From: Phycisphaerae bacterium RAS2
Lineage (GTDB): Bacteria > Planctomycetota > Phycisphaerae > UBA1845 > UTPLA1
DNA: 64,000 nucleotides
Reading direction: 5' to 3'
Assembly (NCBI GenBank): GCA_007753915.1
Contig: CP036352.1
Span: forward strand, 3,473,306-3,537,305
A program made the position numbers and the translations under genes. A model generated the notes under the pieces. It searched no databases, was not told where the DNA came from, and saw nothing but the letters and a program-made list of their open reading frames with translations. This document shows positions 1-64,000 of this stretch, piece after piece. The stretch's first letter is position 1, and every line of letters starts with the position of its first letter.

Positions 1-369
1 GCCCAGGAGGATCGGTTCCTGGGTCCATGCGGCCGTGATCTGCTCGTAGAGACCGGGCTGAAAGACCGGGTCGCGTTCGATCTCGACGATCGGCTGCTGC
101 TCGTTCGGAAGAAACCGCACGCGCACCCGCCGCGCCTCGCTCACGGCGCCGCTGCGCGCCATCGCCAGCAGCGATCGCACGCGGCCGGCCGACTCGGGCA
201 GGTTCGACCCGATCATGATGTTCTCAATCGCCGGCATCGCCAGCAGCGAGAGCGCGACGATCAGCGACAACACGACAACCAGCTCAATCAGCGTGAACGC
301 GCGGCGAATCCGCCCGCGCCGATTGCTGCTCGCCGCGCCGGAAACCTGTCCCGCGTGTTCGCAATTCAC
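1..369 (-). CDS. GspH/FimT-like pseudopilin, truncated by the window edge
   Basis: A minor pseudopilin of a type II secretion system; 123 codons are visible and the gene runs off the left edge. A basic leader of about 24 residues ends in Arg-Arg-Ala and is followed by FTLIELVVVLSLIVALSLL, the class III prepilin signal and membrane helix cut and methylated by prepilin peptidase. The residue before the cut is Ala, not the usual Gly. Downstream, GRVRSLLAMARSGAVSEARR fits the GspH/FimT pattern. No in-frame ATG precedes the helix; a GTG at 369, 23 bases after the gspG stop, is the chosen start. It follows gspF and gspG on the same strand, so it is probably cotranscribed. GspI or another minor pseudopilin cannot be excluded from this fragment. 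Confidence 0.8.
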   Translation of the reverse strand, partial: MNCEHAGQVSGAASSNRRGRIRRAFTLIELVVVLSLIVALSLLAMPAIENIMIGSNLPESAGRVRSLLAMARSGAVSEARRVRVRFLPNEQQPIVEIERDPVFQPGLYEQITAAWTQEPILLG

Positions 370-392
370 TCTTCGCAATTCGCTGTTCCAGC

Positions 393-842
393 TTACTTAT
401 CGGTTTCCCAGTTCACGATGTCGTCGTCGCTGCCGTCGTTGCCGTCGGGTCCGACGCTCCACAGGTCGACGCCGTTCTCGTTGTGCTGGCCTTCTCGGCT
501 GTACTTGAACTCGCGATCCCACGGGTCCTTCAAGCCGCTCTTGTCGACCAGGTATGGTCCGGTCCACTTCTTGGCGATGTCGTCGTCACTGGGCTTTTCA
601 ATCAGGTCCTTCAGGCCTTCGGGGTACTGACCCGTGTCAAACTTGTACTGCGTGATGGCTCGCATGATCGCGCCGTTGGGCAGAATCGAGCTAAGGGCAA
701 GTTTCTTCTTGGCCTCTTCACCCGCACCCATCAAGTTGGGAATCGCAATCGCCGCCAGCAGGGCCAGCAGACCGACCACGAGCATGATCTCCAGCAGCGT
801 AAAGCCGCGCCGACGGTTCCTTTTGATTGCCCGGTTCTTCAT
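393..842 (-). CDS. gspG: Type II secretion major pseudopilin GspG
   Basis: Major pseudopilin that polymerises into the periplasmic pseudopilus of the type II secretion system. The 149-residue length is typical. The leader is basic (MKNRAIKRNRRRG), followed by FTLLEIMLVVGLLALLAAIA with Gly at -1 and Glu at +5. The C-terminal half has the GspG pattern: TGQYPEGL, then GPYL, DPWDREFKYS, and a Asp/Asn-rich end (GPDGNDGSDDDIVNW) that in this family binds calcium. An AGGAGA ribosome-binding site lies 8 bases before the ATG. It sits between gspF and the gspH-like gene. Confidence 0.95.
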   Translation of the reverse strand: MKNRAIKRNRRRGFTLLEIMLVVGLLALLAAIAIPNLMGAGEEAKKKLALSSILPNGAIMRAITQYKFDTGQYPEGLKDLIEKPSDDDIAKKWTGPYLVDKSGLKDPWDREFKYSREGQHNENGVDLWSVGPDGNDGSDDDIVNWETDK

Positions 843-911
843 GATACTGTCTCCTTGAAAGTCTCTTGGCCCGTTGCACGGACCGGTCCATTGTAGTCTA
901 ACGTTGCCGGA

Positions 912-2105
912 TCAAACCGCACCTGCACTCATGTTCAGAATCGGCAACAACAACGCGGCCGCGATCATCCCGACCACCACCGCCATGATAATCAGCATCA
1001 CCGGCTCCAGCAGCCGGACGGCGAGATCAATCTCCCGCCCGGTGCGCGCTTCGTACGAATCCGCCACCGTAATCAGCACGTTGTCGAGGTTGTTGCTCTC
1101 CTCGCCGACGGCAATGATGTCCACGATGTCCAGCGGGAAAAAGCCGCTCCGGCCCAGCGGAGCCGCCAGCGACGCTCCCTTTCGCACCGCTTCGATCGCG
1201 TCATCAATCGTCGCCATCAGCAGCCGATTGCCGGCTGAATCCCTCGCGATTTTCAACGACTGCAGGATCGGCACGCCGTTGGTCAGCAGCGTGCCCAGGA
1301 TGCGGCAGAATCGGCACACAGCCACCAGAACGAGCAATTGCCCGAGCTTGGGTATTTTCATCTGGGCGCGATCCAGGAACATGCGCCCGCGCTCGCTGCG
1401 AAAGAGCCCAACGACTGCCACTATCAGACAAGCCGCACCGAGCCCGATGTAAACACCGTATAAGCTCAAAACGTCCGACACGGAGAAGACAAATCGCGTC
1501 AACGCCGGCAATTCACCCCGCAGGAAATTGCGAATCTTCGGCACGACTGCGATCATCAGGAACACGACCACGCCCGTGCCGACCGTCATCAGGATCACCG
1601 GGTACGCCATCGACCCGATCACCTTGTTCCGCAATTCATTCTGCCGCTCGACAAAAATAGCGATGCGGCCGAGCACCTCTTCAAGAAAGCCGCCCTTCTC
1701 ACCCGCGCGAATCATCGACACGTGCAACGGGTTGAACGCATTGGGATGCTTCTCCATCGCGTCGGCCAGCGTCTGGCCGCTCGACAGGTCCTCGCGCACC
1801 TCTTTCAGAACTTCCTTCAACACCGGGTTCGATTGCAGGCGATACAGCACGTCCAGCGACCGCAGCGCCGGCACGCCCGCGCGGAGCAGGTCGGCAAACT
1901 GCGAATACACCACCGCCGTCTTGCTCGGCGAGACTTTCTTCTTACCCCCGCCCGCCGTCGTGGCCTTGCCGCCTTCGCGCACCTCGACCGGAAACAACGC
2001 CTGCTCATCCAGCGTGCGCAGGACATGCTGCTGGTTGTCGGCCGTGACGATGCCGGTCACGGTCTTGCCTTCCACGGTCCGGGCGGTGTAGGTGAAGCTT
2101 GGCAT
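912..2105 (-). CDS. gspF: Type II secretion inner-membrane platform protein GspF
   Basis: Polytopic inner-membrane protein that couples the secretion ATPase to pseudopilus assembly. The family N-terminus is clear (MPSFTYTARTVEGKTVTGIV), so the ATG at 2105 is preferred over one 39 bases upstream. About 397 residues, the usual size. Two T2SSF domains are visible, each with the family pattern (GVPALRSLDVL, AGEKGGFLEEVL, and later GVPILQSLKIAR, VGEESNNLDNVL). Membrane helices lie near residues 169-188, 217-235 and 370-390. The intervening gap to gspG is 69 bases and holds the gspG ribosome-binding site. The ATPase GspE is not in the window. Confidence 0.95.
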   Translation of the reverse strand: MPSFTYTARTVEGKTVTGIVTADNQQHVLRTLDEQALFPVEVREGGKATTAGGGKKKVSPSKTAVVYSQFADLLRAGVPALRSLDVLYRLQSNPVLKEVLKEVREDLSSGQTLADAMEKHPNAFNPLHVSMIRAGEKGGFLEEVLGRIAIFVERQNELRNKVIGSMAYPVILMTVGTGVVVFLMIAVVPKIRNFLRGELPALTRFVFSVSDVLSLYGVYIGLGAACLIVAVVGLFRSERGRMFLDRAQMKIPKLGQLLVLVAVCRFCRILGTLLTNGVPILQSLKIARDSAGNRLLMATIDDAIEAVRKGASLAAPLGRSGFFPLDIVDIIAVGEESNNLDNVLITVADSYEARTGREIDLAVRLLEPVMLIIMAVVVGMIAAALLLPILNMSAGAV

Positions 2106-2326
2106 AGGCGAAAAAACGGGGCCGTCAGTTGGCCCTATCGGCATCTAAGCCTAGTCGTCAACAAGAATTACGGCAAAACATCGCGAAAACCAACGGTTCC
2201 CGGGGCAACCGGCGCTTCGTCAACACCCGGGAGACCCGATCCTGAACGTATACCCATGCTAGCAAAGTCGGATTGCAGGCGAAACGGTGTCCGGGAAAAG
2301 ACCCGCTGGCAAGGGCAGGCGTCCGC

Positions 2327-2923
2327 TTAGGCTTCGGCCCGACGCTGGAGGAAATTGGCCAGGAGTTGCGTGCCGCAAGGCGTCAGGAAGCTCTCGGGAT
2401 GGAACTGCACGCCCTCCAGCGGGTGGACCCTGTGCCGCACCCCCATGCATTCGTTCTGCTCGGTCCAGGCCGAAACCTCGAAGTCTTCCGGAAGCGTGTC
2501 GCGCACAATTGCCAGCGAGTGATAGCGCGTTGCGGTAAAGGGGTTTGGCAGCCCCGCATAAAGGGAACGACCATCGTGGAAGACCTCGCTCGTCTTGCCG
2601 TGCATGATGCGTTCAGCGCGCGTGACCGTCGCGCCGAAGACATGCCCGATGCACTGATGGCCGAGGCAGACGCCGAGAATCGGCACTCGCGTGTGAAAGT
2701 GCCGGATTACATCGTTGCTAATGCCGCTCTCATTCGGCGTGCATGGTCCGGGTGAGATAACGATGTGCGTCGGTCGCATTGCTTCGATTTGTTCGAGCGT
2801 GATCGCGTCGTTTCGATGGACGGCGATCTCGTGGCGCAGCGCGGGCTGTTCCAGCCCGATCTCGCCGAAGCGATGCACAAGGTTGTACGTAAACGAATCG
2901 TAGTTATCGATGATGACGATCAC
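2327..2923 (-). CDS. trpG: Glutamine amidotransferase of anthranilate/aminodeoxychorismate synthase
   Basis: Class I glutamine amidotransferase that supplies ammonia to anthranilate synthase (TrpE) or aminodeoxychorismate synthase (PabB). The family start IIDNYDSFTYNLV follows a GTG at 2923, giving 198 residues; an upstream ATG at 2992 would add an untypical 23-residue tail. The catalytic triad is visible: Cys86 in GVCLGHQ, His175 and Glu177 in GVQFHPES. The oxyanion-side motif SPGPCTPNESG is intact. Many bacteria use one such subunit for both tryptophan and folate, and no trpE or pabB is present here to decide. It is divergent from the trans-sulfuration gene. Confidence 0.9.
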   Translation of the reverse strand: MIVIIDNYDSFTYNLVHRFGEIGLEQPALRHEIAVHRNDAITLEQIEAMRPTHIVISPGPCTPNESGISNDVIRHFHTRVPILGVCLGHQCIGHVFGATVTRAERIMHGKTSEVFHDGRSLYAGLPNPFTATRYHSLAIVRDTLPEDFEVSAWTEQNECMGVRHRVHPLEGVQFHPESFLTPCGTQLLANFLQRRAEA

Positions 2924-2991
2924 GCCTGGCCGCCTGTTTCGCCAATGCAATCCGAACCCTTCAAATCCCTCTCCAGTCGTCGCGCCGCGCA

Positions 2992-3020
2992 TTATCAGCG
3001 AAGGCGCCCGCGGTTAGAAT
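2992..3020 (+). promoter_or_regulatory. Putative sigma-70 type promoter for the trans-sulfuration gene
   Basis: TTATCA at 2992-2997 and TAGAAT at 3015-3020 are separated by 17 bases. The pair lies 26 bases before the GTG start at 3046, in the divergent space beside trpG. Predicted by eye only. Confidence 0.45.
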
Positions 3021-3045
3021 AGCCGCCGAACAGGAGCAGCCCAAC

Positions 3046-4200
3046 GTGACGACCAGCCGCGAGCCCGGATTTGAGACCATTTGCGTGCATTTCGCCGAGG
3101 AGCGGCAGATCAACCACGGTGCGGCCGCGCCGCCGCTCTACCAGTGTTCGACATTCACGTACCCCGACGCCGAGAGCTTTGTGGCTCGCCGCGAGGAGTC
3201 GGCGCGATACGACTATTCACGCGTCTCGAACCCGACGACCACGCTGCTGGAGAAAAAAATCGCCCAGCTCGAGCGCGGCGAGGCCTGCCGTGCTTTCGGA
3301 TCAGGCATGGCGGCGGTGTCGGCGGCGATCCTGTCCTGCGTTAAATCCGGCGATCACGTCGTCACGATTGAATCCGTTTACGGCCCGACGCGGCAATTCC
3401 TGTCGCAGTACCTTCCCCGGCTGGGCATCGAGACGACGTTTGTGCGCGGCACGGAGGTGGAGCAATTCGAGTCCGCGTTGCGCCCGAACACGCGACTGAT
3501 CTATCTTGAGTCGCCGTCGAGTCTCATCTTCGCGTTGCAGGACCTTTCGGCCGTGGCGAAGCTGGCGCGATCACGCAATATTTCGACGATCTGCGACAAT
3601 TCGAATGCATCGCCGTATTTCCAGAACCCGCTCACGCTGGGCGTGGACATTGTGCTGCACTCGGCGACGAAGTACATCGGCGGGCACAGCGACGTGGTCG
3701 CGGGGCTGGTCGTCGGCTCGCGGCCGTATATCGACAAGCTATCGCAACAGGAAGGCGAGTTGTTTGGCGGCATGTGCGACCCGTTTGCAAGCTGGTTGCT
3801 CCTGCGCGGGCTGCGCACGCTGGCGATTCGCATGGAGCGACACCAGCGCAGCGCCCGCGAGATCGCCCGATTGCTCGAAACCGATGGGCGGGTCGCAGCC
3901 GTGAATTACAGCGGAACGGAATCGCACGCGCAGACCGCGCTGGCGAAGAAACAGATGCGCGGCCACAGCGGCATGTTCAGCTTCGGCCTGCGTGAATCGA
4001 CACGCGAACGGACGTTTGAAGTGGTTAATCGCCTGCGTCTGTTCTGCATCGGCGTCAGTTGGGGCGGCTTTGAGAGCCTCGCGATTCCGATTGAAGTGCC
4101 CGACCCGCAAAGCGGCCGTCCGACGTGGCTGATCCGCTTGAGCATCGGACTCGAATCGGTGGACGATTTGAAGGCAGACCTTTATCAGGCGCTGGGCTAA
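3046..4200 (+). CDS. Trans-sulfuration family PLP enzyme (Cys/Met metabolism)
   Basis: Pyridoxal-phosphate enzyme of the cystathionine synthase/lyase and methionine gamma-lyase family, 384 residues, cytosolic. The PLP lysine is Lys209 in HSATKYIGGHSDVVAG. Other family marks are YSRVSNPT near residue 58, FGSGMAAVSAA, the active-site tyrosine in VYGPTRQ (residue 112), the Asp-containing CDNSNASPYFQNPL, and SWGGFESLAIP near the C-terminus. The GTG start has AGGAG 9 bases upstream. Cystathionine gamma-synthase, beta- or gamma-lyase and O-acetylhomoserine sulfhydrylase cannot be told apart from sequence alone; the canonical DNTFATPY reads DNSNASPY here. The next gene, kdsC, starts 11 bases later. 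Confidence 0.9.
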   Translation: MTTSREPGFETICVHFAEERQINHGAAAPPLYQCSTFTYPDAESFVARREESARYDYSRVSNPTTTLLEKKIAQLERGEACRAFGSGMAAVSAAILSCVKSGDHVVTIESVYGPTRQFLSQYLPRLGIETTFVRGTEVEQFESALRPNTRLIYLESPSSLIFALQDLSAVAKLARSRNISTICDNSNASPYFQNPLTLGVDIVLHSATKYIGGHSDVVAGLVVGSRPYIDKLSQQEGELFGGMCDPFASWLLLRGLRTLAIRMERHQRSAREIARLLETDGRVAAVNYSGTESHAQTALAKKQMRGHSGMFSFGLRESTRERTFEVVNRLRLFCIGVSWGGFESLAIPIEVPDPQSGRPTWLIRLSIGLESVDDLKADLYQALG

Positions 4201-4211
4201 GATTCCCTTTC

Positions 4212-4709
4212 GTGAGCGAGATTCGATTACTGGTACTCGACGTGGACGGCGTCCTGACGCCCGGTGACCTGATGTATGGCCCGGGCGGCGAGGAGATCAA
4301 GCGCTTTTATGTGCTGGACGGCGGCGCGATTCGCCGCTGGCGCGACGCCGGCTACCACGCCGCCATCATCAGCGGCCGCAGCTCGTCCGCGGTTTCGCGT
4401 CGCGCGGCCGATCTGGGTGTGTCGTTCGTGCGTCAGGGCATGGCCGACAAGGTCGAGCCGTTCCTCGAAGCGTGCAAGGTGCTGGGCGTCGAACCGGGCG
4501 CGACGGCCGTCGTTGGAGACGATTTGCTGGATATTCCGATGATGCGGCTGTGCGCCGTGCCGATCGCCGTGGCGAACGCGGTGCCGGCGGTGAAGCGGTT
4601 CGCGCGATTCGTCACGCGGCGCGCCGGCGGAGACGGCGCCGTACTCGAGGCGGTGGAACGCCTGATGCGACACAATCGGAAGGGACTCCAGGCGAGCGGC
4701 CGCCGGTAG
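4212..4709 (+). CDS. kdsC: KDO 8-phosphate phosphatase, HAD superfamily
   Basis: Cytosolic HAD-type phosphatase that removes phosphate from 3-deoxy-D-manno-octulosonate 8-phosphate during KDO synthesis for LPS inner core. 165 residues from the GTG at 4212, the usual short size of cap-less KdsC. Visible motifs are the nucleophile loop LDVDGVLTPG (Asp10, Asp12), GEEIKRFYVLDGGAIR, the motif II segment AIISGRSSSAV, RQGMADKVEPF with the motif III lysine, and VVGDDLLDIPMM for metal binding. The long in-frame extension to 4125 overlaps the previous gene and is not supported. Its position just before an LptC/OstA-like gene matches the kdsC-lptC-lptA order known in proteobacteria. Confidence 0.9.
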   Translation: MSEIRLLVLDVDGVLTPGDLMYGPGGEEIKRFYVLDGGAIRRWRDAGYHAAIISGRSSSAVSRRAADLGVSFVRQGMADKVEPFLEACKVLGVEPGATAVVGDDLLDIPMMRLCAVPIAVANAVPAVKRFARFVTRRAGGDGAVLEAVERLMRHNRKGLQASGRR

Positions 4710-4752
4710 AGAGGCTTGCGACCGCCGACCGAAACAGACAAATGGATTGAAG

Positions 4753-7700
4753 ATGCCACTGGATTCAACGAAACGGAAAAAGATCATCCTCGCGGCGGCG
4801 ACGTTCCTGCTGGGGCTGGCGTCGTACTTTGTCTTTTCGATGGGCGATCGGCGCGTGACGCAGACCCGCTCGCAGAACACCGATGAAGTCGTCCGCAAGT
4901 TCGTCTCCCAGCCGGTCACGACCCAGGCGACGCAGCAGTTCAGCGAGAGCCAGCTCGCCTTCAGCCCCGGCGACCAGACGGTCGTGCGCGTGTACGACGA
5001 CATCACCGGCCGCCTGAAGTACCAGTTCGAAGCGGTGAAATGGGAACCGACGGCCGATCAGGTCTTCCACGTTGAGAAGCTGCTCGTGCAGATCTTCACG
5101 AGCAAGGGCGAGATCACCTACATCAGCAGCGACGAGGCGGAAGTCACGCTCGCGCGCAAGAGCAAGGACCGCATCGAACCGAAGCGCGGCTGGTTGCGCG
5201 GAAATGTGAAGGTAGTCGTCGATCGCACGACGGCCGCCTGGCGCGAGGCCAACCCGGACAAGGCCGAGCGCGACGCGCATCCGGACGAGTTGATTCACGT
5301 CAGCCTGGGCGAGGCGCGCTTCGACCTGGACGATGCCGAGCTGGTGTCCGACGGCGACATCGTGGTCGACAGCGTCGATGCACGAATCGAAAAAGTGCGC
5401 GGGTTGAAAGTGCAGTGGGATCAGCTGGACAACCGGATCGACGTGCTGCGGTTCACGCACGGCGGCTCGATGACGCTGCGCAAGGGCGGCCGCATCGTGG
5501 ACTTCGGCCTGCCGGGCACCGAGCGCGACGCCGGCAAGGAGAAGAAGGATCGCAGCGCGGAAGGTCGCCGCCGGGAAGAGGCTGCCCTGCGCGACGCCAA
5601 CGGCGGAATTCCTCGCGCGTATGCCATGAAGCCCATGTCGGTCGACGTTGTCAGCGCCGAGGAAGCGGCCACGGCGATCCGCACCGAGGGGCTTGTCGCG
5701 AAGGCCAATCGGCCCATGTCGATCGAGGAAGCACCGGCGACGCCCTCCGGCGAGTCGCCCACGAATTCAACGACGAACAAGGCCACGCCGACGCGCTCAT
5801 CGGGCGAGTTCACCGACGCGGTGGCGTCGCTCCAGGCGGAAGCACGCGGCGGCACGTCGGGCGAACTTCGCGCACCGGACGCCGCCCAGACCTTGCTCGC
5901 CGACGGAAAGCGACCGCGGATTCACACCTATCGCGCGGTGTTCAGCAACCAGGTCGTCGTTGAACAGCAGGACGGATTGAAGACAGTCGGCAAAATCGAG
6001 GCCGACCGGCTGGAGATCAACTTTGACTTCGGCAAGGCCGCGCGGGAGAGCATGACATTTCGCGGCAATCCTGTCGGCGCCACGTCGCAACCCGCCGATG
6101 CACCGCCGGTCGCGGAAGCGCCTCGCGCCGAAATGGCGTCCGCGCTGCCCGGCGAGGCAACGGGCGGCAAGACCGGCGAAGAGGACCTTGCACGCCTGCT
6201 GCTGACCTGGGATGGCCCGCTGGAACTTCGCCCGCTCACGATGAACCCGGCGGAGCAAACGGGCCGGCGATTCGATTGCGTGGCCATCGGTAATCCGGTG
6301 CGGCTCCAGAGCGACCAAGGCAAGGGGCATTGCAAGCAACTGGTCTATCGTCACGAACGGCGGCAGGTCTGGCTGTCGGGCGATGAGGCGATGCCGGTGG
6401 AGCTGGCCTTGTCGGCGGCGCGGCGGCTGTCGGGCCGTGAAGTGTTCTTCGATCAGAAGCGCGGCGTGGCGCACGTGGACGGCGCGGGCGCCATGCTCGA
6501 CGACGGCAGCGAGGACGCGAGCCTTCCCAAGTCAGAAGTCGCGTTGGACGCGGGCGACGGCGCGAAGCACAAGCCGCGCGATCCGGTCGAAATCCGCTGG
6601 ACCCGCGGCGTCGATATCGAACTGGGCCAGCGAAAGGTGGAACGCATCAACCCCGCCTCGGGCCGGCCGGAATCCAAGAACAAGGAGTTCCTCCGCCGCG
6701 CCTGGTTTCACGGAAGCGTGCAATTGAATCAGGGCGAGGACTCCCTCGCCGCTGACGAAGTCGCCGTGACCTTCGGCGTGCCGCGCTCCGGCGATCAGAT
6801 CGCCGACAACATTCAACATGTTGACATGTCCGGCGCGGTCCGGCTGCACCAGAAGGGCGACATGATCTTCGCCGAGAAGCTCTCCGCCACGATGATGCTC
6901 TGCGCCGACGGGCAAAGCCGGCCGCACATCGTCGATGCCGAGGGCAACGTCTCGGCGCGGCAGAATCGCGCGGAGTTTCGCGCGCAGAAGATGCACGCGG
7001 TCATGGCCATGTCACCGGCCCCGCCGCCGCGAACCCTGCCCGACGGCCGCACCGTGCAGGACAAACCGCGCCTGGGCATCGAGGAGCTGGACGCGCAGGG
7101 CGATGTGTACGTTTCCGACCCGCAGCAGGGTCTTCAGATCACCAACGCGAAGGTTCTCAAGGCAACGATCCGCAACGGCGAGCAACTGGTCAAGGCGCTC
7201 ATCGAGAGCGCCTCGCCGAAGAAATGGGCCGGCGCCGCCTACACCGACATCGCCGTGTACGGCCACAAGATTGACATCGACATGGACAACGAGTCGATCG
7301 ACGTGCCGGGGCCGGGCCGCGCGTGGCTGATGAGCCGGCAGGATTTCGGCGGCCGCAAGATGAGCAAGCCGACAAAAGTCCATATCGGGTGGAAGGAGCA
7401 GGTTCAGTTTCGCCTGGCGAAGAATTACGGCGTCTTTCTCGGCAAGGTCCGCACAAAGTCCGACGGGTTCACCGTTGATTGCGACAAGCTCACCGTGCGG
7501 TTCGGCAAGGCGCCGCCCGAGCCGGAGGCGACGGCAAAGGCCCCTGGCTGGCTGGATCAACTCTGGCTTGCGCGTGCCGCAACCGGTCGCGCCCGCGACG
7601 ATACACCCAAGTCCCGCCGCGGCGTCACCGGATTTCAAAGCAAGCGGCCCAGGCCCGTCTTCATCGTCGCCGAGGGCCATGCCGAAGCCGTCGGCAGCAG

Positions 7701-8601
7701 CTACCTCTTGCAGCCGACCGATTACGGGCTGAAGCAGGTTTCGGTGTTCGCCGCGATTGTTGGTACGCCTTCGATCCTGCATGCCGTGCCGCGTGACGCA
7801 TGCGTCGCCTTCACCGCGGCGCTGGCGCGCTACGCCGGCTCCATCGACATGCCCTTCACGCCCGATCCCGCGCGCGGCCGACTGCTTAGCCGCATCAGCA
7901 TCTTCGGCGACCAGATCACGACCGATCTTCTCCGCGAGCAGATGTCCGTCCCCGGGGCGGGCATGCTTGGCGTAGAGGACTACCAATTCGCCGCCGCAAC
8001 CGCGCGCCGGCGCGAGGCGGCATCCGGCGCGAGCAGCGGACCGCTCATGAGCTCGATGCGCAGCGACGGCCCGAGCCAGACCATCGTCAAGTGGCGCAAC
8101 GGAATGGATTACATCGTCGATCGCGGCCTCGTCGCCTTTGACCGCGATGTCGAGATGCAACACCGCAGCGGCCGGCAGATGGTGAACAAGGACCAGCTCG
8201 CCACCGCGTTTAACATCACCGAGCGCGCGATGCGCAGCCTCGGCGAGGGGCGGCGCGGCAGCCTCACCTGCGGAAACCTGTTGCTGGAGTTCAGCACGCG
8301 CCGCGGCGTGGCGGCCGGCGGCGAAACCATGGCACGAGCGACGGACCTTGAGCGGCTCATCGCGCGACACGCCGTGCTCCTTCGAGAAAACACGCGCACG
8401 GTCATGGGCGAGCATGTTCAGTTCCTGAAAAGCACGAATGAAGTGCGCGTCGAGGGCAGCGCATCGGCCGACGCCAGCATCACCGATCAGGACGAACGCA
8501 CGCAGAAGTTGAGCATGTGGCGGGGGCCGCTGCTGATCTGGAATCGCAATACCAATCGCATCGAAGCGCCGCAGGCCACGATCCGCGCCAGCCGACGGTG
8601 A
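4753..8601 (+). CDS. Very large LptC/OstA (LptA)-like envelope protein
   Basis: A 1282-residue protein anchored by one N-terminal membrane helix (KKIILAAATFLLGLASYFVF) with the rest predicted to be periplasmic. Residues about 60-240 look like an LptC/OstA domain, with alternating short beta-strand text such as DDITGRLKYQFEAVKWEP and ARFDLDDAELVSDGDIVV. Further OstA-like stretches recur along the chain (HTYRAVFSNQVVVEQQDG; AWFHGSVQLNQGEDSLAADE; YGVFLGKVRTKSDGFTVDCD; VQFLKSTNEVRVEGSA), separated by acidic or Ala/Pro-rich linkers. LptC and LptA carry LPS from the inner membrane across the periplasm. LptC is about 190 residues and LptA about 185, so this chain equals several such units. ATG at 4753 is preferred over TTG at 4747. 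No lptB follows. The family assignment is based on context and fold-like pattern, not a diagnostic motif. Confidence 0.7.
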   Translation: MPLDSTKRKKIILAAATFLLGLASYFVFSMGDRRVTQTRSQNTDEVVRKFVSQPVTTQATQQFSESQLAFSPGDQTVVRVYDDITGRLKYQFEAVKWEPTADQVFHVEKLLVQIFTSKGEITYISSDEAEVTLARKSKDRIEPKRGWLRGNVKVVVDRTTAAWREANPDKAERDAHPDELIHVSLGEARFDLDDAELVSDGDIVVDSVDARIEKVRGLKVQWDQLDNRIDVLRFTHGGSMTLRKGGRIVDFGLPGTERDAGKEKKDRSAEGRRREEAALRDANGGIPRAYAMKPMSVDVVSAEEAATAIRTEGLVAKANRPMSIEEAPATPSGESPTNSTTNKATPTRSSGEFTDAVASLQAEARGGTSGELRAPDAAQTLLADGKRPRIHTYRAVFSNQVVVEQQDGLKTVGKIEADRLEINFDFGKAARESMTFRGNPVGATSQPADAPPVAEAPRAEMASALPGEATGGKTGEEDLARLLLTWDGPLELRPLTMNPAEQTGRRFDCVAIGNPVRLQSDQGKGHCKQLVYRHERRQVWLSGDEAMPVELALSAARRLSGREVFFDQKRGVAHVDGAGAMLDDGSEDASLPKSEVALDAGDGAKHKPRDPVEIRWTRGVDIELGQRKVERINPASGRPESKNKEFLRRAWFHGSVQLNQGEDSLAADEVAVTFGVPRSGDQIADNIQHVDMSGAVRLHQKGDMIFAEKLSATMMLCADGQSRPHIVDAEGNVSARQNRAEFRAQKMHAVMAMSPAPPPRTLPDGRTVQDKPRLGIEELDAQGDVYVSDPQQGLQITNAKVLKATIRNGEQLVKALIESASPKKWAGAAYTDIAVYGHKIDIDMDNESIDVPGPGRAWLMSRQDFGGRKMSKPTKVHIGWKEQVQFRLAKNYGVFLGKVRTKSDGFTVDCDKLTVRFGKAPPEPEATAKAPGWLDQLWLARAATGRARDDTPKSRRGVTGFQSKRPRPVFIVAEGHAEAVGSSYLLQPTDYGLKQVSVFAAIVGTPSILHAVPRDACVAFTAALARYAGSIDMPFTPDPARGRLLSRISIFGDQITTDLLREQMSVPGAGMLGVEDYQFAAATARRREAASGASSGPLMSSMRSDGPSQTIVKWRNGMDYIVDRGLVAFDRDVEMQHRSGRQMVNKDQLATAFNITERAMRSLGEGRRGSLTCGNLLLEFSTRRGVAAGGETMARATDLERLIARHAVLLRENTRTVMGEHVQFLKSTNEVRVEGSASADASITDQDERTQKLSMWRGPLLIWNRNTNRIEAPQATIRASRR

Positions 8602-9152
8602 GCTTTCGTTTCTCCTTGCCGGAAATTCGGAAGCACGAGCCGCTCTGGCCCTTCTTCACCTGGATCAAGTTCAAAGGACCTTCTCGCGTGCCACGGCTTG
8701 AAGCAGTGGCACATCCGATGTTTCACGCCCACGGACAGCCGCCACACTGCGAATCCATGCCCAGTTTCACACACACCGGCGCGTGTCTATGCACGCATGC
8801 CGCGCCCCACGATGAACGATTCGGAAATCGTGCCGAAAAAATCGCCTCTGCGGACTTGTCTTTACAGGACGAAAGGGAAGAATAGCACAGAAGGCGTGAG
8901 ACGCCGGTCAATTCTCGCGGCGGGAACCAGTCAGCAACCGCGAGCGGCCGATTCGAGACGCCGACGCCTTCGGTGAAAATCCGAACCCGGCCTTCGATTC
9001 CGGGTGACGAGCAAGAAGACAAACGTTGATTCGCCGGTGAGCCACCTCGCACTTCCGCTTGCCGGCTGCCCGAGTCGATGACCGGCGAGTGATAGTCGCC
9101 TCCGGTTCGGGCGCGCAGCATGCACCGACAGGCTGCACAGGGGCTTGATCCT

Positions 9153-9223
9153 GGGCAGGGGAACTCGTCCTCCCGGTTGGCTCGCTCCGCGCTCGTCGCG
9201 TGTTGAGCGAGCCGACACTGCCC
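9153..9223 (+). other. Candidate structured RNA element (nested inverted repeats)
   Basis: GGGCAG at 9153-9158 pairs with CTGCCC at 9218-9223. Inside it GGCTCGCT (9179-9186) pairs perfectly with AGCGAGCC (9206-9213) across a 19-base loop. The two nested stems suggest a folded RNA, about 440 bases upstream of the terminator. No family is recognised. Confidence 0.3.
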
Positions 9224-9666
9224 AAGTCGTACCGGCCATGGAGCGGAACGAATGGAATGGGAAGACAGCAGGACGAATCACCTCGCACACTCAACCATGG
9301 CGCCCAGTGCGCCGCGCTGGATCGGTTGTTGCTGGATGGATTGCCTGTGGGTATCCGGAAACGGGGAAGAGGAGCCGATGCGACACGAGCGACCGGGACC
9401 CGCCACGCCAGGAATGCTGCTGCCTGCGGCTGTTGCGGGGTGGAGTGGATTCAACGTGCGCGAGCCGGCAAGGCGTCGCGGTCCCGGTGTGCTCGTGCAT
9501 CGCGTCGAAGCATGGCCGTTGCTGTTGAATGCCGAGCGCCCCGGCCGATGCGTCGTCCACTAAGAGCGATCTGAAACGCGAGGTGCTTTTCGGTTTCGGG
9601 GATGGAACACATTGCGTGCATGGGGCCTTCGATCATGAGGGGAGAAGGTCGAGGCTCCAGATAACA

Positions 9667-9709
9667 GGCCGTGGCGGCAAGCGGGAGTCCGTCACGGCCG
9701 TTTTTTTTT
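9667..9709 (+). terminator. Rho-independent terminator
   Basis: GGCCGTGGCGG at 9667-9677 pairs with CCGTCACGGCC at 9689-9699 (11 base pairs including one G-U), followed by G and nine T. There is no gene just upstream on the plus strand. It therefore ends either a long 3-prime tail from the 4753-8601 gene or an unannotated RNA from 8602-9666. It also insulates the cytochrome gene at 9813. Confidence 0.75.
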
Positions 9710-9812
9710 GCGCCGCAATGCACGATTTGACGCCGCCGCCGGGCCATCGGACAATCCGCGCGGCGAACGGACAGCCGTTTCAAATCAAACTACTTTCGGA
9801 GGGACTTGTTTC

Positions 9813-10235
9813 ATGATCCGCATTCGCGCTCGCGCGTTGATCGTCACGTTTCTGGGCCTCGGCGCTTTCCTGGCGGCCACCCAACTCGGCTACTCGGAAG
9901 ACCCGAAACCGGCCGCCGCCCGTGCCTACAAGCCCGTTCAGCCGATCCACGAAATGATGGATGGCCAAAAGAAACTGTTCGGCGAAATCAAGGACGGCCT
10001 GCTCGACAAGCAATGGAACAAAGCATCGCAATCGGCGTGGATTCTCGCCGAAGTCGCCAACGCCAACAGCTTCCAGCACGAAGCCGCCGATTACCGGGAC
10101 TGGGCCGCGAAGATGGCACAGGACTGCGTCACCCTCGCGCAGAACCTGAAGAAGAAGGACGAGGCCGGCGCGAAGGAACTGATCACCAAAGTCGGCCAGA
10201 CCTGCCAAGCCTGCCACGATAAGTATCAGAAATAG
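9813..10235 (+). CDS. Secreted c-type cytochrome, cytochrome c-prime-like
   Basis: A 140-residue exported protein. Residues 1-28 form a signal peptide (basic start, then ALIVTFLGLGAFLAAT). The mature part is predicted to be all-helical, with one heme-binding CQACH (residues 131-135) near the C-terminus followed by DKYQK. A single C-terminal CxxCH in a four-helix protein of this size is the layout of class II cytochromes c (cytochrome c-prime, cytochrome c556). The role is periplasmic electron transfer or gas binding; the partner is unknown. GGAGGG lies 9 bases before the ATG. The gene stands alone between the terminator and a repeat-rich gap. Confidence 0.85.
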   Translation: MIRIRARALIVTFLGLGAFLAATQLGYSEDPKPAAARAYKPVQPIHEMMDGQKKLFGEIKDGLLDKQWNKASQSAWILAEVANANSFQHEAADYRDWAAKMAQDCVTLAQNLKKKDEAGAKELITKVGQTCQACHDKYQK

Positions 10236-10290
10236 TCAAATATCCGAATTAAGCCGGCCGCCTGTCATTATGTCGGCCCCCAATCTCGCT

Positions 10291-10320
10291 AGAACCGAGC
10301 CGCGATCGTCAGAAAGCGGG
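10291..10320 (+). repeat. Dispersed repeat, copy A
   Basis: A diverged copy of the element at 13391-13420, 36624-36649 (minus) and 59112-59140. All share the core CCGAGCCGCG, then a CGT and an AGCG box a few bases on. Not associated with an open frame. Confidence 0.6.
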
Positions 10321-10322
10321 AG

Positions 10323-10351
10323 CCCCGTCCTTTGTGCAGCAAAGGGCGGGG
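10323..10351. repeat. GC-rich hairpin
   Basis: CCCCGTCCTTTG pairs with CAAAGGGCGGGG (12 base pairs with one G-U) around a five-base loop. No T run follows, so it is not a classic terminator. A diverged relative appears near 13501-13532. Confidence 0.6.
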
Positions 10352-10380
10352 TCGCGATGATGGGGGCATCGCGCGCCGGT

Positions 10381-10409
10381 CCGAGCCGCCGCAGTTATGC
10401 GGCGGAATG
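10381..10409 (+). repeat. Hairpin repeat, copy 1
   Basis: CCGCCGCA (10386-10393) and TGCGGCGG (10398-10405) form a perfect 8-base-pair stem with loop GTTA. The whole 29-base unit recurs at 13431-13459 with a single base change that turns a G-C pair into G-U, so the stem is kept. Confidence 0.75.
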
Positions 10410-10540
10410 CGCCGGGCGTGCCCACCGTGTTTCGATTGGTGCGTCGAGTCGCGATGACAGGTTAGGCGGTTCCCTTAGGGCGGGCACGGCTTGCAACAAA
10501 TTGACAAACGGCTGCCAGTCATGATGGTGTGCGATTCTCA

Positions 10541-10578
10541 CCCTACGCACTTTCGTAGGTCGGGTCCGCAGACCCGAC
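10541..10578. repeat. Tandem hairpins
   Basis: CCTACG and CGTAGG form a 6-base-pair stem, directly followed by GTCGGGTC and GACCCGAC (8 base pairs, loop CGCA). The arrangement resembles REP-type intergenic elements. Confidence 0.55.
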
Positions 10579-10640
10579 ACGTCTCATTCGGTGCGTCGAG
10601 TTGCAGATCTGCCATGTCGGAGTCGCACCCCGCGGAACCG

Positions 10641-10680
10641 TCCACTGACGACTGACCACTGGCCCCTGACAACTGCCTTC
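10641..10680 (+). repeat. ACTG/CCCCTGA-type repeat text, copy 1
   Basis: A low-complexity stretch with spaced CACTG, GACCAC and CCCCTGAC words. Looser versions occur at 13551-13590 and, inside a coding region, at 55491-55530. Confidence 0.5.
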
Positions 10681-10712
10681 CGGCTAAAGGCTAAGAGCCC
10701 CCTAGGCTTCCC

Positions 10713-10742
10713 TTGACACACCTGTAGCATTTGTGTTATTCT
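10713..10742 (+). promoter_or_regulatory. Putative sigma-70 promoter of the pectate-lyase-like gene
   Basis: TTGACA at 10713-10718, 18-base spacer ending in an extended -10 TGT, then TATTCT at 10737-10742. It lies 98 bases before the ATG at 10841. The -35 box is a perfect consensus match. Confidence 0.6.
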
Positions 10743-10840
10743 GACGTCATCTCGTGGGGCCGGGTACGCCGCCTATCCGGGCAATCGGGCAGCGAGAAGA
10801 GTGCCGTTGGCGCGTCGTTTGATGCAGGAGGCCAGAACCA

Positions 10841-12604
<1,764 letters not shown>

Positions 12605-12632
12605 TCCAGCCTAACTGAAGTAGGAGCTTAGG

Positions 12633-13379
12633 ATGATTCACAAGCACCGGCCACATCCGATAAGGCATTTGGTTGCTGTTCTTGGTATGTTTCTATTTGT
12701 CCAAACCTATGGCGCTCCTGCCTTCGCGCAAGTTTGGGCATGGCACACCGCCACGCCGTTGACACCCAACGCAAGCGTTGACCAACAGGGCAGCTTCCTG
12801 ACTTCGCTGGACCTGCGCTGCGTGAAGTCCCTCGGCGACTGTTCGTGGTCCATTACGACAAACGTCCGTATTTTTAACGGCACGTCAACGCTGTATGGAA
12901 TCTGGCTGCGCGATCCGGCCGGGAACGCCACGACGGTGTCCGTTTCGCAGACCAGCATCGCCGGCTCGCCCTACAGCCAGATCCAAATCCTACAGGAAAA
13001 CGCGAATAATGGATTTGTCTCGGTCATCGAGGCCGGGCCGCCCGCGGCGCTGGGCGCATCGCCCGACCCCATTTTCCTGCATAGCTTCGTGCTCACCAAG
13101 ACCGGAAGCGATTTCTCCGGCGTGACCAGTCTTAGAGCAGGCACACCCAATGGATTCACCGGCTTTGAGCCGGCGGATCCATTTGATTTCCTTCGTGCTG
13201 CATCAGTGGACTTTAATCCTGCCGTTCAGATCCCCGGGGGGTTTGAATGGGCCAATCCCGTCATCAACATCACCAACGTCCCCGAGCCAACCACCGCCGC
13301 GATGCTCCTCGCCCCGGCGCTGCTGCTGTTGCGCCGACGGCACACTCGCCATCGGTACGATCAACGTCGCCGCAGTTGA
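12633..13379 (+). CDS. PEP-CTERM sorted exported protein
   Basis: A 248-residue protein with an N-terminal signal peptide (HLVAVLGMFLFVQTYGAPAFA) and a C-terminal sorting tail: VPEPTTAAMLLAPALLLL followed by an Arg/His-rich end. The PEP motif, hydrophobic helix and basic end are the PEP-CTERM signal, which an exosortase is thought to process to place proteins in the envelope or exopolysaccharide. The body is predicted to be beta-rich and matches no enzyme family I know. A TAGGAG site precedes the ATG. Only 28 bases separate it from the pectate-lyase-like gene, so the two are probably cotranscribed. No exosortase is in the window. Confidence 0.85.
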   Translation: MIHKHRPHPIRHLVAVLGMFLFVQTYGAPAFAQVWAWHTATPLTPNASVDQQGSFLTSLDLRCVKSLGDCSWSITTNVRIFNGTSTLYGIWLRDPAGNATTVSVSQTSIAGSPYSQIQILQENANNGFVSVIEAGPPAALGASPDPIFLHSFVLTKTGSDFSGVTSLRAGTPNGFTGFEPADPFDFLRAASVDFNPAVQIPGGFEWANPVINITNVPEPTTAAMLLAPALLLLRRRHTRHRYDQRRRS

Positions 13380-13390
13380 ACCGCGCGATC

Positions 13391-13420
13391 GAACCGAGCC
13401 GCGGCCGTGAGGGAGCGGGT
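13391..13420 (+). repeat. Dispersed repeat, copy B
   Basis: Starts 12 bases after the PEP-CTERM stop codon. Shares GAACCGAGCCGCG with copy A and the GAGCCGCG-CCGT-AGGGAGCG frame with the copies at 36624 and 59112. Confidence 0.7.
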
Positions 13421-13430
13421 TCTTACAAGT

Positions 13431-13460
13431 CCGAGCCGCCGCAGTTATGCGGTGGAATGT
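13431..13460 (+). repeat. Hairpin repeat, copy 2
   Basis: Matches 10381-10409 with one substitution that preserves pairing of the 8-base stem as G-U. Confidence 0.75.
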
Positions 13461-13550
13461 GCGCGAGTTGCCGAATCTCGCGGCGCAATCCGCCCAAGCC
13501 TGGTGCCCCTTTCTTTGTACCGCAAGGGATGGGACACCCTTAACGTTCGT

Positions 13551-13590
13551 CGTCCACTGGCCACGCGCCCCTGAACACCAACCACCTGCT
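13551..13590 (+). repeat. ACTG/CCCCTGA-type repeat text, copy 2
   Basis: Looser match to 10641-10680: a TCCACTG start, CCCCTGA in the middle, and CTGCTTCCGGC shortly after, in the same order as in the first copy. Confidence 0.45.
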
Positions 13591-13726
13591 TCCGGCACAC
13601 GGCTGACGGCTTTTCGACGCGGAGCGGTCCGAGATTGCTCCTAACCGCCGCGTTATCGGTCACTTACGCAAAGTCCCACAATTTCTCCACAGGTCCGATT
13701 TTCCACACATCGCCGGTGCAACGGTT

Positions 13727-13755
13727 TTGGTGGACAGTGCCTTCGGGGATAGAAT
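13727..13755 (+). promoter_or_regulatory. Putative promoter of the M6-like protease gene
   Basis: TTGGTG at 13727-13732 and TAGAAT at 13750-13755 with a 17-base spacer. By-eye prediction. Confidence 0.4.
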
Positions 13756-13932
13756 AAAGCGGTAGCGGGCAAGCCGAACGTGGTCGTGGTTTGCGCAAGA
13801 TAGCCCGGAAGCACCGACCTACCCGAGCGGCCATCGCGCCCCCGCCACCGCAAGCGATGGCAAGGCGAGCCAACCAGCCGTGAGAGCCAAGTGGGGATTG
13901 CTCGTCCGTCGACGATGAGTGTGGGAGACCGA

Positions 13933-16900
13933 ATGATGCGGCGCAAGCTTCGCATAACGAAGACGTTTGTTTATTTGTCAATCGTGGGCATGCTGGCGGC
14001 CTTCCCTGCGTCGATGCGGCAGGCATCGGCCGAGGAGCGTCGCTTCGTGGTCATGCTGGCGGTGCCGCGCAAGAGCGCCGGCACCAACCCGATCGTCCTG
14101 GCAAATACCAATCAGATTTGGGACCAGTACTTCGACAAGGTCAAGCCAAACGTCGCATCGTTCGCCGAGTACTGGCACGAGATTTCCTATCGCACGGTCA
14201 CCGTCAGCGGCGATGTGTACGGCTGGGTGGAAGTGCCCTGGCCGGCGCTGCCGATCGGCGACGTGGTGAGCGGACCGGGCGGCGCGACCAACATCGCCGG
14301 CGCGGCCTCGCTGAACGGGTTCCAGATTCAGATCAACAACATCGACGGGGACGGCACGTTCACGCTCGGCGCGAGCGAGCGTTTGCTCGAAGCCGAGCAG
14401 ATGATCCTGATTGACTACAACGGCGATCGCCCGGGCACGGGCACGCCGGTTGACATCATGTCTCCGCTTACCGTTCGCTCTCCGGGACTCGTCGACAACT
14501 GGTGGACGCCGGGCGAGCGGTTCCGGGATCTCAACAACAACGGGCGCTACGACAGACTGCTGGAGCCGACGCGGAGCGGCTGGGGTACGCCGGGATGCAA
14601 TGCAAACGGCGTGAGCATGACGATCGAGCAGACAGAAATCTGCACGGACATCGACCGCGACGGCCAATGGGATTTCCCCGAGCCGTTCGAGGACTTTCTC
14701 GTCAAGTACGATCCGACCGTCAGCAATCCGCCCGATCGCTGGGTGAGGCTCGACCCCAGCCTTAAGAACCAGGATCCGGTCAGCCGTCAATTCGCGATTG
14801 ACTACATCACGCACAATTACCCGGGCAATGTGCAGGCCTTGATCGCGCGATGCGGAAACAACGTTTATGACGGTGCCGATCGCTGGATTGAATCCACCGG
14901 CACCGGCACGAAGATGATTCAGCAGGCCGACTTGAACATCTATCTGACGGATGTCGCGACCGTGCCGCCAGACTCCTTTCTAAATCCATATCCGTGGGAC
15001 TACGAGGGCTGGTGGGCCGATTACTGGCAGGAAGTGCATGTCAATGCCGGTGTGGCCGTTCCGCCGACGCCCAGTGCCCCGGAGTTCCCACTTTTTATTC
15101 CCAACTATGTCACCTTCGATCCGACGCAGCCGACGGGTAATGCCGTCGATGGCACCATTGCATTCAATCCGAATACCGGCGGCTCGCGCGCCCGCGTGGC
15201 GCAACCGATGATACCCTGTGTGCCGGTCGATCTTAACGGTGTTCAGATTGAACCCGGCCCGGATTGTTTACAAGAGGATACCGATCCTGGCGACAATATT
15301 CCTCCGCCGTTGCTCGATCCGTTTCCGGTGGATCCGGTCGATCCGCAAGGCGACGGCGAATACGGCGACGGTTCAGTCGATCCGGGTCAGCCATCCGGCG
15401 GCGGCGAGCGAATCTACCCCGACAGCCTCGATACGAACGGCGACAGCTTCATCGATTTCTACGATGGACCACCCGAATACACCGATCTGCCCTCATCGCG
15501 CTATCACCTGCAGGCGCATTCCTCACTTGGCACGTTTGGCGGATCTCAATACGGCGGCGACGGTCGCCTCGGTGAAGTCACATCGCCCTATGGCACTGAT
15601 TACTACGGTCAGGACATCGGCACCGGTACGCCGTCGGGCGCCGGTGGGCCAGACGGAACCATCCCGCCCGCCGGTCCGTGGGCTTACAACGTGCACGGCG
15701 CCAATGGTTTTGACGCCGGCAACCAGATGTCAATTGAACTGCTGACAAACGTGCCCAACAGTTTTGAGGGCGGGCGCGGTCTGGCCTACGTCAACAGCGA
15801 GATGAAGACCTATTGCGTGAATCCCTCGGCGCGGCAACTGGTTCGCTTTGATTTCCCGACCATGACGACGACGATGCCGATCCCCGTGGAGATCATGGGA
15901 ACGATCACGGGCATCCCGAACAACGAGGACATCGTCGGGTTGACGTACAACTCAAACTCCAACGTGATGTACTGCCTGACCACGCAGTTGTTCGGACTGT
16001 TCGGAACGGTCTACACCGTGGACCGCACCAATGGGCAGTGCACGCTCGCCTTCAACGTGGACTTCTTCGCACCGACGTGCGTTGAAGTCGATCCGAACTC
16101 CGGCATGATGTTCGCCGTCAGCGCACTGGACGACAACCTTTACATCATCGACCCCGGAACCGGTGTCAGCAACATTGTCGGGATGATGGATGAGCCGGTC
16201 TATCAGCTTGCATTCCGCGCCGAGTTCGGCGGGATTCTCTACGGCATTACCCGCTCCATGAACCAATTGGCCACCGTCGACATCTTCACCGCCGACGTGA
16301 CGCCGGGGAACATGGCAGCCGCGCTACCCCCTGTTCAGGACCTCGCGCCCAACGTCGATCAGCCGGCCGAACAGATTTACGCCATCGACAGTTTCAACAA
16401 CGTGTTCGTCATCAACACGCAACCGCCCAGCGCGCCGCCCACCATCTATGGAAAAGTCAACATCAACATCGTATCGGGTGTTAGCCCAATCAAGCGTGAC
16501 TTCAATCTCGACGGCCTGCTCGACCTCGGCGAGTGCCGCGCGCTGAACACCGAAAACTACGCGCTGGATGCGTTCGCCACCACGCCCAACGACGGCGGAC
16601 CTGGAAGTCGGTATCCGTTCAATCGCCGCCGCATGACCGAAGACACCATCGCAGCGCTCGACGAAGCCTTCGACTTCGATGACGTGACCATGGATGTCGG
16701 CGGAACGATGTTTTGTTCGGGCACGATCCTGCTGCCGCCCAATCTCTACGCCGACGGGCTGGCGGCAGGCGGGCGCGGACTCTTCCAGTTGCCCGCGCCG
16801 GCGATGGACCTGCCGATGCTCGTCAATGACAACCTGCCGCCGGGATCGCCGCTGGGCAGGCCGGCGACTGTTCCGACGCAATTCTCCGACTTCGTCACGG

Positions 16901-19587
16901 CCATCGACAGCGTCGGTGAGTCGGGCCAGCAGGTCAGCGACTTCGGCATCGGCCTCATGGCCCACGAGTTCCTGCACGTCTGGGAGGGCTACCCCGACCT
17001 GTACGACTACGACGTTTACATCAACGGCATCGAGAACTTCCCGGTCGGCATCTGGGACATCATGTCGGGCGCGATGGTTCATCCCGCGCCGTTCCTGAAG
17101 GAATTCGGCACCGGGGCGACGGCGGTTCCGCCGCATGAGCCCTGGATTCAGGCCAACGACATCCGCACCGAGATCTCGCCCGGCGTACCGACGACGATCG
17201 TCCTGACCGACTACGCCTTCGACCCGCTCCACGCAGCATATTACTACACGAACCTCAATCGCCCCGGCGAACGGTTCTACTTCTGGCGGCTGACGCGGCA
17301 GATTCCGATCAGCCCGGATCAAATTAACTTTTCGCAAATTCTCCCCGGCGACGGCATGATGATCATGCACACCGATTTCGGGGCCAACTTCGAAGGTCTG
17401 CCGCTCCAGCAGCGCATCGGCGGTCACTTTGCCTACTCGATTCTTCAGTCCGATGGATTGCACCAGTTGGAGAACGGCGAGAATGCCGGCGACGCCGGCG
17501 ATCCGTTCACGACGGGCAACGTTTGGAACACCGTCACCGACCCGAATTCCAACTGGTACGGCGTCAACCCGCAAAGCGGTATTCAGATCACCAACATCAT
17601 CACGCAGCCGACGCACTCGCTCGTGACGTTCCTGTGGTTCTCGCGCGAAGTGCCCGAGCTGCGCTTCATTCGTCCGCCCGGAGGCACCGCGCCGAACCAG
17701 CTCTATCCGCTTCAATTCGAGGCGTTTGACTTCGCCGGCGGGACCAACATTGAGATCTACGCCGACAACGACTCGTCGGGGTACAACGGTGTCCTGCTAA
17801 GCCAGGGCATCAAAGGCAATCCCGGTGTCGTCAATGGCACGCGGCAGATTCCGCTCGCCGGGTTAAGCGACGGAACGTATCGCTTCTATGCCCGGCTTGT
17901 CCCCGGACCCGGTCAGGACGGCGTCGTCGATCCTTCCAACTCCACACCTCGGCCGGACGTCACCAACAAGGGCCGCGGCACGCTCGGCGCGATCGCCGTG
18001 AACATCGCGGCTTCCAAGCTCGAAGGCTGGTCGGTCACCTGCATCGACGACTCGACCGCCGGCGCCGAAGTCTGGCGCGTCGAAGGCACGCTCTCGGGGC
18101 AATTGGCCAACGCCACCACCGGCGTGCCGTACAACTCGGCGGCGGCCGGGCTTTCATTCACCGTCGTTTCGAATGCCCTGATCGGCGGCGGCGGTTCCAC
18201 CACCGTCAACACGATCGGCGGGCAATTCATACTTGAAGACCCCACAGCCAACTTTGTCGCCACGCAGTTCCGCGCCGGCGACCAGGTCCGCATCACCGGC
18301 GGCAGCGGCGTGACACCGGGCTTCTACACGATTCTCTCCGTGCCGACTAACAAGCGCCTGCGCCTGGCCACCAATCCAGGCACGGGTACGGCTGTCACCT
18401 ATCGCGTCTGGAGCTTTACAGACGGCAACCCGAATGGCGTCCCCGATCGCATTACGATGGTCACCACGGGCAAGACGGCCTACAGCGCCCCGATCCAGGT
18501 CATCAACGCGACGGTTGTGCCGCAACTGTTCCCGGCGATCGCCGTGAGTTTCCCGGATGATTTGATCAATCCGAATCGCACGGCGCCGCTGCGCGTAACG
18601 TTTGACGGCAGCGAGTCGCGCGACGAGCAGGGTTTGCTCAATCCGAACCTGACGTTCCTTTGGAACTTCGGCGACGGGACAACGTCGACCCTGCCGGTCG
18701 TCACGAAGACCTACAACAACCCATCGCCTCCGGGCGGCTACACGGTCACGCTTACCGTCACGAACCCGCTCTCGGGTCCGCCGCCGGTCACCGGCATGAC
18801 CACCGCCCAGGTCGTCGTGAACGAGGCCTTCATCGACACCGACGGCGACGGCATCCAGGACTTCAACGACAACTGTCCGGACAATGCCAACCCGACCCAG
18901 GCCGATACCGATGGCGACAGCTTCGGTGACGCCTGCGACAACTGCCCATTCATCTCCAACCCGTCCCAGGCTGACGGCGACAACGACGGCATGGGCGATC
19001 CGTGTGACAACGACCTCGACGGTGACGGCGTGCCGAACAACATCGACAATTGCCCGCTGATCTTCAACCCGAGCCAGACCGACAGCGACGGCGATGGGTT
19101 CGCGGATGCGTGCGACAATTGTCCGAACAACGCCAATGCCGACCAGACCAACGGCGATTCCGACTCGGCCGGCGACGTCTGTGACGGTTGCCCGGTTGAT
19201 CCGGTCAAGACGACTCCGGGCGTCTGCGGATGCGGGGTGCCCGACATCGATCTCGACGGCGACGGATTTGTTGACTGCATCAGCGGCGACGGCGGCGGCC
19301 CGGTCGCGCCCACCGACACGGACAACGACGGCGTGCCGGACACGCTCGACAATTGTCCGTTGATCGCCAACCCGCTCCAGCGCGACAGCGACAACGACGG
19401 CATCGGCGACCTGTGCGACACGGCCCCCGGCGGCCCGGGCACAACGCCGACCCCGATCCCGACACCTGCCGCCTGCGGTGTCGGATCTGGAAGCTGCGGT
19501 GCCGGTGGTCTGTTGCCGCTCATGGCCCTGGGAGTCGGGATCCGACGGCGGATTCGCACGAACCGCCGACCGCACCGGACGCTTTAA
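13933..19587 (+). CDS. Giant secreted M6-like metalloprotease with PKD and TSP3 repeats
   Basis: About 1884 residues. A signal peptide ([19 protein letters not shown]) precedes an N-terminal region resembling immune-inhibitor-A/M6 proteases. The zinc site HEFLH (residues 1011-1015) is followed by [10 protein letters not shown] and then GIWDIMSGA, the Met-turn. A middle stretch (about 640-850) reads like a repeated-measurement beta domain. A PKD domain lies near 1535-1630 ([13 protein letters not shown]). Residues about 1634-1830 are thrombospondin type-3 calcium-binding repeats ([25 protein letters not shown]). The end has a Cys-Gly motif, hydrophobic helix [11 protein letters not shown] and a run of Arg, resembling MYXO-CTERM-like surface sorting signals. 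ATG 13933 has GGGAG 5 bases upstream. Followed by a strong terminator. Confidence 0.8.
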
Positions 19588-19630
19588 GTCGGCGCGGCCC
19601 TGGTCCGCCATGAATTGTTCGATCAACAAG

Positions 19631-19659
19631 AAGCCCCAGGCAACTTGCCTGGGGCTTTT
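19631..19659 (+). terminator. Rho-independent terminator of the protease gene
   Basis: AAGCCCCAGGC pairs with GCCTGGGGCTT (11 base pairs, loop AACTT), with TTTT overlapping the end of the stem. It lies 44 bases after the stop codon, between convergent genes. Confidence 0.9.
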
Positions 19660-19774
19660 GTCTTGGTACCAAGTAAACGAGTTGTCTAAACGTCGTTCTA
19701 TTAATCTCTATTTCGCGTCGGATCTATTTCTTTCGCCTTCATGTCGATTCAATTCCTTCCGCTTTCGCGTCAAT

Positions 19775-20626
19775 TCACGGCGATTTCTTGAACACGAATT
19801 CCAGCTTCGCGCTGGCCGCGGTCGACAAGTCCACATCCTGCGACATCGTGCCGAATAGCTCGTGCCACGCTTCGACGGTGTACTTGCCCGCGGGGAGGCG
19901 AGGAATGCGAAACGCACCGTCGTCGGCCGTGACCGCGAAGAACGGGTGCGTCAACACACCGGCGTACGCTTCCATCCAACCGTGCACGTCGCACTTGATC
20001 TTGAGCATCACTTCGGGGCGATTGAAGACCTTGGTCGCCTTGGCGCCCTGATTGGCCTGCGCGATGTTGAAGGCCTCGTTCTTCTTGGCCAGCGCGTGAA
20101 CGTTGTGCGCCGTCGGATCGCCGTTGCGGATCTCCAGCGTCTGACCGCACAGGATGCCGAAGACATGCGGGACGTAAATGCACGAGCGCTGATCGAGCAC
20201 GACCGGGTTGGCCGGCGGCGTGTACTTGCCGTCGACCCCGCGCTTGATGTAGACAAACACATGAGGAAGCAGCCCATCGGCCCCCACGTCGCGCCCCTGC
20301 GGGAACACCGGCTTGCCGCCGTGCAGCCGGGCGCAGACCTGGTCGGCGGTGACTTGAATCGGCCGTGGAGGCGGAAGCGCCGAGCCGAGTTTGACGACGC
20401 CCTCGACAACCCGGTCGCCGTAGTGATCCGGCGGCGTCGGCTGGGCCGGCTGACCGGCAGTGCCCGATGGAGCAGGCGAGGAAGCCGGCTTGTCACTTGG
20501 CGTCGCGGGGCTGGATTGACCAGACGAAGCGGGCTTGCCCGAATCGCAGGCAAGGCTCCACGTCATCCCGATTGCACAGCACGCAACGAGAGCAAACCGT
20601 CTGACTGGCACGCAACGTCGAACCAT
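19775..20626 (-). CDS. Cupredoxin-like lipoprotein
   Basis: A 283-residue protein with a lipoprotein signal (lipid-bearing Cys27 in WSLAC), a Pro/Ser/Ala-rich linker and a folded domain from about residue 75. The plastocyanin-like copper pattern is visible: GQTLEIRNGDPTAHNVHAL supplies one His, and IKCDVHGWMEAY the Cys, His and Met. The C-terminal part (FAVTADDGAFRIPRLPAGKY, then TVEAWHELFG) resembles a carboxypeptidase-regulatory beta-sandwich. Probably a periplasmic or outer-surface copper or electron-transfer protein. AAGGAG lies 5 bases before the ATG. It follows tgpA by 12 bases and seems to be the last gene of the long minus-strand run. Confidence 0.75.
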   Translation of the reverse strand: MVRRCVPVRRFALVACCAIGMTWSLACDSGKPASSGQSSPATPSDKPASSPAPSGTAGQPAQPTPPDHYGDRVVEGVVKLGSALPPPRPIQVTADQVCARLHGGKPVFPQGRDVGADGLLPHVFVYIKRGVDGKYTPPANPVVLDQRSCIYVPHVFGILCGQTLEIRNGDPTAHNVHALAKKNEAFNIAQANQGAKATKVFNRPEVMLKIKCDVHGWMEAYAGVLTHPFFAVTADDGAFRIPRLPAGKYTVEAWHELFGTMSQDVDLSTAASAKLEFVFKKSP

Positions 20627-20638
20627 GGGAACTCCTTT

Positions 20639-22888
20639 TCACCGAGTGCCGAAGGCGGGGTCGTCCCGCAAACGCTGGAGGAATCCATTGAGTCGGCGAA
20701 GGTGCTCGCGCGGCAGCGCGCGCTCGCCGAACTGAACTTCGTAGAACCAGTTTACGTAAGTCGGCATCTCGCTCAAGTCGCGATGCGAACGCGCCAGAGT
20801 GCTTGCGAACTCCAGGGGCGTCTGAAACGGCGGCTTGGCATGACCCTTGTTTTCCAGCAGCGCCAGCAAACGATCATAGAACCGGGCATCGGACCGCCGC
20901 GCGCGGCGACTCGCCGGACCGCTCGGTCCTGGAAGGTAAGCGCGGACAATCAATGCCGTCAGCCAAAGCACGCGCACAATGATCGCCAGCAGCGCTACGA
21001 TCAACAGCAGCAGTAGCCAGTACATGACGCGCTCGATCGGCCGACTCATCTCCGGCCCAATGAGGAATGCCTTGATCGTGCCGGTGAAGGAGCTGTCCTG
21101 ACCGCCGGCCCCCAAGGCCCGGAACCAATCACCGATTCGCGACAGCAGACCGCCGCGCCGGTTCGCGTCAAACAGGACCACCGACGACGACCACTGCGCA
21201 CGCATCATGTCCACCCACCGCACGGCCCGCGCCCACAACCCGCTCTCATGACTGGTTTCGCGTGTGCTGGTGGCGGGCGTGGGGTCAAACGGTACCCAGC
21301 CCTTCTCCGGGATGAAGACCTCCGTCCACGCATGGGCGTCCTTCTGCCGAAACTGAAACGTGCCCGACGCCGGGTCGAACTCGCCGCCGGCGAAACCGGT
21401 CACGAGGCGGGTGGGAATGTTCACCGCCTGGCAAACCACGGCCATCGCGGAAGCAAAGTACTCGCAGTGCCCCTTTCGTGACGTGTAGAGGAAGTCTTCC
21501 ACGGGATCCACGCCGTGCGGCGGTCGGCCTCGTGAGAACGCATAGGTGTACGGCCCCTGGGCAAAATGACGTTCGATCTGCGTCGCGATGAACTCGCGCT
21601 GTGCCGGATCGAGCGGATTGCCAAAATCACGGCACAACTCCATGGCAAAGTCCGTGACGCTTGATGGGATCAAGGACATCTCATCGCGTCGAAAGGAATC
21701 ACGCGGGGCGTACTCGATCCGGCGATTGAACACCTGCTCACGGGGACGAAGCGAGTAGACGTAATAGTGCACGTCGCGCCGAGGCACCTGGGGCGTGTGA
21801 AGGCAAAGGTCGATCGGGTCCTGCTGGAGAAACGAGAAATCTTCGGATCCGAAATAAACCGGGGGATACGCCGCGAACAGATTCCCCCGCGCCGGCTTGA
21901 ACAGCGTGATGTCCTGCTCCAGGAGGTCCGTCGGCACGTAGCGCGTGGAGACATTGAAGAGCGGTTCAATGCTGATGCCGCGCTGGGAATGCCGGCGCGC
22001 CGGTGCGTAGCTGTGAGTCCGCTCCCACCGACCGCGCACGTATCGATCCATCGTGCTGCCGCGCATCATGGGGCGGAAATCGTCATCGGTCAGGATGCGC
22101 CCGGCCTGCGTGAATCGAACGCGCATTACCGGTGTCGGGTCTTCGAAGATCGCGGCGTCGCGCAGCGTGATCTCATCCGTAAAGCCGCTCACGGCCGTCG
22201 GAACCATCCGATGCATCCGCCCGAACAGCCCCGTGCTCCAGCCGCGCGGGATGGCAATGAAGATCACCAGCCCGACGACCGTGAGACCGACCGAATTGCC
22301 GAGCGCGCCGGTCAGGCGGTTTCGCAATGCCGGCGAGGCGCCCGACGAAGCGTCTGACGCCGCATTCGATGCGAGGGCGGTCACGCGGATTCGCGCGGCC
22401 GATGCGGCGATGCGCTGGGCCTCGCACCGTGCGTGAAACTCCAGCAGCCACGCGACGCCAATCGTCAGATCGATCAGGATCACCGCGGCAAACAGCAAGC
22501 TGGCGCTGACAAAAGCGCCGATGATCAGCAGGAGAAACGCCATCAACACAACAATGCCAGTATCCCGTGCCGTGCGCAGTTCGAAGAACTTGCAGCAGCA
22601 AAGCAAGATGATGAAGTGCGCCAGATTCAGGATGTACACCGGCGCCTCGTCCTTGCGCAGGAACATCTCATAGACGGTGAAGATGACGGAGCAGAGTACG
22701 CCGGTGGTGATCATCGACGGGCGCACGGCATCGGACCATTTCGAGCCGGACAGGAAGTAGCTGAACACGGCCGCGCCAAACGCCAGGGCGACATACCGCC
22801 ACGCTTCTTCGGCTTCCAGCGCCGGCAACATGTTGACCATTGCCAGCGCGAGCAGTCCGACGTGCATTCGTGACCGTGGGGCGATCAT
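20639..22888 (-). CDS. tgpA: TgpA-like membrane transglutaminase
   Basis: A 749-residue protein: six or so N-terminal membrane helices (DUF3488-like, residues 1-215), a large periplasmic transglutaminase-like domain, a second membrane helix near 620 (RVMYWLLLLLIVALLAIIV) and a C-terminal DUF4129-like cytosolic tail. The papain-like triad is Cys475 in KGHCEYFASAM, His519 in DAHAWTEV and Asp535 in VPFDPTP. Function is inferred from the family; the natural substrate is not settled. Its ATG overlaps the stop of the DUF58 gene by four bases, and DUF58, MoxR and TgpA genes are a well-known trio. Confidence 0.9.
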   Translation of the reverse strand: MIAPRSRMHVGLLALAMVNMLPALEAEEAWRYVALAFGAAVFSYFLSGSKWSDAVRPSMITTGVLCSVIFTVYEMFLRKDEAPVYILNLAHFIILLCCCKFFELRTARDTGIVVLMAFLLLIIGAFVSASLLFAAVILIDLTIGVAWLLEFHARCEAQRIAASAARIRVTALASNAASDASSGASPALRNRLTGALGNSVGLTVVGLVIFIAIPRGWSTGLFGRMHRMVPTAVSGFTDEITLRDAAIFEDPTPVMRVRFTQAGRILTDDDFRPMMRGSTMDRYVRGRWERTHSYAPARRHSQRGISIEPLFNVSTRYVPTDLLEQDITLFKPARGNLFAAYPPVYFGSEDFSFLQQDPIDLCLHTPQVPRRDVHYYVYSLRPREQVFNRRIEYAPRDSFRRDEMSLIPSSVTDFAMELCRDFGNPLDPAQREFIATQIERHFAQGPYTYAFSRGRPPHGVDPVEDFLYTSRKGHCEYFASAMAVVCQAVNIPTRLVTGFAGGEFDPASGTFQFRQKDAHAWTEVFIPEKGWVPFDPTPATSTRETSHESGLWARAVRWVDMMRAQWSSSVVLFDANRRGGLLSRIGDWFRALGAGGQDSSFTGTIKAFLIGPEMSRPIERVMYWLLLLLIVALLAIIVRVLWLTALIVRAYLPGPSGPASRRARRSDARFYDRLLALLENKGHAKPPFQTPLEFASTLARSHRDLSEMPTYVNWFYEVQFGERALPREHLRRLNGFLQRLRDDPAFGTR

Positions 22889-24156
22889 CGCACCACCCCC
22901 GGCACACGCACCGATCCCTGCAACCCGCTTCGCAGCCCACGACGCCGCGGAACGGATGAATCGGGGCCGTCGTCGAATCGAAAGTGCGTCTCAAATGCCG
23001 GCGTCCCCGGGGCCAGCAGCATTGTCGGTCCGGAGCGCTTCCCCAGCCAGTCCGCCGCCGCCCGAAGATCATCGTCCACGCGCGCCGCAAACAACAGGCA
23101 CGGTCCGCGCCATCGAGCCGGCCAGGCCAACCGGCGAAGCGGCTCGCTCAACTCGGCACTCGCATTAACCGCCCGCAGCGCCAGCTCCCGCAGGAGTCGC
23201 GGCCGATAGGCACGGCTCGCCCCCGGCGGCATCACGCTGAACGGCTGACCGTCGCAGATCAACCCGACTCGCGCGCCCTGTTCCAGCGCATCGCACAAGA
23301 CCGTTGCGGCGGCGCTGATGGCGCGCTCCAGTTGCTCGGCCTGTGCGGCATCTCCTCGATCGACGCGCGTATGAACAATGCACCAGATGCGATGATCCTG
23401 GTAACGCGACATTTCACGGATCATGAGCTGGCCCGTTCGCGCGCTCTGCCGCCAGTGAATGCGGCGCGGGTTGTCGCCCGACCGGTACTCGCGGATGCCG
23501 TAGTATTCCTCGTCGCCTCGCGCGCGGGCCATCATCGCGCCGCTCGACGCGGAGTCGGCCGATCGGTGAATCTGCCGGATCGGCGACGCAATCCGGCACA
23601 ACCTCGGAACCGCGATGATCTCCTGCGGCCGCGGAAGAATCAGGCTCTTTGTGAAGATCGAAAATGGAAACCGGGTGCTGATTCGCAGGTGCGAAAGGTT
23701 CACACGGCCTCGCGTCGTCGCCATCGCGGGGACAGTGAGCGTGATCTGTTCCGCCGGGCGAAGCACCGGGATGTATGCCTGCGCGACGACCAGCCTGCGC
23801 CGCGACGCGCTGATGTCCTGCAGTTGAACCCCCCGCGCACAGCCCCAGACCCGCCGATTCGTCAACGTATAGCGAATTTCAAACGGCTGCCCCTGCACGA
23901 CGGTCTCGGGCGACACGCGCTCGACGCGCAGGCCGCGCAACCCGCGCCACCCGGCGAAGAAGCCAAGCACGATCCCGCCGCAGCAAAGCCCGAACAGGAT
24001 CATCAGCAGGTTGGCGTCGGCATCGAGGCCCGCGGCGCCGATCATCGCCGTGCCGAGCATGAAGAAGAAGCCGCCCCGCCCCAACCCAAGTCGATGAACA
24101 GGTAGAAGTCGAACGCCGGCAAGCCATCGTGATACACGATGAAACATGGGAGTCAT
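22885..24156 (-). CDS. DUF58 family protein, MoxR partner
   Basis: A 423-residue protein with two N-terminal membrane helices (FFFMLGTAMIGAAGLDADAN; LLMILFGLCCGGIVLGFFAG) followed by a beta domain and the DUF58 core. The hallmark is GIREYRSGDNPRRIHWRQSA with ARTGQLMIREM. The C-terminal part is a von Willebrand-A-like fold. DUF58 proteins work with MoxR AAA ATPases, apparently in assembling or activating envelope complexes. It lies between moxR (43-base gap) and tgpA (4-base overlap). Confidence 0.9.
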   Translation of the reverse strand: MTPMFHRVSRWLAGVRLLPVHRLGLGRGGFFFMLGTAMIGAAGLDADANLLMILFGLCCGGIVLGFFAGWRGLRGLRVERVSPETVVQGQPFEIRYTLTNRRVWGCARGVQLQDISASRRRLVVAQAYIPVLRPAEQITLTVPAMATTRGRVNLSHLRISTRFPFSIFTKSLILPRPQEIIAVPRLCRIASPIRQIHRSADSASSGAMMARARGDEEYYGIREYRSGDNPRRIHWRQSARTGQLMIREMSRYQDHRIWCIVHTRVDRGDAAQAEQLERAISAAATVLCDALEQGARVGLICDGQPFSVMPPGASRAYRPRLLRELALRAVNASAELSEPLRRLAWPARWRGPCLLFAARVDDDLRAAADWLGKRSGPTMLLAPGTPAFETHFRFDDGPDSSVPRRRGLRSGLQGSVRVPGVVR

Positions 24157-24199
24157 CCGGCGGCGTCGCCGCGGCGGCGAGCCACAGAACTACGGCGCG

Positions 24200-25162
24200 T
24201 CACACCGGCACACGCACCTGTTCGATCAGCTCTCGCAGGACCTGATCGCTGGACGCGGCGTGCCCGTCGCGGAGGTACGACTTGTTCACGACGCGGTGTG
24301 CGAACACCGGCGCCGCCAGCGTCTTGAAATCATCCGGCACCGTGTAGTCCCGACCGGCCAACAACGCCGACGCACGCGCCGCCCGAAGCAGCGCCAACGC
24401 CCCGCGCGGCGAAACGCCGATCTCAAACGCATCGTGCCGGCGCGTCGCATCCACGAGGTCCTGGAGGTAATCCATCAGCGCGTCGTCCACGCGAACCTGG
24501 TCCGCCAGCTCCTGCAACCGCAGCACATCCGCGGCCTGCATCACCGGCGTGAGACTCTCCAGCGGCGCGCGCTCCGGCTGCTGACGAAGAATCAACCGCT
24601 CATCCTCCCGCGCGGGGTAACCAATCCGAATCCGCAGGATGAACCGATCAAGCTGGTTCTCCGGAAGGAAATACGTCCCCTCGAACTCGAATGGATTCTG
24701 CGTCGCGATGACCATGAACGGCTGATCCAGGCGCATCGTCTGGCCGTCGATGCTGACCTGCGTTTCGTTCATGACTTCGAGCAGGGCCGACTGGGTGCGG
24801 GGCGTCGTTCGGTTGATTTCGTCGGCAAGCAGGATGTTGGCGAAGACCGGGCCGCGCTTGAATTCGAACATGCCCGTCTTGTCGCTGTAAATGCTCACGC
24901 CGAGAATGTCGGAAGGCAGCAGATCAGGCGTCAACTGGATGCGAGAGAATCGGCAGTCGATGCTTCGCGCGACCGCCCGCGCGAGGACCGTCTTCCCCAC
25001 GCCCGGCACGTCGTCAATCAACACGTGGCCCCGTGCGATCAATCCGATCAGCAACTGCGTGACGGCCTCGCTCTTGCCGATGAACACCGACTCGATGTTC
25101 GCGCGGAGCAACTGGAGCTTTTCCAGCAGGTCTTCAGAATGAACGTGCGACGCGGCCGCCAT
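24200..25162 (-). CDS. MoxR-type AAA ATPase
   Basis: A 320-residue cytosolic AAA ATPase, chaperone-like, typical of MoxR size. Walker A is PGVGKT (53-58), Walker B LLADEINR (111-118), sensor 1 IATQNP, and the family phrase GTYFLPENQLDRF is intact. The start is taken at ATG 25162, where GGGAG lies 6 bases upstream; starts at 25210 and 25270 would add a non-conserved tail. It probably acts on the neighbouring DUF58/TgpA membrane proteins. The 104-base gap to the upstream cytochrome gene may hold its own promoter, though none is obvious. Confidence 0.95.
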   Translation of the reverse strand: MAAASHVHSEDLLEKLQLLRANIESVFIGKSEAVTQLLIGLIARGHVLIDDVPGVGKTVLARAVARSIDCRFSRIQLTPDLLPSDILGVSIYSDKTGMFEFKRGPVFANILLADEINRTTPRTQSALLEVMNETQVSIDGQTMRLDQPFMVIATQNPFEFEGTYFLPENQLDRFILRIRIGYPAREDERLILRQQPERAPLESLTPVMQAADVLRLQELADQVRVDDALMDYLQDLVDATRRHDAFEIGVSPRGALALLRAARASALLAGRDYTVPDDFKTLAAPVFAHRVVNKSYLRDGHAASSDQVLRELIEQVRVPV

Positions 25163-25266
25163 CGAGGTCTCCCGCACTGCCGCGGATCGGTCCGGCGGCG
25201 TATTCCCCATTATAAGCGCAATCCGGCTCGCGGAACGACCCGACCAGAAGGAGGGTTCCGGCTCGA

Positions 25267-26160
25267 TCAAACGCCCGGCTCGCTTCTATGCGGCCGTGTC
25301 AGGTCAATGAGGACTGCAAGGATTTGCACGCCGAAGGCCAGCCCGAAGACGCCTCCCATCACAGCGATCAGCAACGCCCCGCCGCTCCAGACCCGCGCCA
25401 GGTACCAGCCGGAAAAATCCAGCAGCGTTGCCAGCATCGGGAGCGGAACGAGGATCGCCCGAAACCGTGCCGGCCACCGTGTCGCGGCAAACAATCCGCC
25501 GATCAAGAGAGTGAAAATCGGAATCGCCAGCATGTGTTGATGGCTTACCAACAGCAGGCGCGGCACATCGTATTGCGGCGGCGCGAAGGCGCCTGCCCCG
25601 TCCGACGACCCACCGGTTTCGTTTTGCGAACCCCCGTCGCTGGCGCCGCCGAATCCTGTGAACCGCGCGAGCATCGCGGCGTCGGCATCGAACTCGTCCT
25701 TCCCGAACGGCGCTTTGCGTGCGATCTCTGACCCCGTGCTGATGGCGTGACACCGCAGACAGTTGCGAATCAACACGCGGCGCGGCGTCTGCCGGCCATC
25801 ACCGGCGTCCAGCCCGGCCGGATTGGCCCCGGCGACCAGCCATTTTTCGAGGATCGCATAGTCCTCGTCGGAGTCGAAGTATTGCCGCATCGCGCCGCGA
25901 ACCATCGTCAGCATGCGCGACGTCGCCGCGCCGCTCGCCTTCGCATCCGCGGCCCGCATTCCGCCGTATACCGCGCGGATGTCGCCAATGCCCAATCCCT
26001 CGGCCCCATCCGCCAGCCGATGGCTGTAGAAGACGTTTGCAATCGCCGCCAGGTACCCCAGCCCGATGATTACGACAAACGTCCCAATCATCAGGCGCAG
26101 GCCCGCCGGGAGCCGCCCCAGCCCGCCGCCCAACTGCGACCAGCTCACCGGACCGCTCAT
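25267..26160 (-). CDS. Membrane protein with a single c-type heme motif
   Basis: A 297-residue protein of no named family I recognise. One N-terminal helix (LRLMIGTFVVIIGLGYLAAI) is followed by a soluble stretch with one CLRCH heme motif near residue 135, then three or four C-terminal helices (LAIPIFTLLIGGLFAAT; ILVPLPMLATLLDFSGWYL; ALLIAVMGGVFGLAFGVQIL). SHQHML just before the first of these offers extra His ligands. It could be a membrane electron carrier. The ATG overlaps the nrnA stop by four bases, so translation is likely coupled. Confidence 0.7.
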   Translation of the reverse strand: MSGPVSWSQLGGGLGRLPAGLRLMIGTFVVIIGLGYLAAIANVFYSHRLADGAEGLGIGDIRAVYGGMRAADAKASGAATSRMLTMVRGAMRQYFDSDEDYAILEKWLVAGANPAGLDAGDGRQTPRRVLIRNCLRCHAISTGSEIARKAPFGKDEFDADAAMLARFTGFGGASDGGSQNETGGSSDGAGAFAPPQYDVPRLLLVSHQHMLAIPIFTLLIGGLFAATRWPARFRAILVPLPMLATLLDFSGWYLARVWSGGALLIAVMGGVFGLAFGVQILAVLIDLTRPHRSEPGV

Positions 26161-27182
26161 GCGCCCCCTCCCGCCGTCGCCGCCTCATCCAGCGCTCGAA
26201 TCACCGCATCGGTCACGCGCGCAACAACCTCCTCAAACGCCCCGGTGATTCGCACACCCGATGCCCGTTCGTGCCCCCCGCCGCCGAACTGCGACGCCAC
26301 GTGTGCCACATTTACATCACGTTTGCTCCGCAGGCTCACCCGAACCGGCTCGCCCGGCTCCGGCTCCACCGCCATCACACACGCCACCACGCTCCCGACG
26401 CGCTGCGGCTCGTTGATCAGGTCCTCCGTCATCGCGCGCGTCGCGCCGCTTCGCTGCAACATCGCCTGCGTCACGCGAATCACCGCAAGCCGACCCCCGG
26501 CCAGCAACTCAAAACTCGAGAACACTTCGCCTAGCAGCCGCGCCCGCGCCGGCGGCTCGTTCAAATACAAACGCTCATACAGCTCATTCGGCCGCGCCCC
26601 GCGCGCCACCAGCCGCGCCGCCGTCTCATGCACCCGCGCATCGGTATTCGAGAATCGATACCAACCGGTGTCCGTCGCCAGCCCGCTGAACAACAACGTC
26701 GCCACGTCCGGCGGCATCGCCCACCCGGCTGCGTCGCACAGATCCGCAATCATCTGCGCGCACGCCGCCGCGCGCTCATCGACCCATGCCGCGTCCACGA
26801 TCGGGTCGCGCGTCACGTGATGATCAATCGCAACCGTCGCCACGCGCGCCTCGGCCAGCGCCGCCGGCAGCTTGCCCAGTTGCATCGTCGCGCAGGTGTC
26901 CACGATCACAAGCAGGTCGCACGCACTCAATCTCTCCGCGATGCCCGCATCCTCCCACACGTCGCACGGCTGCGTCGCCGTCAGAAACGCATACCGCTCC
27001 GGAACCGGCTCATGCAGCATCACCGCTACGGACGCCCCGCGCCCCGCCAGCAGCCGCGCCAAACCCGCGGCACTTCCGATCGCGTCGCCATCGGCGCGCG
27101 TGTGCGTCGTGATCAGCACGCGCTGCGCGGCCTCCAGCCTTGATACAACTTGCGAAACGTTGATCAGCGCAGGTCGGTTCAT
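26157..27182 (-). CDS. nrnA: DHH/DHHA1 phosphoesterase, NrnA-like
   Basis: A 341-residue cytosolic enzyme of the NrnA family, which degrades very short RNA (nanoRNA) and/or dephosphorylates pAp. Metal-binding motifs are visible: TTHTRADGDAIGS (Asp31, Asp33), IVDTCA with Asp95, and the DHH of AIDHHVTRDP (120-122). The DHHA1 domain ends with QFGGGGHERASGVR. Start codon directly abuts the ribF stop; stop overlaps the cytochrome start. nrnA beside ribF is a common arrangement, often with truB and rbfA, which are absent here. Confidence 0.9.
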   Translation of the reverse strand: MNRPALINVSQVVSRLEAAQRVLITTHTRADGDAIGSAAGLARLLAGRGASVAVMLHEPVPERYAFLTATQPCDVWEDAGIAERLSACDLLVIVDTCATMQLGKLPAALAEARVATVAIDHHVTRDPIVDAAWVDERAAACAQMIADLCDAAGWAMPPDVATLLFSGLATDTGWYRFSNTDARVHETAARLVARGARPNELYERLYLNEPPARARLLGEVFSSFELLAGGRLAVIRVTQAMLQRSGATRAMTEDLINEPQRVGSVVACVMAVEPEPGEPVRVSLRSKRDVNVAHVASQFGGGGHERASGVRITGAFEEVVARVTDAVIRALDEAATAGGGA

Positions 27183-28133
27183 TCAGGCGATCGGCTCCCG
27201 CGCGGTCAGCGCCCGCACCTTTGCGATGTCCTGTGTGATCTGCGCCGTCAGGTCCTCGCGCGATGCGAACTTCCGCTGATCGCGAAGCCGAGCGACAAAC
27301 TCCAGCCGTGCCGTCGAAGCATACCAGTCGCCGGTTTCCTCCAGCACAAACGCCTCCACCACGAGCGCGCCTCCGCCCAGCGTCGGCCGCGTACCGACGC
27401 TGATGGCCGCGGGGCGATGCATCCCCGCAACGTCGGCCCAGCCCGCATAGACCCCTTCCGCCGGAATCAACTGCTCCGCCACTTCCAGATTGATCGTCGG
27501 ATAACCCATCTTGCGCCCCTCACCCGCGCCATGTACGACCTGCCCCACCAGCGCGTACGGCCGGCCCAGACACTTGGACGCATCCTCCACCCGCCCGGCG
27601 GCGACCACCCGGCGAAGCAACGTGCTGGAGACAGCGACCATTCCATCGCCGGTCAATTCGAGGCGATACGGCTCAACCTCGCGCACCTGAAAGCCGCCGC
27701 GCGAAGCGAGTGCCCGAAGCGTCTCCACGTTTCCCGCTCGCCCGCGGCCGAATCCGAAGTTCGGCCCTTCCACGATGTACGACGGGTGAATCCGCTTCAC
27801 GAGAATCTCACGGACGAAGTCCTCCGCCGAGAGCGACAGCAGCGGCCAGTCGGCATCGAGCCGGACGACGGCGTCGGCGCCGGCCCGCTGAAGTTGTGTC
27901 AGTTTTTCGTCCCACGGGGTCAGTCGAGGCGGGGCCGATTCGGGCCGCAGAATCGCCAACGGCAGCGGTTCGAAAGTCATCGCCACCACGGCCGAAGACG
28001 ACACGTGCGCCAAGGCCCGGGCCGTGCGCAGGATGCGCTGATGCCCCCGATGCACGCCGTCGAAATTGCCAACGGTCAGCACTGCGCCGCGCAGTGCGTC
28101 GTCGATTCCGGCTACGCCTCGATACACTCTCAT
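27183..28133 (-). CDS. ribF: Bifunctional riboflavin kinase/FAD synthetase
   Basis: A 316-residue enzyme making FMN and then FAD. The N-terminal nucleotidyltransferase shows VGNFDGVHRGHQRIL, GPNFGFGRGRAGN and VSSTLLRR. The C-terminal flavokinase shows GEGRKMGYPTINLE, VYAGWADV and FVARLRDQRKF. The flavokinase PTAN motif reads PTIN here, a variation worth noting. Start overlaps the P-ATPase stop by four bases, and the stop abuts nrnA. Confidence 0.95.
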   Translation of the reverse strand: MRVYRGVAGIDDALRGAVLTVGNFDGVHRGHQRILRTARALAHVSSSAVVAMTFEPLPLAILRPESAPPRLTPWDEKLTQLQRAGADAVVRLDADWPLLSLSAEDFVREILVKRIHPSYIVEGPNFGFGRGRAGNVETLRALASRGGFQVREVEPYRLELTGDGMVAVSSTLLRRVVAAGRVEDASKCLGRPYALVGQVVHGAGEGRKMGYPTINLEVAEQLIPAEGVYAGWADVAGMHRPAAISVGTRPTLGGGALVVEAFVLEETGDWYASTARLEFVARLRDQRKFASREDLTAQITQDIAKVRALTAREPIA

Positions 28134-30370
28134 GCCGGTTGATCCGTTCTCGTCTGGTTCGCCGCGTCCGCGCGCTGCCAGCCCACCGCACGCGGCAGGC
28201 GCAGCGCATTCAAGACGACAGTCAACGAACTCAATGCCATTGCCGCAGCCGCAGCCGCCGGGGGCAATCGCCCGGTCGCCGCGAAGGGAATCATCAGCGC
28301 ATTGTAAACGAATGCCCAGAACAGGTTCTGCCGGATCACGCGCCGAGCCACACGAGCCAGGTCAACTGCATCGGCCACGAGATGCGGCGTCGAGCCAATC
28401 AGGTGAATCCCGGCCGCCTCACCCGTCACGTCCGCCCCGCCTGCGAACGCCACGCCCACGGTCGCGCCGGCCAGCGCCGCGGCGTCGTTCACGCCGTCCC
28501 CCACCATTGCCACGCGCCGGCCGGATCGGACCAGTTCTTCAACGCGCGACTGCTTGCCCGCGGGACTCATCGCGCTGCCGACCTGCTCGATTCCAACGGC
28601 ATCGGCGACAGCCCGCGCCGCGATCGCTTCATCGCCCGTGAGGATCTCCTGTGTGATGCCGCGCGCACGCAGCCGCGCCACTGCCGATGCCGACGATGGG
28701 CGAATCGCGTCAAAGAACGACACGAATCCGGCCGCTTTGCCGTCAATCGCAATGAATACGCGCGGTCCGGCCTGCTTCGATGCGCCCGCGCCTGAATCCC
28801 CCGTGAGGTTTCCACTGATGCCGTGCTCCGAGAGGTACGCCGCCGATCCGACGCAAACCTCATGCCCTTCGACCCTCGCACAGACACCCTGTCCAGGCCG
28901 GCTCTCGAACGTGCCGGGCGATGGCAGCGACACATTCGCTCGCCGTGCATGACGCACCAGCGCCTGCGCCAGGGGATGCGTGGAGAGTTGCTCGGCCGCT
29001 GCAGCCAGCCGCAAGACGTCCATCGCCGGCGCCCCGCCCGTTGCGTTGAGCGACTCCACTTCGGGCGCGCCCTGGGTCAGCGTGCCCGTCTTATCCCAGA
29101 CAACCGTATCAATTCCACCCATGGCCTCCAGCATGGACGCATTGCGAACAAGAATCCCGCGCAGGGCCGCCACGCCCGACGCCACCATCACCACCACCGG
29201 CGTCGCCAGCCCCAATGCGCACGGACACGCCACCACCAGCACCGCGATCGCCGACCTCGCCGCCATCGACGCCGACCCGCCCCACGCCCACCAGCCGAAG
29301 AACGTGAGCGCCGCCACCGCGAGCACGATCGGCGTGAAAACCGCCGCGACTCGATCCGCCGCGCGCTGCATCGCCGTCTTGCCGGACTGCGCCTGCGCCA
29401 CAAGCTCCAGGATTCGCCCGATGGCCGACGCCCGGCCCACGCTCGTCGCGCGATAGAGAATCATGCCTTCCATCACCAGCGTTCCGCCGAGTACGACCGA
29501 CCCCGGCCGCTTCAGCACCGGCATCGGCTCGCCGGTCATCAGACTCTCGTCGACCGCCGCCTCGCCCTCGATGACCTCCCCATCGGTGGGAATCGCCGCG
29601 TGCGCCGGCGCGCTCACGACATCGCCCACGACGATCTGCTCAACCGGCATGCTGACCAGTTCCGCCCCGCGGCGCACCAGCGCTGTGCGCGGGGCGCGCT
29701 GCGCCAGCGACGCGATGGCTGCCGCCGCCCGATCGCGCGCCCGCTGCTCCAGATAGCGACCCACGCAAACGAGTGCCAGGATCATGGCCGCCGCGTGAAA
29801 GTGAACATACGCCGCGTCGTTCACCAGCGATCCGTAGGCGCTGCCCACCGCCGCGGCCAGAACGCCAAGCGTGATCAGCAGATCCATGTTGCCCGTTCGC
29901 TGCCACGCCGCGCGCAATCCGCTCGCCAGGATCGGCGCGCCAGCCGGGCTGACCATCAGCATGACCAGCAGCACGCCCTCAGTGAATCGAAACAGCAACT
30001 GGCTGATGCGCGTGTCGGGCCACATCGCATGATGAAAGTGCTCGAGGAAAAGAATCGGCAGCGTCAGACCGATCGCCTGCACCAGTGCCTGGCGATGCCG
30101 TCGCAATCGTTCGCGCGCGGCCGAATCATTGACCAGCGCCTGCGTCGCAGCCGAGGGAGAAGTCAGCAGCTGCGCCTCGTAACCCGCCGCTCGCACCGCC
30201 GCGACAAGCTGCGACGAGCGACCGGGCGGCAGCTCGCCGCGCACGTCGGCCGATTCGGTGAGCAACTGCACCGTGACCTCGCGCACGCCGGGCACAGCGC
30301 GGAGCGCCTGCTCGACGCTGGAGACACAACCCGCGCAATGCATGCCGGAGATGCGAAGGGTGACGCTCAT
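28130..30370 (-). CDS. copA: Copper-type P1B ATPase
   Basis: A 746-residue heavy-metal-exporting P-type ATPase in the inner membrane. One N-terminal HMA domain has GMHCAGC (residues 9-15). The membrane metal site is CPC (382-384) in ACPCALGLATP, typical of Cu(I) pumps. The catalytic Asp is in DKTGT (426-430), the P1B-specific HP dipeptide is at 465-466, and GDGVND is at 624-629. The actuator motif appears as TGEPMPV. The final helix and VYNALMIPFAATGRL match copper pumps. It heads the overlapping minus-strand run; 22 bases separate it from the nucleoside hydrolase. CopA-type export or FixI-type delivery to oxidase cannot be separated by sequence alone. Confidence 0.95.
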   Translation of the reverse strand: MSVTLRISGMHCAGCVSSVEQALRAVPGVREVTVQLLTESADVRGELPPGRSSQLVAAVRAAGYEAQLLTSPSAATQALVNDSAARERLRRHRQALVQAIGLTLPILFLEHFHHAMWPDTRISQLLFRFTEGVLLVMLMVSPAGAPILASGLRAAWQRTGNMDLLITLGVLAAAVGSAYGSLVNDAAYVHFHAAAMILALVCVGRYLEQRARDRAAAAIASLAQRAPRTALVRRGAELVSMPVEQIVVGDVVSAPAHAAIPTDGEVIEGEAAVDESLMTGEPMPVLKRPGSVVLGGTLVMEGMILYRATSVGRASAIGRILELVAQAQSGKTAMQRAADRVAAVFTPIVLAVAALTFFGWWAWGGSASMAARSAIAVLVVACPCALGLATPVVVMVASGVAALRGILVRNASMLEAMGGIDTVVWDKTGTLTQGAPEVESLNATGGAPAMDVLRLAAAAEQLSTHPLAQALVRHARRANVSLPSPGTFESRPGQGVCARVEGHEVCVGSAAYLSEHGISGNLTGDSGAGASKQAGPRVFIAIDGKAAGFVSFFDAIRPSSASAVARLRARGITQEILTGDEAIAARAVADAVGIEQVGSAMSPAGKQSRVEELVRSGRRVAMVGDGVNDAAALAGATVGVAFAGGADVTGEAAGIHLIGSTPHLVADAVDLARVARRVIRQNLFWAFVYNALMIPFAATGRLPPAAAAAAMALSSLTVVLNALRLPRAVGWQRADAANQTRTDQPA

Positions 30371-30392
30371 GCGGACTCATCCGGGCGGTCGT

Positions 30393-31328
30393 TCACACGA
30401 CAAACGCCTCGTGGCAGAGCGATTCTAGCACGTTCTCGAGGAGATCGACGGCGTTCACCGCCGTCAGCAGATCGACGCGCTGCGCGGGATCACCGCCGAG
30501 CGCCGGCTTGCACCGGCCCGCGTCGGTCCCGCTCGTGGCGACTTCCAGCCGGACGCGCGTCTTGAGATACAGCGCCGGCCAGATCAGGCTGCCGAGCGTC
30601 ACGAGGTCGGGCAGCACCGTGCGCCCCGGCCCGCCGGCGGGATCGTGCTCGATGGGAAACGGCAGCATGCGCGCGAGTACTTCGCCGGTGCGATAGCCGC
30701 TCGCCGCCATCCGCGCGACGTTCGATTCGTCAAAGCAGACAAGGCACGTCACGTCGAGCGGCGAGACAGTGATCGGCAAGCCGGATTGAAGGAGCGCCTC
30801 GGCCGATGCAGGATCGCGATGGAAGTTGAACTCGATGCCCTTCTCCGCGCCGCCGCGCGCCCAGACCGCCCCGCCGGTGACATAAATCTGTCTCGCTGCG
30901 CGAAGCAGGTCGGGCGACTCCCGCCACAGGGTCGCAAGGTTCGTTGGCGGGCCCAGGCAAACCAGCACAATCTCGCCTTCGGCCGACTCAATCGCCTCGT
31001 GATAGACCTCGCGAAAATCGCGCGCGGCCGGAGTCGCCCCCGGCAGCTCACATTCGCCCAAGCCGTCTTCGCCGAAGATGTCGCGCCGGTCGGCCAGCGC
31101 GTGCCCCAGCGCCGGCGGCGGATCCAGCCCACGGCCGATCATCGGCATCGCGGGCGGCGCGAGGGCGGTGAGCAGCCGGCCGAGGTTGGTCATTCCCTGC
31201 GCAAGCGAAACGTTGCCCCCCACGCCGCACAGGGCGCGCAATTCGACGGCGTCGCTCGCCAGGGCCAGCGCAATCGCCGCCGCGTCATCGATTCCTACAT
31301 CTGTATCAATCAGGAGCGGCACCGGCAT
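30393..31328 (-). CDS. Inosine/uridine-preferring nucleoside hydrolase
   Basis: A 311-residue hydrolase that splits ribonucleosides into base and ribose. The calcium-binding signature DTDVGIDDA (residues 8-16) is intact, and PITVSPLDVTCLVCF and EFNFHRDPASA correspond to the substrate pocket (family pattern xEFNxxxDPxA). GGAGGTG lies 6 bases before the ATG. It lies upstream of the P-ATPase on the same strand and divergent from trpD. Confidence 0.9.
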   Translation of the reverse strand: MPVPLLIDTDVGIDDAAAIALALASDAVELRALCGVGGNVSLAQGMTNLGRLLTALAPPAMPMIGRGLDPPPALGHALADRRDIFGEDGLGECELPGATPAARDFREVYHEAIESAEGEIVLVCLGPPTNLATLWRESPDLLRAARQIYVTGGAVWARGGAEKGIEFNFHRDPASAEALLQSGLPITVSPLDVTCLVCFDESNVARMAASGYRTGEVLARMLPFPIEHDPAGGPGRTVLPDLVTLGSLIWPALYLKTRVRLEVATSGTDAGRCKPALGGDPAQRVDLLTAVNAVDLLENVLESLCHEAFVV

Positions 31329-31473
31329 GGGTCACCTCCGCCTGATGTGCCCGCGGCCCGCCGGGCGTAGCCGTTTCGCCGCATTATCCGTCCACACCAG
31401 GCCGGGGTCAATCCGCCGCGCGCCGTCACCGTCTTCCTCGTCCGCGCGACGTCTGCCTGCGCCGCGAAATGAG

Positions 31474-31479
31474 TACAAT
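31474..31479 (+). promoter_or_regulatory. Possible -10 box directly before trpD
   Basis: TACAAT ends only 6 bases before the trpD ATG at 31486. If used, the transcript would start at or next to the ATG (leaderless). The -35 position (GTCTGC) is poor. No ribosome-binding site precedes the ATG. Confidence 0.3.
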
Positions 31480-31485
31480 CCTGCC

Positions 31486-32499
31486 ATGGCAACGGAAATC
31501 GATGACGTCACACGCCGCATCGCCGGCGGCGAAGCGCTTTCCGCCGAGCGGACTGATTTGCTCTTCACGGCGCTCATGGCCGGGCAGTTCGCGCCCGACG
31601 CAGTCGAGCGGTTTCTTCGAGCACTGGCCGCACGGGGCGAGACCATCGCCGAAATCGTCGGCGCGGCCCGCGTCCTGCGACGCCATGTCACCGCCGTGTC
31701 ATGCACCGATCCAGGTGCCATCGACACCTGCGGCACCGGGGGCGACGGCATCAGCACGTTCAACGTATCCACCGCCGCGGCATTCGTCGCGGCCGGCGCC
31801 GGCGCGACCGTCGCCAAGCACGGCAACCGCACGCACTCCCGCTGCAGCGGGTCGGCCGATGTGCTCGAGGCGCTCGGCGTGCCCACCGATCTGTCACCAA
31901 CGCGACTGGGTGAATGCCTTCGCGAGATCGGCATCGCCTTTCTTCACGCCGCGAGGTTGCACCCGGCCATGGCCGTTGTCGCACCGGTGCGCCGCGCCAT
32001 CGGCACGCCCACGATCTTCAATTATCTCGGCCCGCTTACGAACCCCGCGGCCGTCACGCGACAGATCATCGGCGTCCCGCGAGCCGAGTTGCTTCCGCTG
32101 ATCGCCGAGGCCCTGCGCCGACTTGGCGCAGTCCATGCCTGGGTCGTCCACGGCGACGACGGCCTTTGCGATCTGACCACGACGACGACAAGCCGCTACA
32201 TTGAACTTCGCGACGGCCGGTTGACGGAGCACGCGCTCGCGCCGGAGGAGGCGGGCCTGCCTCGCTCGAAGCCATCCGAGCTGCTGGTGGACAGCCCCGC
32301 CGCCAGCGCGGACATGATTCGCGCGGTTCTATCGGGTCAGCCCGGCCCCGCGCGGCATCACACGCTGCTCAACGCCGGCGCGGCGCTGGTCGTCGCGGGG
32401 CGCGCCGGCACGCTGAAAGTAGGAATCAAACTCGCCGCGGACTCAATCGACACCGGCCGGGCCGCCGCCAAACTCGAAGCGCTGGTTCAATTTCGATAG
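31486..32499 (+). CDS. trpD: Anthranilate phosphoribosyltransferase
   Basis: A 337-residue enzyme transferring phosphoribose from PRPP to anthranilate in tryptophan synthesis. PRPP and magnesium motifs are clear: DTCGTGGDG (80-88), NVSTAAAFV, KHGNR (111-115) and SGSADVLEALG. FNYLGPLTNPA and VVHGDDGLCDLT are also typical. In the loop after KHGNR, the usual SVSSKCGS reads THSRCSGS. ATG 31486 fits the family start; the long in-frame extension to 31078 is antisense to the nucleoside hydrolase and not supported. trpD is apart from trpG (2327) and no other trp gene is near. Convergent with the tRNA-binding gene. Confidence 0.95.
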   Translation: MATEIDDVTRRIAGGEALSAERTDLLFTALMAGQFAPDAVERFLRALAARGETIAEIVGAARVLRRHVTAVSCTDPGAIDTCGTGGDGISTFNVSTAAAFVAAGAGATVAKHGNRTHSRCSGSADVLEALGVPTDLSPTRLGECLREIGIAFLHAARLHPAMAVVAPVRRAIGTPTIFNYLGPLTNPAAVTRQIIGVPRAELLPLIAEALRRLGAVHAWVVHGDDGLCDLTTTTTSRYIELRDGRLTEHALAPEEAGLPRSKPSELLVDSPAASADMIRAVLSGQPGPARHHTLLNAGAALVVAGRAGTLKVGIKLAADSIDTGRAAAKLEALVQFR

Positions 32500-32516
32500 G
32501 ACAGGACCGCGCGAGC

Positions 32517-32861
32517 CTACGAAACGCTCGCGCCCGGCGCGATCTCTGCCGACGGCGAAATCACGATCACCTGCGACTTGTCTTCGTTCGAGGCCGCCAG
32601 CAGCATGCCCTGGCTTTCCTCGCCACGCATCGCGCGCGGCGCGAGATTCTTCACAACAACGATCAGCTTGCCGACGAGGCTTTCCGGTTCGTAGAACTGC
32701 CGAATGCCCGCGACGATCTGCCGCTGCTCACCGCCCACGTCCACTTTCAGCACCAACAGCCGATCGGCGTTGGGGTGCGGCCGCGCCTCCAGCACTTTCG
32801 CCACGCGCAAGTCGATCTTCGCGAAATCGTCAAATGTAATCGTCGCCGGGGTGTCGCTCAT
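32517..32861 (-). CDS. Stand-alone tRNA-binding OB-fold protein (MetG C-terminal type)
   Basis: A 114-residue protein equal to the C-terminal tRNA-binding domain of methionyl-tRNA synthetase (Trbp111/EMAP-II OB fold). Family motifs: DFAKIDLRVAKVLEARPHPN, ADRLLVLKVDVG, QIVAGIRQFYEPESLVGK, NLAPRAMRGEESQGMLLAA. Such domains may be separate polypeptides in organisms whose MetG core lacks the extension; metG is not in the window. AGGAGG lies 6 bases before the ATG. Confidence 0.9.
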   Translation of the reverse strand: MSDTPATITFDDFAKIDLRVAKVLEARPHPNADRLLVLKVDVGGEQRQIVAGIRQFYEPESLVGKLIVVVKNLAPRAMRGEESQGMLLAASNEDKSQVIVISPSAEIAPGASVS

Positions 32862-33044
32862 CGGGGACCTCCTCTGGTTGTGAATGAGGCATTATGGCCC
32901 GATTCGTGCCGATGCTCCAATCCGCACCAGCGCGACGGACCGGCAACATCGTGCCCGCTCGTCTGCCGGAGCGGATCTTCGACGGTCGCACGGGGCTTGG
33001 ATTGTTTCGGCCCGCTGGGAGAGCTAAAGAGAAAACAGCTTGGC

Positions 33045-34907
33045 TTAGTATGCCGCGGAGCCCGGTCCCGGTTCGAGCACCTGGACCGTCGCGTTGCCGC
33101 GGTATTCCACGTCATCGCGCGTGACGACGATGACCGAGATGTTGTGATGGCCCGGCGAGGTGAGAATCTTGTGCCCGCGCGGCTCATCGTTCAGCCAGAC
33201 GCCGTTGTCCAGCCAGAGGAAGTCCGCCCCTTCGAGCTTCTCCCTCGGAAGGTCCACGCTGTACTGAATGAAATGCGGGCTCGTTCCGACGGCCGGGCCG
33301 TTCAACTGCACATTGACGCGGTTGGCGCGCGTCTGACTCGAGAATGCACGCGAAGCGCTGGCCGGCTGACTCGGTCGCGCCGCGGCGGTTCCCGGCATTC
33401 GACCCGATGACGGCGTAACGCCGTACTGCCCCGACGAGCGATCAGCTGCTTCGCGCTGATTGGCCTCGCGCGCCGCGGCGTTTCGCAAGGCCTCGTTTCG
33501 GCTGACCGGTCGCCCCGCGTACATCGGCATCGGCGGTTCAGACGCTTTCCACGGCTTGGGCTGTTCCGCCTGGGGAGGTTTCGAGGCAGCGTCTTTCTGG
33601 GCAACCTGCTTCACCGCGCTGGACGGCGGCGGGTTGGTTCGGGTGGCTGGCGGAGGCGACGACTTGGGTTCGCGCGCGGCCGATGCGAGCTGCGTCGATT
33701 GCTGCGAGTCGTTTCGCGGTGGAGTGGATTGCGGGGCCGGTGGCTTGGCAGCCGGCTGGGGAGCGGGTCGCTCCTGCCGGATGGGAGGCGATGCAGGCGG
33801 CTCCGTCCGACTTCGCGAAGCCACGGTTTCGTAGGCGGGTGAGCGGCCGGTCGGGTAATCGCGCCCCGCGCTGGAGCCGGTGAATGCCGACTGGGCCGAC
33901 GCCGAATCGGAGCGACCCGGCCCGGCGGACGGCGTCGTCTTCGGCGGCACCGGCGGGGTCGTCGGTGAATTGCGGCGCGAAGCCGGCTCATTGTACGCCA
34001 GCGCCGTCGGCGGCCGGCCCAGCGACGACGGCGGCGCGAACTGCGCCAGCAGCGTCGGCGGCGGGTAATAGTCGGTCATCTGCACCTGGGCGACGGTCCG
34101 CGCGGCATCTTCCGGATGCAACGGCTCCAGACCGATCTGCTCGGCGAAAAAGGCGGCGGCCGTCTGCGGGATGCGCGAGTGGCCCATGTTGTCGATCATT
34201 TTTCCGCGGACAGTTTTGAACTTGCGCGCCTCGTACCACGCGACGGCGTCCTGCGATTCGGTCTTGCACGCGGCGAAATCGCCGTCGCCGATGAAGATGG
34301 CCACCGGCACGCGATCCTTGTAGAGCGGCACGGTCGCCTCGGTCAGCAGGGCCGCCGAGAAATTAGACAATCGTACAGCAATGGCCGCGAACCGGTCGGG
34401 GAAGCGGTTCGGGAAGTAGTGCGCGAGGTACCCGCCGCACGACCAGCTCGTCGCCAGCACTTTCTTGCGATCCGAGTTGGTCGTCTGGAACACGTGCTCC
34501 ATGATCGCGATCACGTTCTCCTTGTCGCGCAACACGTAACTGTGCTCGCGTGTCAGGGGATACTCCATGAACGAATCGCTCGTATTCAGCTCCGGGGCGC
34601 AGACGACATAACCGTAGATGTCCGCCTCTTTTTCCCACTCGCGCTCCTGCGGAAGCGCGTTGTCGTACGGCTTCATGCCGTGGAATGTCATCACCAGCGG
34701 CCAGCCCTTCATCCGCGGGTTGGGATGCCGACCGTTGTTTCGGACGTAGTCCATCGGCAGGTAGAGGTGATACCCTGCCTTGGTGGTCGGCTCGGTGACG
34801 TACTGGTAGATGCCCTGTCCGCGCGGCTGCGGCACGGCACAGCCCGACGCCCAGGTCAGAACCAGCCCCAGCAGCCCAAGCGCCAAAAATCTTCGTCCCA
34901 GGACCAT
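33045..34907 (-). CDS. Lipoprotein with esterase-like alpha/beta-hydrolase domain and Pro/Ser-rich tail
   Basis: A 620-residue exported lipoprotein. The start at ATG 34907 gives a clean signal (FLALGLLGLVLTWASGC, lipidated Cys23); longer in-frame starts up to 35117 would bury it. Residues about 30-300 are an alpha/beta hydrolase like feruloyl-esterase or PHB-depolymerase families. The nucleophile is Ser156 in TSWSCGGYLAHYFPNRFPD; IFIGDGDF and NMGHSRIP supply the likely Asp and His. A long Pro/Ser/Thr/Arg-rich unstructured stretch (about 330-530) leads to a small C-terminal beta domain (HFIQYSVDLPREKLEGADFL; HHNISVIVVTRDDVEYRG) that looks Ig/PEGA-like. Substrate unknown. Confidence 0.7.
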   Translation of the reverse strand: MVLGRRFLALGLLGLVLTWASGCAVPQPRGQGIYQYVTEPTTKAGYHLYLPMDYVRNNGRHPNPRMKGWPLVMTFHGMKPYDNALPQEREWEKEADIYGYVVCAPELNTSDSFMEYPLTREHSYVLRDKENVIAIMEHVFQTTNSDRKKVLATSWSCGGYLAHYFPNRFPDRFAAIAVRLSNFSAALLTEATVPLYKDRVPVAIFIGDGDFAACKTESQDAVAWYEARKFKTVRGKMIDNMGHSRIPQTAAAFFAEQIGLEPLHPEDAARTVAQVQMTDYYPPPTLLAQFAPPSSLGRPPTALAYNEPASRRNSPTTPPVPPKTTPSAGPGRSDSASAQSAFTGSSAGRDYPTGRSPAYETVASRSRTEPPASPPIRQERPAPQPAAKPPAPQSTPPRNDSQQSTQLASAAREPKSSPPPATRTNPPPSSAVKQVAQKDAASKPPQAEQPKPWKASEPPMPMYAGRPVSRNEALRNAAAREANQREAADRSSGQYGVTPSSGRMPGTAAARPSQPASASRAFSSQTRANRVNVQLNGPAVGTSPHFIQYSVDLPREKLEGADFLWLDNGVWLNDEPRGHKILTSPGHHNISVIVVTRDDVEYRGNATVQVLEPGPGSAAY

Positions 34908-35262
34908 GTACACCCTGTGATGCGAACCCGGCAACGCCATCGCCACGACTCGTCGGGGCCTGGTCGCCTTTACTCTTTCGGCCGCCGGGCGGCCTGTTCG
35001 TTTATTATCGTGACCCGTCGGCATCCGTTCCAAACGGTTTCCAAGGATTGATACAGCCATCTCACCCGGCCAGTTGCCGGGCCAGTTTTCTCGGACTCCC
35101 CCCTGAAACCGCGCCAAGACCGTTACGTCCCAATGGCCGAAACGGTTCCAATCCTCGTGCGTTCCGTTTTTCCATTATAAGCTGCGAAGCAAGCCAAGCC
35201 AAACGCGGTTCCGTCGCAGGGAACGGGTTATTTGAATCGCAACGGGCGACGAACACTCCATC
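34908..35262. other. Intergenic region between divergent genes
   Basis: Divergent spacer of 355 bases. Part of it (34908-35117) is open in the esterase frame but is unlike coding text. CCCGGC/GCCGGG form a small hairpin at 35065-35081. No clear promoter was found. Confidence 0.4.
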
Positions 35263-35850
35263 ATGACGCAATCCAATCCCGACAATTCACAGCCTGAATC
35301 GCCCGCCGGGCAAGACCCTTCGCGAAAGAACCTGGTCGGCCGATTTGTGGTCGAGCGCGGGGGCGTTCGCCATGTCGGTCTCGCCGCGCACGAAGCGATG
35401 GAACTGCTCGCCGCGTCGTCGGCCGGCGAAACGGGGCAACTGCTGCTCATTCATCGCGTCGGCGATCGCGGAACGATGGAGCTGATCGGGGTGGAGTCGG
35501 CCGCGCTGTCGCGCACCAGTGCGGTGGTCTACCGGTTTGAAGACGTGCGCATCGGTCGTGCCGCGTATGAGTCACTGATCAACCGCACGAACGCCGTCGG
35601 CGAGCGGGCGGTGCGTCGCATGCCGCCTCCGTGCAGGCTTGAGGTGCGCTTCGCGCGCGTGCCCGCGCACGCAGCCCCCGTGGCACTCGTGGTGCAGTTC
35701 CCCGAACCGTGCTTCGAGGCGGCGATGCGATGGACGCAACGTGTGATCGTTGGATCGATCATTCCGCAGGAGGCGGGCCGAACAGCGCTGCGCGACTTCG
35801 ACGCGAGCGCCCCGCAGATCATGGAATCGGCGACCATCGAGCCGGAGTAG
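35263..35850 (+). CDS. Hypothetical protein, 195 residues
   Basis: No family recognised. No signal peptide or membrane helix. Residues 1-24 are polar and probably disordered; the rest (FVVERGGVRHVGLAAHEAME; TGQLLLIHRVGDRGTMELIG; CRLEVRFARVPAH) looks like a compact alpha/beta protein. Coding character is supported by length, ordered hydrophobic spacing and the fact that its stop directly abuts the convergent YdjY gene stop. No strong ribosome-binding site. Confidence 0.6.
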   Translation: MTQSNPDNSQPESPAGQDPSRKNLVGRFVVERGGVRHVGLAAHEAMELLAASSAGETGQLLLIHRVGDRGTMELIGVESAALSRTSAVVYRFEDVRIGRAAYESLINRTNAVGERAVRRMPPPCRLEVRFARVPAHAAPVALVVQFPEPCFEAAMRWTQRVIVGSIIPQEAGRTALRDFDASAPQIMESATIEPE

Positions 35851-36570
35851 TCACTTCTTCGCAGGCTGGAGGATCAGCGTCACGGCCGTGCCGAGCGGCG
35901 GGATCGCATCCGTATTCGCCTTCAGCCACAGATCCGTGTCGCTGGACGAATGCGACGTGGCCAGGGAAAGCAGCGAACTGGGGAAGTCCACGACCGTCAC
36001 CAGCGTGCCTTCTTCGTCGGCCGCGAGGCGATTCGCTTTGTCACGCTCCGACCCCGAGAACACCCAGGCCCGCGGCGCCATCGGCCGCCCCGCCGCCACG
36101 TCGATCATCCAGTCGCAGGCCGACTGCTCGACCACGCGACCGTCCAACTCGTATCGCACGCGCACTTCGACCGGGTCGCCGCTGGCGGCGCGCTCGGTGC
36201 GCGTCTCGGGAAAATAGCGGGCCGTGTGCCCCGGTTGCAGACCGATCAGACCGAGCGCCTGGTAGATCGCACTGCACGGCACGCTCGTCTTAAGAATGCT
36301 TTCGTGTTCCTTCGGCACCGGCGCTTTGCTGTAGGCAAACAGCTCCAGCGGTCCCTCGCGCAGCACCACTTCGCACGCGATTTCAACCTTCGGCACGCGG
36401 AAGTCGATTCGCACGCCGGGCGCGTAGTCCACCGCTTTGGCCGCGCCGCGCTGCGATGAATCGACGGTTGCGCGATCGCCCTGCTGCGAATCCGGTGAAC
36501 ACGCGCCGGCCAACGCCGACACGACGACGCACCACGCCCAGCCTTTCCAGAAGTGTCGTGTTCGTGGCAT
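35851..36570 (-). CDS. YdjY-domain lipoprotein
   Basis: A 239-residue exported lipoprotein from ATG 36570, with signal WAWCVVVSALAGAC. The YdjY domain is marked by REGPLELFAYSKAPVPKEHE, SILKTSVPCSAIYQALGLIG, and LQPG. Such domains are common in planctomycetes; the biochemical role is unknown. Its stop is immediately next to that of the gene at 35263 (convergent, no gap). Confidence 0.8.
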   Translation of the reverse strand: MPRTRHFWKGWAWCVVVSALAGACSPDSQQGDRATVDSSQRGAAKAVDYAPGVRIDFRVPKVEIACEVVLREGPLELFAYSKAPVPKEHESILKTSVPCSAIYQALGLIGLQPGHTARYFPETRTERAASGDPVEVRVRYELDGRVVEQSACDWMIDVAAGRPMAPRAWVFSGSERDKANRLAADEEGTLVTVVDFPSSLLSLATSHSSSDTDLWLKANTDAIPPLGTAVTLILQPAKK

Positions 36571-36623
36571 TCGTGCGAACCCCGCCGCAACGAGTACGGC
36601 CGTCCCCTTTTGGTGCAGCACTC

Positions 36624-36649
36624 GGCGCTCCCTTACGGTCGCGGCTCGG
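36624..36649 (-). repeat. Dispersed repeat, copy C (minus orientation)
   Basis: Reverse complement matches 59112-59140 without mismatch over 29 bases when extended to 36621. Lies between the YdjY gene and the next membrane-protein gene, oriented like the genes. Confidence 0.75.
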
Positions 36650-36690
36650 ACGGTCGCGCCTTGGAGCGCCTCGCAACGGACCAGCCGATG

Positions 36691-38718
36691 TCAATTCCCC
36701 ACGCCGGAGTAAAGCATCAGCGTCCGGCGCAGGTCATCGCGCATCATCACCGCGCCGCGGTGATCGGGCACGAACTTCAGCACCGTCTCCGCCGAATCGA
36801 CGGCCCGTTGCACCCGGCGGCGCATTTCCATCCAGTCATTGCGCCGCGCCGCAGCCTTGGCAAGATTGCCCTCGGCCACCGCCTTGTGATACCACGCTTC
36901 ATGATAATCGGGGGCCAGCCGGATGGCTTCATCGGCAAGCGTCAAACCCGCCGACCACCACCCGATCGTCATCGGCACGTTGAGCATCGTGCCCAGCGTC
37001 AACGCGCGATGGTATTCGCCGCCCTGCGCCCGGGCGATCCAGTCGGCCGGATTGAGCAGGTCTTCGCGCGGCTGGTTGGCCTGTATGAGCGCCTCGTGTT
37101 CGGGAATGCGCCGCAAATAAATGACCGCGTACGGGTCGAAATAGACAGGCGACCAATTGTTCACGTCCATCGCCAGCTTGCGAATCAGCGGCTGTGTGTC
37201 CGGGCCGGCGTGGAGCAACACGACATTGATGCCGTGCTCGTCGAGAAACGTCTTGTGGTCGAGCTTGCCGAGGCCGACATCAAACGCGGCGCGCAGCACC
37301 GGCTCGGGGTACGCAAACGTGTTGGTATCGACAAAGAGCTTGAAGCGTTCCGGTAGCCAAAGCAGCGTGTTGCTCGACGAGAAGTAATCAACAAATAGGT
37401 TGGGTTGCAAGCCGGGATGATCGGCGAGCCATTTCACGGCGTCGCGCGGGAAGGTCACATCGCTGTAGCCGCCGCCGAACTCGCGCGTGATGCGCCGCTC
37501 GGTGTAATAAAAACGTCCCGAAACGATACTGGTCGCCCAATACCCCACGCCGAGCAGCGCGGCCACCACGGACAGCGTCCTTGCGGCATGACGCATTGCA
37601 TGCAGGCGCTGCGAAAGGCTCGCGTGCAGCGACGTCACGGCAACCGGCGCGGCGATCAGTGCAAACGGAGCGATGTTTCGCCGCATTTGAATGGACATCG
37701 CAGCCAAAAGGATCAGCACAAACGCCTCACCCAGCCGGCCGCGCCGGACCAACAGCACAACCCCAACAGCCGCAAGCGCCAATAGCAGCAGATATGCGTT
37801 GATCGTTCTCGAATTGATCGGCTGCCCGATGTATTTGAAGGGCGAATGAAATTCGGAGATCTCCGACCAGGCACTGGCGCGGGCTTCTTGCGGGCCTGCG
37901 GCCATTACGTCGTGCTGACTCAAGTAGCGCAGTGTAGAGATCGGAAAAAGCGCCCCCCGAACGTGCCAGGGGTTGACCATGCACGCAGCCAACTGCACAG
38001 CGAGCAGGGTCGCGAAAAACTTCGCGCGCGACGATTCGGCCGGGCGCCGCCAGCGCCGCAGAGCCGCCCCGGCGAGCATCGCAGCCGTGACCAGTGGGCC
38101 GACGAGAAAGTAGCTGTGCAGATTGACCCAGAGGACCTGCATCGCGCCGAGACCGATGAGCAGCCGGCGGGACGATCCTCCGCGGACAAGCACCGCAACA
38201 AGGGTGACCAGCAGCGCGTGGCTGAACAGCTCCGGGCGCATGCTGAAACGCTCGTACGCTCCCAGCGCGGCCAGCAGCGCTGCCCATGCGACAGCGTGCC
38301 ACGATTTCGTCAGTGTTCGCGCGATTGCCGTCACTCCCGCGAACAGAACCGCGAGCAACACGGTGCGCAGGGCGATGAGGCCGTTCGGCCCGGCCGCGCG
38401 CTCCAGCCAGGCCATGACGACCTGCGCGCCCCAGTTGGCGTTGACGAAGTCCTGCGAGTTGGCGGGGACGATGAAGGGGTCGCGCGTGACAATCTTGCCG
38501 GTGTCGAGAAAGTGCCGCCCGTAGGCGAGGTGGTAACCGCTGTCGAGATCGCCGAGCTTGAACCAACCGAGCAGAGCAATGAAGCCGACGACGACGACGA
38601 ATGCGACGACCTCGGAGATAATGCCGAATCGCTCCGAATGCTCAACCAATGGCGCTGTTGTCGGCGGCGATGATGGCGTCGGTGATTTCATTTTGCCAGG
38701 GGCGGCGAGCAAGCTCAC
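36691..38718 (-). CDS. Polytopic membrane protein, GT-C-like, with TPR-like tail
   Basis: A 675-residue protein with about ten membrane helices (first: EVVAFVVVVGFIALLGWF) and a C-terminal soluble region (from about 470). The first periplasmic loop has GDLDSGYHLAYGRHFLDTG, then NANWGAQVVMAWLER, a layout seen in GT-C type membrane glycosyltransferases and their relatives. The C-terminus (ADEAIRLAPDYHEAWYHKAV; RAVDSAETVLKFVPDHRG) reads as TPR-like helices. No specific family or substrate is recognised. GTG 38718 is listed; an ATG at 38691 is a possible alternative, neither having a strong ribosome-binding site. Confidence 0.7.
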   Translation of the reverse strand: MSLLAAPGKMKSPTPSSPPTTAPLVEHSERFGIISEVVAFVVVVGFIALLGWFKLGDLDSGYHLAYGRHFLDTGKIVTRDPFIVPANSQDFVNANWGAQVVMAWLERAAGPNGLIALRTVLLAVLFAGVTAIARTLTKSWHAVAWAALLAALGAYERFSMRPELFSHALLVTLVAVLVRGGSSRRLLIGLGAMQVLWVNLHSYFLVGPLVTAAMLAGAALRRWRRPAESSRAKFFATLLAVQLAACMVNPWHVRGALFPISTLRYLSQHDVMAAGPQEARASAWSEISEFHSPFKYIGQPINSRTINAYLLLLALAAVGVVLLVRRGRLGEAFVLILLAAMSIQMRRNIAPFALIAAPVAVTSLHASLSQRLHAMRHAARTLSVVAALLGVGYWATSIVSGRFYYTERRITREFGGGYSDVTFPRDAVKWLADHPGLQPNLFVDYFSSSNTLLWLPERFKLFVDTNTFAYPEPVLRAAFDVGLGKLDHKTFLDEHGINVVLLHAGPDTQPLIRKLAMDVNNWSPVYFDPYAVIYLRRIPEHEALIQANQPREDLLNPADWIARAQGGEYHRALTLGTMLNVPMTIGWWSAGLTLADEAIRLAPDYHEAWYHKAVAEGNLAKAAARRNDWMEMRRRVQRAVDSAETVLKFVPDHRGAVMMRDDLRRTLMLYSGVGN

Positions 38719-38881
38719 CGGCTAAATGGAGGTTGTGCCCGTCGCGCGGCGAGAGAGGTCGTCGGGTAACGCCGATGGCGCTCGCCGTGCATCATGGAAT
38801 TCATCGGCAAATAATAAAGCCGGCCGATGGGGTTGCCATCGACCGGCCCGCTGAAAAGACCAAATGTCCCGTAGATCGTCG

Positions 38882-41809
38882 TTACAAGCCGGTGGCGGAG
38901 GTCAGCGTCGGGAACGCCTCGGCCTCGGCCTCTTCCTGAATGATGATCGTCGGCTTGATAAGAATCAGCAGCACCTGATCGTCCTTGACGTTGGACGTGT
39001 TCGAGAAGGCGCGTTTGAGCACGGGGATGCGCGAGAGAATCGGTACGCCCGCGTCGATGTCGCGCTCGGCCGAGAGCTTCAGGCCGCCGATGAGCAGCGT
39101 GCCGCCATCGGGTACCGAGACGGTCGTTCGCACCTGTTGCGTCGTTTGCGTGGCCAGTTCGATGAAGCCCGAGCCGACCGTCTGCGAGCCGCCGAAGAAG
39201 ACGGTTCGGAAGTCGCCGGTGACGCGGGTGAACGTTCGCACGGTCATGGTGACATACCGGCGATCCGCCGTGACGGTCGCCTGCACGTCGAGCGAGCGGC
39301 CGGTCAGGGCCGTCGCGATGTTGGGTAGAAACGCGCCGGCGTTGTCGCCGATGACGGGCGTCAGGGCCGCGATGTAATCCTGCTCGATGAAGGCCTCGAA
39401 GGCGGCGCGCTGGCCGTTGAAGAGCACGAGCCGCGGAGCATCAAGGTCACTGGAGCGGCGGTCGATCTGCGTCGCACGCAGCAGGAAGTCGACCTGGATG
39501 TTATCCAGGAAGCTTCCGAAGATCTGAAACGCCGGCGTCGTGTTCGCGATGCTCCCCAGCGTTCCGTTGATGTTCGTGTTGCTCGGCGCCGCCAGGTCCA
39601 ACGTGTTGTTGACGATCGGGATCGGCGTCATGGTGCCGATGGCCGGCCCGACGTTGCCACTGGCAGGCACAAGACCCGGCTGACCGTAAGGCTGGCCGAA
39701 CGGCTGGGTCGGCAACCCGATGCCGACGTTGGCCGGCGCGCCGGGGGTGAATCCGTTGCGCACGAACTGCCGCGGCACGAGGACCGGGTTGTTTGTGGCA
39801 GGATCAAGAATCGTTGTGCGATCAAAGCCGGCATTGCCGTTGTTCAACACGACGTCGAGGTCAACGCCGATCTGCTCGAGCCAGTTTCGCGTGATGGTGA
39901 TGTATCGCGCTTCAACGGCGATCTGCAGTGCGCGGGATTGGCGTAGCTGCCGCAGAAGGTCGCGAAGCTGCGTGTGCGCGCTCGACGTCTGGGTGACGAC
40001 CAGTTGCTGATTCAGCGCCTGGATCGAGCCGGTGTTGCCGCCGGCCTCGCGCCAGCTTTCGGGGTCAATGGTCTGTCGGATCAGCTCGATGATCGGCAGG
40101 ATGGGGTCTTCCTGCGTGTTCTGCAGGTCGTCATCCTGCTGACCGCCGCCGCCGCCGCCGAAGATGTTGCCGCCGCCCGCGCCACCACCGCCACCGCCGC
40201 CCGCGCCGCCGAGAAACCGCCCGCCGCCCAGACCGCCCTGCTGATTGCTGTTCTGGCCGATCTGGTCAAGGTTGATCTGTCGGCCGCGGAAGGTCGGCAC
40301 CGAGATGATCAGGTCCTGCACGCCGTACACACGGGTCAGCGTTTTGCGCGCGAGGTCTTCCTTTGTCGAAATTGCAATGACGCCGTCGTCCACCTCATAC
40401 GCCAGTTGCACGTCGCCCGCGCCGACCGCGTCCAGAATCAGTTGCATCGCCTTGGAGAACTTCACGCTGCTCAACCGAAGGCTGACTTCCGTCTCCGGGT
40501 CGATGCCGGCCGAATCGAGCGCCGTCCAGTTCGGGACGATGTTCAAGCCCGTCCGGTCGCGCAATTGCTCGATCACCTTGCGGAACGGAACCGCGTCGTA
40601 CTTGATCTCGGGGGCGACCGATTCCAGCTTGCGCCGAACGACCCGGTTGCTCTCCGGTTCAGCCGCTTCTTCAGCGCCGGTTCGCTTGGCGGAAATCTCC
40701 CGCCAGTTCTTGGGATACATGATGTCGCGGTGCCATGGGATGGCCGTCTCTTCGTTCGCGACGAGCAGGTCCTGCGCCTCGTTCTGTTTGTCGATCGTGG
40801 CGCCGACGTTTCGGCGATTGATGGCAAGGTCTTCCAGCGTCTCCTTCATCCACGCGGCCTGCTCGTTGTTCGGATCGATCGCCAGCACCTGCTTGAGCAC
40901 CTGAATCGCGTCGTCCAGCCGCTGCTCCTTGCGCAGCTCGGCGGCCTGATCCATGAGCTGTTCAATCTGCCGAGTCTTCTGGATGCGTACCTGCTCGACA
41001 CGCTCCCGCTCCCGGGCGGCGACTTCCTCTTGCTTCATGCGGACCAGTTGCTCGTCATAATCTTGCTGCTCGCCCTCAAGGAAGCGCTCCAGCTCGTTGG
41101 CCTGTTTGCGATAGTCTTCGTACAACGCGGCGGGCGAGGCGTAGCGCCGGTTCAATTCGATTGTCTGGCGGGCAAAATCCAGCAGCCGCCGGGCCTCCGC
41201 GAAATCCTCCGCCAGCAGGGCCTGGCGCAGCTTCGCCTCGGTCTCCTTGTACGTCTTGACCGCCTGCTGCCAGAGCAGGGCGTGTTCCTCGGCCAGTTCA
41301 TCCACCAGACCGCCGCCGGACTTCGGCGCGGCCGGGCGCGGCGCGTCGCCCATGGCGGCGTTTGATTTTGCCGATGCCGCCGCTTCGCCTGCTGATTTTT
41401 GCGATTTGTCGAGTTCGGTGAGGTGAGTGCGGGCCTTGGAAACGACATCGGCCTCGGCCACCTTGCACGCCACGACCGCCTCGAACGCTTTGCGCGCGTC
41501 GTCGGTCTTGCCGGCCTTCATCGCCTTCTCGCCGGCGGCGAGGTCCTCGCGCGCCTTGGCGCGGTCGGCCAGCGCCCGCTCGGCCATGCCGAGGAAGCGC
41601 TGAAGGTTGATCTGCTCGTCGTCGTCCAGTTCGTCTTCGGAGATCTCAAGCAACGCATCCTTGCCCGCGGCGTAATCACCGGCCTCCACGAGCTTGATCG
41701 CCGCCGTCAGGCGCTCTGAAGCGCTCGGCTCATCGTCGGCCCGCGCGACGCTGACCGCCGCGAGCAGAACCACGCCGAGGACCATACTCCAAGTGCGAAG
41801 CTTGAACAT
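38882..41809 (-). CDS. Secretin-family outer-membrane protein with N-terminal TPR/coiled-coil region
   Basis: A 975-residue exported protein. A signal peptide (residues 1-24, ending ARA) precedes a helical TPR-like and coiled-coil region (about 30-330). A short STN-like N-domain follows (VPFRKVIEQLRDRTGLNIVP, LSSVKFSKAMQLILDAVG), then a Gly-rich segment with long G runs near 545-585, an N1-type domain (QALNQQLVVTQTSSAHTQLR) and the secretin barrel. The barrel signature is VPDGGTLLIGGLK followed by VPILSRIPVLKRAFSN. It would form the outer-membrane channel of a type II/IV pilus-like machine. AGGAGA lies 6 bases before the ATG. Not adjacent to the gspFGH genes, so pairing with them is unproven. 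Confidence 0.9.
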   Translation of the reverse strand: MFKLRTWSMVLGVVLLAAVSVARADDEPSASERLTAAIKLVEAGDYAAGKDALLEISEDELDDDEQINLQRFLGMAERALADRAKAREDLAAGEKAMKAGKTDDARKAFEAVVACKVAEADVVSKARTHLTELDKSQKSAGEAAASAKSNAAMGDAPRPAAPKSGGGLVDELAEEHALLWQQAVKTYKETEAKLRQALLAEDFAEARRLLDFARQTIELNRRYASPAALYEDYRKQANELERFLEGEQQDYDEQLVRMKQEEVAARERERVEQVRIQKTRQIEQLMDQAAELRKEQRLDDAIQVLKQVLAIDPNNEQAAWMKETLEDLAINRRNVGATIDKQNEAQDLLVANEETAIPWHRDIMYPKNWREISAKRTGAEEAAEPESNRVVRRKLESVAPEIKYDAVPFRKVIEQLRDRTGLNIVPNWTALDSAGIDPETEVSLRLSSVKFSKAMQLILDAVGAGDVQLAYEVDDGVIAISTKEDLARKTLTRVYGVQDLIISVPTFRGRQINLDQIGQNSNQQGGLGGGRFLGGAGGGGGGGAGGGNIFGGGGGGQQDDDLQNTQEDPILPIIELIRQTIDPESWREAGGNTGSIQALNQQLVVTQTSSAHTQLRDLLRQLRQSRALQIAVEARYITITRNWLEQIGVDLDVVLNNGNAGFDRTTILDPATNNPVLVPRQFVRNGFTPGAPANVGIGLPTQPFGQPYGQPGLVPASGNVGPAIGTMTPIPIVNNTLDLAAPSNTNINGTLGSIANTTPAFQIFGSFLDNIQVDFLLRATQIDRRSSDLDAPRLVLFNGQRAAFEAFIEQDYIAALTPVIGDNAGAFLPNIATALTGRSLDVQATVTADRRYVTMTVRTFTRVTGDFRTVFFGGSQTVGSGFIELATQTTQQVRTTVSVPDGGTLLIGGLKLSAERDIDAGVPILSRIPVLKRAFSNTSNVKDDQVLLILIKPTIIIQEEAEAEAFPTLTSATGL

Positions 41810-42425
41810 GACCGTCTCCTCAACCGTCGCGGCCGACTGGATCGGCCGACACCGTTTACCGGGTCATCCTACCACCGGCGTCTTAAACCGGGGCTGTCAT
41901 CCACACGTGCCGTCCCCAACCACCAGCGCTTAGGCAGGCCTACAAGCCATGGAGTCTTTTCGACCGGACGCAGGCATCGCTCGCTTCAGGTAGGGCGCCC
42001 GGTTGGGGCGCATCGGGTGGGAAGCCGCGGCGGGTCACTCCATGCCTTGATTCCAATAGAATTTACGCACGTCGCCGTGCTAATGCAAGCCCTTTCTCCC
42101 CCCGGGTCGGCCGGCCCGTCCGATACCCCGAAGGCGGCTGATCCGCGTTCCCAGCATTGCCCGGCCCCCTTGTCGGTTACCGGTTCACGCGACCCGTGTT
42201 ATCAGCCTTTTCCCCGCCAACACGCCAGACGCGGAGTCTTGAAACCGGAATTCGACGGAAAACGTAGTGGGTGCAGCTGACCGACCCTCATCGAGGGAAG
42301 CAGGGGATATGCAGAGTTCAAACCTGCGGGCTCATTGCAGTTTCTCGCGGGGATTTAGCGCGGATTCCCACCGGAGCGGTTCAGCCGCTGCGCGCCGCGA
42401 AGGGTTTGAAACGTGTGAACGACGA
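41810..42425. other. Long untranslated region upstream of the secretin gene
   Basis: The 616 bases between the peptidase stop and the secretin start have no supported gene. A good promoter lies at 42060-42088 on the minus strand, leaving a leader of roughly 240 bases. No known riboswitch consensus was recognised in it. Confidence 0.5.
42060..42088 (-). promoter_or_regulatory. Putative sigma-70 promoter of the secretin gene
   Basis: On the minus strand TTGCAT (42088-42083) and TAAATT (42065-42060) are 17 bases apart. Transcription would start near 42053 and run about 240 bases before the ATG at 41809. Confidence 0.5.
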
Positions 42426-43808
42426 CTACCGCTCGATTTCCTTGGATTTCTTGCGGCGTTCTTCCTCGTCTTTGAGCCATTTGCGAAGGCGATCCATCTC
42501 TTCAGACGAATAGTGCTTCAGTTCGTCGGTGATGTCCGGGTTGTAGCCGCCGAGTTTGAGGTAGTACTCCTCATCGGGCACGGACTTATCACGCGAAATG
42601 TTTTCCTTGACCCACTGGGTCCAGTTCTTCTCGAGAGCCTCTTTGGCCTCTGAAGAGAACTTCTCTTCCCAGGCGCGCATGCGATCTCCCATGTAAGTCG
42701 TCTGTCGATCAGAGCCGACCCGCTTGGACAAGTCGAACACGGCCCGGAAATCCTTCCATCCCTGACGCCCGCCACCCATCATGTAGGCCGCCAGCGACCA
42801 CGCCTGCGAATAGTTCAAGAATCCCTGCTCGCTGGTCATGTCCTTGTGCCAGCTTTCGGGGTCGATCGTCCAGACGTAGTTGAAGTCCTTCCATTTCGGC
42901 GTGTCGACAATGCGACGAATCACCGGCGCGTACCGCCCGCGGTTGGGAATCTCGGCGAAGTTTTCCTCGACCGTCTTGTCGAAATCCCAGTACTCGAACA
43001 CCGCCGCGTGGCCCTCGTTCCACCAGCGCGGGCAATCCACAGGGACGCCAATGTTTACCCCCGGAAACAGCGTATTGCCCAAACGAAGCTGCAATTCCAT
43101 GTGGGCCGCTTCGTGCTTCAACGTGCCTTTCTCCCACTTCCGGAAGTCGGTAATGCCGTCAGTGAATTGCTGCAAACGATAGCGCCGAGCCGGCCAATGC
43201 GGACCCCGATCGCCCACCAAGTGCCCGAACGACATGAAAAAGCCACCGCTGCCCGGCGAACCGCCGTTTTCGTGGTACGTCTTTTGATCTGCAAAGACGA
43301 TGACTTCAATCTTCTCGCGCACATCCGCCGGGACACCGCCCAGCAGCTTCGAATACGCCCGGCCGTATTCGCGATGGAGCATCTCCATGTACATCGCGGT
43401 GTCGGCCGTGAACTCCTTGTCGATGTCCGTGCGAACGATGAAGGGATGGCCCATGTAGGTCCACAGGCGAACCTCTTCGTCACCCTTCTTGAACGTGCCA
43501 TCGCTGTAATCGCCGCGCTTGTCCTGCTTGATGCGCTTGAGCAGCCGCTCGTAGCGCTTGTCGTACTCGGCGTCGGTCTCGTTGCGCTTCTGCCCCCAGC
43601 GCACGCGCGGCATTCCGTCCGCCGACTTCTTCGGCTTGGATTTCTTCTTCGTGGTCGCTTTCTTCTCGGTGCCGTCGTCCGGCCCCGCAAAGACGAACTG
43701 ATCGCATTTCGGTCCGGCCAGCGCGCGCCCCGTGGACGACAACGCCGCCACCGCTACGACCATCGACAACCCGACCATCCAGAACGTCACTCGGTTCTTG
43801 TGCAACAT
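42426..43808 (-). CDS. Exported gluzincin-like peptidase, DUF1570-like
   Basis: A 460-residue exported protein with signal peptide FWMVGLSMVVAVAALSSTGR. A basic Lys-rich linker (about 45-65) precedes the fold. The metal site HEAAH (232-236) lies in KWEKGTLKHEAAHMELQLRL, and the third ligand Glu265 in CPRWWNEGHAAVFEYW, the gluzincin arrangement of the DUF1570 / peptidase-MA-like clan. The C-terminal 50 residues are highly charged and helical (SSEEMDRLRKWLKDEEERRK). Probably an envelope zinc peptidase of unknown substrate. Confidence 0.75.
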   Translation of the reverse strand: MLHKNRVTFWMVGLSMVVAVAALSSTGRALAGPKCDQFVFAGPDDGTEKKATTKKKSKPKKSADGMPRVRWGQKRNETDAEYDKRYERLLKRIKQDKRGDYSDGTFKKGDEEVRLWTYMGHPFIVRTDIDKEFTADTAMYMEMLHREYGRAYSKLLGGVPADVREKIEVIVFADQKTYHENGGSPGSGGFFMSFGHLVGDRGPHWPARRYRLQQFTDGITDFRKWEKGTLKHEAAHMELQLRLGNTLFPGVNIGVPVDCPRWWNEGHAAVFEYWDFDKTVEENFAEIPNRGRYAPVIRRIVDTPKWKDFNYVWTIDPESWHKDMTSEQGFLNYSQAWSLAAYMMGGGRQGWKDFRAVFDLSKRVGSDRQTTYMGDRMRAWEEKFSSEAKEALEKNWTQWVKENISRDKSVPDEEYYLKLGGYNPDITDELKHYSSEEMDRLRKWLKDEEERRKKSKEIER

Positions 43809-43956
43809 CGCACCACGCCTCCAGCCGCCGGAAACCTTGACTTGTTTGCCCGCGGCGCGCGAAACCCCAACTGTCGGTCGCGCCGGGACTTTGGCTCTAC
43901 CGCGTATTGTAAGCCGAGGCCGTCGGGTTGTGCCATTGAATTAAGGTGGGAAGTCC

Positions 43957-46074
43957 CTATCGGTTTGATAGGGGCCGCGCGAGGGCACACAGCCTGTAAC
44001 CGTCGGGAAGCGATTGCGAGGCAATGACTTCCGATGGTTCGAGGGTCGCCCGGCGGCGGAGGTCCGGCCAAAGATTGCGCTTTGTCTCGGGCGGGGACCA
44101 TCCTGGAAAGCCGCCGTGAATCCAGTCCCACTCGCGGTCCGGCTCGTCGGGTCGGACAACGTAGCGCGTCGTACCACGCCCAAGGGACGGCGGGGCCACC
44201 AGGTGGTCGAGCCTCGCCCAGAACGCACGGTACTCGCCGACCCGGCAACGCTGGCCCGTGAGATAAGTCAGCACATGGGCATCCAGCGGCTCGGCCCAGA
44301 CCTGCTTCACGTCCTGCTCGACGAGGGCATCTGCGACGCGCTGCATCGGATGCGGCGCTCCAACCTGCTGATACAACGCCGCCTGACCAACCATCCACGC
44401 CGCGCAAAGGGCCACGACCGACGCGCGGCCGGCCGCAGGCAGCCGGCGATTGATGAAGACACACGCCAACAACCCGGGCAGGAACACCCAGATCGGAAGC
44501 CAATAGCGGATCGTGGTGAAATTGAAACTGCACCCGCCAAACAGATACAACCCGACGCAGCCCATCGCGCCGAGCGCCAGCAGCGCAACCGGACGATGCA
44601 CACCCGGCGTCATGCGAAGCATGCGAGCGAGGCGCGGCCCCGAATTCAGCAGCAGCACCGCGCCGGCCGTCATGGCCGCGCCGACCACAATCCAGTTCGC
44701 TCCGCCGACCAATCCGCCCCAGGCGATATCCAGCGGCGCGAGCGAGGCATCCTGCCCGACGGTCACCAGACGCAGGAACGACTGCGGATCGGCTCCGAAG
44801 AAGACGGGCGAGCCGAGTAGTAAATATACAATCGTATCGCCAATGGCCCACGGGGGGCGCAGGCCCAGCGGGAGCGTCGGCTCCAGACCCTGGCCGCGCA
44901 GCGTCGCCAACAGGACATAGGCGATGGCCGGCGCCGACCCGATGACGACGCCGAGCAACATCGCTCCGCATCGGGGGATCATCGCTCGCACCCGCGAAAC
45001 CAATCGAAGCCGCCATGCCGCGATCACGCCTGCAACCGCTAAAACACCGGCCGCGGCTGGCCGCGGGATCAGCCCGAGCAGCAGCGCCGACTTCACGCCG
45101 GACTCATCGACTTGTACCGACCATGCGGTCGTGACCATCAACAACAACGCCGCGACAACAACGGTCAAGGCCGTGACACCGAGGCGGTCAATCACACTCC
45201 AGGCGGCCGCGCGCGGCGTGGCGACCCGAAGCATCCGAAGCGGCGAGCCGAGCAGATAATGCACGAGGACGGGAGCAAGGAAGAATACAACCGATGGATT
45301 GAGCCACAATCCCGAGCCCACCAGCCCGCCGAAGATGAATTGGCGGCGGGTTTCCCGTCCGCGGGATGCCTTGCTCGCATCCGACGTTGTCCGCTGCGCC
45401 GCCGGATTGCTCTCTGCGGTTGGACAGGCGAACCACTCCGCATACGCCCAGAGAATCAGCGTGCCCCAAAGCAGGTTCTCGACGTACGCCCCGCGCGCGG
45501 AAATGGTCCACTGCGCAAACATCGGCGGCCCGCACAAAAGCACGGCCGCTCCGACAAGCCCTGCGCGGCGACCGAGCCACCGCGTGAGCATCAGATATTG
45601 CACTCCGACCATCGCCGCGAAGAAGATCGCCGGCGCGGCCCGCAATGCGTGAACCGGATTCGCAAAGAACGGCAGCAACGCCGCTACGACATAGGCCTCC
45701 AGCGCGCCCATGTAGCGCTGGCCGTAGAAGTAAATCGGGAAACGGACGCCCTCGGCGATGTCCTGCGCCATGAGTCCGACGATGGCCTCGTCGGAGTGCA
45801 AGAGTGTCTCGCCACGGAGGATCAGCGGCGCACGAAATGCCAGCGCGGCGAGAAAAATCACGGCGGCCGCGACGAAGTCCAGCCGGTTCAGATTGAATCG
45901 ACGATACGGCGACGCGGCGACGCGATGCGAGAATGCAACGCGATCCGCGGAAGCAGGCCGGCGCGAATCCAGTTCCCGGGGTTCGTGATATGTTTCAATG
46001 GTGACGAGCGCGGCATCTTCGCAAGGCGCGTGAACCGGGTGCGGCGGATTCTCGGTATGGGTTGATGGCGGCAT
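43957..46074 (-). CDS. GT-C/GT39-type membrane glycosyltransferase
   Basis: A 705-residue polytopic inner-membrane protein with about eleven to thirteen helices (first: FVAAAVIFLAALAFRAPLIL). The first periplasmic loop carries HSDEAIVGLMAQDIAEG, with the Asp-Glu pair (95-96) expected of GT39/ArnT-like polyprenyl-phosphate-sugar transferases, then FYGQRYMGALEAYVVAAL. The start at 46074 has GGGGGGAG about 6 bases upstream; an upstream start at 46128 is unlikely. Donor and acceptor unknown. Confidence 0.8.
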   Translation of the reverse strand: MPPSTHTENPPHPVHAPCEDAALVTIETYHEPRELDSRRPASADRVAFSHRVAASPYRRFNLNRLDFVAAAVIFLAALAFRAPLILRGETLLHSDEAIVGLMAQDIAEGVRFPIYFYGQRYMGALEAYVVAALLPFFANPVHALRAAPAIFFAAMVGVQYLMLTRWLGRRAGLVGAAVLLCGPPMFAQWTISARGAYVENLLWGTLILWAYAEWFACPTAESNPAAQRTTSDASKASRGRETRRQFIFGGLVGSGLWLNPSVVFFLAPVLVHYLLGSPLRMLRVATPRAAAWSVIDRLGVTALTVVVAALLLMVTTAWSVQVDESGVKSALLLGLIPRPAAAGVLAVAGVIAAWRLRLVSRVRAMIPRCGAMLLGVVIGSAPAIAYVLLATLRGQGLEPTLPLGLRPPWAIGDTIVYLLLGSPVFFGADPQSFLRLVTVGQDASLAPLDIAWGGLVGGANWIVVGAAMTAGAVLLLNSGPRLARMLRMTPGVHRPVALLALGAMGCVGLYLFGGCSFNFTTIRYWLPIWVFLPGLLACVFINRRLPAAGRASVVALCAAWMVGQAALYQQVGAPHPMQRVADALVEQDVKQVWAEPLDAHVLTYLTGQRCRVGEYRAFWARLDHLVAPPSLGRGTTRYVVRPDEPDREWDWIHGGFPGWSPPETKRNLWPDLRRRATLEPSEVIASQSLPDGYRLCALARPLSNR

Positions 46075-46172
46075 GAACGCTCCCCCCGAAGCGCGACGCG
46101 ATGCGATTCGCCGTTGTGCGGCGGTCAAGCCCGCCGGCTAAGTAACCATCTTCCGGCCACTGAACGCTGCCT

Positions 46173-47879
46173 CTACGACAGCCGGCCGCTGCGCAGGATC
46201 GCAATCAGCAGCCACGCCGACATGACAAACGTCAGCGCGTAGCCGACGAATCCCAGGTAGCGGATCGGCAACGTGCCGAACAGCAGCACGTCGGCGTTCA
46301 TCGAGAGCAACATCGTGCTGCCGATGATCGTCGAGGCCACGAGCACCGAGAAGGCCAGGCGGTTGCTGGAGCGATCCAGCTCGCTGGCAAGGTGATCGAG
46401 ATTCTCGTGGCGGATGTTGATTTGAAACTGCCCGCGTCCGATACCGCGCAGGGTGTCGCGCAGCAGGCGGGGCGCGTCCCGTAACACGCTGGCGAGGTGC
46501 CAGGCCGAAATGCCGAAGAGGCGCGAGAGCCGCCGGGGATGAAAGCGCTCGCGCAGGAGCGTGTTGATCCGCGGTTGGAGCAGTTCGAGCAAATTCAAAT
46601 CCGGATCAAGCTGCATCACGACCGCCGAGACGGTCGCCAGCGACTTGAACATGGAGACGAAATTGCGCGGAAGCGTCACGTCAGACCGGCGCATCGTCTC
46701 CAGCAACTCGCGGAAGATCGTGGGCACTTCCAGCCGCCGCAGCGGCAGCCCGTAGTACTTGTCGAGCATGTCGCGCAAGTCGCGCGCGAGCATCTCCCGA
46801 TCGGTCGACCGGCCCAGCGCGCCCAGGTCGGCCAGCACTTCGATCAGCACGTCGATTTCGCGCTTGACCATCGCGACGATGCCGATCACCAGCCGGCCCA
46901 TCAGCTCGTCGTCGATCACGCCGACCATTCCAAAATCAAACAGGATCAGCTTGTCCGGCGGGCAGACCAGCAGATTCCCCGGGTGCGGGTCGGCATGAAA
47001 CAGCCCCATCTCGAAGAACTGCTTCATGAAACTCTCGGCCAGCCGATGGGCCAACTTCTTCGGATCGCACTGCGCCCGCTGCGCGCCGAGGGCGTCGCGC
47101 AGGTGCAACCCCTCCATGAACTCCATCGTCAGCACTTCCGTGCCTGTCAGGTCCCATCGCACCAGCGGCGTACGGATGAATTCATCATCCTTGAATGCGT
47201 CGTAAAACCGTGACGTGGCCGACGCCTCGTTGACGAAATCCAGCTCCTTCTGAATCGTCTGCGCGAACTCGTCCACCAGCATGCGCGGGTGATACGATCG
47301 CAGCTCGGGAAACAGCGCCTCAGCCCGCTCGGCCATCCATTTGAGTACATAGATGTCTAATTGAACGACCTGTTCGATGCCCGGCCGGCGAATCTTGACG
47401 ACGACCTCCTGGCCGTCTTGCGTCGTCGCACGATGCACCTGGCCGATGGAACCGCTGGCGAACGGTCGCTCTTCGAACGCACGAAATGCCTGTTGAACGG
47501 AAAGGCCGGTGCTGGCCTCGACGATGCGCCGGGCCTCGTCGGCCGAGAAGGGCTGCACGTCGTCCTGCAGGCGCTCCAGCGCCGCGATGATCTGCGCCGG
47601 CAACAGGTCGGGCCGGGTCGAGCCGATCTGCCCGAGTTTGACGAATGTGGGGCCGAGTTCCTCGCACACTTTCACAAGCCGCTCGCCGATGGTGGCGATC
47701 GGATCAATCTCGCTCTCGTCCGCCTCGGCGCCGCGCTTGAATCGCAGGAACGACGGAACGTATTGGCCCAGTTGCAGGCGGTCGACGAAATGGCCGAATC
47801 CGTGGCGGGAGAGCACCTGCGCAATGACGCGAAGCCGCGCGAAGGTCCGAACGGTGCGTGGCAGGGTCACGATGGACAT
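46173..47879 (-). CDS. UbiB/ABC1 (ADCK) family atypical kinase
   Basis: A 568-residue protein-kinase-like protein; family members support ubiquinone synthesis or lipid export. Marks: KLGQIGSTRPDLLP (81-94, the KxGQ extension), Ala-loop FASGSIGQVHRA (140-151), Lys162 in VVVKIRRPG, ELDFVNEA, FHADPHPGNLLV and DFGMVG. Two C-terminal membrane helices (FSVLVASTIIGSTMLLSM; LGFVGYALTFVMSAWLLIAI). ATG 47879 with GGGAG 5 bases upstream is preferred to 47939 and 48026. Divergent from the gene at 48008. Confidence 0.9.
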   Translation of the reverse strand: MSIVTLPRTVRTFARLRVIAQVLSRHGFGHFVDRLQLGQYVPSFLRFKRGAEADESEIDPIATIGERLVKVCEELGPTFVKLGQIGSTRPDLLPAQIIAALERLQDDVQPFSADEARRIVEASTGLSVQQAFRAFEERPFASGSIGQVHRATTQDGQEVVVKIRRPGIEQVVQLDIYVLKWMAERAEALFPELRSYHPRMLVDEFAQTIQKELDFVNEASATSRFYDAFKDDEFIRTPLVRWDLTGTEVLTMEFMEGLHLRDALGAQRAQCDPKKLAHRLAESFMKQFFEMGLFHADPHPGNLLVCPPDKLILFDFGMVGVIDDELMGRLVIGIVAMVKREIDVLIEVLADLGALGRSTDREMLARDLRDMLDKYYGLPLRRLEVPTIFRELLETMRRSDVTLPRNFVSMFKSLATVSAVVMQLDPDLNLLELLQPRINTLLRERFHPRRLSRLFGISAWHLASVLRDAPRLLRDTLRGIGRGQFQINIRHENLDHLASELDRSSNRLAFSVLVASTIIGSTMLLSMNADVLLFGTLPIRYLGFVGYALTFVMSAWLLIAILRSGRLS

Positions 47880-48007
47880 GGCGGCTCCCGAAGGGCGGCA
47901 ATCCCAATGAGGTATTGCGATCCTGCCCGGATTATTCATCGTTTCGCCCTTCGGCGTCAAACGCGGCTTGACGCACCCGCCCCCGATTCGCAGACTCCTC
48001 GAACCAT

Positions 48008-49630
48008 ATGAACGGGCGCGTGACACGAATTCTGACGTGGCTGGGCAACTGGAACCGGTTCTGCGCGCTCATGATCGCGCTGTTCCTGACGCGGGCGGTG
48101 TTCCTGCTCTCCGTGTTGCCGCCCTTTGAAGGGTGGGATGAATACCAGCACATTGCGTACGTGACACATGTGATCGAACACGATTCGCCGCCGGTCCACG
48201 GCGAGGCGATGGTCCCCCGCGCGCTTTATCCGGCGTTGGTGCGATACCCCCAACCCAGGCTCGCCGTCGATCAGATCGGCACGATCGGCGCGATGGAATA
48301 TCACGCCTACTGGGAGCGGATCGCGGCCGGCGGCACAACCGAGGTTCGCGCGACCGCGCCGGAAATTCCGCTTTATCAGGCGCAGCACCCGCCGCTTTAC
48401 TACCAACTGATCGCGCCGCTGTTCCGCGGGCAGCTCGAACCCGATCGGATCGGTCAGGCGATCGCGCGGGCGCGATGGCTCGGCGTGGCGTGCGGCGCGG
48501 CGGCACTGCTGTTGTTTGGGCTGTCGCTGCCGAGCCTGGTCTCACCGGGGCCGGCGCGACACTTGATTCTGCTGGCGGTCGCATCCCAGCCGTTGCTGCT
48601 CTTCAATTGCGCGCGCGTCGCGAGCGATTCCCTTGCCGTCCTGCTGGGCACCTTGGTCGTCGTGATGGTTCTGGAGTTTCGCGTCGACCGGTGGCGCCGG
48701 CACGGGTTGATCCTCGGGCTGGCGCTGGGCATGGCGATACTGGCGAAGGCGTACAACCTGCTGCTGATTCCGTTTGTGGTACTGATCTGGGCGGACCGTT
48801 GGCGGCGCGGACGATGGCGCGGGGCACAGGTCGCCGCGTCCGGATTGCTGATCGCGGCCGTCGCCGTTTTGCTGACGGGTGACTATTTCTTGCAGAACCT
48901 CCGCCTGTACGGCCTGCTGACCCCGATGCAGGAGTCGGTCGAGAACGCGAAGCACGGCATCGGCGCGGGCGCGATCCTGCGGCAGGCCTTCGCCCTGGAC
49001 TGGCTGGGCGAATTGCTGCGCAAATACCTGCGTCAGTCCTTGTTCACCGGCGGCTGGAGTTACGTCAAAACCTCCGGCGCGATCACATGGATTTATCAAG
49101 TGTTCCTGTTGATCGGGGCGGGTCTGGCCACCGCGGCGGCGATTCGCGGGCGACGAACCGGCCAGCCAATCTGCTTCTCGCGCGAGGGCGCGGGCCGGGC
49201 GTCGGTCCTGCTGGGGGCGTTGTTCGCGGCGGGGCTGACGTGGCACATGTTGAGTTCGCGGCAGGCCTGGGGGAGCATCACGACAAACGTATGGTATGCG
49301 GCGGTGTCGTTCCCGTGGCTGCTGTGCCTGTATTACCAGGGCGTGGTCGCGACGGGGCACCGGGCGGCGCTGATCGTTCTCGGCGGCGGGCTGATCGTGC
49401 TGCATGGCTCGGCCGAGACGTGGGGCATTCTCGGCGAGATGGTCCCGCGCTACACCGGCGAACCGTGGAGCGCGGCGGCGCGCGAGCGCCTCGCAGCCAT
49501 GCACCCGTCGGCCCTCGGCCCCGCATGCACGATACCGGCGATGATCATTGCCAGTGCGTTGCTGTGGCTCGGATTGTTCACGGCGCTCGCGGACCGGGCA
49601 TCGCCGAACCAAAACGAACCGCCTCGTTGA
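48008..49630 (+). CDS. GT-C-like membrane glycosyltransferase
   Basis: A 540-residue polytopic membrane protein. The first helix (FCALMIALFLTRAVFLLSVL) leads into PPFEGWDEYQHIAYVTHVIE, with the Asp-Glu motif at 44-45, and the periplasmic phrase YQAQHPPLYYQLI, which recurs in GT-C transferases of the PMT_2/DUF2142 kind. About ten helices follow. The ATG lies near the UbiB-like divergent start and has no strong ribosome-binding site. Substrate unknown. Confidence 0.75.
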   Translation: MNGRVTRILTWLGNWNRFCALMIALFLTRAVFLLSVLPPFEGWDEYQHIAYVTHVIEHDSPPVHGEAMVPRALYPALVRYPQPRLAVDQIGTIGAMEYHAYWERIAAGGTTEVRATAPEIPLYQAQHPPLYYQLIAPLFRGQLEPDRIGQAIARARWLGVACGAAALLLFGLSLPSLVSPGPARHLILLAVASQPLLLFNCARVASDSLAVLLGTLVVVMVLEFRVDRWRRHGLILGLALGMAILAKAYNLLLIPFVVLIWADRWRRGRWRGAQVAASGLLIAAVAVLLTGDYFLQNLRLYGLLTPMQESVENAKHGIGAGAILRQAFALDWLGELLRKYLRQSLFTGGWSYVKTSGAITWIYQVFLLIGAGLATAAAIRGRRTGQPICFSREGAGRASVLLGALFAAGLTWHMLSSRQAWGSITTNVWYAAVSFPWLLCLYYQGVVATGHRAALIVLGGGLIVLHGSAETWGILGEMVPRYTGEPWSAAARERLAAMHPSALGPACTIPAMIIASALLWLGLFTALADRASPNQNEPPR

Positions 49631-49674
49631 TCGTCGTTACTAGTTCGGATCGATTGGATGCGCAATCGACGGCG

Positions 49675-50880
49675 TCATGGAGCAATTGCTCGAGCAACCG
49701 GTTCCCTGGGTGACGTCGCGGCGGGCATTTTCAATACAACCGTAGAATTGTACGTCGTCACCTGGTGCTCCATCGCTTCAGCCATGCCGGATGAAGTCGC
49801 ATCACTCACGATCAACAGGTCCGCCGTCAGCACGGCCGGATTAAACAGCCGCCAATCGAGCGTGATCGCCGATTCCGTCGGCGGCACGGCGAATTCCAAT
49901 CGCACCGCCACGCGCGCGGACCACGCCCCCAGCGCACTGCCATGCGGCCGAACCTCTCCGACACAGGGATGGACCGCGTCCGGCCCCAGCACTGCGGACC
50001 ATGGCGAGACCGGTGCGAATGCACGCCGATCCGACTTCGGAAGCAACACCGAGACATTTTTTTGAAGCAGGTCGCTCGCCGCTTCGCACGCGGCGCGCTG
50101 TTCCGCAGGCGTCACAAAATCGGCCTGCTCTCGATTGATCGGCCTCCAGGTCTCCAGCAGCGTGAGCGGTACATAGGCATCCACGAGCACGCGATCCGTC
50201 TCTCGACGCACCACGGCCTGAACGCATTTGAACCGATGCCGGAACATCGAAGCCGCAGCGCCCACGGAGACCGTACAGGTTTGCTTGCCGGCCACATTCT
50301 GCGATGCATCCGGCGGCGGCGACGGCGACAGGTCCAGCGTCTCGGCGTTGCCGGCGCTGGTCAGCCGCACGAACCGCTCCGCCGAGTCGGATCGCTTCTG
50401 CACACGCAAGGCGAATTGTGTCGGGATAATGGCATCTTCCGGCGGCGACTGGCGAAGCGTCACGTGCGTGGGCGACCGCTCCGCGATGTACTCCAGCTCA
50501 TACGTGGCCCGAGCGCCGCGCCACGAAACCTCCGAGCTGCGATCGGCGGCGTCCCCCCGGGCTGGTTCGAACCGGGCATCCTTCAACCGACCGGCAAGCA
50601 GCCGCCCCGACTCGTCTCTCACCTCCAGCCGGCTGACCATGTTGCCCGCGCGGCGCGCGAAGGCGCGCTCGATCTCCTGCGGCGCAAAGTCGCCCCGCGC
50701 ATGCAGAGCGGGCATGTCGTGGATCAGCGACTCGCCCGCTTCGCGAAGCGTGATGCGCACACGCGCCCCGTCGATCACTGCCACGCCGCGCGCGACCGCG
50801 ATCGGATGCGCCGATGCGCTGATCGTCCACGCACTTGCGCCGGCAATCGCCGCGACCAGTACCGCGCGCCGAGTTGACAT
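49675..50880 (-). CDS. Hypothetical exported protein
   Basis: A 401-residue protein of no recognised family. MSTRRAVLVAAIAGASAWTI and a following SASA form a signal peptide, so the start is set at 50880 rather than at the long in-frame extension to 51027. The mature protein (AHPIAVARGVAVIDGARVRI onward) is predicted to be beta-rich in the first half. It begins 7 bases after the GH38 stop, so it is probably cotranscribed with it. The stop is convergent with the gene ending at 49630. Confidence 0.65.
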   Translation of the reverse strand: MSTRRAVLVAAIAGASAWTISASAHPIAVARGVAVIDGARVRITLREAGESLIHDMPALHARGDFAPQEIERAFARRAGNMVSRLEVRDESGRLLAGRLKDARFEPARGDAADRSSEVSWRGARATYELEYIAERSPTHVTLRQSPPEDAIIPTQFALRVQKRSDSAERFVRLTSAGNAETLDLSPSPPPDASQNVAGKQTCTVSVGAAASMFRHRFKCVQAVVRRETDRVLVDAYVPLTLLETWRPINREQADFVTPAEQRAACEAASDLLQKNVSVLLPKSDRRAFAPVSPWSAVLGPDAVHPCVGEVRPHGSALGAWSARVAVRLEFAVPPTESAITLDWRLFNPAVLTADLLIVSDATSSGMAEAMEHQVTTYNSTVVLKMPAATSPREPVARAIAP

Positions 50881-50887
50881 GGCCCAT

Positions 50888-53800
50888 CTACTCGGCGACA
50901 TCCACGTCCACCTCGGAGAAGAACGTTCCCTGACTCGGTGTGATAAACAGCAGGTAGCGGTACGCGCCGATGATCGCGGAATCTCGATTCGCCTCATTCG
51001 CATCGTCCCTGCCGCCGAACTCGTCACCGGTTTGCGTCATCGGGCCCGCCGCGATCTCAACTGCATGCACGCCACCGTCCCCCAGTTTGGTCGTATCCAC
51101 GCACGCAAGAAGCTTCCATTTTGTGTCGCGTGCGGACGTGAAACCGGCGTCGGGCATCGTCGGATCGTTCGAGCCCCACAGCGTGTAAACCTGCGGCGCG
51201 CGACGATCACGGTGACACGAGTAACTTCGCACCGCGCGGAGCTTCACGCTCGCGCCGAGGTCGACGTGAAACCGCCCCTCGCTGTCGTACCAGACGTTTC
51301 GCCTGGTGTCGTCGTTGTTCTGCGGGACTTCGCCGTCGTTCAGCCGCGGGAGCGTGTCGCCTTCCGCGCCGGACTGGCGGTGCGGCGCGAATTCGCCGTC
51401 GCCCCCGAAATAGCGAAAAGTCACTTTGCCGCGCGAGGCGTCTGCGTAGTCATCCTTCGACGGCTGCGGCAGCTTGAGCGCGGCGAACGAATCGGCGCGG
51501 TCGGACATTACCCGCGCGATCGGGTCCTGCCCTTCGTCGACCGGCGGCGGATACCGATAGCGAAACTCGATCGGCCCGCGATCGGAGAAATCATCGTACA
51601 GCGGGACGGCGGGCTGGGCTGCGTCGTTCTCGTTCGCCGCCTCGGTGACGGCAAAAACCTTGATCCGTTCGTCCTTCGGAAGCTTGAGCACCTTTGCTCC
51701 GAGCGGCACATCGAGCCTGTATTTATACGTGTAGCTGAATTGGTACGCCTCGTTGCCCCTTGTCGGATGATGCCGATGTGTTGCGAACCAGGCGATGGGG
51801 TCGCGGTGGATGTAACCAGGAGTCAGGCCCATGACGCGGCCCTCGCAGACGAAATCGACCGCATTGAACGGCCGATCCCACACGCGATCGTCGAACTGTC
51901 CGACAAAGCCGGTCCAACCCTGAATGGAAATCTTCGTCTTGCGGCCATCGACTTCGAACTCGCCGACACAATCTTCGCTCGCCGCGACAAGCAGATACAG
52001 CCGATTCGTTCCACCACCGGAGAGGAGAATCTCCTGTCCGGCGCAGGCCATCGCGTTTTTCTCGCCTGCTGCACCCGATCCGATTTGAAATGCGATGCCG
52101 TCGGCCACGAGCGTCGCGGGCAGTTGCTCCGCCGGATAGGTGCGCCCTTCGGAATCCATCGCGCCGTCGGCGCGATTCGAATCGCCGCTCACCGCGTCGA
52201 CATCAAACTCCAGTCGAATCGGCATGCATTTCGGCGGCATCAGTTGTGTTGGCGCCGGGCCAAGCCGCACCGCGAAACTGCGCGGGCTGTACGGCGTCAT
52301 GTCGAACGAGAGCGCGCCGCCCGCGACCTTCGCCTCGCCGATGCGACGCTCCTGGCCGTCCACCTCGTGCGCCGAGGCGATCGGCCCGGCGAACTTCACC
52401 GATACGCCCTTCGCCTCGCGGCCCCACAATTCCTGAAGGCGAACGATGACCCATTCGCCCTCTTCGGACCGCTTCACCGCACGGACATCGACCTGTTCCG
52501 TGTTGACCTGCAACAACGAGAACGACTTTCCCAGTTCGCCTTCGTGCGCCGGCGCGGTGAACGCAACGAGCGGTTGATTCAGTCGCCGCCCCTGCCACTC
52601 GCTGCGCTCCGCACGCCAGTCGCCGGCGTGCGAGTAGAGCGCGTACGTCATATCGTGCACGCCCCAGTCCTGGCTGTGTTGGTCGAGATAGCCGCTTCGC
52701 ACGCCGGGCGTGTAAAGAAGCGTCAGCCGCACTTCGCTGTTGCTCGGCTTGTCCGACCCGAACTTGCAATCCTCCAGCACGCTGACGCCGAACTTGCCGG
52801 ACTGGTCCGTCAGGTCAAACCACTCGTGCGACGGCACCTCGTACTTTGTCGGCTCGTTGTTGGCGCGGTCGATCGTGCCCATGCCCCAGTTGTACGTCGC
52901 CTTCGCGTTCGCCGCCGTCAGCGGGAAAGACGCTCGCAGCGCGACCTGTGCCGACTGCCAGTCGATGTGCGTCTTGAACTCCACGCGGCGGCCCGCGTTC
53001 CCGGCGCACAACCGAATCTGTTGCGTGAAGATCGAACCGCGCGCCTCGCGGACGATCTCCAGCGCCACGCGCGCCGGCCCCTGCTCGACGATTCGCACTT
53101 TCGCCGGACCCTTCACCGCGTCGATCGGCAGTTTCTGGCGATCACGCCAGTCCATGTTCCATGCGGGCCAGTTCTTCGGTTTCTCATGCGTGAAGACCAG
53201 CCTCGCCGGCGCGGCCAGCAACTCGCGCCCGCCCTGCGCCTTGTCCACGATGCTCGACACGTCGCCGTCGGCGTTGATGGTCACGCGATACCACGGGTTC
53301 TCCAGCGAATTCTCGGTGATGCTCAATCGCGCGCTTGAGTTCGCGCCGGCTTCGTCCCGCGCTGCATCCAGCGACCCGCCCGGGCACACGCGATACACCG
53401 TCCACGAAACGGGCGTAACCGCCGCGACAAACGCCACAATGACCGACTCGCCGTCGCGCGACAGCACCTGCGCCGGCGCCTCGCTCCCATCGGGGCCGAG
53501 CACGCGCACCGCGCGCGGCGCGCCGCCAGCGAAACGCACCTTCGCTTCCACAAGGTCCTCCCGCGCCTGTGCCAGCGGGTTGAACACGACCACCGCCTGG
53601 CCCTCCCCGCGTGTGTCAATAGCGCGGCACACCGCCCCGGCGCCATCCGCCAGCGCCGCCGCGAAGCCGTTCATCGCCACGATCTCATCGTTCCAGGAAT
53701 AGGTGTACGCCTTCGGCAGGCTCGTGCCCGGCAGGATGTCGTGCATCTGGTTCGCCAGCAGCCGCACCCACGAGCGCTCGAGTTTTTCCCGTGGATACAC

Positions 53801-54889
53801 CGCGCCGCCGAGCCAGTCCGCCGCGACGCTCGCCCGTTCGGCCGCGTCGGCGAGCAGCTCGCCCTTGCGATTCCAGCGCTTCATGTAGGCCTGGCTCGTC
53901 AACGTGCCGGCCGAGTGCTCCGTGAGCAGCAAATCGCCCTTGTAGCGCGGCAGCTTTGCCCTGATCTCGGGTGAGATGTCTTTGTACATCCGGTCCGACG
54001 AGACCAGCGCCACGCGGAACGGCCCGTCTGCCTTCGCCGCGGCCGTGTAGTTCTTCACGTCCTCTTCGCGCGGGGCGCCGCCCATGTCGCCGATGCCGTA
54101 GTAGTGGTAGTCGGCCCAGAGGCCGTATTTATCGCCATTTGTCGTGATACGCTCGGCCCACTCCGTGCTCTCGTGCACGGGCCCCTCGATCGCCCCGACG
54201 TACGGCCCCGGGTCCAGCGCCGCGATCACGCCGCGCCCGTCCGGCCCCTCCCACACGCCGACTTTGAACGGAATGCCGACGGCCGACCCCCACGTCAGTT
54301 TCTGCGTGGAGAAGCCGATCAATCCGCAATGCGCCCAGATCGACGGCAGCGACGCGGGGAAGCCGAAGCAGTCCGGCAGCATGAAATCGACGCTCTCCTT
54401 GCCGAACTCACGACGGAAATACAGGTTGCCGTAAAGCACCTGCCGGATAATCGCCTCGGCCGACGGCACGTTCACATCGCCCTCATCGACCGACGATCCG
54501 CTGACGTACCACCGCCCGGCAGCGATGTACTTTTTCAATTTCTCGAAATGCTCCGGGTAGTACTCCTTCATCATCTCGTAGCGCACGCTGCCGGTGAAGT
54601 TGAAGACGTACTCGGGGTACTTCTCGATGAGCTTGAAGTTCCCTTCCAGCGTGTCACGGATGTACTGGTCGATGGTCTGGCAGAAGTCCCAGCGCCATTG
54701 TGTGTCGAGGTGCGCGTAGCCGATGCAATACAGCACGCGGTCTTTCGAGAGGTCGTAGCGCGGGGCAGGCTCGCGCGACGATTCGGCGATGGCTGGCGCC
54801 AGAGCGGCGAACGTTGCAAACAGAAATGCGAACGCACGGTGATGAGCCGATGAGCCGCCTGTTGTTCGAATGGTCTCGTCGGAATTCAT
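50888..54889 (-). CDS. Glycoside hydrolase family 38 alpha-mannosidase with C-terminal discoidin-like domain
   Basis: A 1333-residue exported enzyme. A signal peptide (residues 1-36, FAFLFATFAALAPAIAES) precedes the GH38 catalytic domain. The zinc site begins with YAHLDTQWRW (His60, Asp62), and the nucleophile is Asp173 in FMLPDCFGFPASLPSIW. The alpha-mannosidase middle and beta domains follow (about 300-830). Residues about 1150-1333 look like an F5/8 type C (discoidin-like) sugar-binding domain: ATFRYFGGDGEF region, LGASVKLRAVRSYSCHRDRR, VYTLWGSNDPTMPDAG. It would release alpha-linked mannose from glycans outside the cytosol. A GAGG site lies before the ATG. The next gene on the strand is a secreted protein of unknown function. 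Confidence 0.9.
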   Translation of the reverse strand: MNSDETIRTTGGSSAHHRAFAFLFATFAALAPAIAESSREPAPRYDLSKDRVLYCIGYAHLDTQWRWDFCQTIDQYIRDTLEGNFKLIEKYPEYVFNFTGSVRYEMMKEYYPEHFEKLKKYIAAGRWYVSGSSVDEGDVNVPSAEAIIRQVLYGNLYFRREFGKESVDFMLPDCFGFPASLPSIWAHCGLIGFSTQKLTWGSAVGIPFKVGVWEGPDGRGVIAALDPGPYVGAIEGPVHESTEWAERITTNGDKYGLWADYHYYGIGDMGGAPREEDVKNYTAAAKADGPFRVALVSSDRMYKDISPEIRAKLPRYKGDLLLTEHSAGTLTSQAYMKRWNRKGELLADAAERASVAADWLGGAVYPREKLERSWVRLLANQMHDILPGTSLPKAYTYSWNDEIVAMNGFAAALADGAGAVCRAIDTRGEGQAVVVFNPLAQAREDLVEAKVRFAGGAPRAVRVLGPDGSEAPAQVLSRDGESVIVAFVAAVTPVSWTVYRVCPGGSLDAARDEAGANSSARLSITENSLENPWYRVTINADGDVSSIVDKAQGGRELLAAPARLVFTHEKPKNWPAWNMDWRDRQKLPIDAVKGPAKVRIVEQGPARVALEIVREARGSIFTQQIRLCAGNAGRRVEFKTHIDWQSAQVALRASFPLTAANAKATYNWGMGTIDRANNEPTKYEVPSHEWFDLTDQSGKFGVSVLEDCKFGSDKPSNSEVRLTLLYTPGVRSGYLDQHSQDWGVHDMTYALYSHAGDWRAERSEWQGRRLNQPLVAFTAPAHEGELGKSFSLLQVNTEQVDVRAVKRSEEGEWVIVRLQELWGREAKGVSVKFAGPIASAHEVDGQERRIGEAKVAGGALSFDMTPYSPRSFAVRLGPAPTQLMPPKCMPIRLEFDVDAVSGDSNRADGAMDSEGRTYPAEQLPATLVADGIAFQIGSGAAGEKNAMACAGQEILLSGGGTNRLYLLVAASEDCVGEFEVDGRKTKISIQGWTGFVGQFDDRVWDRPFNAVDFVCEGRVMGLTPGYIHRDPIAWFATHRHHPTRGNEAYQFSYTYKYRLDVPLGAKVLKLPKDERIKVFAVTEAANENDAAQPAVPLYDDFSDRGPIEFRYRYPPPVDEGQDPIARVMSDRADSFAALKLPQPSKDDYADASRGKVTFRYFGGDGEFAPHRQSGAEGDTLPRLNDGEVPQNNDDTRRNVWYDSEGRFHVDLGASVKLRAVRSYSCHRDRRAPQVYTLWGSNDPTMPDAGFTSARDTKWKLLACVDTTKLGDGGVHAVEIAAGPMTQTGDEFGGRDDANEANRDSAIIGAYRYLLFITPSQGTFFSEVDVDVAE

Positions 54890-54987
54890 GGTAGCACCTC
54901 GATGAGAATGGACCGGATTGTATCCGATGCCGCGGCATTGGGATCAGTCGCAGGGTGGACGTTGCCCACCACCCATCCAACTTGCGA

Positions 54988-54993
54988 TAGAAT
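54988..54993 (+). promoter_or_regulatory. Possible -10 box close before the GT-C/TPR gene
   Basis: TAGAAT ends 8 bases before the ATG at 55002. The -35 region is weak (TTGCCC at 20-base spacing). No ribosome-binding site is visible, so a near-leaderless transcript is possible. Confidence 0.3.
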
Positions 54994-55001
54994 GCCCGCG
55001 C

Positions 55002-57293
55002 ATGCCACCGCGCGCCTCCGGACCACGTCAGGCCGACCCCATCGCAGAACCGTCGCGTAGGGCCACTCGCGCCGCACGGTGGATGCCGCTTCTGGTGATC
55101 GCCGTCGGCATCGCCGCATACTGGAACAGCTTCGCGGGCGTGTTCATCTTCGACGACGAGCACGCCATCGTGCGAAACCGGTACATCAAATCGCTCTGGC
55201 CGCTGACCGATGCGATGTCGGCTCCACCACAGTCCAGCGTCTCGGGCAGGCCGATCGTGGCGCTGACGCTTGCGGTGAATTACGCCCTGGGTGGACTGAA
55301 TCCGTGGGGCTACCACCTGTTCAACCTGGTCGTGCACTTGTTCACGGGGCTGGCGCTGTATGGCGTTGCGCTGGAGACGTTCCGGCGCGGAGAGAATGAA
55401 TCAGGGAATGAAACCAAGTACGGAATCAAGCTGAAGGGAACAGGGAACAGTGAGCAGAGTACAGAGAGATTCGAGGCAAGCCGTCGTACTGAACACTGGC
55501 CACTGACCCCTGACCACTCCCCTGTACTGGCCGGCATCGTCGCGATGATCTGGCTGGTGCATCCGCTTCAAACGGAAAGCGTCACCTACATCATTCAACG
55601 AGCCGAAGCAGTCATGGGGCTGTTCTACTTCGCGACGCTTTACTTCGCGATTCGCGCCATGGCAACCTCCCGCCCAATCGGCTGGCAGCTTGCGGCGGTC
55701 CTCGCGTGCGCATTGGGCATGGCCAGCAAGGAGGTCATGGCGACCGCGCCGATCCTCGTCGCGCTCTACGATCGCGTTTTTGTGTCTTCAACGTGGCGCG
55801 AAGTCTTCGCCCGGCGCAAGGGCTTCTACGCCGCGCTCTTCGGCACCTGGATCATCCTCGGCGCGATCGTGGCCGGCGCGCCGCGCTCCGACTCCGCCGG
55901 TTTCGGCCTGACGGAGATGACGCCCGTCACCTACATGCTGATGCAGTTCAACGCCGTGCTGTTGTACCTGCGTCTTTCGTTCTGGCCCGCGACGCTCTGC
56001 CTCGACTACTGGGCGCCGCCCATCGACTCGCGCGGCGAAGCCCTCGCACAGGGCGCGCTGATCGCCGTCCTGCTCGCGGGAACGTTCTGGCTGCTCGCGC
56101 GGCGGCCGCGCATCGGCTACTGGTGCTTCTGGACTTTCGCCGTGCTCGCGCCGACTTCCACGTTCATCCCGATCGCCGACCCGATCTTCGAACACCGCAT
56201 GTACGTGCCGCTCGCGGGACTGGTGATGGCGGCGGTGGCGTGCTGCCACGGCTGGTTTCGGCGACTGCCGACGTCGCAAGCGAGAACGGTCGGCCTGGCT
56301 CTCGCCGTAGTCACGATTCTCGCGCTCACGGCGCGCACGGTCGCTCGCAATCGCGATTATCACGACGCGAAAGTGATGTGGGAAAAGGTGCTGGCGTATC
56401 GCCCGCGCAACCCCCGCGCGTGGGCCAACTTGAGCGAAATCCACCTCCAGCGCGGCGATCCCGCGGCGGCACTGGCCGCATGCGAACGCGCGTTTGAAGT
56501 CGCCCCGCACTATCACGATGCGTACAAGCACCTGGCGCGCAGCCTCGTCGAGATGGGCCGCGTCCCCGAAGCCATCGAGACCTACCAGCGCGCGCTGCGC
56601 GACAAGCCCGGCGATTACCAGGTGCTGACCAATCTCGGCGAGGCGCTGGTCCGCGTCGGCCGCAACGAGGAGGCGCTCGACGCCTTCAAGAAGGCCATCG
56701 TTGCGAACGGGGCGGAGCCGTTGCCGCATTTCAATCTCGGTCGCACGCTGCAGATGCTGGGGCGCGCGGGCGAGTGCATCGAGCCGTATCGCGCCTGCCT
56801 CGCCATCGAGCCGGATCATCGCGACGCGCTGGCCAATCTCGCCGCCGCGCTGGGCGCGGTCGGGAAACTCGACGAGAGCGAGGCCCAGTTCGCCGAATTG
56901 CTGCGCCGATTTCCCGACGATGCCGCCATTCTGTACAGCCGCGCGGTCGCGCGTGCGCGCGGCGGCAAGCGCGACGCAGCGATGGAAGACTACCGCCGCG
57001 TCGTCGCGCTGGATGCCAAACATGCCGACGCGCGATGCAATCTGGGCGTGCTGCTGAAGGACGCCGGCCGCACCGATGAAGCCATCGCCATGTTTCAGTC
57101 TGCCATCGCCGCGGACGCCCGCCACGTTCCCTCGCTGTACAATCTTGGCGCGACGTACGCAACACTCCAGCGCTATGCCGATGCCGTCGCGGCCTTCGAC
57201 GCGGCACTGAAGATCGATCCGAACCACCCGCCCAGCCGCCAGGCGCTGGCCGCCACGCGCGCGTTGATGAACGCTGGTAAACCGGGCGGATAG
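55002..57293 (+). CDS. Membrane GT-C-like protein fused to TPR repeats
   Basis: A 763-residue protein: about nine membrane helices (residues 25-420), then six to eight tetratricopeptide repeats (about 430-755; NPRAWANLSEIHLQRGDPAA, PGDYQVLTNLGEALVRVG). The loop FDDEHAIVRNRYI and HPLQTESVTYIIQRAEAVMG are family phrases of the GT-C/TPR proteins (TMTC-like) common in planctomycetes. Between RPIV/GLALYGVALETFRR and VLAGIVAMIWLVHP there is a stretch of about 45 residues (GENESGNETKYG to WPLTPDHSPV) that is unlike the rest and appears to be translated intergenic repeat. ATG 55002 is chosen because the upstream 28 codons lack conservation. Role: probably protein or glycan glycosylation in the envelope. 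Confidence 0.75.
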   Translation: MPPRASGPRQADPIAEPSRRATRAARWMPLLVIAVGIAAYWNSFAGVFIFDDEHAIVRNRYIKSLWPLTDAMSAPPQSSVSGRPIVALTLAVNYALGGLNPWGYHLFNLVVHLFTGLALYGVALETFRRGENESGNETKYGIKLKGTGNSEQSTERFEASRRTEHWPLTPDHSPVLAGIVAMIWLVHPLQTESVTYIIQRAEAVMGLFYFATLYFAIRAMATSRPIGWQLAAVLACALGMASKEVMATAPILVALYDRVFVSSTWREVFARRKGFYAALFGTWIILGAIVAGAPRSDSAGFGLTEMTPVTYMLMQFNAVLLYLRLSFWPATLCLDYWAPPIDSRGEALAQGALIAVLLAGTFWLLARRPRIGYWCFWTFAVLAPTSTFIPIADPIFEHRMYVPLAGLVMAAVACCHGWFRRLPTSQARTVGLALAVVTILALTARTVARNRDYHDAKVMWEKVLAYRPRNPRAWANLSEIHLQRGDPAAALAACERAFEVAPHYHDAYKHLARSLVEMGRVPEAIETYQRALRDKPGDYQVLTNLGEALVRVGRNEEALDAFKKAIVANGAEPLPHFNLGRTLQMLGRAGECIEPYRACLAIEPDHRDALANLAAALGAVGKLDESEAQFAELLRRFPDDAAILYSRAVARARGGKRDAAMEDYRRVVALDAKHADARCNLGVLLKDAGRTDEAIAMFQSAIAADARHVPSLYNLGATYATLQRYADAVAAFDAALKIDPNHPPSRQALAATRALMNAGKPGG
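55390..55530 (+). repeat. Repeat-like insertion read in frame inside the GT-C/TPR gene
   Basis: The segment is AG-rich in its first half (GGGAACAGGGAACAGTGAGC near 55437-55455), then carries CACTGGCCACTGACC-type text at 55496-55510 like that at 10641-10680. It is flanked by conserved membrane-helix coding text on both sides. Confidence 0.55.
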
Positions 57294-57445
57294 CCGCGCG
57301 TGCGAGTCCATTCCATACACAATTGGTACCGCCATGCATTGGCGCAATTCGGTGCATCCTTGCGACGATTCCCCGCGAGACGTAGATTGAGCGGCCCGGC
57401 AGGCGGACCCGACAACCGCCAAGCCGGCCTACCTGGAGCGAAACC

Positions 57446-58660
57446 ATGTACGCGGAGCGGATGAAGCGCCTTGCCGTGGCGATGAAGAACGCGAACCTCG
57501 ATGCGCTCTTCGTCTCCAACCAGAAAAACATTCAATACCTCACGGGCATCCGTGCCATGATGGCGGGCAATGTCCAGCCGTTCGGCGATCCGGAAGGCTT
57601 CTGCGTCATCCGCAATGGCCAGTGCGAGGTGCTTTGCGACGGGCGGTATTTCGCCGAGGTCGATGCGCACGACGGCGTGTCGGCTCGATTGCTGAATGCG
57701 CCGGTCAGCGCAAAGGAAATCGCCATGCGGCTGCGCGAGTCGCTAGGCGGCGCAGCCAAACGCATCGGCTACGAGAGCGACGCCCTGACCTATGCCGACG
57801 CGCGCGACATCATGGCCCTGACGCCGGAATTGACGTGGGAGCCAGCCGAGAGGGTAGTGACGAGTTTGCGGCATAGTAAGGGCACGGACGAGATCGCGCT
57901 GCTTCGCAAGGCCCAGAAGATCACGTCGGACTGCTTTGAGCACATCTGCGGCTGGATTCGAGTCGGAATGAGCGAGCGCGACGTGGCGTTTGAGATCGAC
58001 AGCTACCTGCGCAAGAACAGCGAGGGCAGCTCGTTCAACCCCATCGTGGCATTCGGCGAAACCGGCTGCCACCCGCACTACACGCCCTCACCGACGCGCA
58101 AACTCAAGAACGGCCAGATGGTGCTGCTGGATTTCGGCGCGATCCACCACGGCTACTGCGGCGACCTGACGCGCATGCTTGTGATGGGCAAAGCGAACAA
58201 GCGGCATCACGAGGTGTATGACCTCGTGCTGGCGGCGCAGCAGAAATGCCTCGACGGAATTCGCGCGGGGATGAAGTGCCACGATGTCGACGCGCTTTGC
58301 CGCGATTTCTTCCACACGAAGGGCTGCGATGAGGCCTTCAAACACGGCACCGGTCACGGCGTAGGGCTGGCGATTCACGAACCGCCCACGCTGAAGCGCA
58401 CCGTGGAAGCGATTCTCCAACCGGGCATGGTCGTGACCGTCGAGCCGGGGCTGTACTACGAAGGCTGGGGCGGCGTGCGGATCGAGGACATGGTGGTCAT
58501 CACCGAGCGTGGACACACGAACCTGACAACGTGTCCGAAGAAGTTGCGTGAGATTGGCGTGCGTGCGAGCGGCGGCGCGAAGCGCAGCCCGGCGAAGCGC
58601 GCTTCGAAAAAGCGCGGCGCGACGAAGCGAACGGGCGGCAAATCGCGCGGAAAGAAGTAA
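57446..58660 (+). CDS. M24 family aminopeptidase P / Xaa-Pro dipeptidase
   Basis: A 404-residue cytosolic metallopeptidase that removes the residue before proline or acts on Xaa-Pro dipeptides. Metal ligands: Asp229 and Asp240 (LLDFGAIHHGYCGDLTR), His304 (GTGHGVGLAIHE), Glu333 (VTVEPGLYYEG) and Glu347 (VRIEDMV). The N-terminal creatinase-like domain covers residues 1-145. An unusual C-terminal tail (about 378-404) is rich in Lys, Arg, Ala, Ser and Gly, possibly for nucleic acid contact. TGGAG precedes the ATG by 7 bases. Confidence 0.9.
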   Translation: MYAERMKRLAVAMKNANLDALFVSNQKNIQYLTGIRAMMAGNVQPFGDPEGFCVIRNGQCEVLCDGRYFAEVDAHDGVSARLLNAPVSAKEIAMRLRESLGGAAKRIGYESDALTYADARDIMALTPELTWEPAERVVTSLRHSKGTDEIALLRKAQKITSDCFEHICGWIRVGMSERDVAFEIDSYLRKNSEGSSFNPIVAFGETGCHPHYTPSPTRKLKNGQMVLLDFGAIHHGYCGDLTRMLVMGKANKRHHEVYDLVLAAQQKCLDGIRAGMKCHDVDALCRDFFHTKGCDEAFKHGTGHGVGLAIHEPPTLKRTVEAILQPGMVVTVEPGLYYEGWGGVRIEDMVVITERGHTNLTTCPKKLREIGVRASGGAKRSPAKRASKKRGATKRTGGKSRGKK

Positions 58661-58712
58661 CGTGGAACGGATCGCGCCAATGAACTCGATATGCAAACTG
58701 GGAGTGAAGCGC

Positions 58713-59129
58713 ATGCAGAAGTTGACTCGCATTCTAGGATTAGGCCTCGTAGTGGCGATTGCATTGACGGGCTGCGCCGCGCACGACGGGCCGCCCATCG
58801 CGGAAGTGAAATCGGCGGCGGCGCTGCAGGAGCAGATGACCGCCGGGGTGATGATCGTCCACGCGCTGGACGCCGAGCATTACGCGAAGGGTCACGTCCC
58901 CGGCGCGATCAACATCGACTACGAGAAGATGACCCCCGAGATGCTGCCCGCCGAGAAGAACAAGCCGATGGTGTTCTACTGCGCCGGCGGCATGTGCCCC
59001 GTCAGCCGCATGGCCGCGAGCAAAGCGCGGTCATGGGGCTACACAAACGTGTCGGTGTACGAAGGCGGCATCAAGGACTGGCGCGCCGCGGGGATGAAAG
59101 TCGAATCCGGTACCGAGCCGCGACCGTAA
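58713..59129 (+). CDS. Rhodanese-like lipoprotein
   Basis: A 138-residue exported lipoprotein. ATG 58713 has GGGAG 8 bases upstream and yields MQKLTRILGLGLVVAIALTG with lipidated Cys21; ATG 58680 would add 11 residues. The rhodanese fold shows HYAKGHVPGAINIDYE and the active-site loop VFYCAGGMCPVSRMAASKA, with catalytic Cys90. It may handle sulfur or redox chemistry in the envelope. The last four residues (EPRP) and the stop codon come from a copy of the dispersed repeat. Confidence 0.85.
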   Translation: MQKLTRILGLGLVVAIALTGCAAHDGPPIAEVKSAAALQEQMTAGVMIVHALDAEHYAKGHVPGAINIDYEKMTPEMLPAEKNKPMVFYCAGGMCPVSRMAASKARSWGYTNVSVYEGGIKDWRAAGMKVESGTEPRP

Positions 59130-59140
59130 GGGAGCGCCGA
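59112..59140 (+). repeat. Dispersed repeat, copy D, overlapping a gene end
   Basis: Identical over 29 bases to the reverse complement of 36621-36649. It contributes the final codons and TAA stop of the rhodanese lipoprotein gene. Confidence 0.75.
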
Positions 59141-59190
59141 GCGCCTACGGAACGACACGCGCCTACGCGGCCAGACATTTCCCGCAGCCG

Positions 59191-59706
59191 CTACAGGACA
59201 AGCTCCCTCAACTTCCGCTCCAGCTCCGCCAGCGTCGGGCAATCGACAATCGTATCTTTCCGCCGGTGATCGATCGCCCGGCCCGCCAGTTCACCGGCCC
59301 AGCCGCCCGTGGCCGACAGCGCCAGCACCGGCCGGCCGTACATCCACGCAAACGCGATCTCGCTCAACGTCCCGGCCGCTCCGCCCATGCACACGATCAC
59401 GTCGCCCGCGATGCCGGTGATGACGTTTCGCGCCCAGCCCAGCCCCGTCGGGATCACGATGTGCGCGTAATCGTTCGCCTCGTCCATGCTCGTGCCCGGC
59501 ACGACGGCCACGACCGTGCCGCCCGCCGCCGCGCACCCGCGCGACGCCGCCTCCATGATGCCGTCGCGACCGCCCGTCACCAGCACCAGGCCCAGCCGTG
59601 CAATCAGCGCCCCGACCTGCTCGGCCAGCGCCAGCGTCGCCGCGTCCGGCTCGCTTGGGCCGATCAGCGCCACCTGCCGCCGGCGCGTGCGATTCACCTC
59701 CGCCAT
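59191..59706 (-). CDS. LOG-like / TIGR00725 family SLOG-fold protein
   Basis: A 171-residue cytosolic protein of the TIGR00725 family, a relative of the LOG (lysine decarboxylase-like) family; function is not settled, with nucleotide binding suspected from the fold. Motifs: ALIGPSEPDAATLALAEQVG, VTGGRDGIMEAASRG, PTGLGWARNVITGIAGDVIV, MGGAAGTLSEIAFAW. AAGGAG lies 12 bases before the ATG, GAGAG nearer. ATG 59706 is preferred to 59730. Confidence 0.8.
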   Translation of the reverse strand: MAEVNRTRRRQVALIGPSEPDAATLALAEQVGALIARLGLVLVTGGRDGIMEAASRGCAAAGGTVVAVVPGTSMDEANDYAHIVIPTGLGWARNVITGIAGDVIVCMGGAAGTLSEIAFAWMYGRPVLALSATGGWAGELAGRAIDHRRKDTIVDCPTLAELERKLRELVL

Positions 59707-59903
59707 CGTCGCTCTCTCCTTTGGACGCATTCGCAAAATCGTGCGTCCACGGCAGCGTAACCGGCCGCTCCGAAACCGAAAACGGCCATCCCCCCGGCCT
59801 GACGCTTGTCGCGCGACCGGCTGACTCGCTAAACTGGCGGGATCGGCGTCGCGTATTCGACGCCCCCATCGCGCGCTTGCCTCACGTTGCCTGGAATCGC
59901 AAC

Positions 59904-60779
59904 ATGATCCAGCCACGCCGCTGCCGTCGCCTGCTCCGCACGACCGATCGAGCCTTCACGCTCATCGAGGTGCTCGTCGTCATCTCGCTGATCGCCCTGC
60001 TCGTGTCGATCCTGCTGCCGGCGCTGAACAAGGCGCGCAACCAGGGCATGACCGTCAAATGCCTGGCGAACCTGCGCGAGCTGTTGATGGCCACGCAGTA
60101 CTACTGGGACGCCAACGACGATCAAAAGCTCGTGCCGTGGTATCAGTACCCGGTCCACGCGGGCTACAACCCCAACCCGATCGCGCCGTGGGTCTTCGGT
60201 GGGTCGAAGGCGACGCGGCCCGGGCAATACCCCAATGCCGACAGCAGTCTCTACCCGGCCGAGATTCGCCCGCTGAACAAGTACATCGACCCCTATGCCC
60301 GCGGCACGCAGTTGATTCGCTCGTTTGTCTGCCCCGGCGACCGATCCAACTACGCACCGATCATCGGCACCAACCAGGAGAACATCGAGGAGGAAGTCAT
60401 CGCTTCGTGGGAGGCCAACGGCACGAGCTACTCGCTCAACACCAGCTTCATGGAAGGCTATGGCGGCGGCACCGGAAACTTCAGCATCGACGACATCCAG
60501 CCGTTCACGCGGCGCATTGCTCCATTCCTCACCGGCGGCCACGCGTCGCGATTCATCATGTGGGGCGAGCAGGGATTCTACACGTCCTGCTACCGCGCCA
60601 CGCCGCAACTGCCCAATCAGGCCAGCGCCCTCAAATGGGGCTGGCACCGAAAGTTCTCCAACTGGTCGGCCGGTTTCGCCGACGGCCACGCCATGCACGG
60701 CTTCTACGACACGCGTCTTGTTTATGGCCTGGGCGGCACGATCTGGCAGCCGGATTTTCGATTGCCCAGCGGGTCGTAG
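59904..60779 (+). CDS. Pseudopilin-like protein (planctomycete type)
   Basis: A 291-residue protein with a prepilin-type leader and helix: a basic leader ending Asp-Arg-Ala, then FTLIEVLVVISLIALLVSIL, followed by LPALNKARNQGMTVKCLANL. This is the large planctomycete pseudopilin-like family whose C-terminal domain is not of the Gsp type. C-terminal text GWHRKFSNWSAGFADGHAMH resembles, but does not exactly match, the H-x9-DG motif. Ala occupies -1. Convergent with the dockerin gene. Confidence 0.85.
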   Translation: MIQPRRCRRLLRTTDRAFTLIEVLVVISLIALLVSILLPALNKARNQGMTVKCLANLRELLMATQYYWDANDDQKLVPWYQYPVHAGYNPNPIAPWVFGGSKATRPGQYPNADSSLYPAEIRPLNKYIDPYARGTQLIRSFVCPGDRSNYAPIIGTNQENIEEEVIASWEANGTSYSLNTSFMEGYGGGTGNFSIDDIQPFTRRIAPFLTGGHASRFIMWGEQGFYTSCYRATPQLPNQASALKWGWHRKFSNWSAGFADGHAMHGFYDTRLVYGLGGTIWQPDFRLPSGS

Positions 60780-60856
60780 TTCGATCCGAGCGGCGAAGTA
60801 TCCGCGGACGGGCGTAGCATGGCCGCGGCCTCCGGCGACCATGCTCGCCCGACGTG

Positions 60857-61600
60857 TCACGAACCCGTCAGCAGCATCCCCACGAACGATTCGACATCCT
60901 CCACCGTCGCATAACCATCGCGGTTCGTATCGGCGCGGCAGCGGTCTTCGTCCGTGCGGCCGGCGGGGTTGAGCACCGTCGCGACGAAATCGGCAACGTC
61001 GCGCCCGTCGATCACCGTGTCTCCGTTGCAATCGCCGCGCGTGCAATCGACCGTCGCAAAATGAAAGGTGAACTCGTTCGACGCCGCGTAGCCCGTCGTG
61101 CCGGTGTCCACGAGCTTGAACGTCGCCCGCCAGAGCACCTTCAGCGGATCAAACATCGGCGAATCCGAATTGACGTGCCACGTCAGATGCGTGTGCAGCG
61201 CAGAGCCGCCCAGCAGCGCTCGCTCGCCGGGGTCGTCGATGATGGCGAACGTGTTGGTGATCGCGCGGAAGGCCGGATCGGCCGCGACCAGCTCCAGCCG
61301 AATCTGGCAGCCGCTTTCAAGCGTGAAGAAATCGTTCTCCGGCTCGTCGACGACGAGGTGATCAAAGCCCGGCTCGGTGCCGATCCAGCCGTTGAACAAC
61401 CCGCTGGACGGCTCGAGCACGGTGATTTCGGCATCGGGGTTGTAGCCGTCGATGCGAAGCTGGTCCGCGGCGGAACGTGCCACAATGACGTCACCTTCGT
61501 CCACGCCGGCGCGAGCGACAACGCCCGACGCCGACCACGCGGCAAACAATGCCAGCGCCGCGCAACCGGCGCGCTGGCCAAAATGTGAAAACAGGGTCAT
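60857..61600 (-). CDS. Exported protein with C-terminal dockerin-type EF-hand repeats
   Basis: A 247-residue secreted protein with signal peptide (CAALALFAAWSASGVVARA). The body is beta-rich (GWIGTEPGFDHLVVDEPEND, SALHTHLTWHVNSDSPMF) and matches no family I recognise. Residues about 190-247 hold two dockerin-like EF hands: GDCNGDTVIDGRDVADFVAT and ADTNRDGYATVEDVESFVGM, each able to bind calcium. ATG 61600 is chosen because it begins the signal peptide; the ORF start at 61657 would precede it with Arg/Ser-rich text. Confidence 0.8.
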   Translation of the reverse strand: MTLFSHFGQRAGCAALALFAAWSASGVVARAGVDEGDVIVARSAADQLRIDGYNPDAEITVLEPSSGLFNGWIGTEPGFDHLVVDEPENDFFTLESGCQIRLELVAADPAFRAITNTFAIIDDPGERALLGGSALHTHLTWHVNSDSPMFDPLKVLWRATFKLVDTGTTGYAASNEFTFHFATVDCTRGDCNGDTVIDGRDVADFVATVLNPAGRTDEDRCRADTNRDGYATVEDVESFVGMLLTGS

Positions 61601-61686
61601 GATGTTGCGATCCTTCCCCGATCGCTCGCGCGATCGGCTCCTTGTGCGACTCGACACCGATCTCGTCCGGCCCGCGCGCGATGCGC

Positions 61687-62391
61687 CTACCAGGCGACTT
61701 TCGGGTCGTACTTGTTATGAATCCACGAGAGGTTTGGAAATGAGCTATGGAGCAGGTCGATGGCGTACGTCTCCTCGAACCGCTCCGGCTCGGCATGGCC
61801 GTCCACGAACCCGTAGTTGGCGCGCGTCTGGTGCCGTTTGATCTGCACCTCGCGCGACGCCAGCGTCAGCGGATTGGCGAACCACGTCTCGGGGTGAACG
61901 TGATCGGCGACGGCGAAATCGCCCGTCTCCGCCAGTTCGGCCCAGAAGATCGTGGTCGACGGCCGGGTGATGCGCGTGGCGTTGTTGAACTCCTCGCGCC
62001 CCTCCAGCGTTCCGACGGTGTAGTAATTGGTCGCGTAACTCAATCGCCGCAACTGGGTCGTGCCGGGCAACTGCTTGATCCAGTACGGGCTTTCATCCGC
62101 CGGGCAGCGGCAGACCTTCTCCGAGCCGATCTCCTGCGACGCCGTGTTGATCCACGCATTGGCCTCGTCGACGCTGCCGCCGTGGGCAAACCCGACGGCC
62201 GGCAACCGCCCGTCGTTGTTGTCGGCGTACATCTGCACGGCCTGCCCGAGGCTGTGCAGGTTGGCCAGACAGGCGGTCGAACGACTGATCTGCCGCGACT
62301 TGTTCATCGCGGGCAGGAGAATGCTGATCAACAGCGCGATGATCGAGATCGAAACCAGCAACTCGATCAACGTGAAGGCACGTTGCTTCAT
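61687..62391 (-). CDS. Pseudopilin-like protein with H-x9-DG motif
   Basis: A 234-residue protein: MKQRA, then FTLIELLVSISIIALLISIL (Ala at -1) and LPAMNKSRQISRSTACLANL. The motif HQTRANYGFVDG near residues 195-206 is H-x9-DG, the mark of a very large planctomycete family of pseudopilin-like surface proteins. ATG 62391 is preferred over the ORF start at 62406. It lies upstream, on the same strand, of the dockerin gene. Confidence 0.9.
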   Translation of the reverse strand: MKQRAFTLIELLVSISIIALLISILLPAMNKSRQISRSTACLANLHSLGQAVQMYADNNDGRLPAVGFAHGGSVDEANAWINTASQEIGSEKVCRCPADESPYWIKQLPGTTQLRRLSYATNYYTVGTLEGREEFNNATRITRPSTTIFWAELAETGDFAVADHVHPETWFANPLTLASREVQIKRHQTRANYGFVDGHAEPERFEETYAIDLLHSSFPNLSWIHNKYDPKVAW

Positions 62392-62562
62392 GACAGGCTC
62401 ACGCAATCGCCAGCGAAGTCAGCCGGGCAATCGCACCGATGGATGATTGAGTTCAGCAAACGCGAAGAACACCGCGCGAAAGCGCGTGAAGGCACGGACG
62501 CCATGCAGACCGGGCGCGCGAGGGCGTTGGAATGCACGATGGCCGTGAGAGAGAAGTTCGCG

Positions 62563-62838
62563 TTAGCGGAGAGGGGGCGCGCGGGGCGAAGCGGGCGTGC
62601 GATGGATTCGACTGATCGGCGCCGCTATCGCGACCGGTTTCGCGCGGCGGGCCGCTTGAGGCAGGAAAACGTAAAACGCTGCCGCGACAACCAGCGCCGC
62701 GGCAATCGTGACGAGCAGATAGCAGGTTTCGCAGCCGGCCTTGAATCCGGCGTCGTGATGATGCAGCGCAGCTGCCGCGCCCGTCGCGAAGGCGGCGAAT
62801 GTCAGCACCAGCAGCCATGTCAAAACGCGCTGTTTCAT
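62563..62838 (-). CDS. Small membrane protein with Cys/His motifs
   Basis: A 91-residue protein: MKQRVLTWLLVLTFAAFATG is the first helix, followed by AALHHHDAGFKAGCETCYL (a His triplet and Cys-x2-Cys) and a second helix (VTIAAALVVAAAFYVFL). The tail is basic and Pro-rich. His/Cys layout suggests metal or heme binding. An ATG at 62838 starts the first helix; the longer frame to 62943 has no support. No family named. Confidence 0.55.
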   Translation of the reverse strand: MKQRVLTWLLVLTFAAFATGAAAALHHHDAGFKAGCETCYLLVTIAAALVVAAAFYVFLPQAARRAKPVAIAAPISRIHRTPASPRAPPLR

Positions 62839-62970
62839 AATCCAACGAACTGATTGCACGAGTAACGGACCCACCGTGACAGCCAATCGATCAGCGTGCA
62901 AAGTGCCGATTGCGCGAGCAATCGAGGCTTCGACAGAACGCATTACATTGTAATACAGCCGCCGGGTGTG

Positions 62971-63789
62971 TCAATCCAATTCCTTGGGCTTGAGTACCCG
63001 GTTTCCATCGCAGGGATACCGCATTGGCGGTTCCTTCGGAAACGTCACCGCTGCCATGAGCATCCGTCCGTGGCGGGCCCAGAGAGCATCCGGGGATAGC
63101 CGCTCCTCGTTCGGCGGTAGCTCCAGCGTGATGATGGGGATCCCCAGCGACTCGCCGGCGAACGACCCCAGCGACCCAGGCCGCCCGCCCAGCTTCTTCA
63201 CCGGCAGTTCGCTGTACCGCCCCATCGCACGGGCCAGCCCTTCGGCCGGACCGTCGTAGTCAATGCACACCAGCGGCTGATGAATGCTTACGATCCGCGC
63301 CGGACGATGCTTGAGCAGCAGTTCGTGCAGCGCGCGGCTCTCCGGCTCGGACAGCGCCGAGTCGCCGTGCCGATCAGATGTCTGGTAGTTGTCCGCGGGG
63401 AAGTTGCGATTCAGATCGACGCCGCGAACGTTGTGGCGAATCTTCTTCGCGTAACCATCGGGATTGGCCACGGGCAACAGCAACACGCGGCGACCTTCAA
63501 GCATCGCGGGGTTGCCGGCGATGTATTCCGCGAGGCGATTGACGATCGGCGTGCCGGCCCATTCGTTACCGTGAATCGTCGCCATGATGAGCACGACATC
63601 CGGCCCGCTGCCCGCCGTGAGCAGTTCAATCGGGCGGTTCTCGATTGAGTGACCGAGTACCGTGCTTTGCCAGATTCCCTCGCGCGGCTGCGCCGGCGAC
63701 GGCTCGGTCGGCTTGAGGCACCCCGCCGACATCAGGATTGGGGCGAGTAGAACGCAACATGACGTGAAACGGCGGGCGGCTGTGCTCAA
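62971..63789 (-). CDS. M14-type carboxypeptidase lipoprotein, MpaA-like
   Basis: A 272-residue exported lipoprotein of the zinc carboxypeptidase (M14/MpaA, murein-peptide amidase) type. The TTG at 63789 is chosen because GGGAG lies 6 bases upstream and it yields [20 protein letters not shown] with lipidated Cys24. Metal ligands: His73 and Glu76 in [10 protein letters not shown], and His170 in [16 protein letters not shown] supplies the substrate-binding Arg, and Glu223 in [10 protein letters not shown] is the likely catalytic acid. It may trim peptidoglycan peptides in the periplasm. A start at 63846 or 63936 would overlap ispG. Confidence 0.85.
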
Positions 63790-63844
63790 TTCATGCTCCC
63801 AGCTAGAATCCACGAAATCGCAGGCAGTTTCGGAGACGATCGGC

Positions 63845-64000
63845 ATGAATGCAAGGCGGCGGACACGACAGGTGCGGGTGGGGCCGGTGCTCATCGGGGG
63901 CGACGCACCGGTGTCGATCCAGTCGATGACCAGCACCTACACGTGGGAGATCGACAAGACCGTCGCGCAGATTCAGGCGCTGGCGCGGGCGGGGGCCGAC
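63845..64000 (+). CDS. ispG: HMB-PP synthase IspG (GcpE), first 52 codons
   Basis: The gene is cut by the window end. Translation gives [20 protein letters not shown] then [20 protein letters not shown] and [12 protein letters not shown], the IspG N-terminus. IspG is the iron-sulfur enzyme making (E)-4-hydroxy-3-methylbut-2-enyl diphosphate in the non-mevalonate isoprenoid pathway. GGAG lies 10 bases before the ATG. It is divergent from the MpaA-like gene. Confidence 0.9.

Follow-up and report, generated by a model that had tools for sequence, protein, structure and literature searches.

Can a single polypeptide take the place of LptC and the LptA oligomer in lipopolysaccharide (LPS) export? 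The proteobacterial gene order is kdsC-lptC-lptA, and the Lpt system is essential in many Gram-negatives and a drug target. The question arises from a locus of Phycisphaerae bacterium RAS2, lying in a window (the whole stretch of DNA analysed) of 64,000 nucleotides. Here, kdsC, encoding KDO-8-phosphate phosphatase (4125..4709, + strand, putative start codon), is followed after a gap of 43 bases on the same strand by a single open frame that starts with ATG and encodes 1282 residues (4753..8601, +). The kdsC product scored 138 bits with TIGR01670 against a cut-off of 106.95 (G000:C1:3477526-3477981, G000 being the RAS2 genome, a single contig), and its matches in Pfam were only to generic HAD hydrolase families. 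A scan for promoters and terminators gave no signal exceeding that of shuffled sequences. The initial annotation had described a membrane-anchored protein directly behind kdsC, carrying several OstA/LptC-like stretches and standing where other bacteria have small lptC and lptA genes. The open frame is indeed found at that place.

The sequence profiles also bear out the OstA/LptC-like stretches, with unequal strength for the two families. PF03968 (LptD_N/LptA) matched residues 649-703 with an E-value of 2e-10 and 41.4 bits, exceeding its curated cut-off of 20.4. The NCBIfam LptA model TIGR03002 reached 4.2e-8 and 33.2 bits, under its equivalog cut-off of 71.7; judged by these profiles, the protein contains LptA-like units and is not filed as LptA. 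Among LptC models, PF06835 matched weakly (E 0.24, 11.4 bits, cut-off 21) and TIGR04409 likewise below its equivalog cut-off of 38 (5.6e-5, 22.7 bits), and by either profile the protein falls short for filing as LptC. Within 40 aligned homologues, including the RAS2 protein itself, PF03968 was detected in 35 and PF06835 in 14 at E ≤0.1, while TIGR03002 was detected in 27 and TIGR04409 in nine at E ≤1e-3. Searched against the PDB, the profile of all 40 sequences retrieved LptD N-terminal domains (5iv9, 2.5e-4), LptA and LptC. The C-terminal profile alone gave LptA as top match (E 0.031). With the profile of residues 50-255 alone the top match was LptC, though not a significant one (E 0.71), so identification as LptC depends on the relatives and the predicted fold. 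Within the family profile, part of the middle is a recognisable repeat of part of the C-terminus (70 columns, hhalign probability 94.3, E 9.8e-8); the N-terminal and C-terminal parts have no recognisable relation (probability 4.9). In the search against LptC, OstA and AsmA/TamB proposed with the initial annotation, the OstA-type PF03968 exceeded its cut-off and LptC stayed below its cut-offs; Pfam listed neither AsmA nor TamB for the query at E ≤10, a setting in which the HMMER filters drop most weak matches.

Structures predicted with AlphaFold2 are rich in jellyroll, the feature for which a structure prediction had been advised, and they show an LptC-type layout at the N-terminus. Positive residues (KRKK) precede a single hydrophobic stretch, the putative membrane anchor (residues ~10-32; 4780..4848, +), modelled as a lone helix at 5-32 with pLDDT <50. 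It is followed by a jellyroll of the LptC fold (residues ~67-246; 4951..5490, +; Z 10.9, rmsd 3.1, 138 aligned against the LptC structure 6mit_C), the region of the sub-threshold TIGR04409 match. The next ~130 residues (~255-386; 5515..5910, +) form a linker that is probably disordered in view of the model: pLDDT stays <50 at 255-306, 308-343 and 370-386, with a helix in between, and the length of the region is very variable across the alignment of homologues. A block of OstA/LptA-like jellyroll comes after it (residues ~391-426 and 480-920; 5923..7512, +), low in confidence at residues 429-477; it includes the PF03968 match, and in the model residues 609-780 resemble LptA (2r19_A, Z 8.9) and residues ~478-724 the N-terminal domain of LptD (4q35_A, Z 11.9). 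Beyond a mostly low-confidence stretch with a confident strand near 966-985 (residues ~922-1039; 7516..7869, +), the modelled chain ends in an LptA-like unit (residues ~1094-1281; 8032..8595, +) matching E. coli LptA (2r19_A) with Z 14.7, rmsd 2.2 A and 126 of 135 residues aligned. Foldseek found no match at E ≤0.001 for the first model, and its long alignments to LptDE had low TM-scores of 0.09-0.18. Barrels, OspA sheets and teneurin-like proteins turned up in the fold searches as well, and we treated these matches as reflecting a common beta arrangement.

The remainder of an Lpt machine is represented elsewhere in the RAS2 genome. LptB scored 316 bits, over its cut-off, at G000:C1:266273, outside the kdsC locus; two frames match LptF/LptG, and a separate frame matches LptD. 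No separate LptC was found by profile search. At E ≤10, PF03968 matched the 1282-residue frame and the LptD frame only, and OstA_2 (PF13100) had no match in the genome. The claim of one chain in place of small LptC and LptA proteins is therefore sustained for RAS2, where an LptC-like and several LptA-like units share a chain and neither protein was found separately.

On these grounds we consider it probable that the 1282-residue protein is a naturally occurring single-chain Lpt bridge that stands in for LptC and the LptA oligomer. Anchored in the inner membrane, it would serve as the periplasmic bridge of the LPS export machine: its N-terminal part, helix and LptC-like jellyroll together, would dock on LptB2FG to accept lipid from LptF. 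Beyond the flexible linker, successive LptA-like jellyroll units would hand the lipid onward, and the last of them, at the C-terminus, would stack its edge against that of LptD's N-terminal jellyroll. We infer the span of the chain, the continuity of its groove, its cargo, the direction of transfer and the docking partners; the linker between the LptC and OstA units and the stretch at ~922-1039, both mostly of low confidence, make a continuous groove less certain.

Is this architecture a peculiarity of RAS2? An initial scan for related loci yielded no relative, and the alignment of 40 homologues was too divergent to serve as a search query; a closer set of 11 worked. The protein was then matched in 58 of 61 genomes of relatives, RAS2 included. 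Of 40 loci from other genomes, 39 carry it as a single frame of 1052-1306 residues and 37 have kdsC directly upstream. PF03968 at E ≤0.01, by comparison, matches in only 21 of 81 genomes of the same order, which shows that the LptA profile is insensitive here. Among the matches listed, every PF03968 match in those 21 genomes falls in a frame of at least 933 codons. Separate lptA and lptC genes near homologues, which would have spoken against the initial annotation, thus did not appear in the order within this scope; small frames of LptA-like or LptC type do occur in a few genomes from other parts of the phylum. A Pfam LptC match was found in 28 genomes of the phylum, and in 24 of them the open frame that carries it is 522-1195 codons long; some of these relatives pass the PF06835 cut-off, in long frames.

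Two exceptions were examined. At locus L051 (genome G014), the sole such case among the 40, the gene appears as two frames, the second of which begins where a jellyroll strand would lie and carries no export signal at its start. Natural gene fission is disfavoured there because the second frame lacks that signal. By eye, the frame in the G014 DNA seems to shift at a short A run. Locus L118 of genome G076 holds separate LptC, LptA and ABC ATPase genes (Pfam), preceded by an isomerase and followed by an RpoN-like protein (by eye alone). Such an lptC-lptA-lptB order occurs in Alphaproteobacteria, and the kdsC of G076 lies on another contig, next to an 877-residue protein of unsupported homology; we therefore read L118 as a likely binning contaminant and rejected it as a counter-example.

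Across the phylum we surveyed 121 kdsC loci, with frames chosen by length rather than by a gene finder and starts approximate; five loci had <1500 bases downstream. The next frame encodes at least 480 residues at 84 of the 121, and 51 of these 84 proteins match the family profile. Since 27 of the loci were first fetched for holding an LptC or family match, the choice in genomes with two kdsC genes (e.g. G183) leans to the positive locus. None of 76 control proteins, not selected for richness in beta-strands, reached an hhalign probability ≥50; of the hhalign and hmmsearch parts of the survey, these controls cover the former. The other 33 long neighbours have no profile support, and the HDOD, HD, FliK and TatA families each match one of the 84, indicating that some long neighbours are unrelated. 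PF13100 matches four of the 84.

What else could the chain be? It might be an LptC-LptA fusion forming a partial bridge, active either as an oligomer or together with a further, highly divergent LptA-like protein, a reading that we regard as unlikely though worth weighing. The long low-confidence stretches of the models would suit it, as would the insensitivity of the LptA profile, which could miss such a partner. Further, family f22 (G069, G115, G130) has a shorter protein of 343-384 residues after kdsC together with a separate LptA-like frame of 169-207 codons (two proteins, both from G115, were scanned). Against it stand the confinement of PF03968 in RAS2 to the chain and LptD, the lack of any PF13100 match, and the finding that, among the matches listed across the 81 genomes, no PF03968 frame is shorter than 933 codons. 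That the bridge is as proposed but carries a different envelope lipid strikes us as rather improbable. In five listed genomes of family f35 (G082, G103, G122, G137, G152) the profile matches long frames and no kdsC was found, which weakens the tie to KDO-LPS, and the Lpt apparatus of Treponema pallidum serves a non-LPS substrate according to the passages cited from PMC8407342; in RAS2, however, the adjoining kdsC is a gene of KDO synthesis, and there are matches to LptB, LptF/G and LptD. A phospholipid transfer protein of AsmA/TamB type merely resembling Lpt would likewise be a long anchored periplasmic beta protein, and one of the 40 homologues has a weak TamB match (E 0.029), but by sequence and by fold the RAS2 chain is closest to LptA, LptC and LptD, and none of the 84 long kdsC neighbours has AsmA or TamB among its listed families, making this reading very improbable. 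An artefact, in which assembly or frame reading merged at least two genes in error, can be dismissed almost entirely, because the two frames at L051 stand against one frame in the single-contig RAS2 genome and at the 39 other loci, and because of how the second L051 frame begins.

The favoured one-chain bridge shares its fold classes with LptC and LptA of E. coli and other Proteobacteria, with an LptC-type anchor and jellyroll first and LptA-type units after, as well as the accompanying Lpt components and kdsC next door. It differs in that a single chain with a long linker takes the place of a pair of small proteins and the LptA oligomer, and in that lptB lies outside the locus. The N-terminal domain of LptD, which has PF03968 in common with LptA, is resembled by sequence and by fold, whereas the chain has no match to the barrel and LptD has its own frame. 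OstA_2 proteins, the multi-repeat PF13100 proteins of Bacteroidota, also place OstA-like units in one chain, a family that RAS2 lacks by the search above. A further parallel is LetB, an MCE domain protein. In the passages cited, both LetAB (PMC8727689) and the elongated MlaD of Veillonella parvula (PMC10665443) use one chain as a transenvelope lipid bridge instead of a shuttle or small subunits; MlaD has an MCE domain, and both systems belong to a different family and pathway from the RAS2 chain. Our searches of open PMC papers turned up no account of a one-chain LptC-LptA bridge.

The passages cited from PMC8727689 set the single-polypeptide LetAB bridge against Lpt, bridged by interacting small proteins; if our reading is true, the RAS2 chain breaks that rule. 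How many LptA units make up the bridge is called unknown in a 2023 review (PMC10094684). Because a covalent bridge is fixed in both stoichiometry and length, shortening or lengthening it unit by unit could test the bridge model. The recurrence of similar long proteins beside kdsC in many relatives hints that the bridge may come ready-made, its length fixed. More tentatively, and short of an expectation, Planctomycetota as a phylum may export LPS over a fused, inner-membrane-anchored Lpt bridge of ~340 to 1,300 residues, depending on the family, its gene-fixed length acting as a ruler for, or tuned to, the intermembrane distance and replacing the proteobacterial LptA oligomer. A 2012 study (PMC3422733) reported LptD in every Planctomycetes genome that it examined, while PMC8871954 scores the Lpt and Tol-Pal systems of Planctomycetes as 'largely reduced'. 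The fused chain may help account for this scoring.

The gene for the 1282-residue protein occupies window positions 4753-8601 on the plus strand (ATG start, 1282 codons and a stop), with kdsC 43 bases upstream on the same strand. The genome consists of one 4.3-Mb contig, of which the window covers G000:C1:3473306-3537305. Translations read by eye showed, elsewhere in the window, genes resembling pilin/GspG and GspF, from a type II secretion or pilus system (393-2144, minus strand), and a secreted-looking protein of 1898 residues (13891-19587, plus strand) that has thrombospondin type 3-like calcium-binding repeats, an HExxH stretch and a part resembling PKD.

The protein is a single chain in which an LptC-like unit is followed by LptA/OstA-like units. 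Pfam gave an LptD_N/LptA match above cut-off (residues 649-703, E 2e-10) and a weak LptC match (E 0.24), while NCBIfam matched LptA (E 4.2e-8) and, at residues 73-132, LptC (E 5.6e-5), both below the equivalog cut-off. Searching the PDB by phmmer with the single sequence returned no match at E up to 10. A profile built from 40 aligned homologues matched the N-terminal domains of LptD (5iv9_A, E 2.5e-4), LptA (8onu_A, E 0.0019; 7zax_A, E 0.014) and LptC (6mi7_C, E 0.013), and these matches fell on different stretches of the chain. Taken alone, the C-terminal part found LptA as its top PDB match (E 0.031); the N-terminal part gave insignificant PDB matches only, headed by LptC (E 0.71). Profile-to-profile comparison aligned part of the middle of the chain, as a repeat, with part of its C-terminus over 70 columns (probability 94.3), and no match was obtained between the N-terminal and C-terminal parts.

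We modelled the chain as two overlapping pieces, with alignments of 12 and 10 rows. The model of residues 1-780 had a mean pLDDT of 67, reaching 75-92 in most beta parts and falling under 50 in residues 1-69, in the greater part of the linker and in residues 429-477; the mean for residues 470-1282 was 74.9. In the first predicted model, residues 72-246 superposed on LptC (6mit_C; Z 10.9, rmsd 3.1, 138 residues) and residues 609-780 on LptA (2r19_A; Z 8.9, rmsd 2.8, 112 residues). In the second, residues ~478-724 resembled the N-terminal part of LptD (4q35_A; Z 11.9, rmsd 3.8, 166 residues) and residues ~1094-1281 resembled LptA (2r19_A; Z 14.7, rmsd 2.2, 126 residues). The top Foldseek match of the first model was an LptC chain (E 1.3e-3); for the second, LptDE chains ranked highest (E 7.4e-8), yet with TM-scores under 0.2.

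Other Lpt components are present in the same genome: LptB (316 bits), LptF/LptG, matched in two open frames of 387 and 620 codons, and LptD (PF04453, above cut-off). No match was found in this genome to PF06835 at 1e-3 or to PF13100 at E up to 10, and PF03968, at E up to 10, was restricted to two frames, that of the 1282-residue protein and that of LptD. An LptF/LptG-family permease of 592 residues, its start approximate, lies outside the window (L037:175-1953; G000:C1 about 1003559-1005250). Its family match is split by a long middle part, in which an OstA-like phrase was seen by eye. The usual permease of this family has roughly 360 residues, a length that this one exceeds, and its receiving jellyroll may be enlarged as well.

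Among relatives, the protein was matched in 58 of 61 genomes, our own counted. Ten related loci in named records are labelled Planctomycetota, Phycisphaerae, Phycisphaerales, Planctomycetaceae or uncultured planctomycete. A single frame of 1052-1306 residues encodes the protein in 39 of 40 loci from other genomes, including one that begins at a contig end (L055). The remaining locus (L051:5265-8965 of G014; the gene is also in L090, CP030884.1) has two frames. Read by eye, the switch between them falls on a short run of A ahead of the main OstA block, which points to a frameshift or an error in sequencing and not to a true split. In 37 of the 40 loci, kdsC is the next gene upstream and shares the strand; the contig of L055 leaves no space for it, and L060 and L061, which belong to one genus, lack it at this position. 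Downstream genes differ between loci. Across 81 genomes of the order, PF03968 (E up to 0.01) matched in 21, each listed match lying in a frame of 933-1321 codons. The listed matches include no small separate lptA, in a search that is insensitive, since most genomes carrying the long protein give no PF03968 match.

At the level of the phylum, kdsC was detected in 122 of 147 genomes (E up to 1e-15). A same-strand frame of at least 480 residues, starting -400 to +600 bases from the kdsC end, was found at 84 of the 121 kdsC loci outside our genome; 66 of these 84 neighbours reach 800 residues or more, and 19 overlap kdsC by four bases, as in coupled genes. The family profile matched 51 of the 84 (hmmsearch E up to 0.01 at Z 100000, or hhalign probability of at least 50, which none of 76 control proteins reached, the highest scoring 1.5), and Pfam at 1e-3 recognized LptD_N in 40 of the 84 and LptC in 32 of the 84. 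A long neighbour of this kind is missing at 37 of the 121 loci. Adjacency of the long chain and kdsC is not universal; in G106 and G157 the two lie at separate places. In some genomes kdsC sits inside much longer open frames of 480-980 codons, such as a 551-residue ORF (L150, G101), perhaps as a fusion with another enzyme.

LptC (PF06835) was matched in 28 of the 147 genomes, in 24 of them within open frames of 522-1195 codons. In the remaining four genomes the match is a protein of 174 residues behind kdsC (G086), one of 330 residues (G075), one truncated at a contig end (G087) and one on a suspected contaminant contig (G076). G086 has the sole uncut small lptC behind kdsC among these 28 genomes. 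In this 2.1-Mb genome, kdsC stands with a SIS/CBS isomerase-like protein and the small LptC (L111:4507-5031), whose N-terminus resembles, by eye, a lipoprotein signal. PF03968 matched in 31 of the 147 genomes, mostly in frames of at least 642 codons, some of them LptD judging by length; smaller frames occurred in G160, G115, G130, G069, G064 and G076. Within one family, f22, a secreted-looking protein of 343-384 residues follows kdsC (L172:792-1820, L162 and L164, from G115, G130 and G069), and at another place these genomes have a distinct LptA-like frame, 169-207 codons long. The two may be a shortened bridge together with an LptA. In G076, a planctomycete bin, a proteobacterial-looking lptC-lptA-lptB contig (L118:1-5026) was taken for a contaminant, one that could mislead a survey looking for separate lpt genes. 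The 40-sequence profile itself matched in 46 of the 147 genomes.

Five of the genomes in another family, f35 (G082, G103, G122, G137 and G152), have profile matches in frames of 994-1098 codons (loci L141 and L142 come from two of them) and no kdsC match at E up to 1e-15. They perhaps possess a long bridge without KDO synthesis by the KdsC enzyme. This counts against a one-chain Lpt bridge in place of LptC and an LptA oligomer, yet leaves its odds unmoved because it concerns the cargo, and in a different family.

In the open-licence PMC text available to our search, we found no report of a natural LptC-LptA single chain. According to a 2012 genome analysis, only BamA and LptD among the outer-membrane biogenesis genes tested were specific and conserved enough; neither LptA nor LptC turned up in a term search of its main text (PMC3422733). 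The Lpt pathway, as described in a review, has jellyroll units, and LPS moves in it from LptF through LptC and LptA to LptD (PMC10094684). From the anatomy of the chain and this pathway, we infer that lipid is most likely taken up at the LptC-like part and then moves along the LptA-like units to LptD; in this reading the chain would dock, offer a continuous groove, provide the span and carry the cargo. With the linker behind its LptC-like part, the bridge might be able to swing, to dock or to thread its way past the cell wall.
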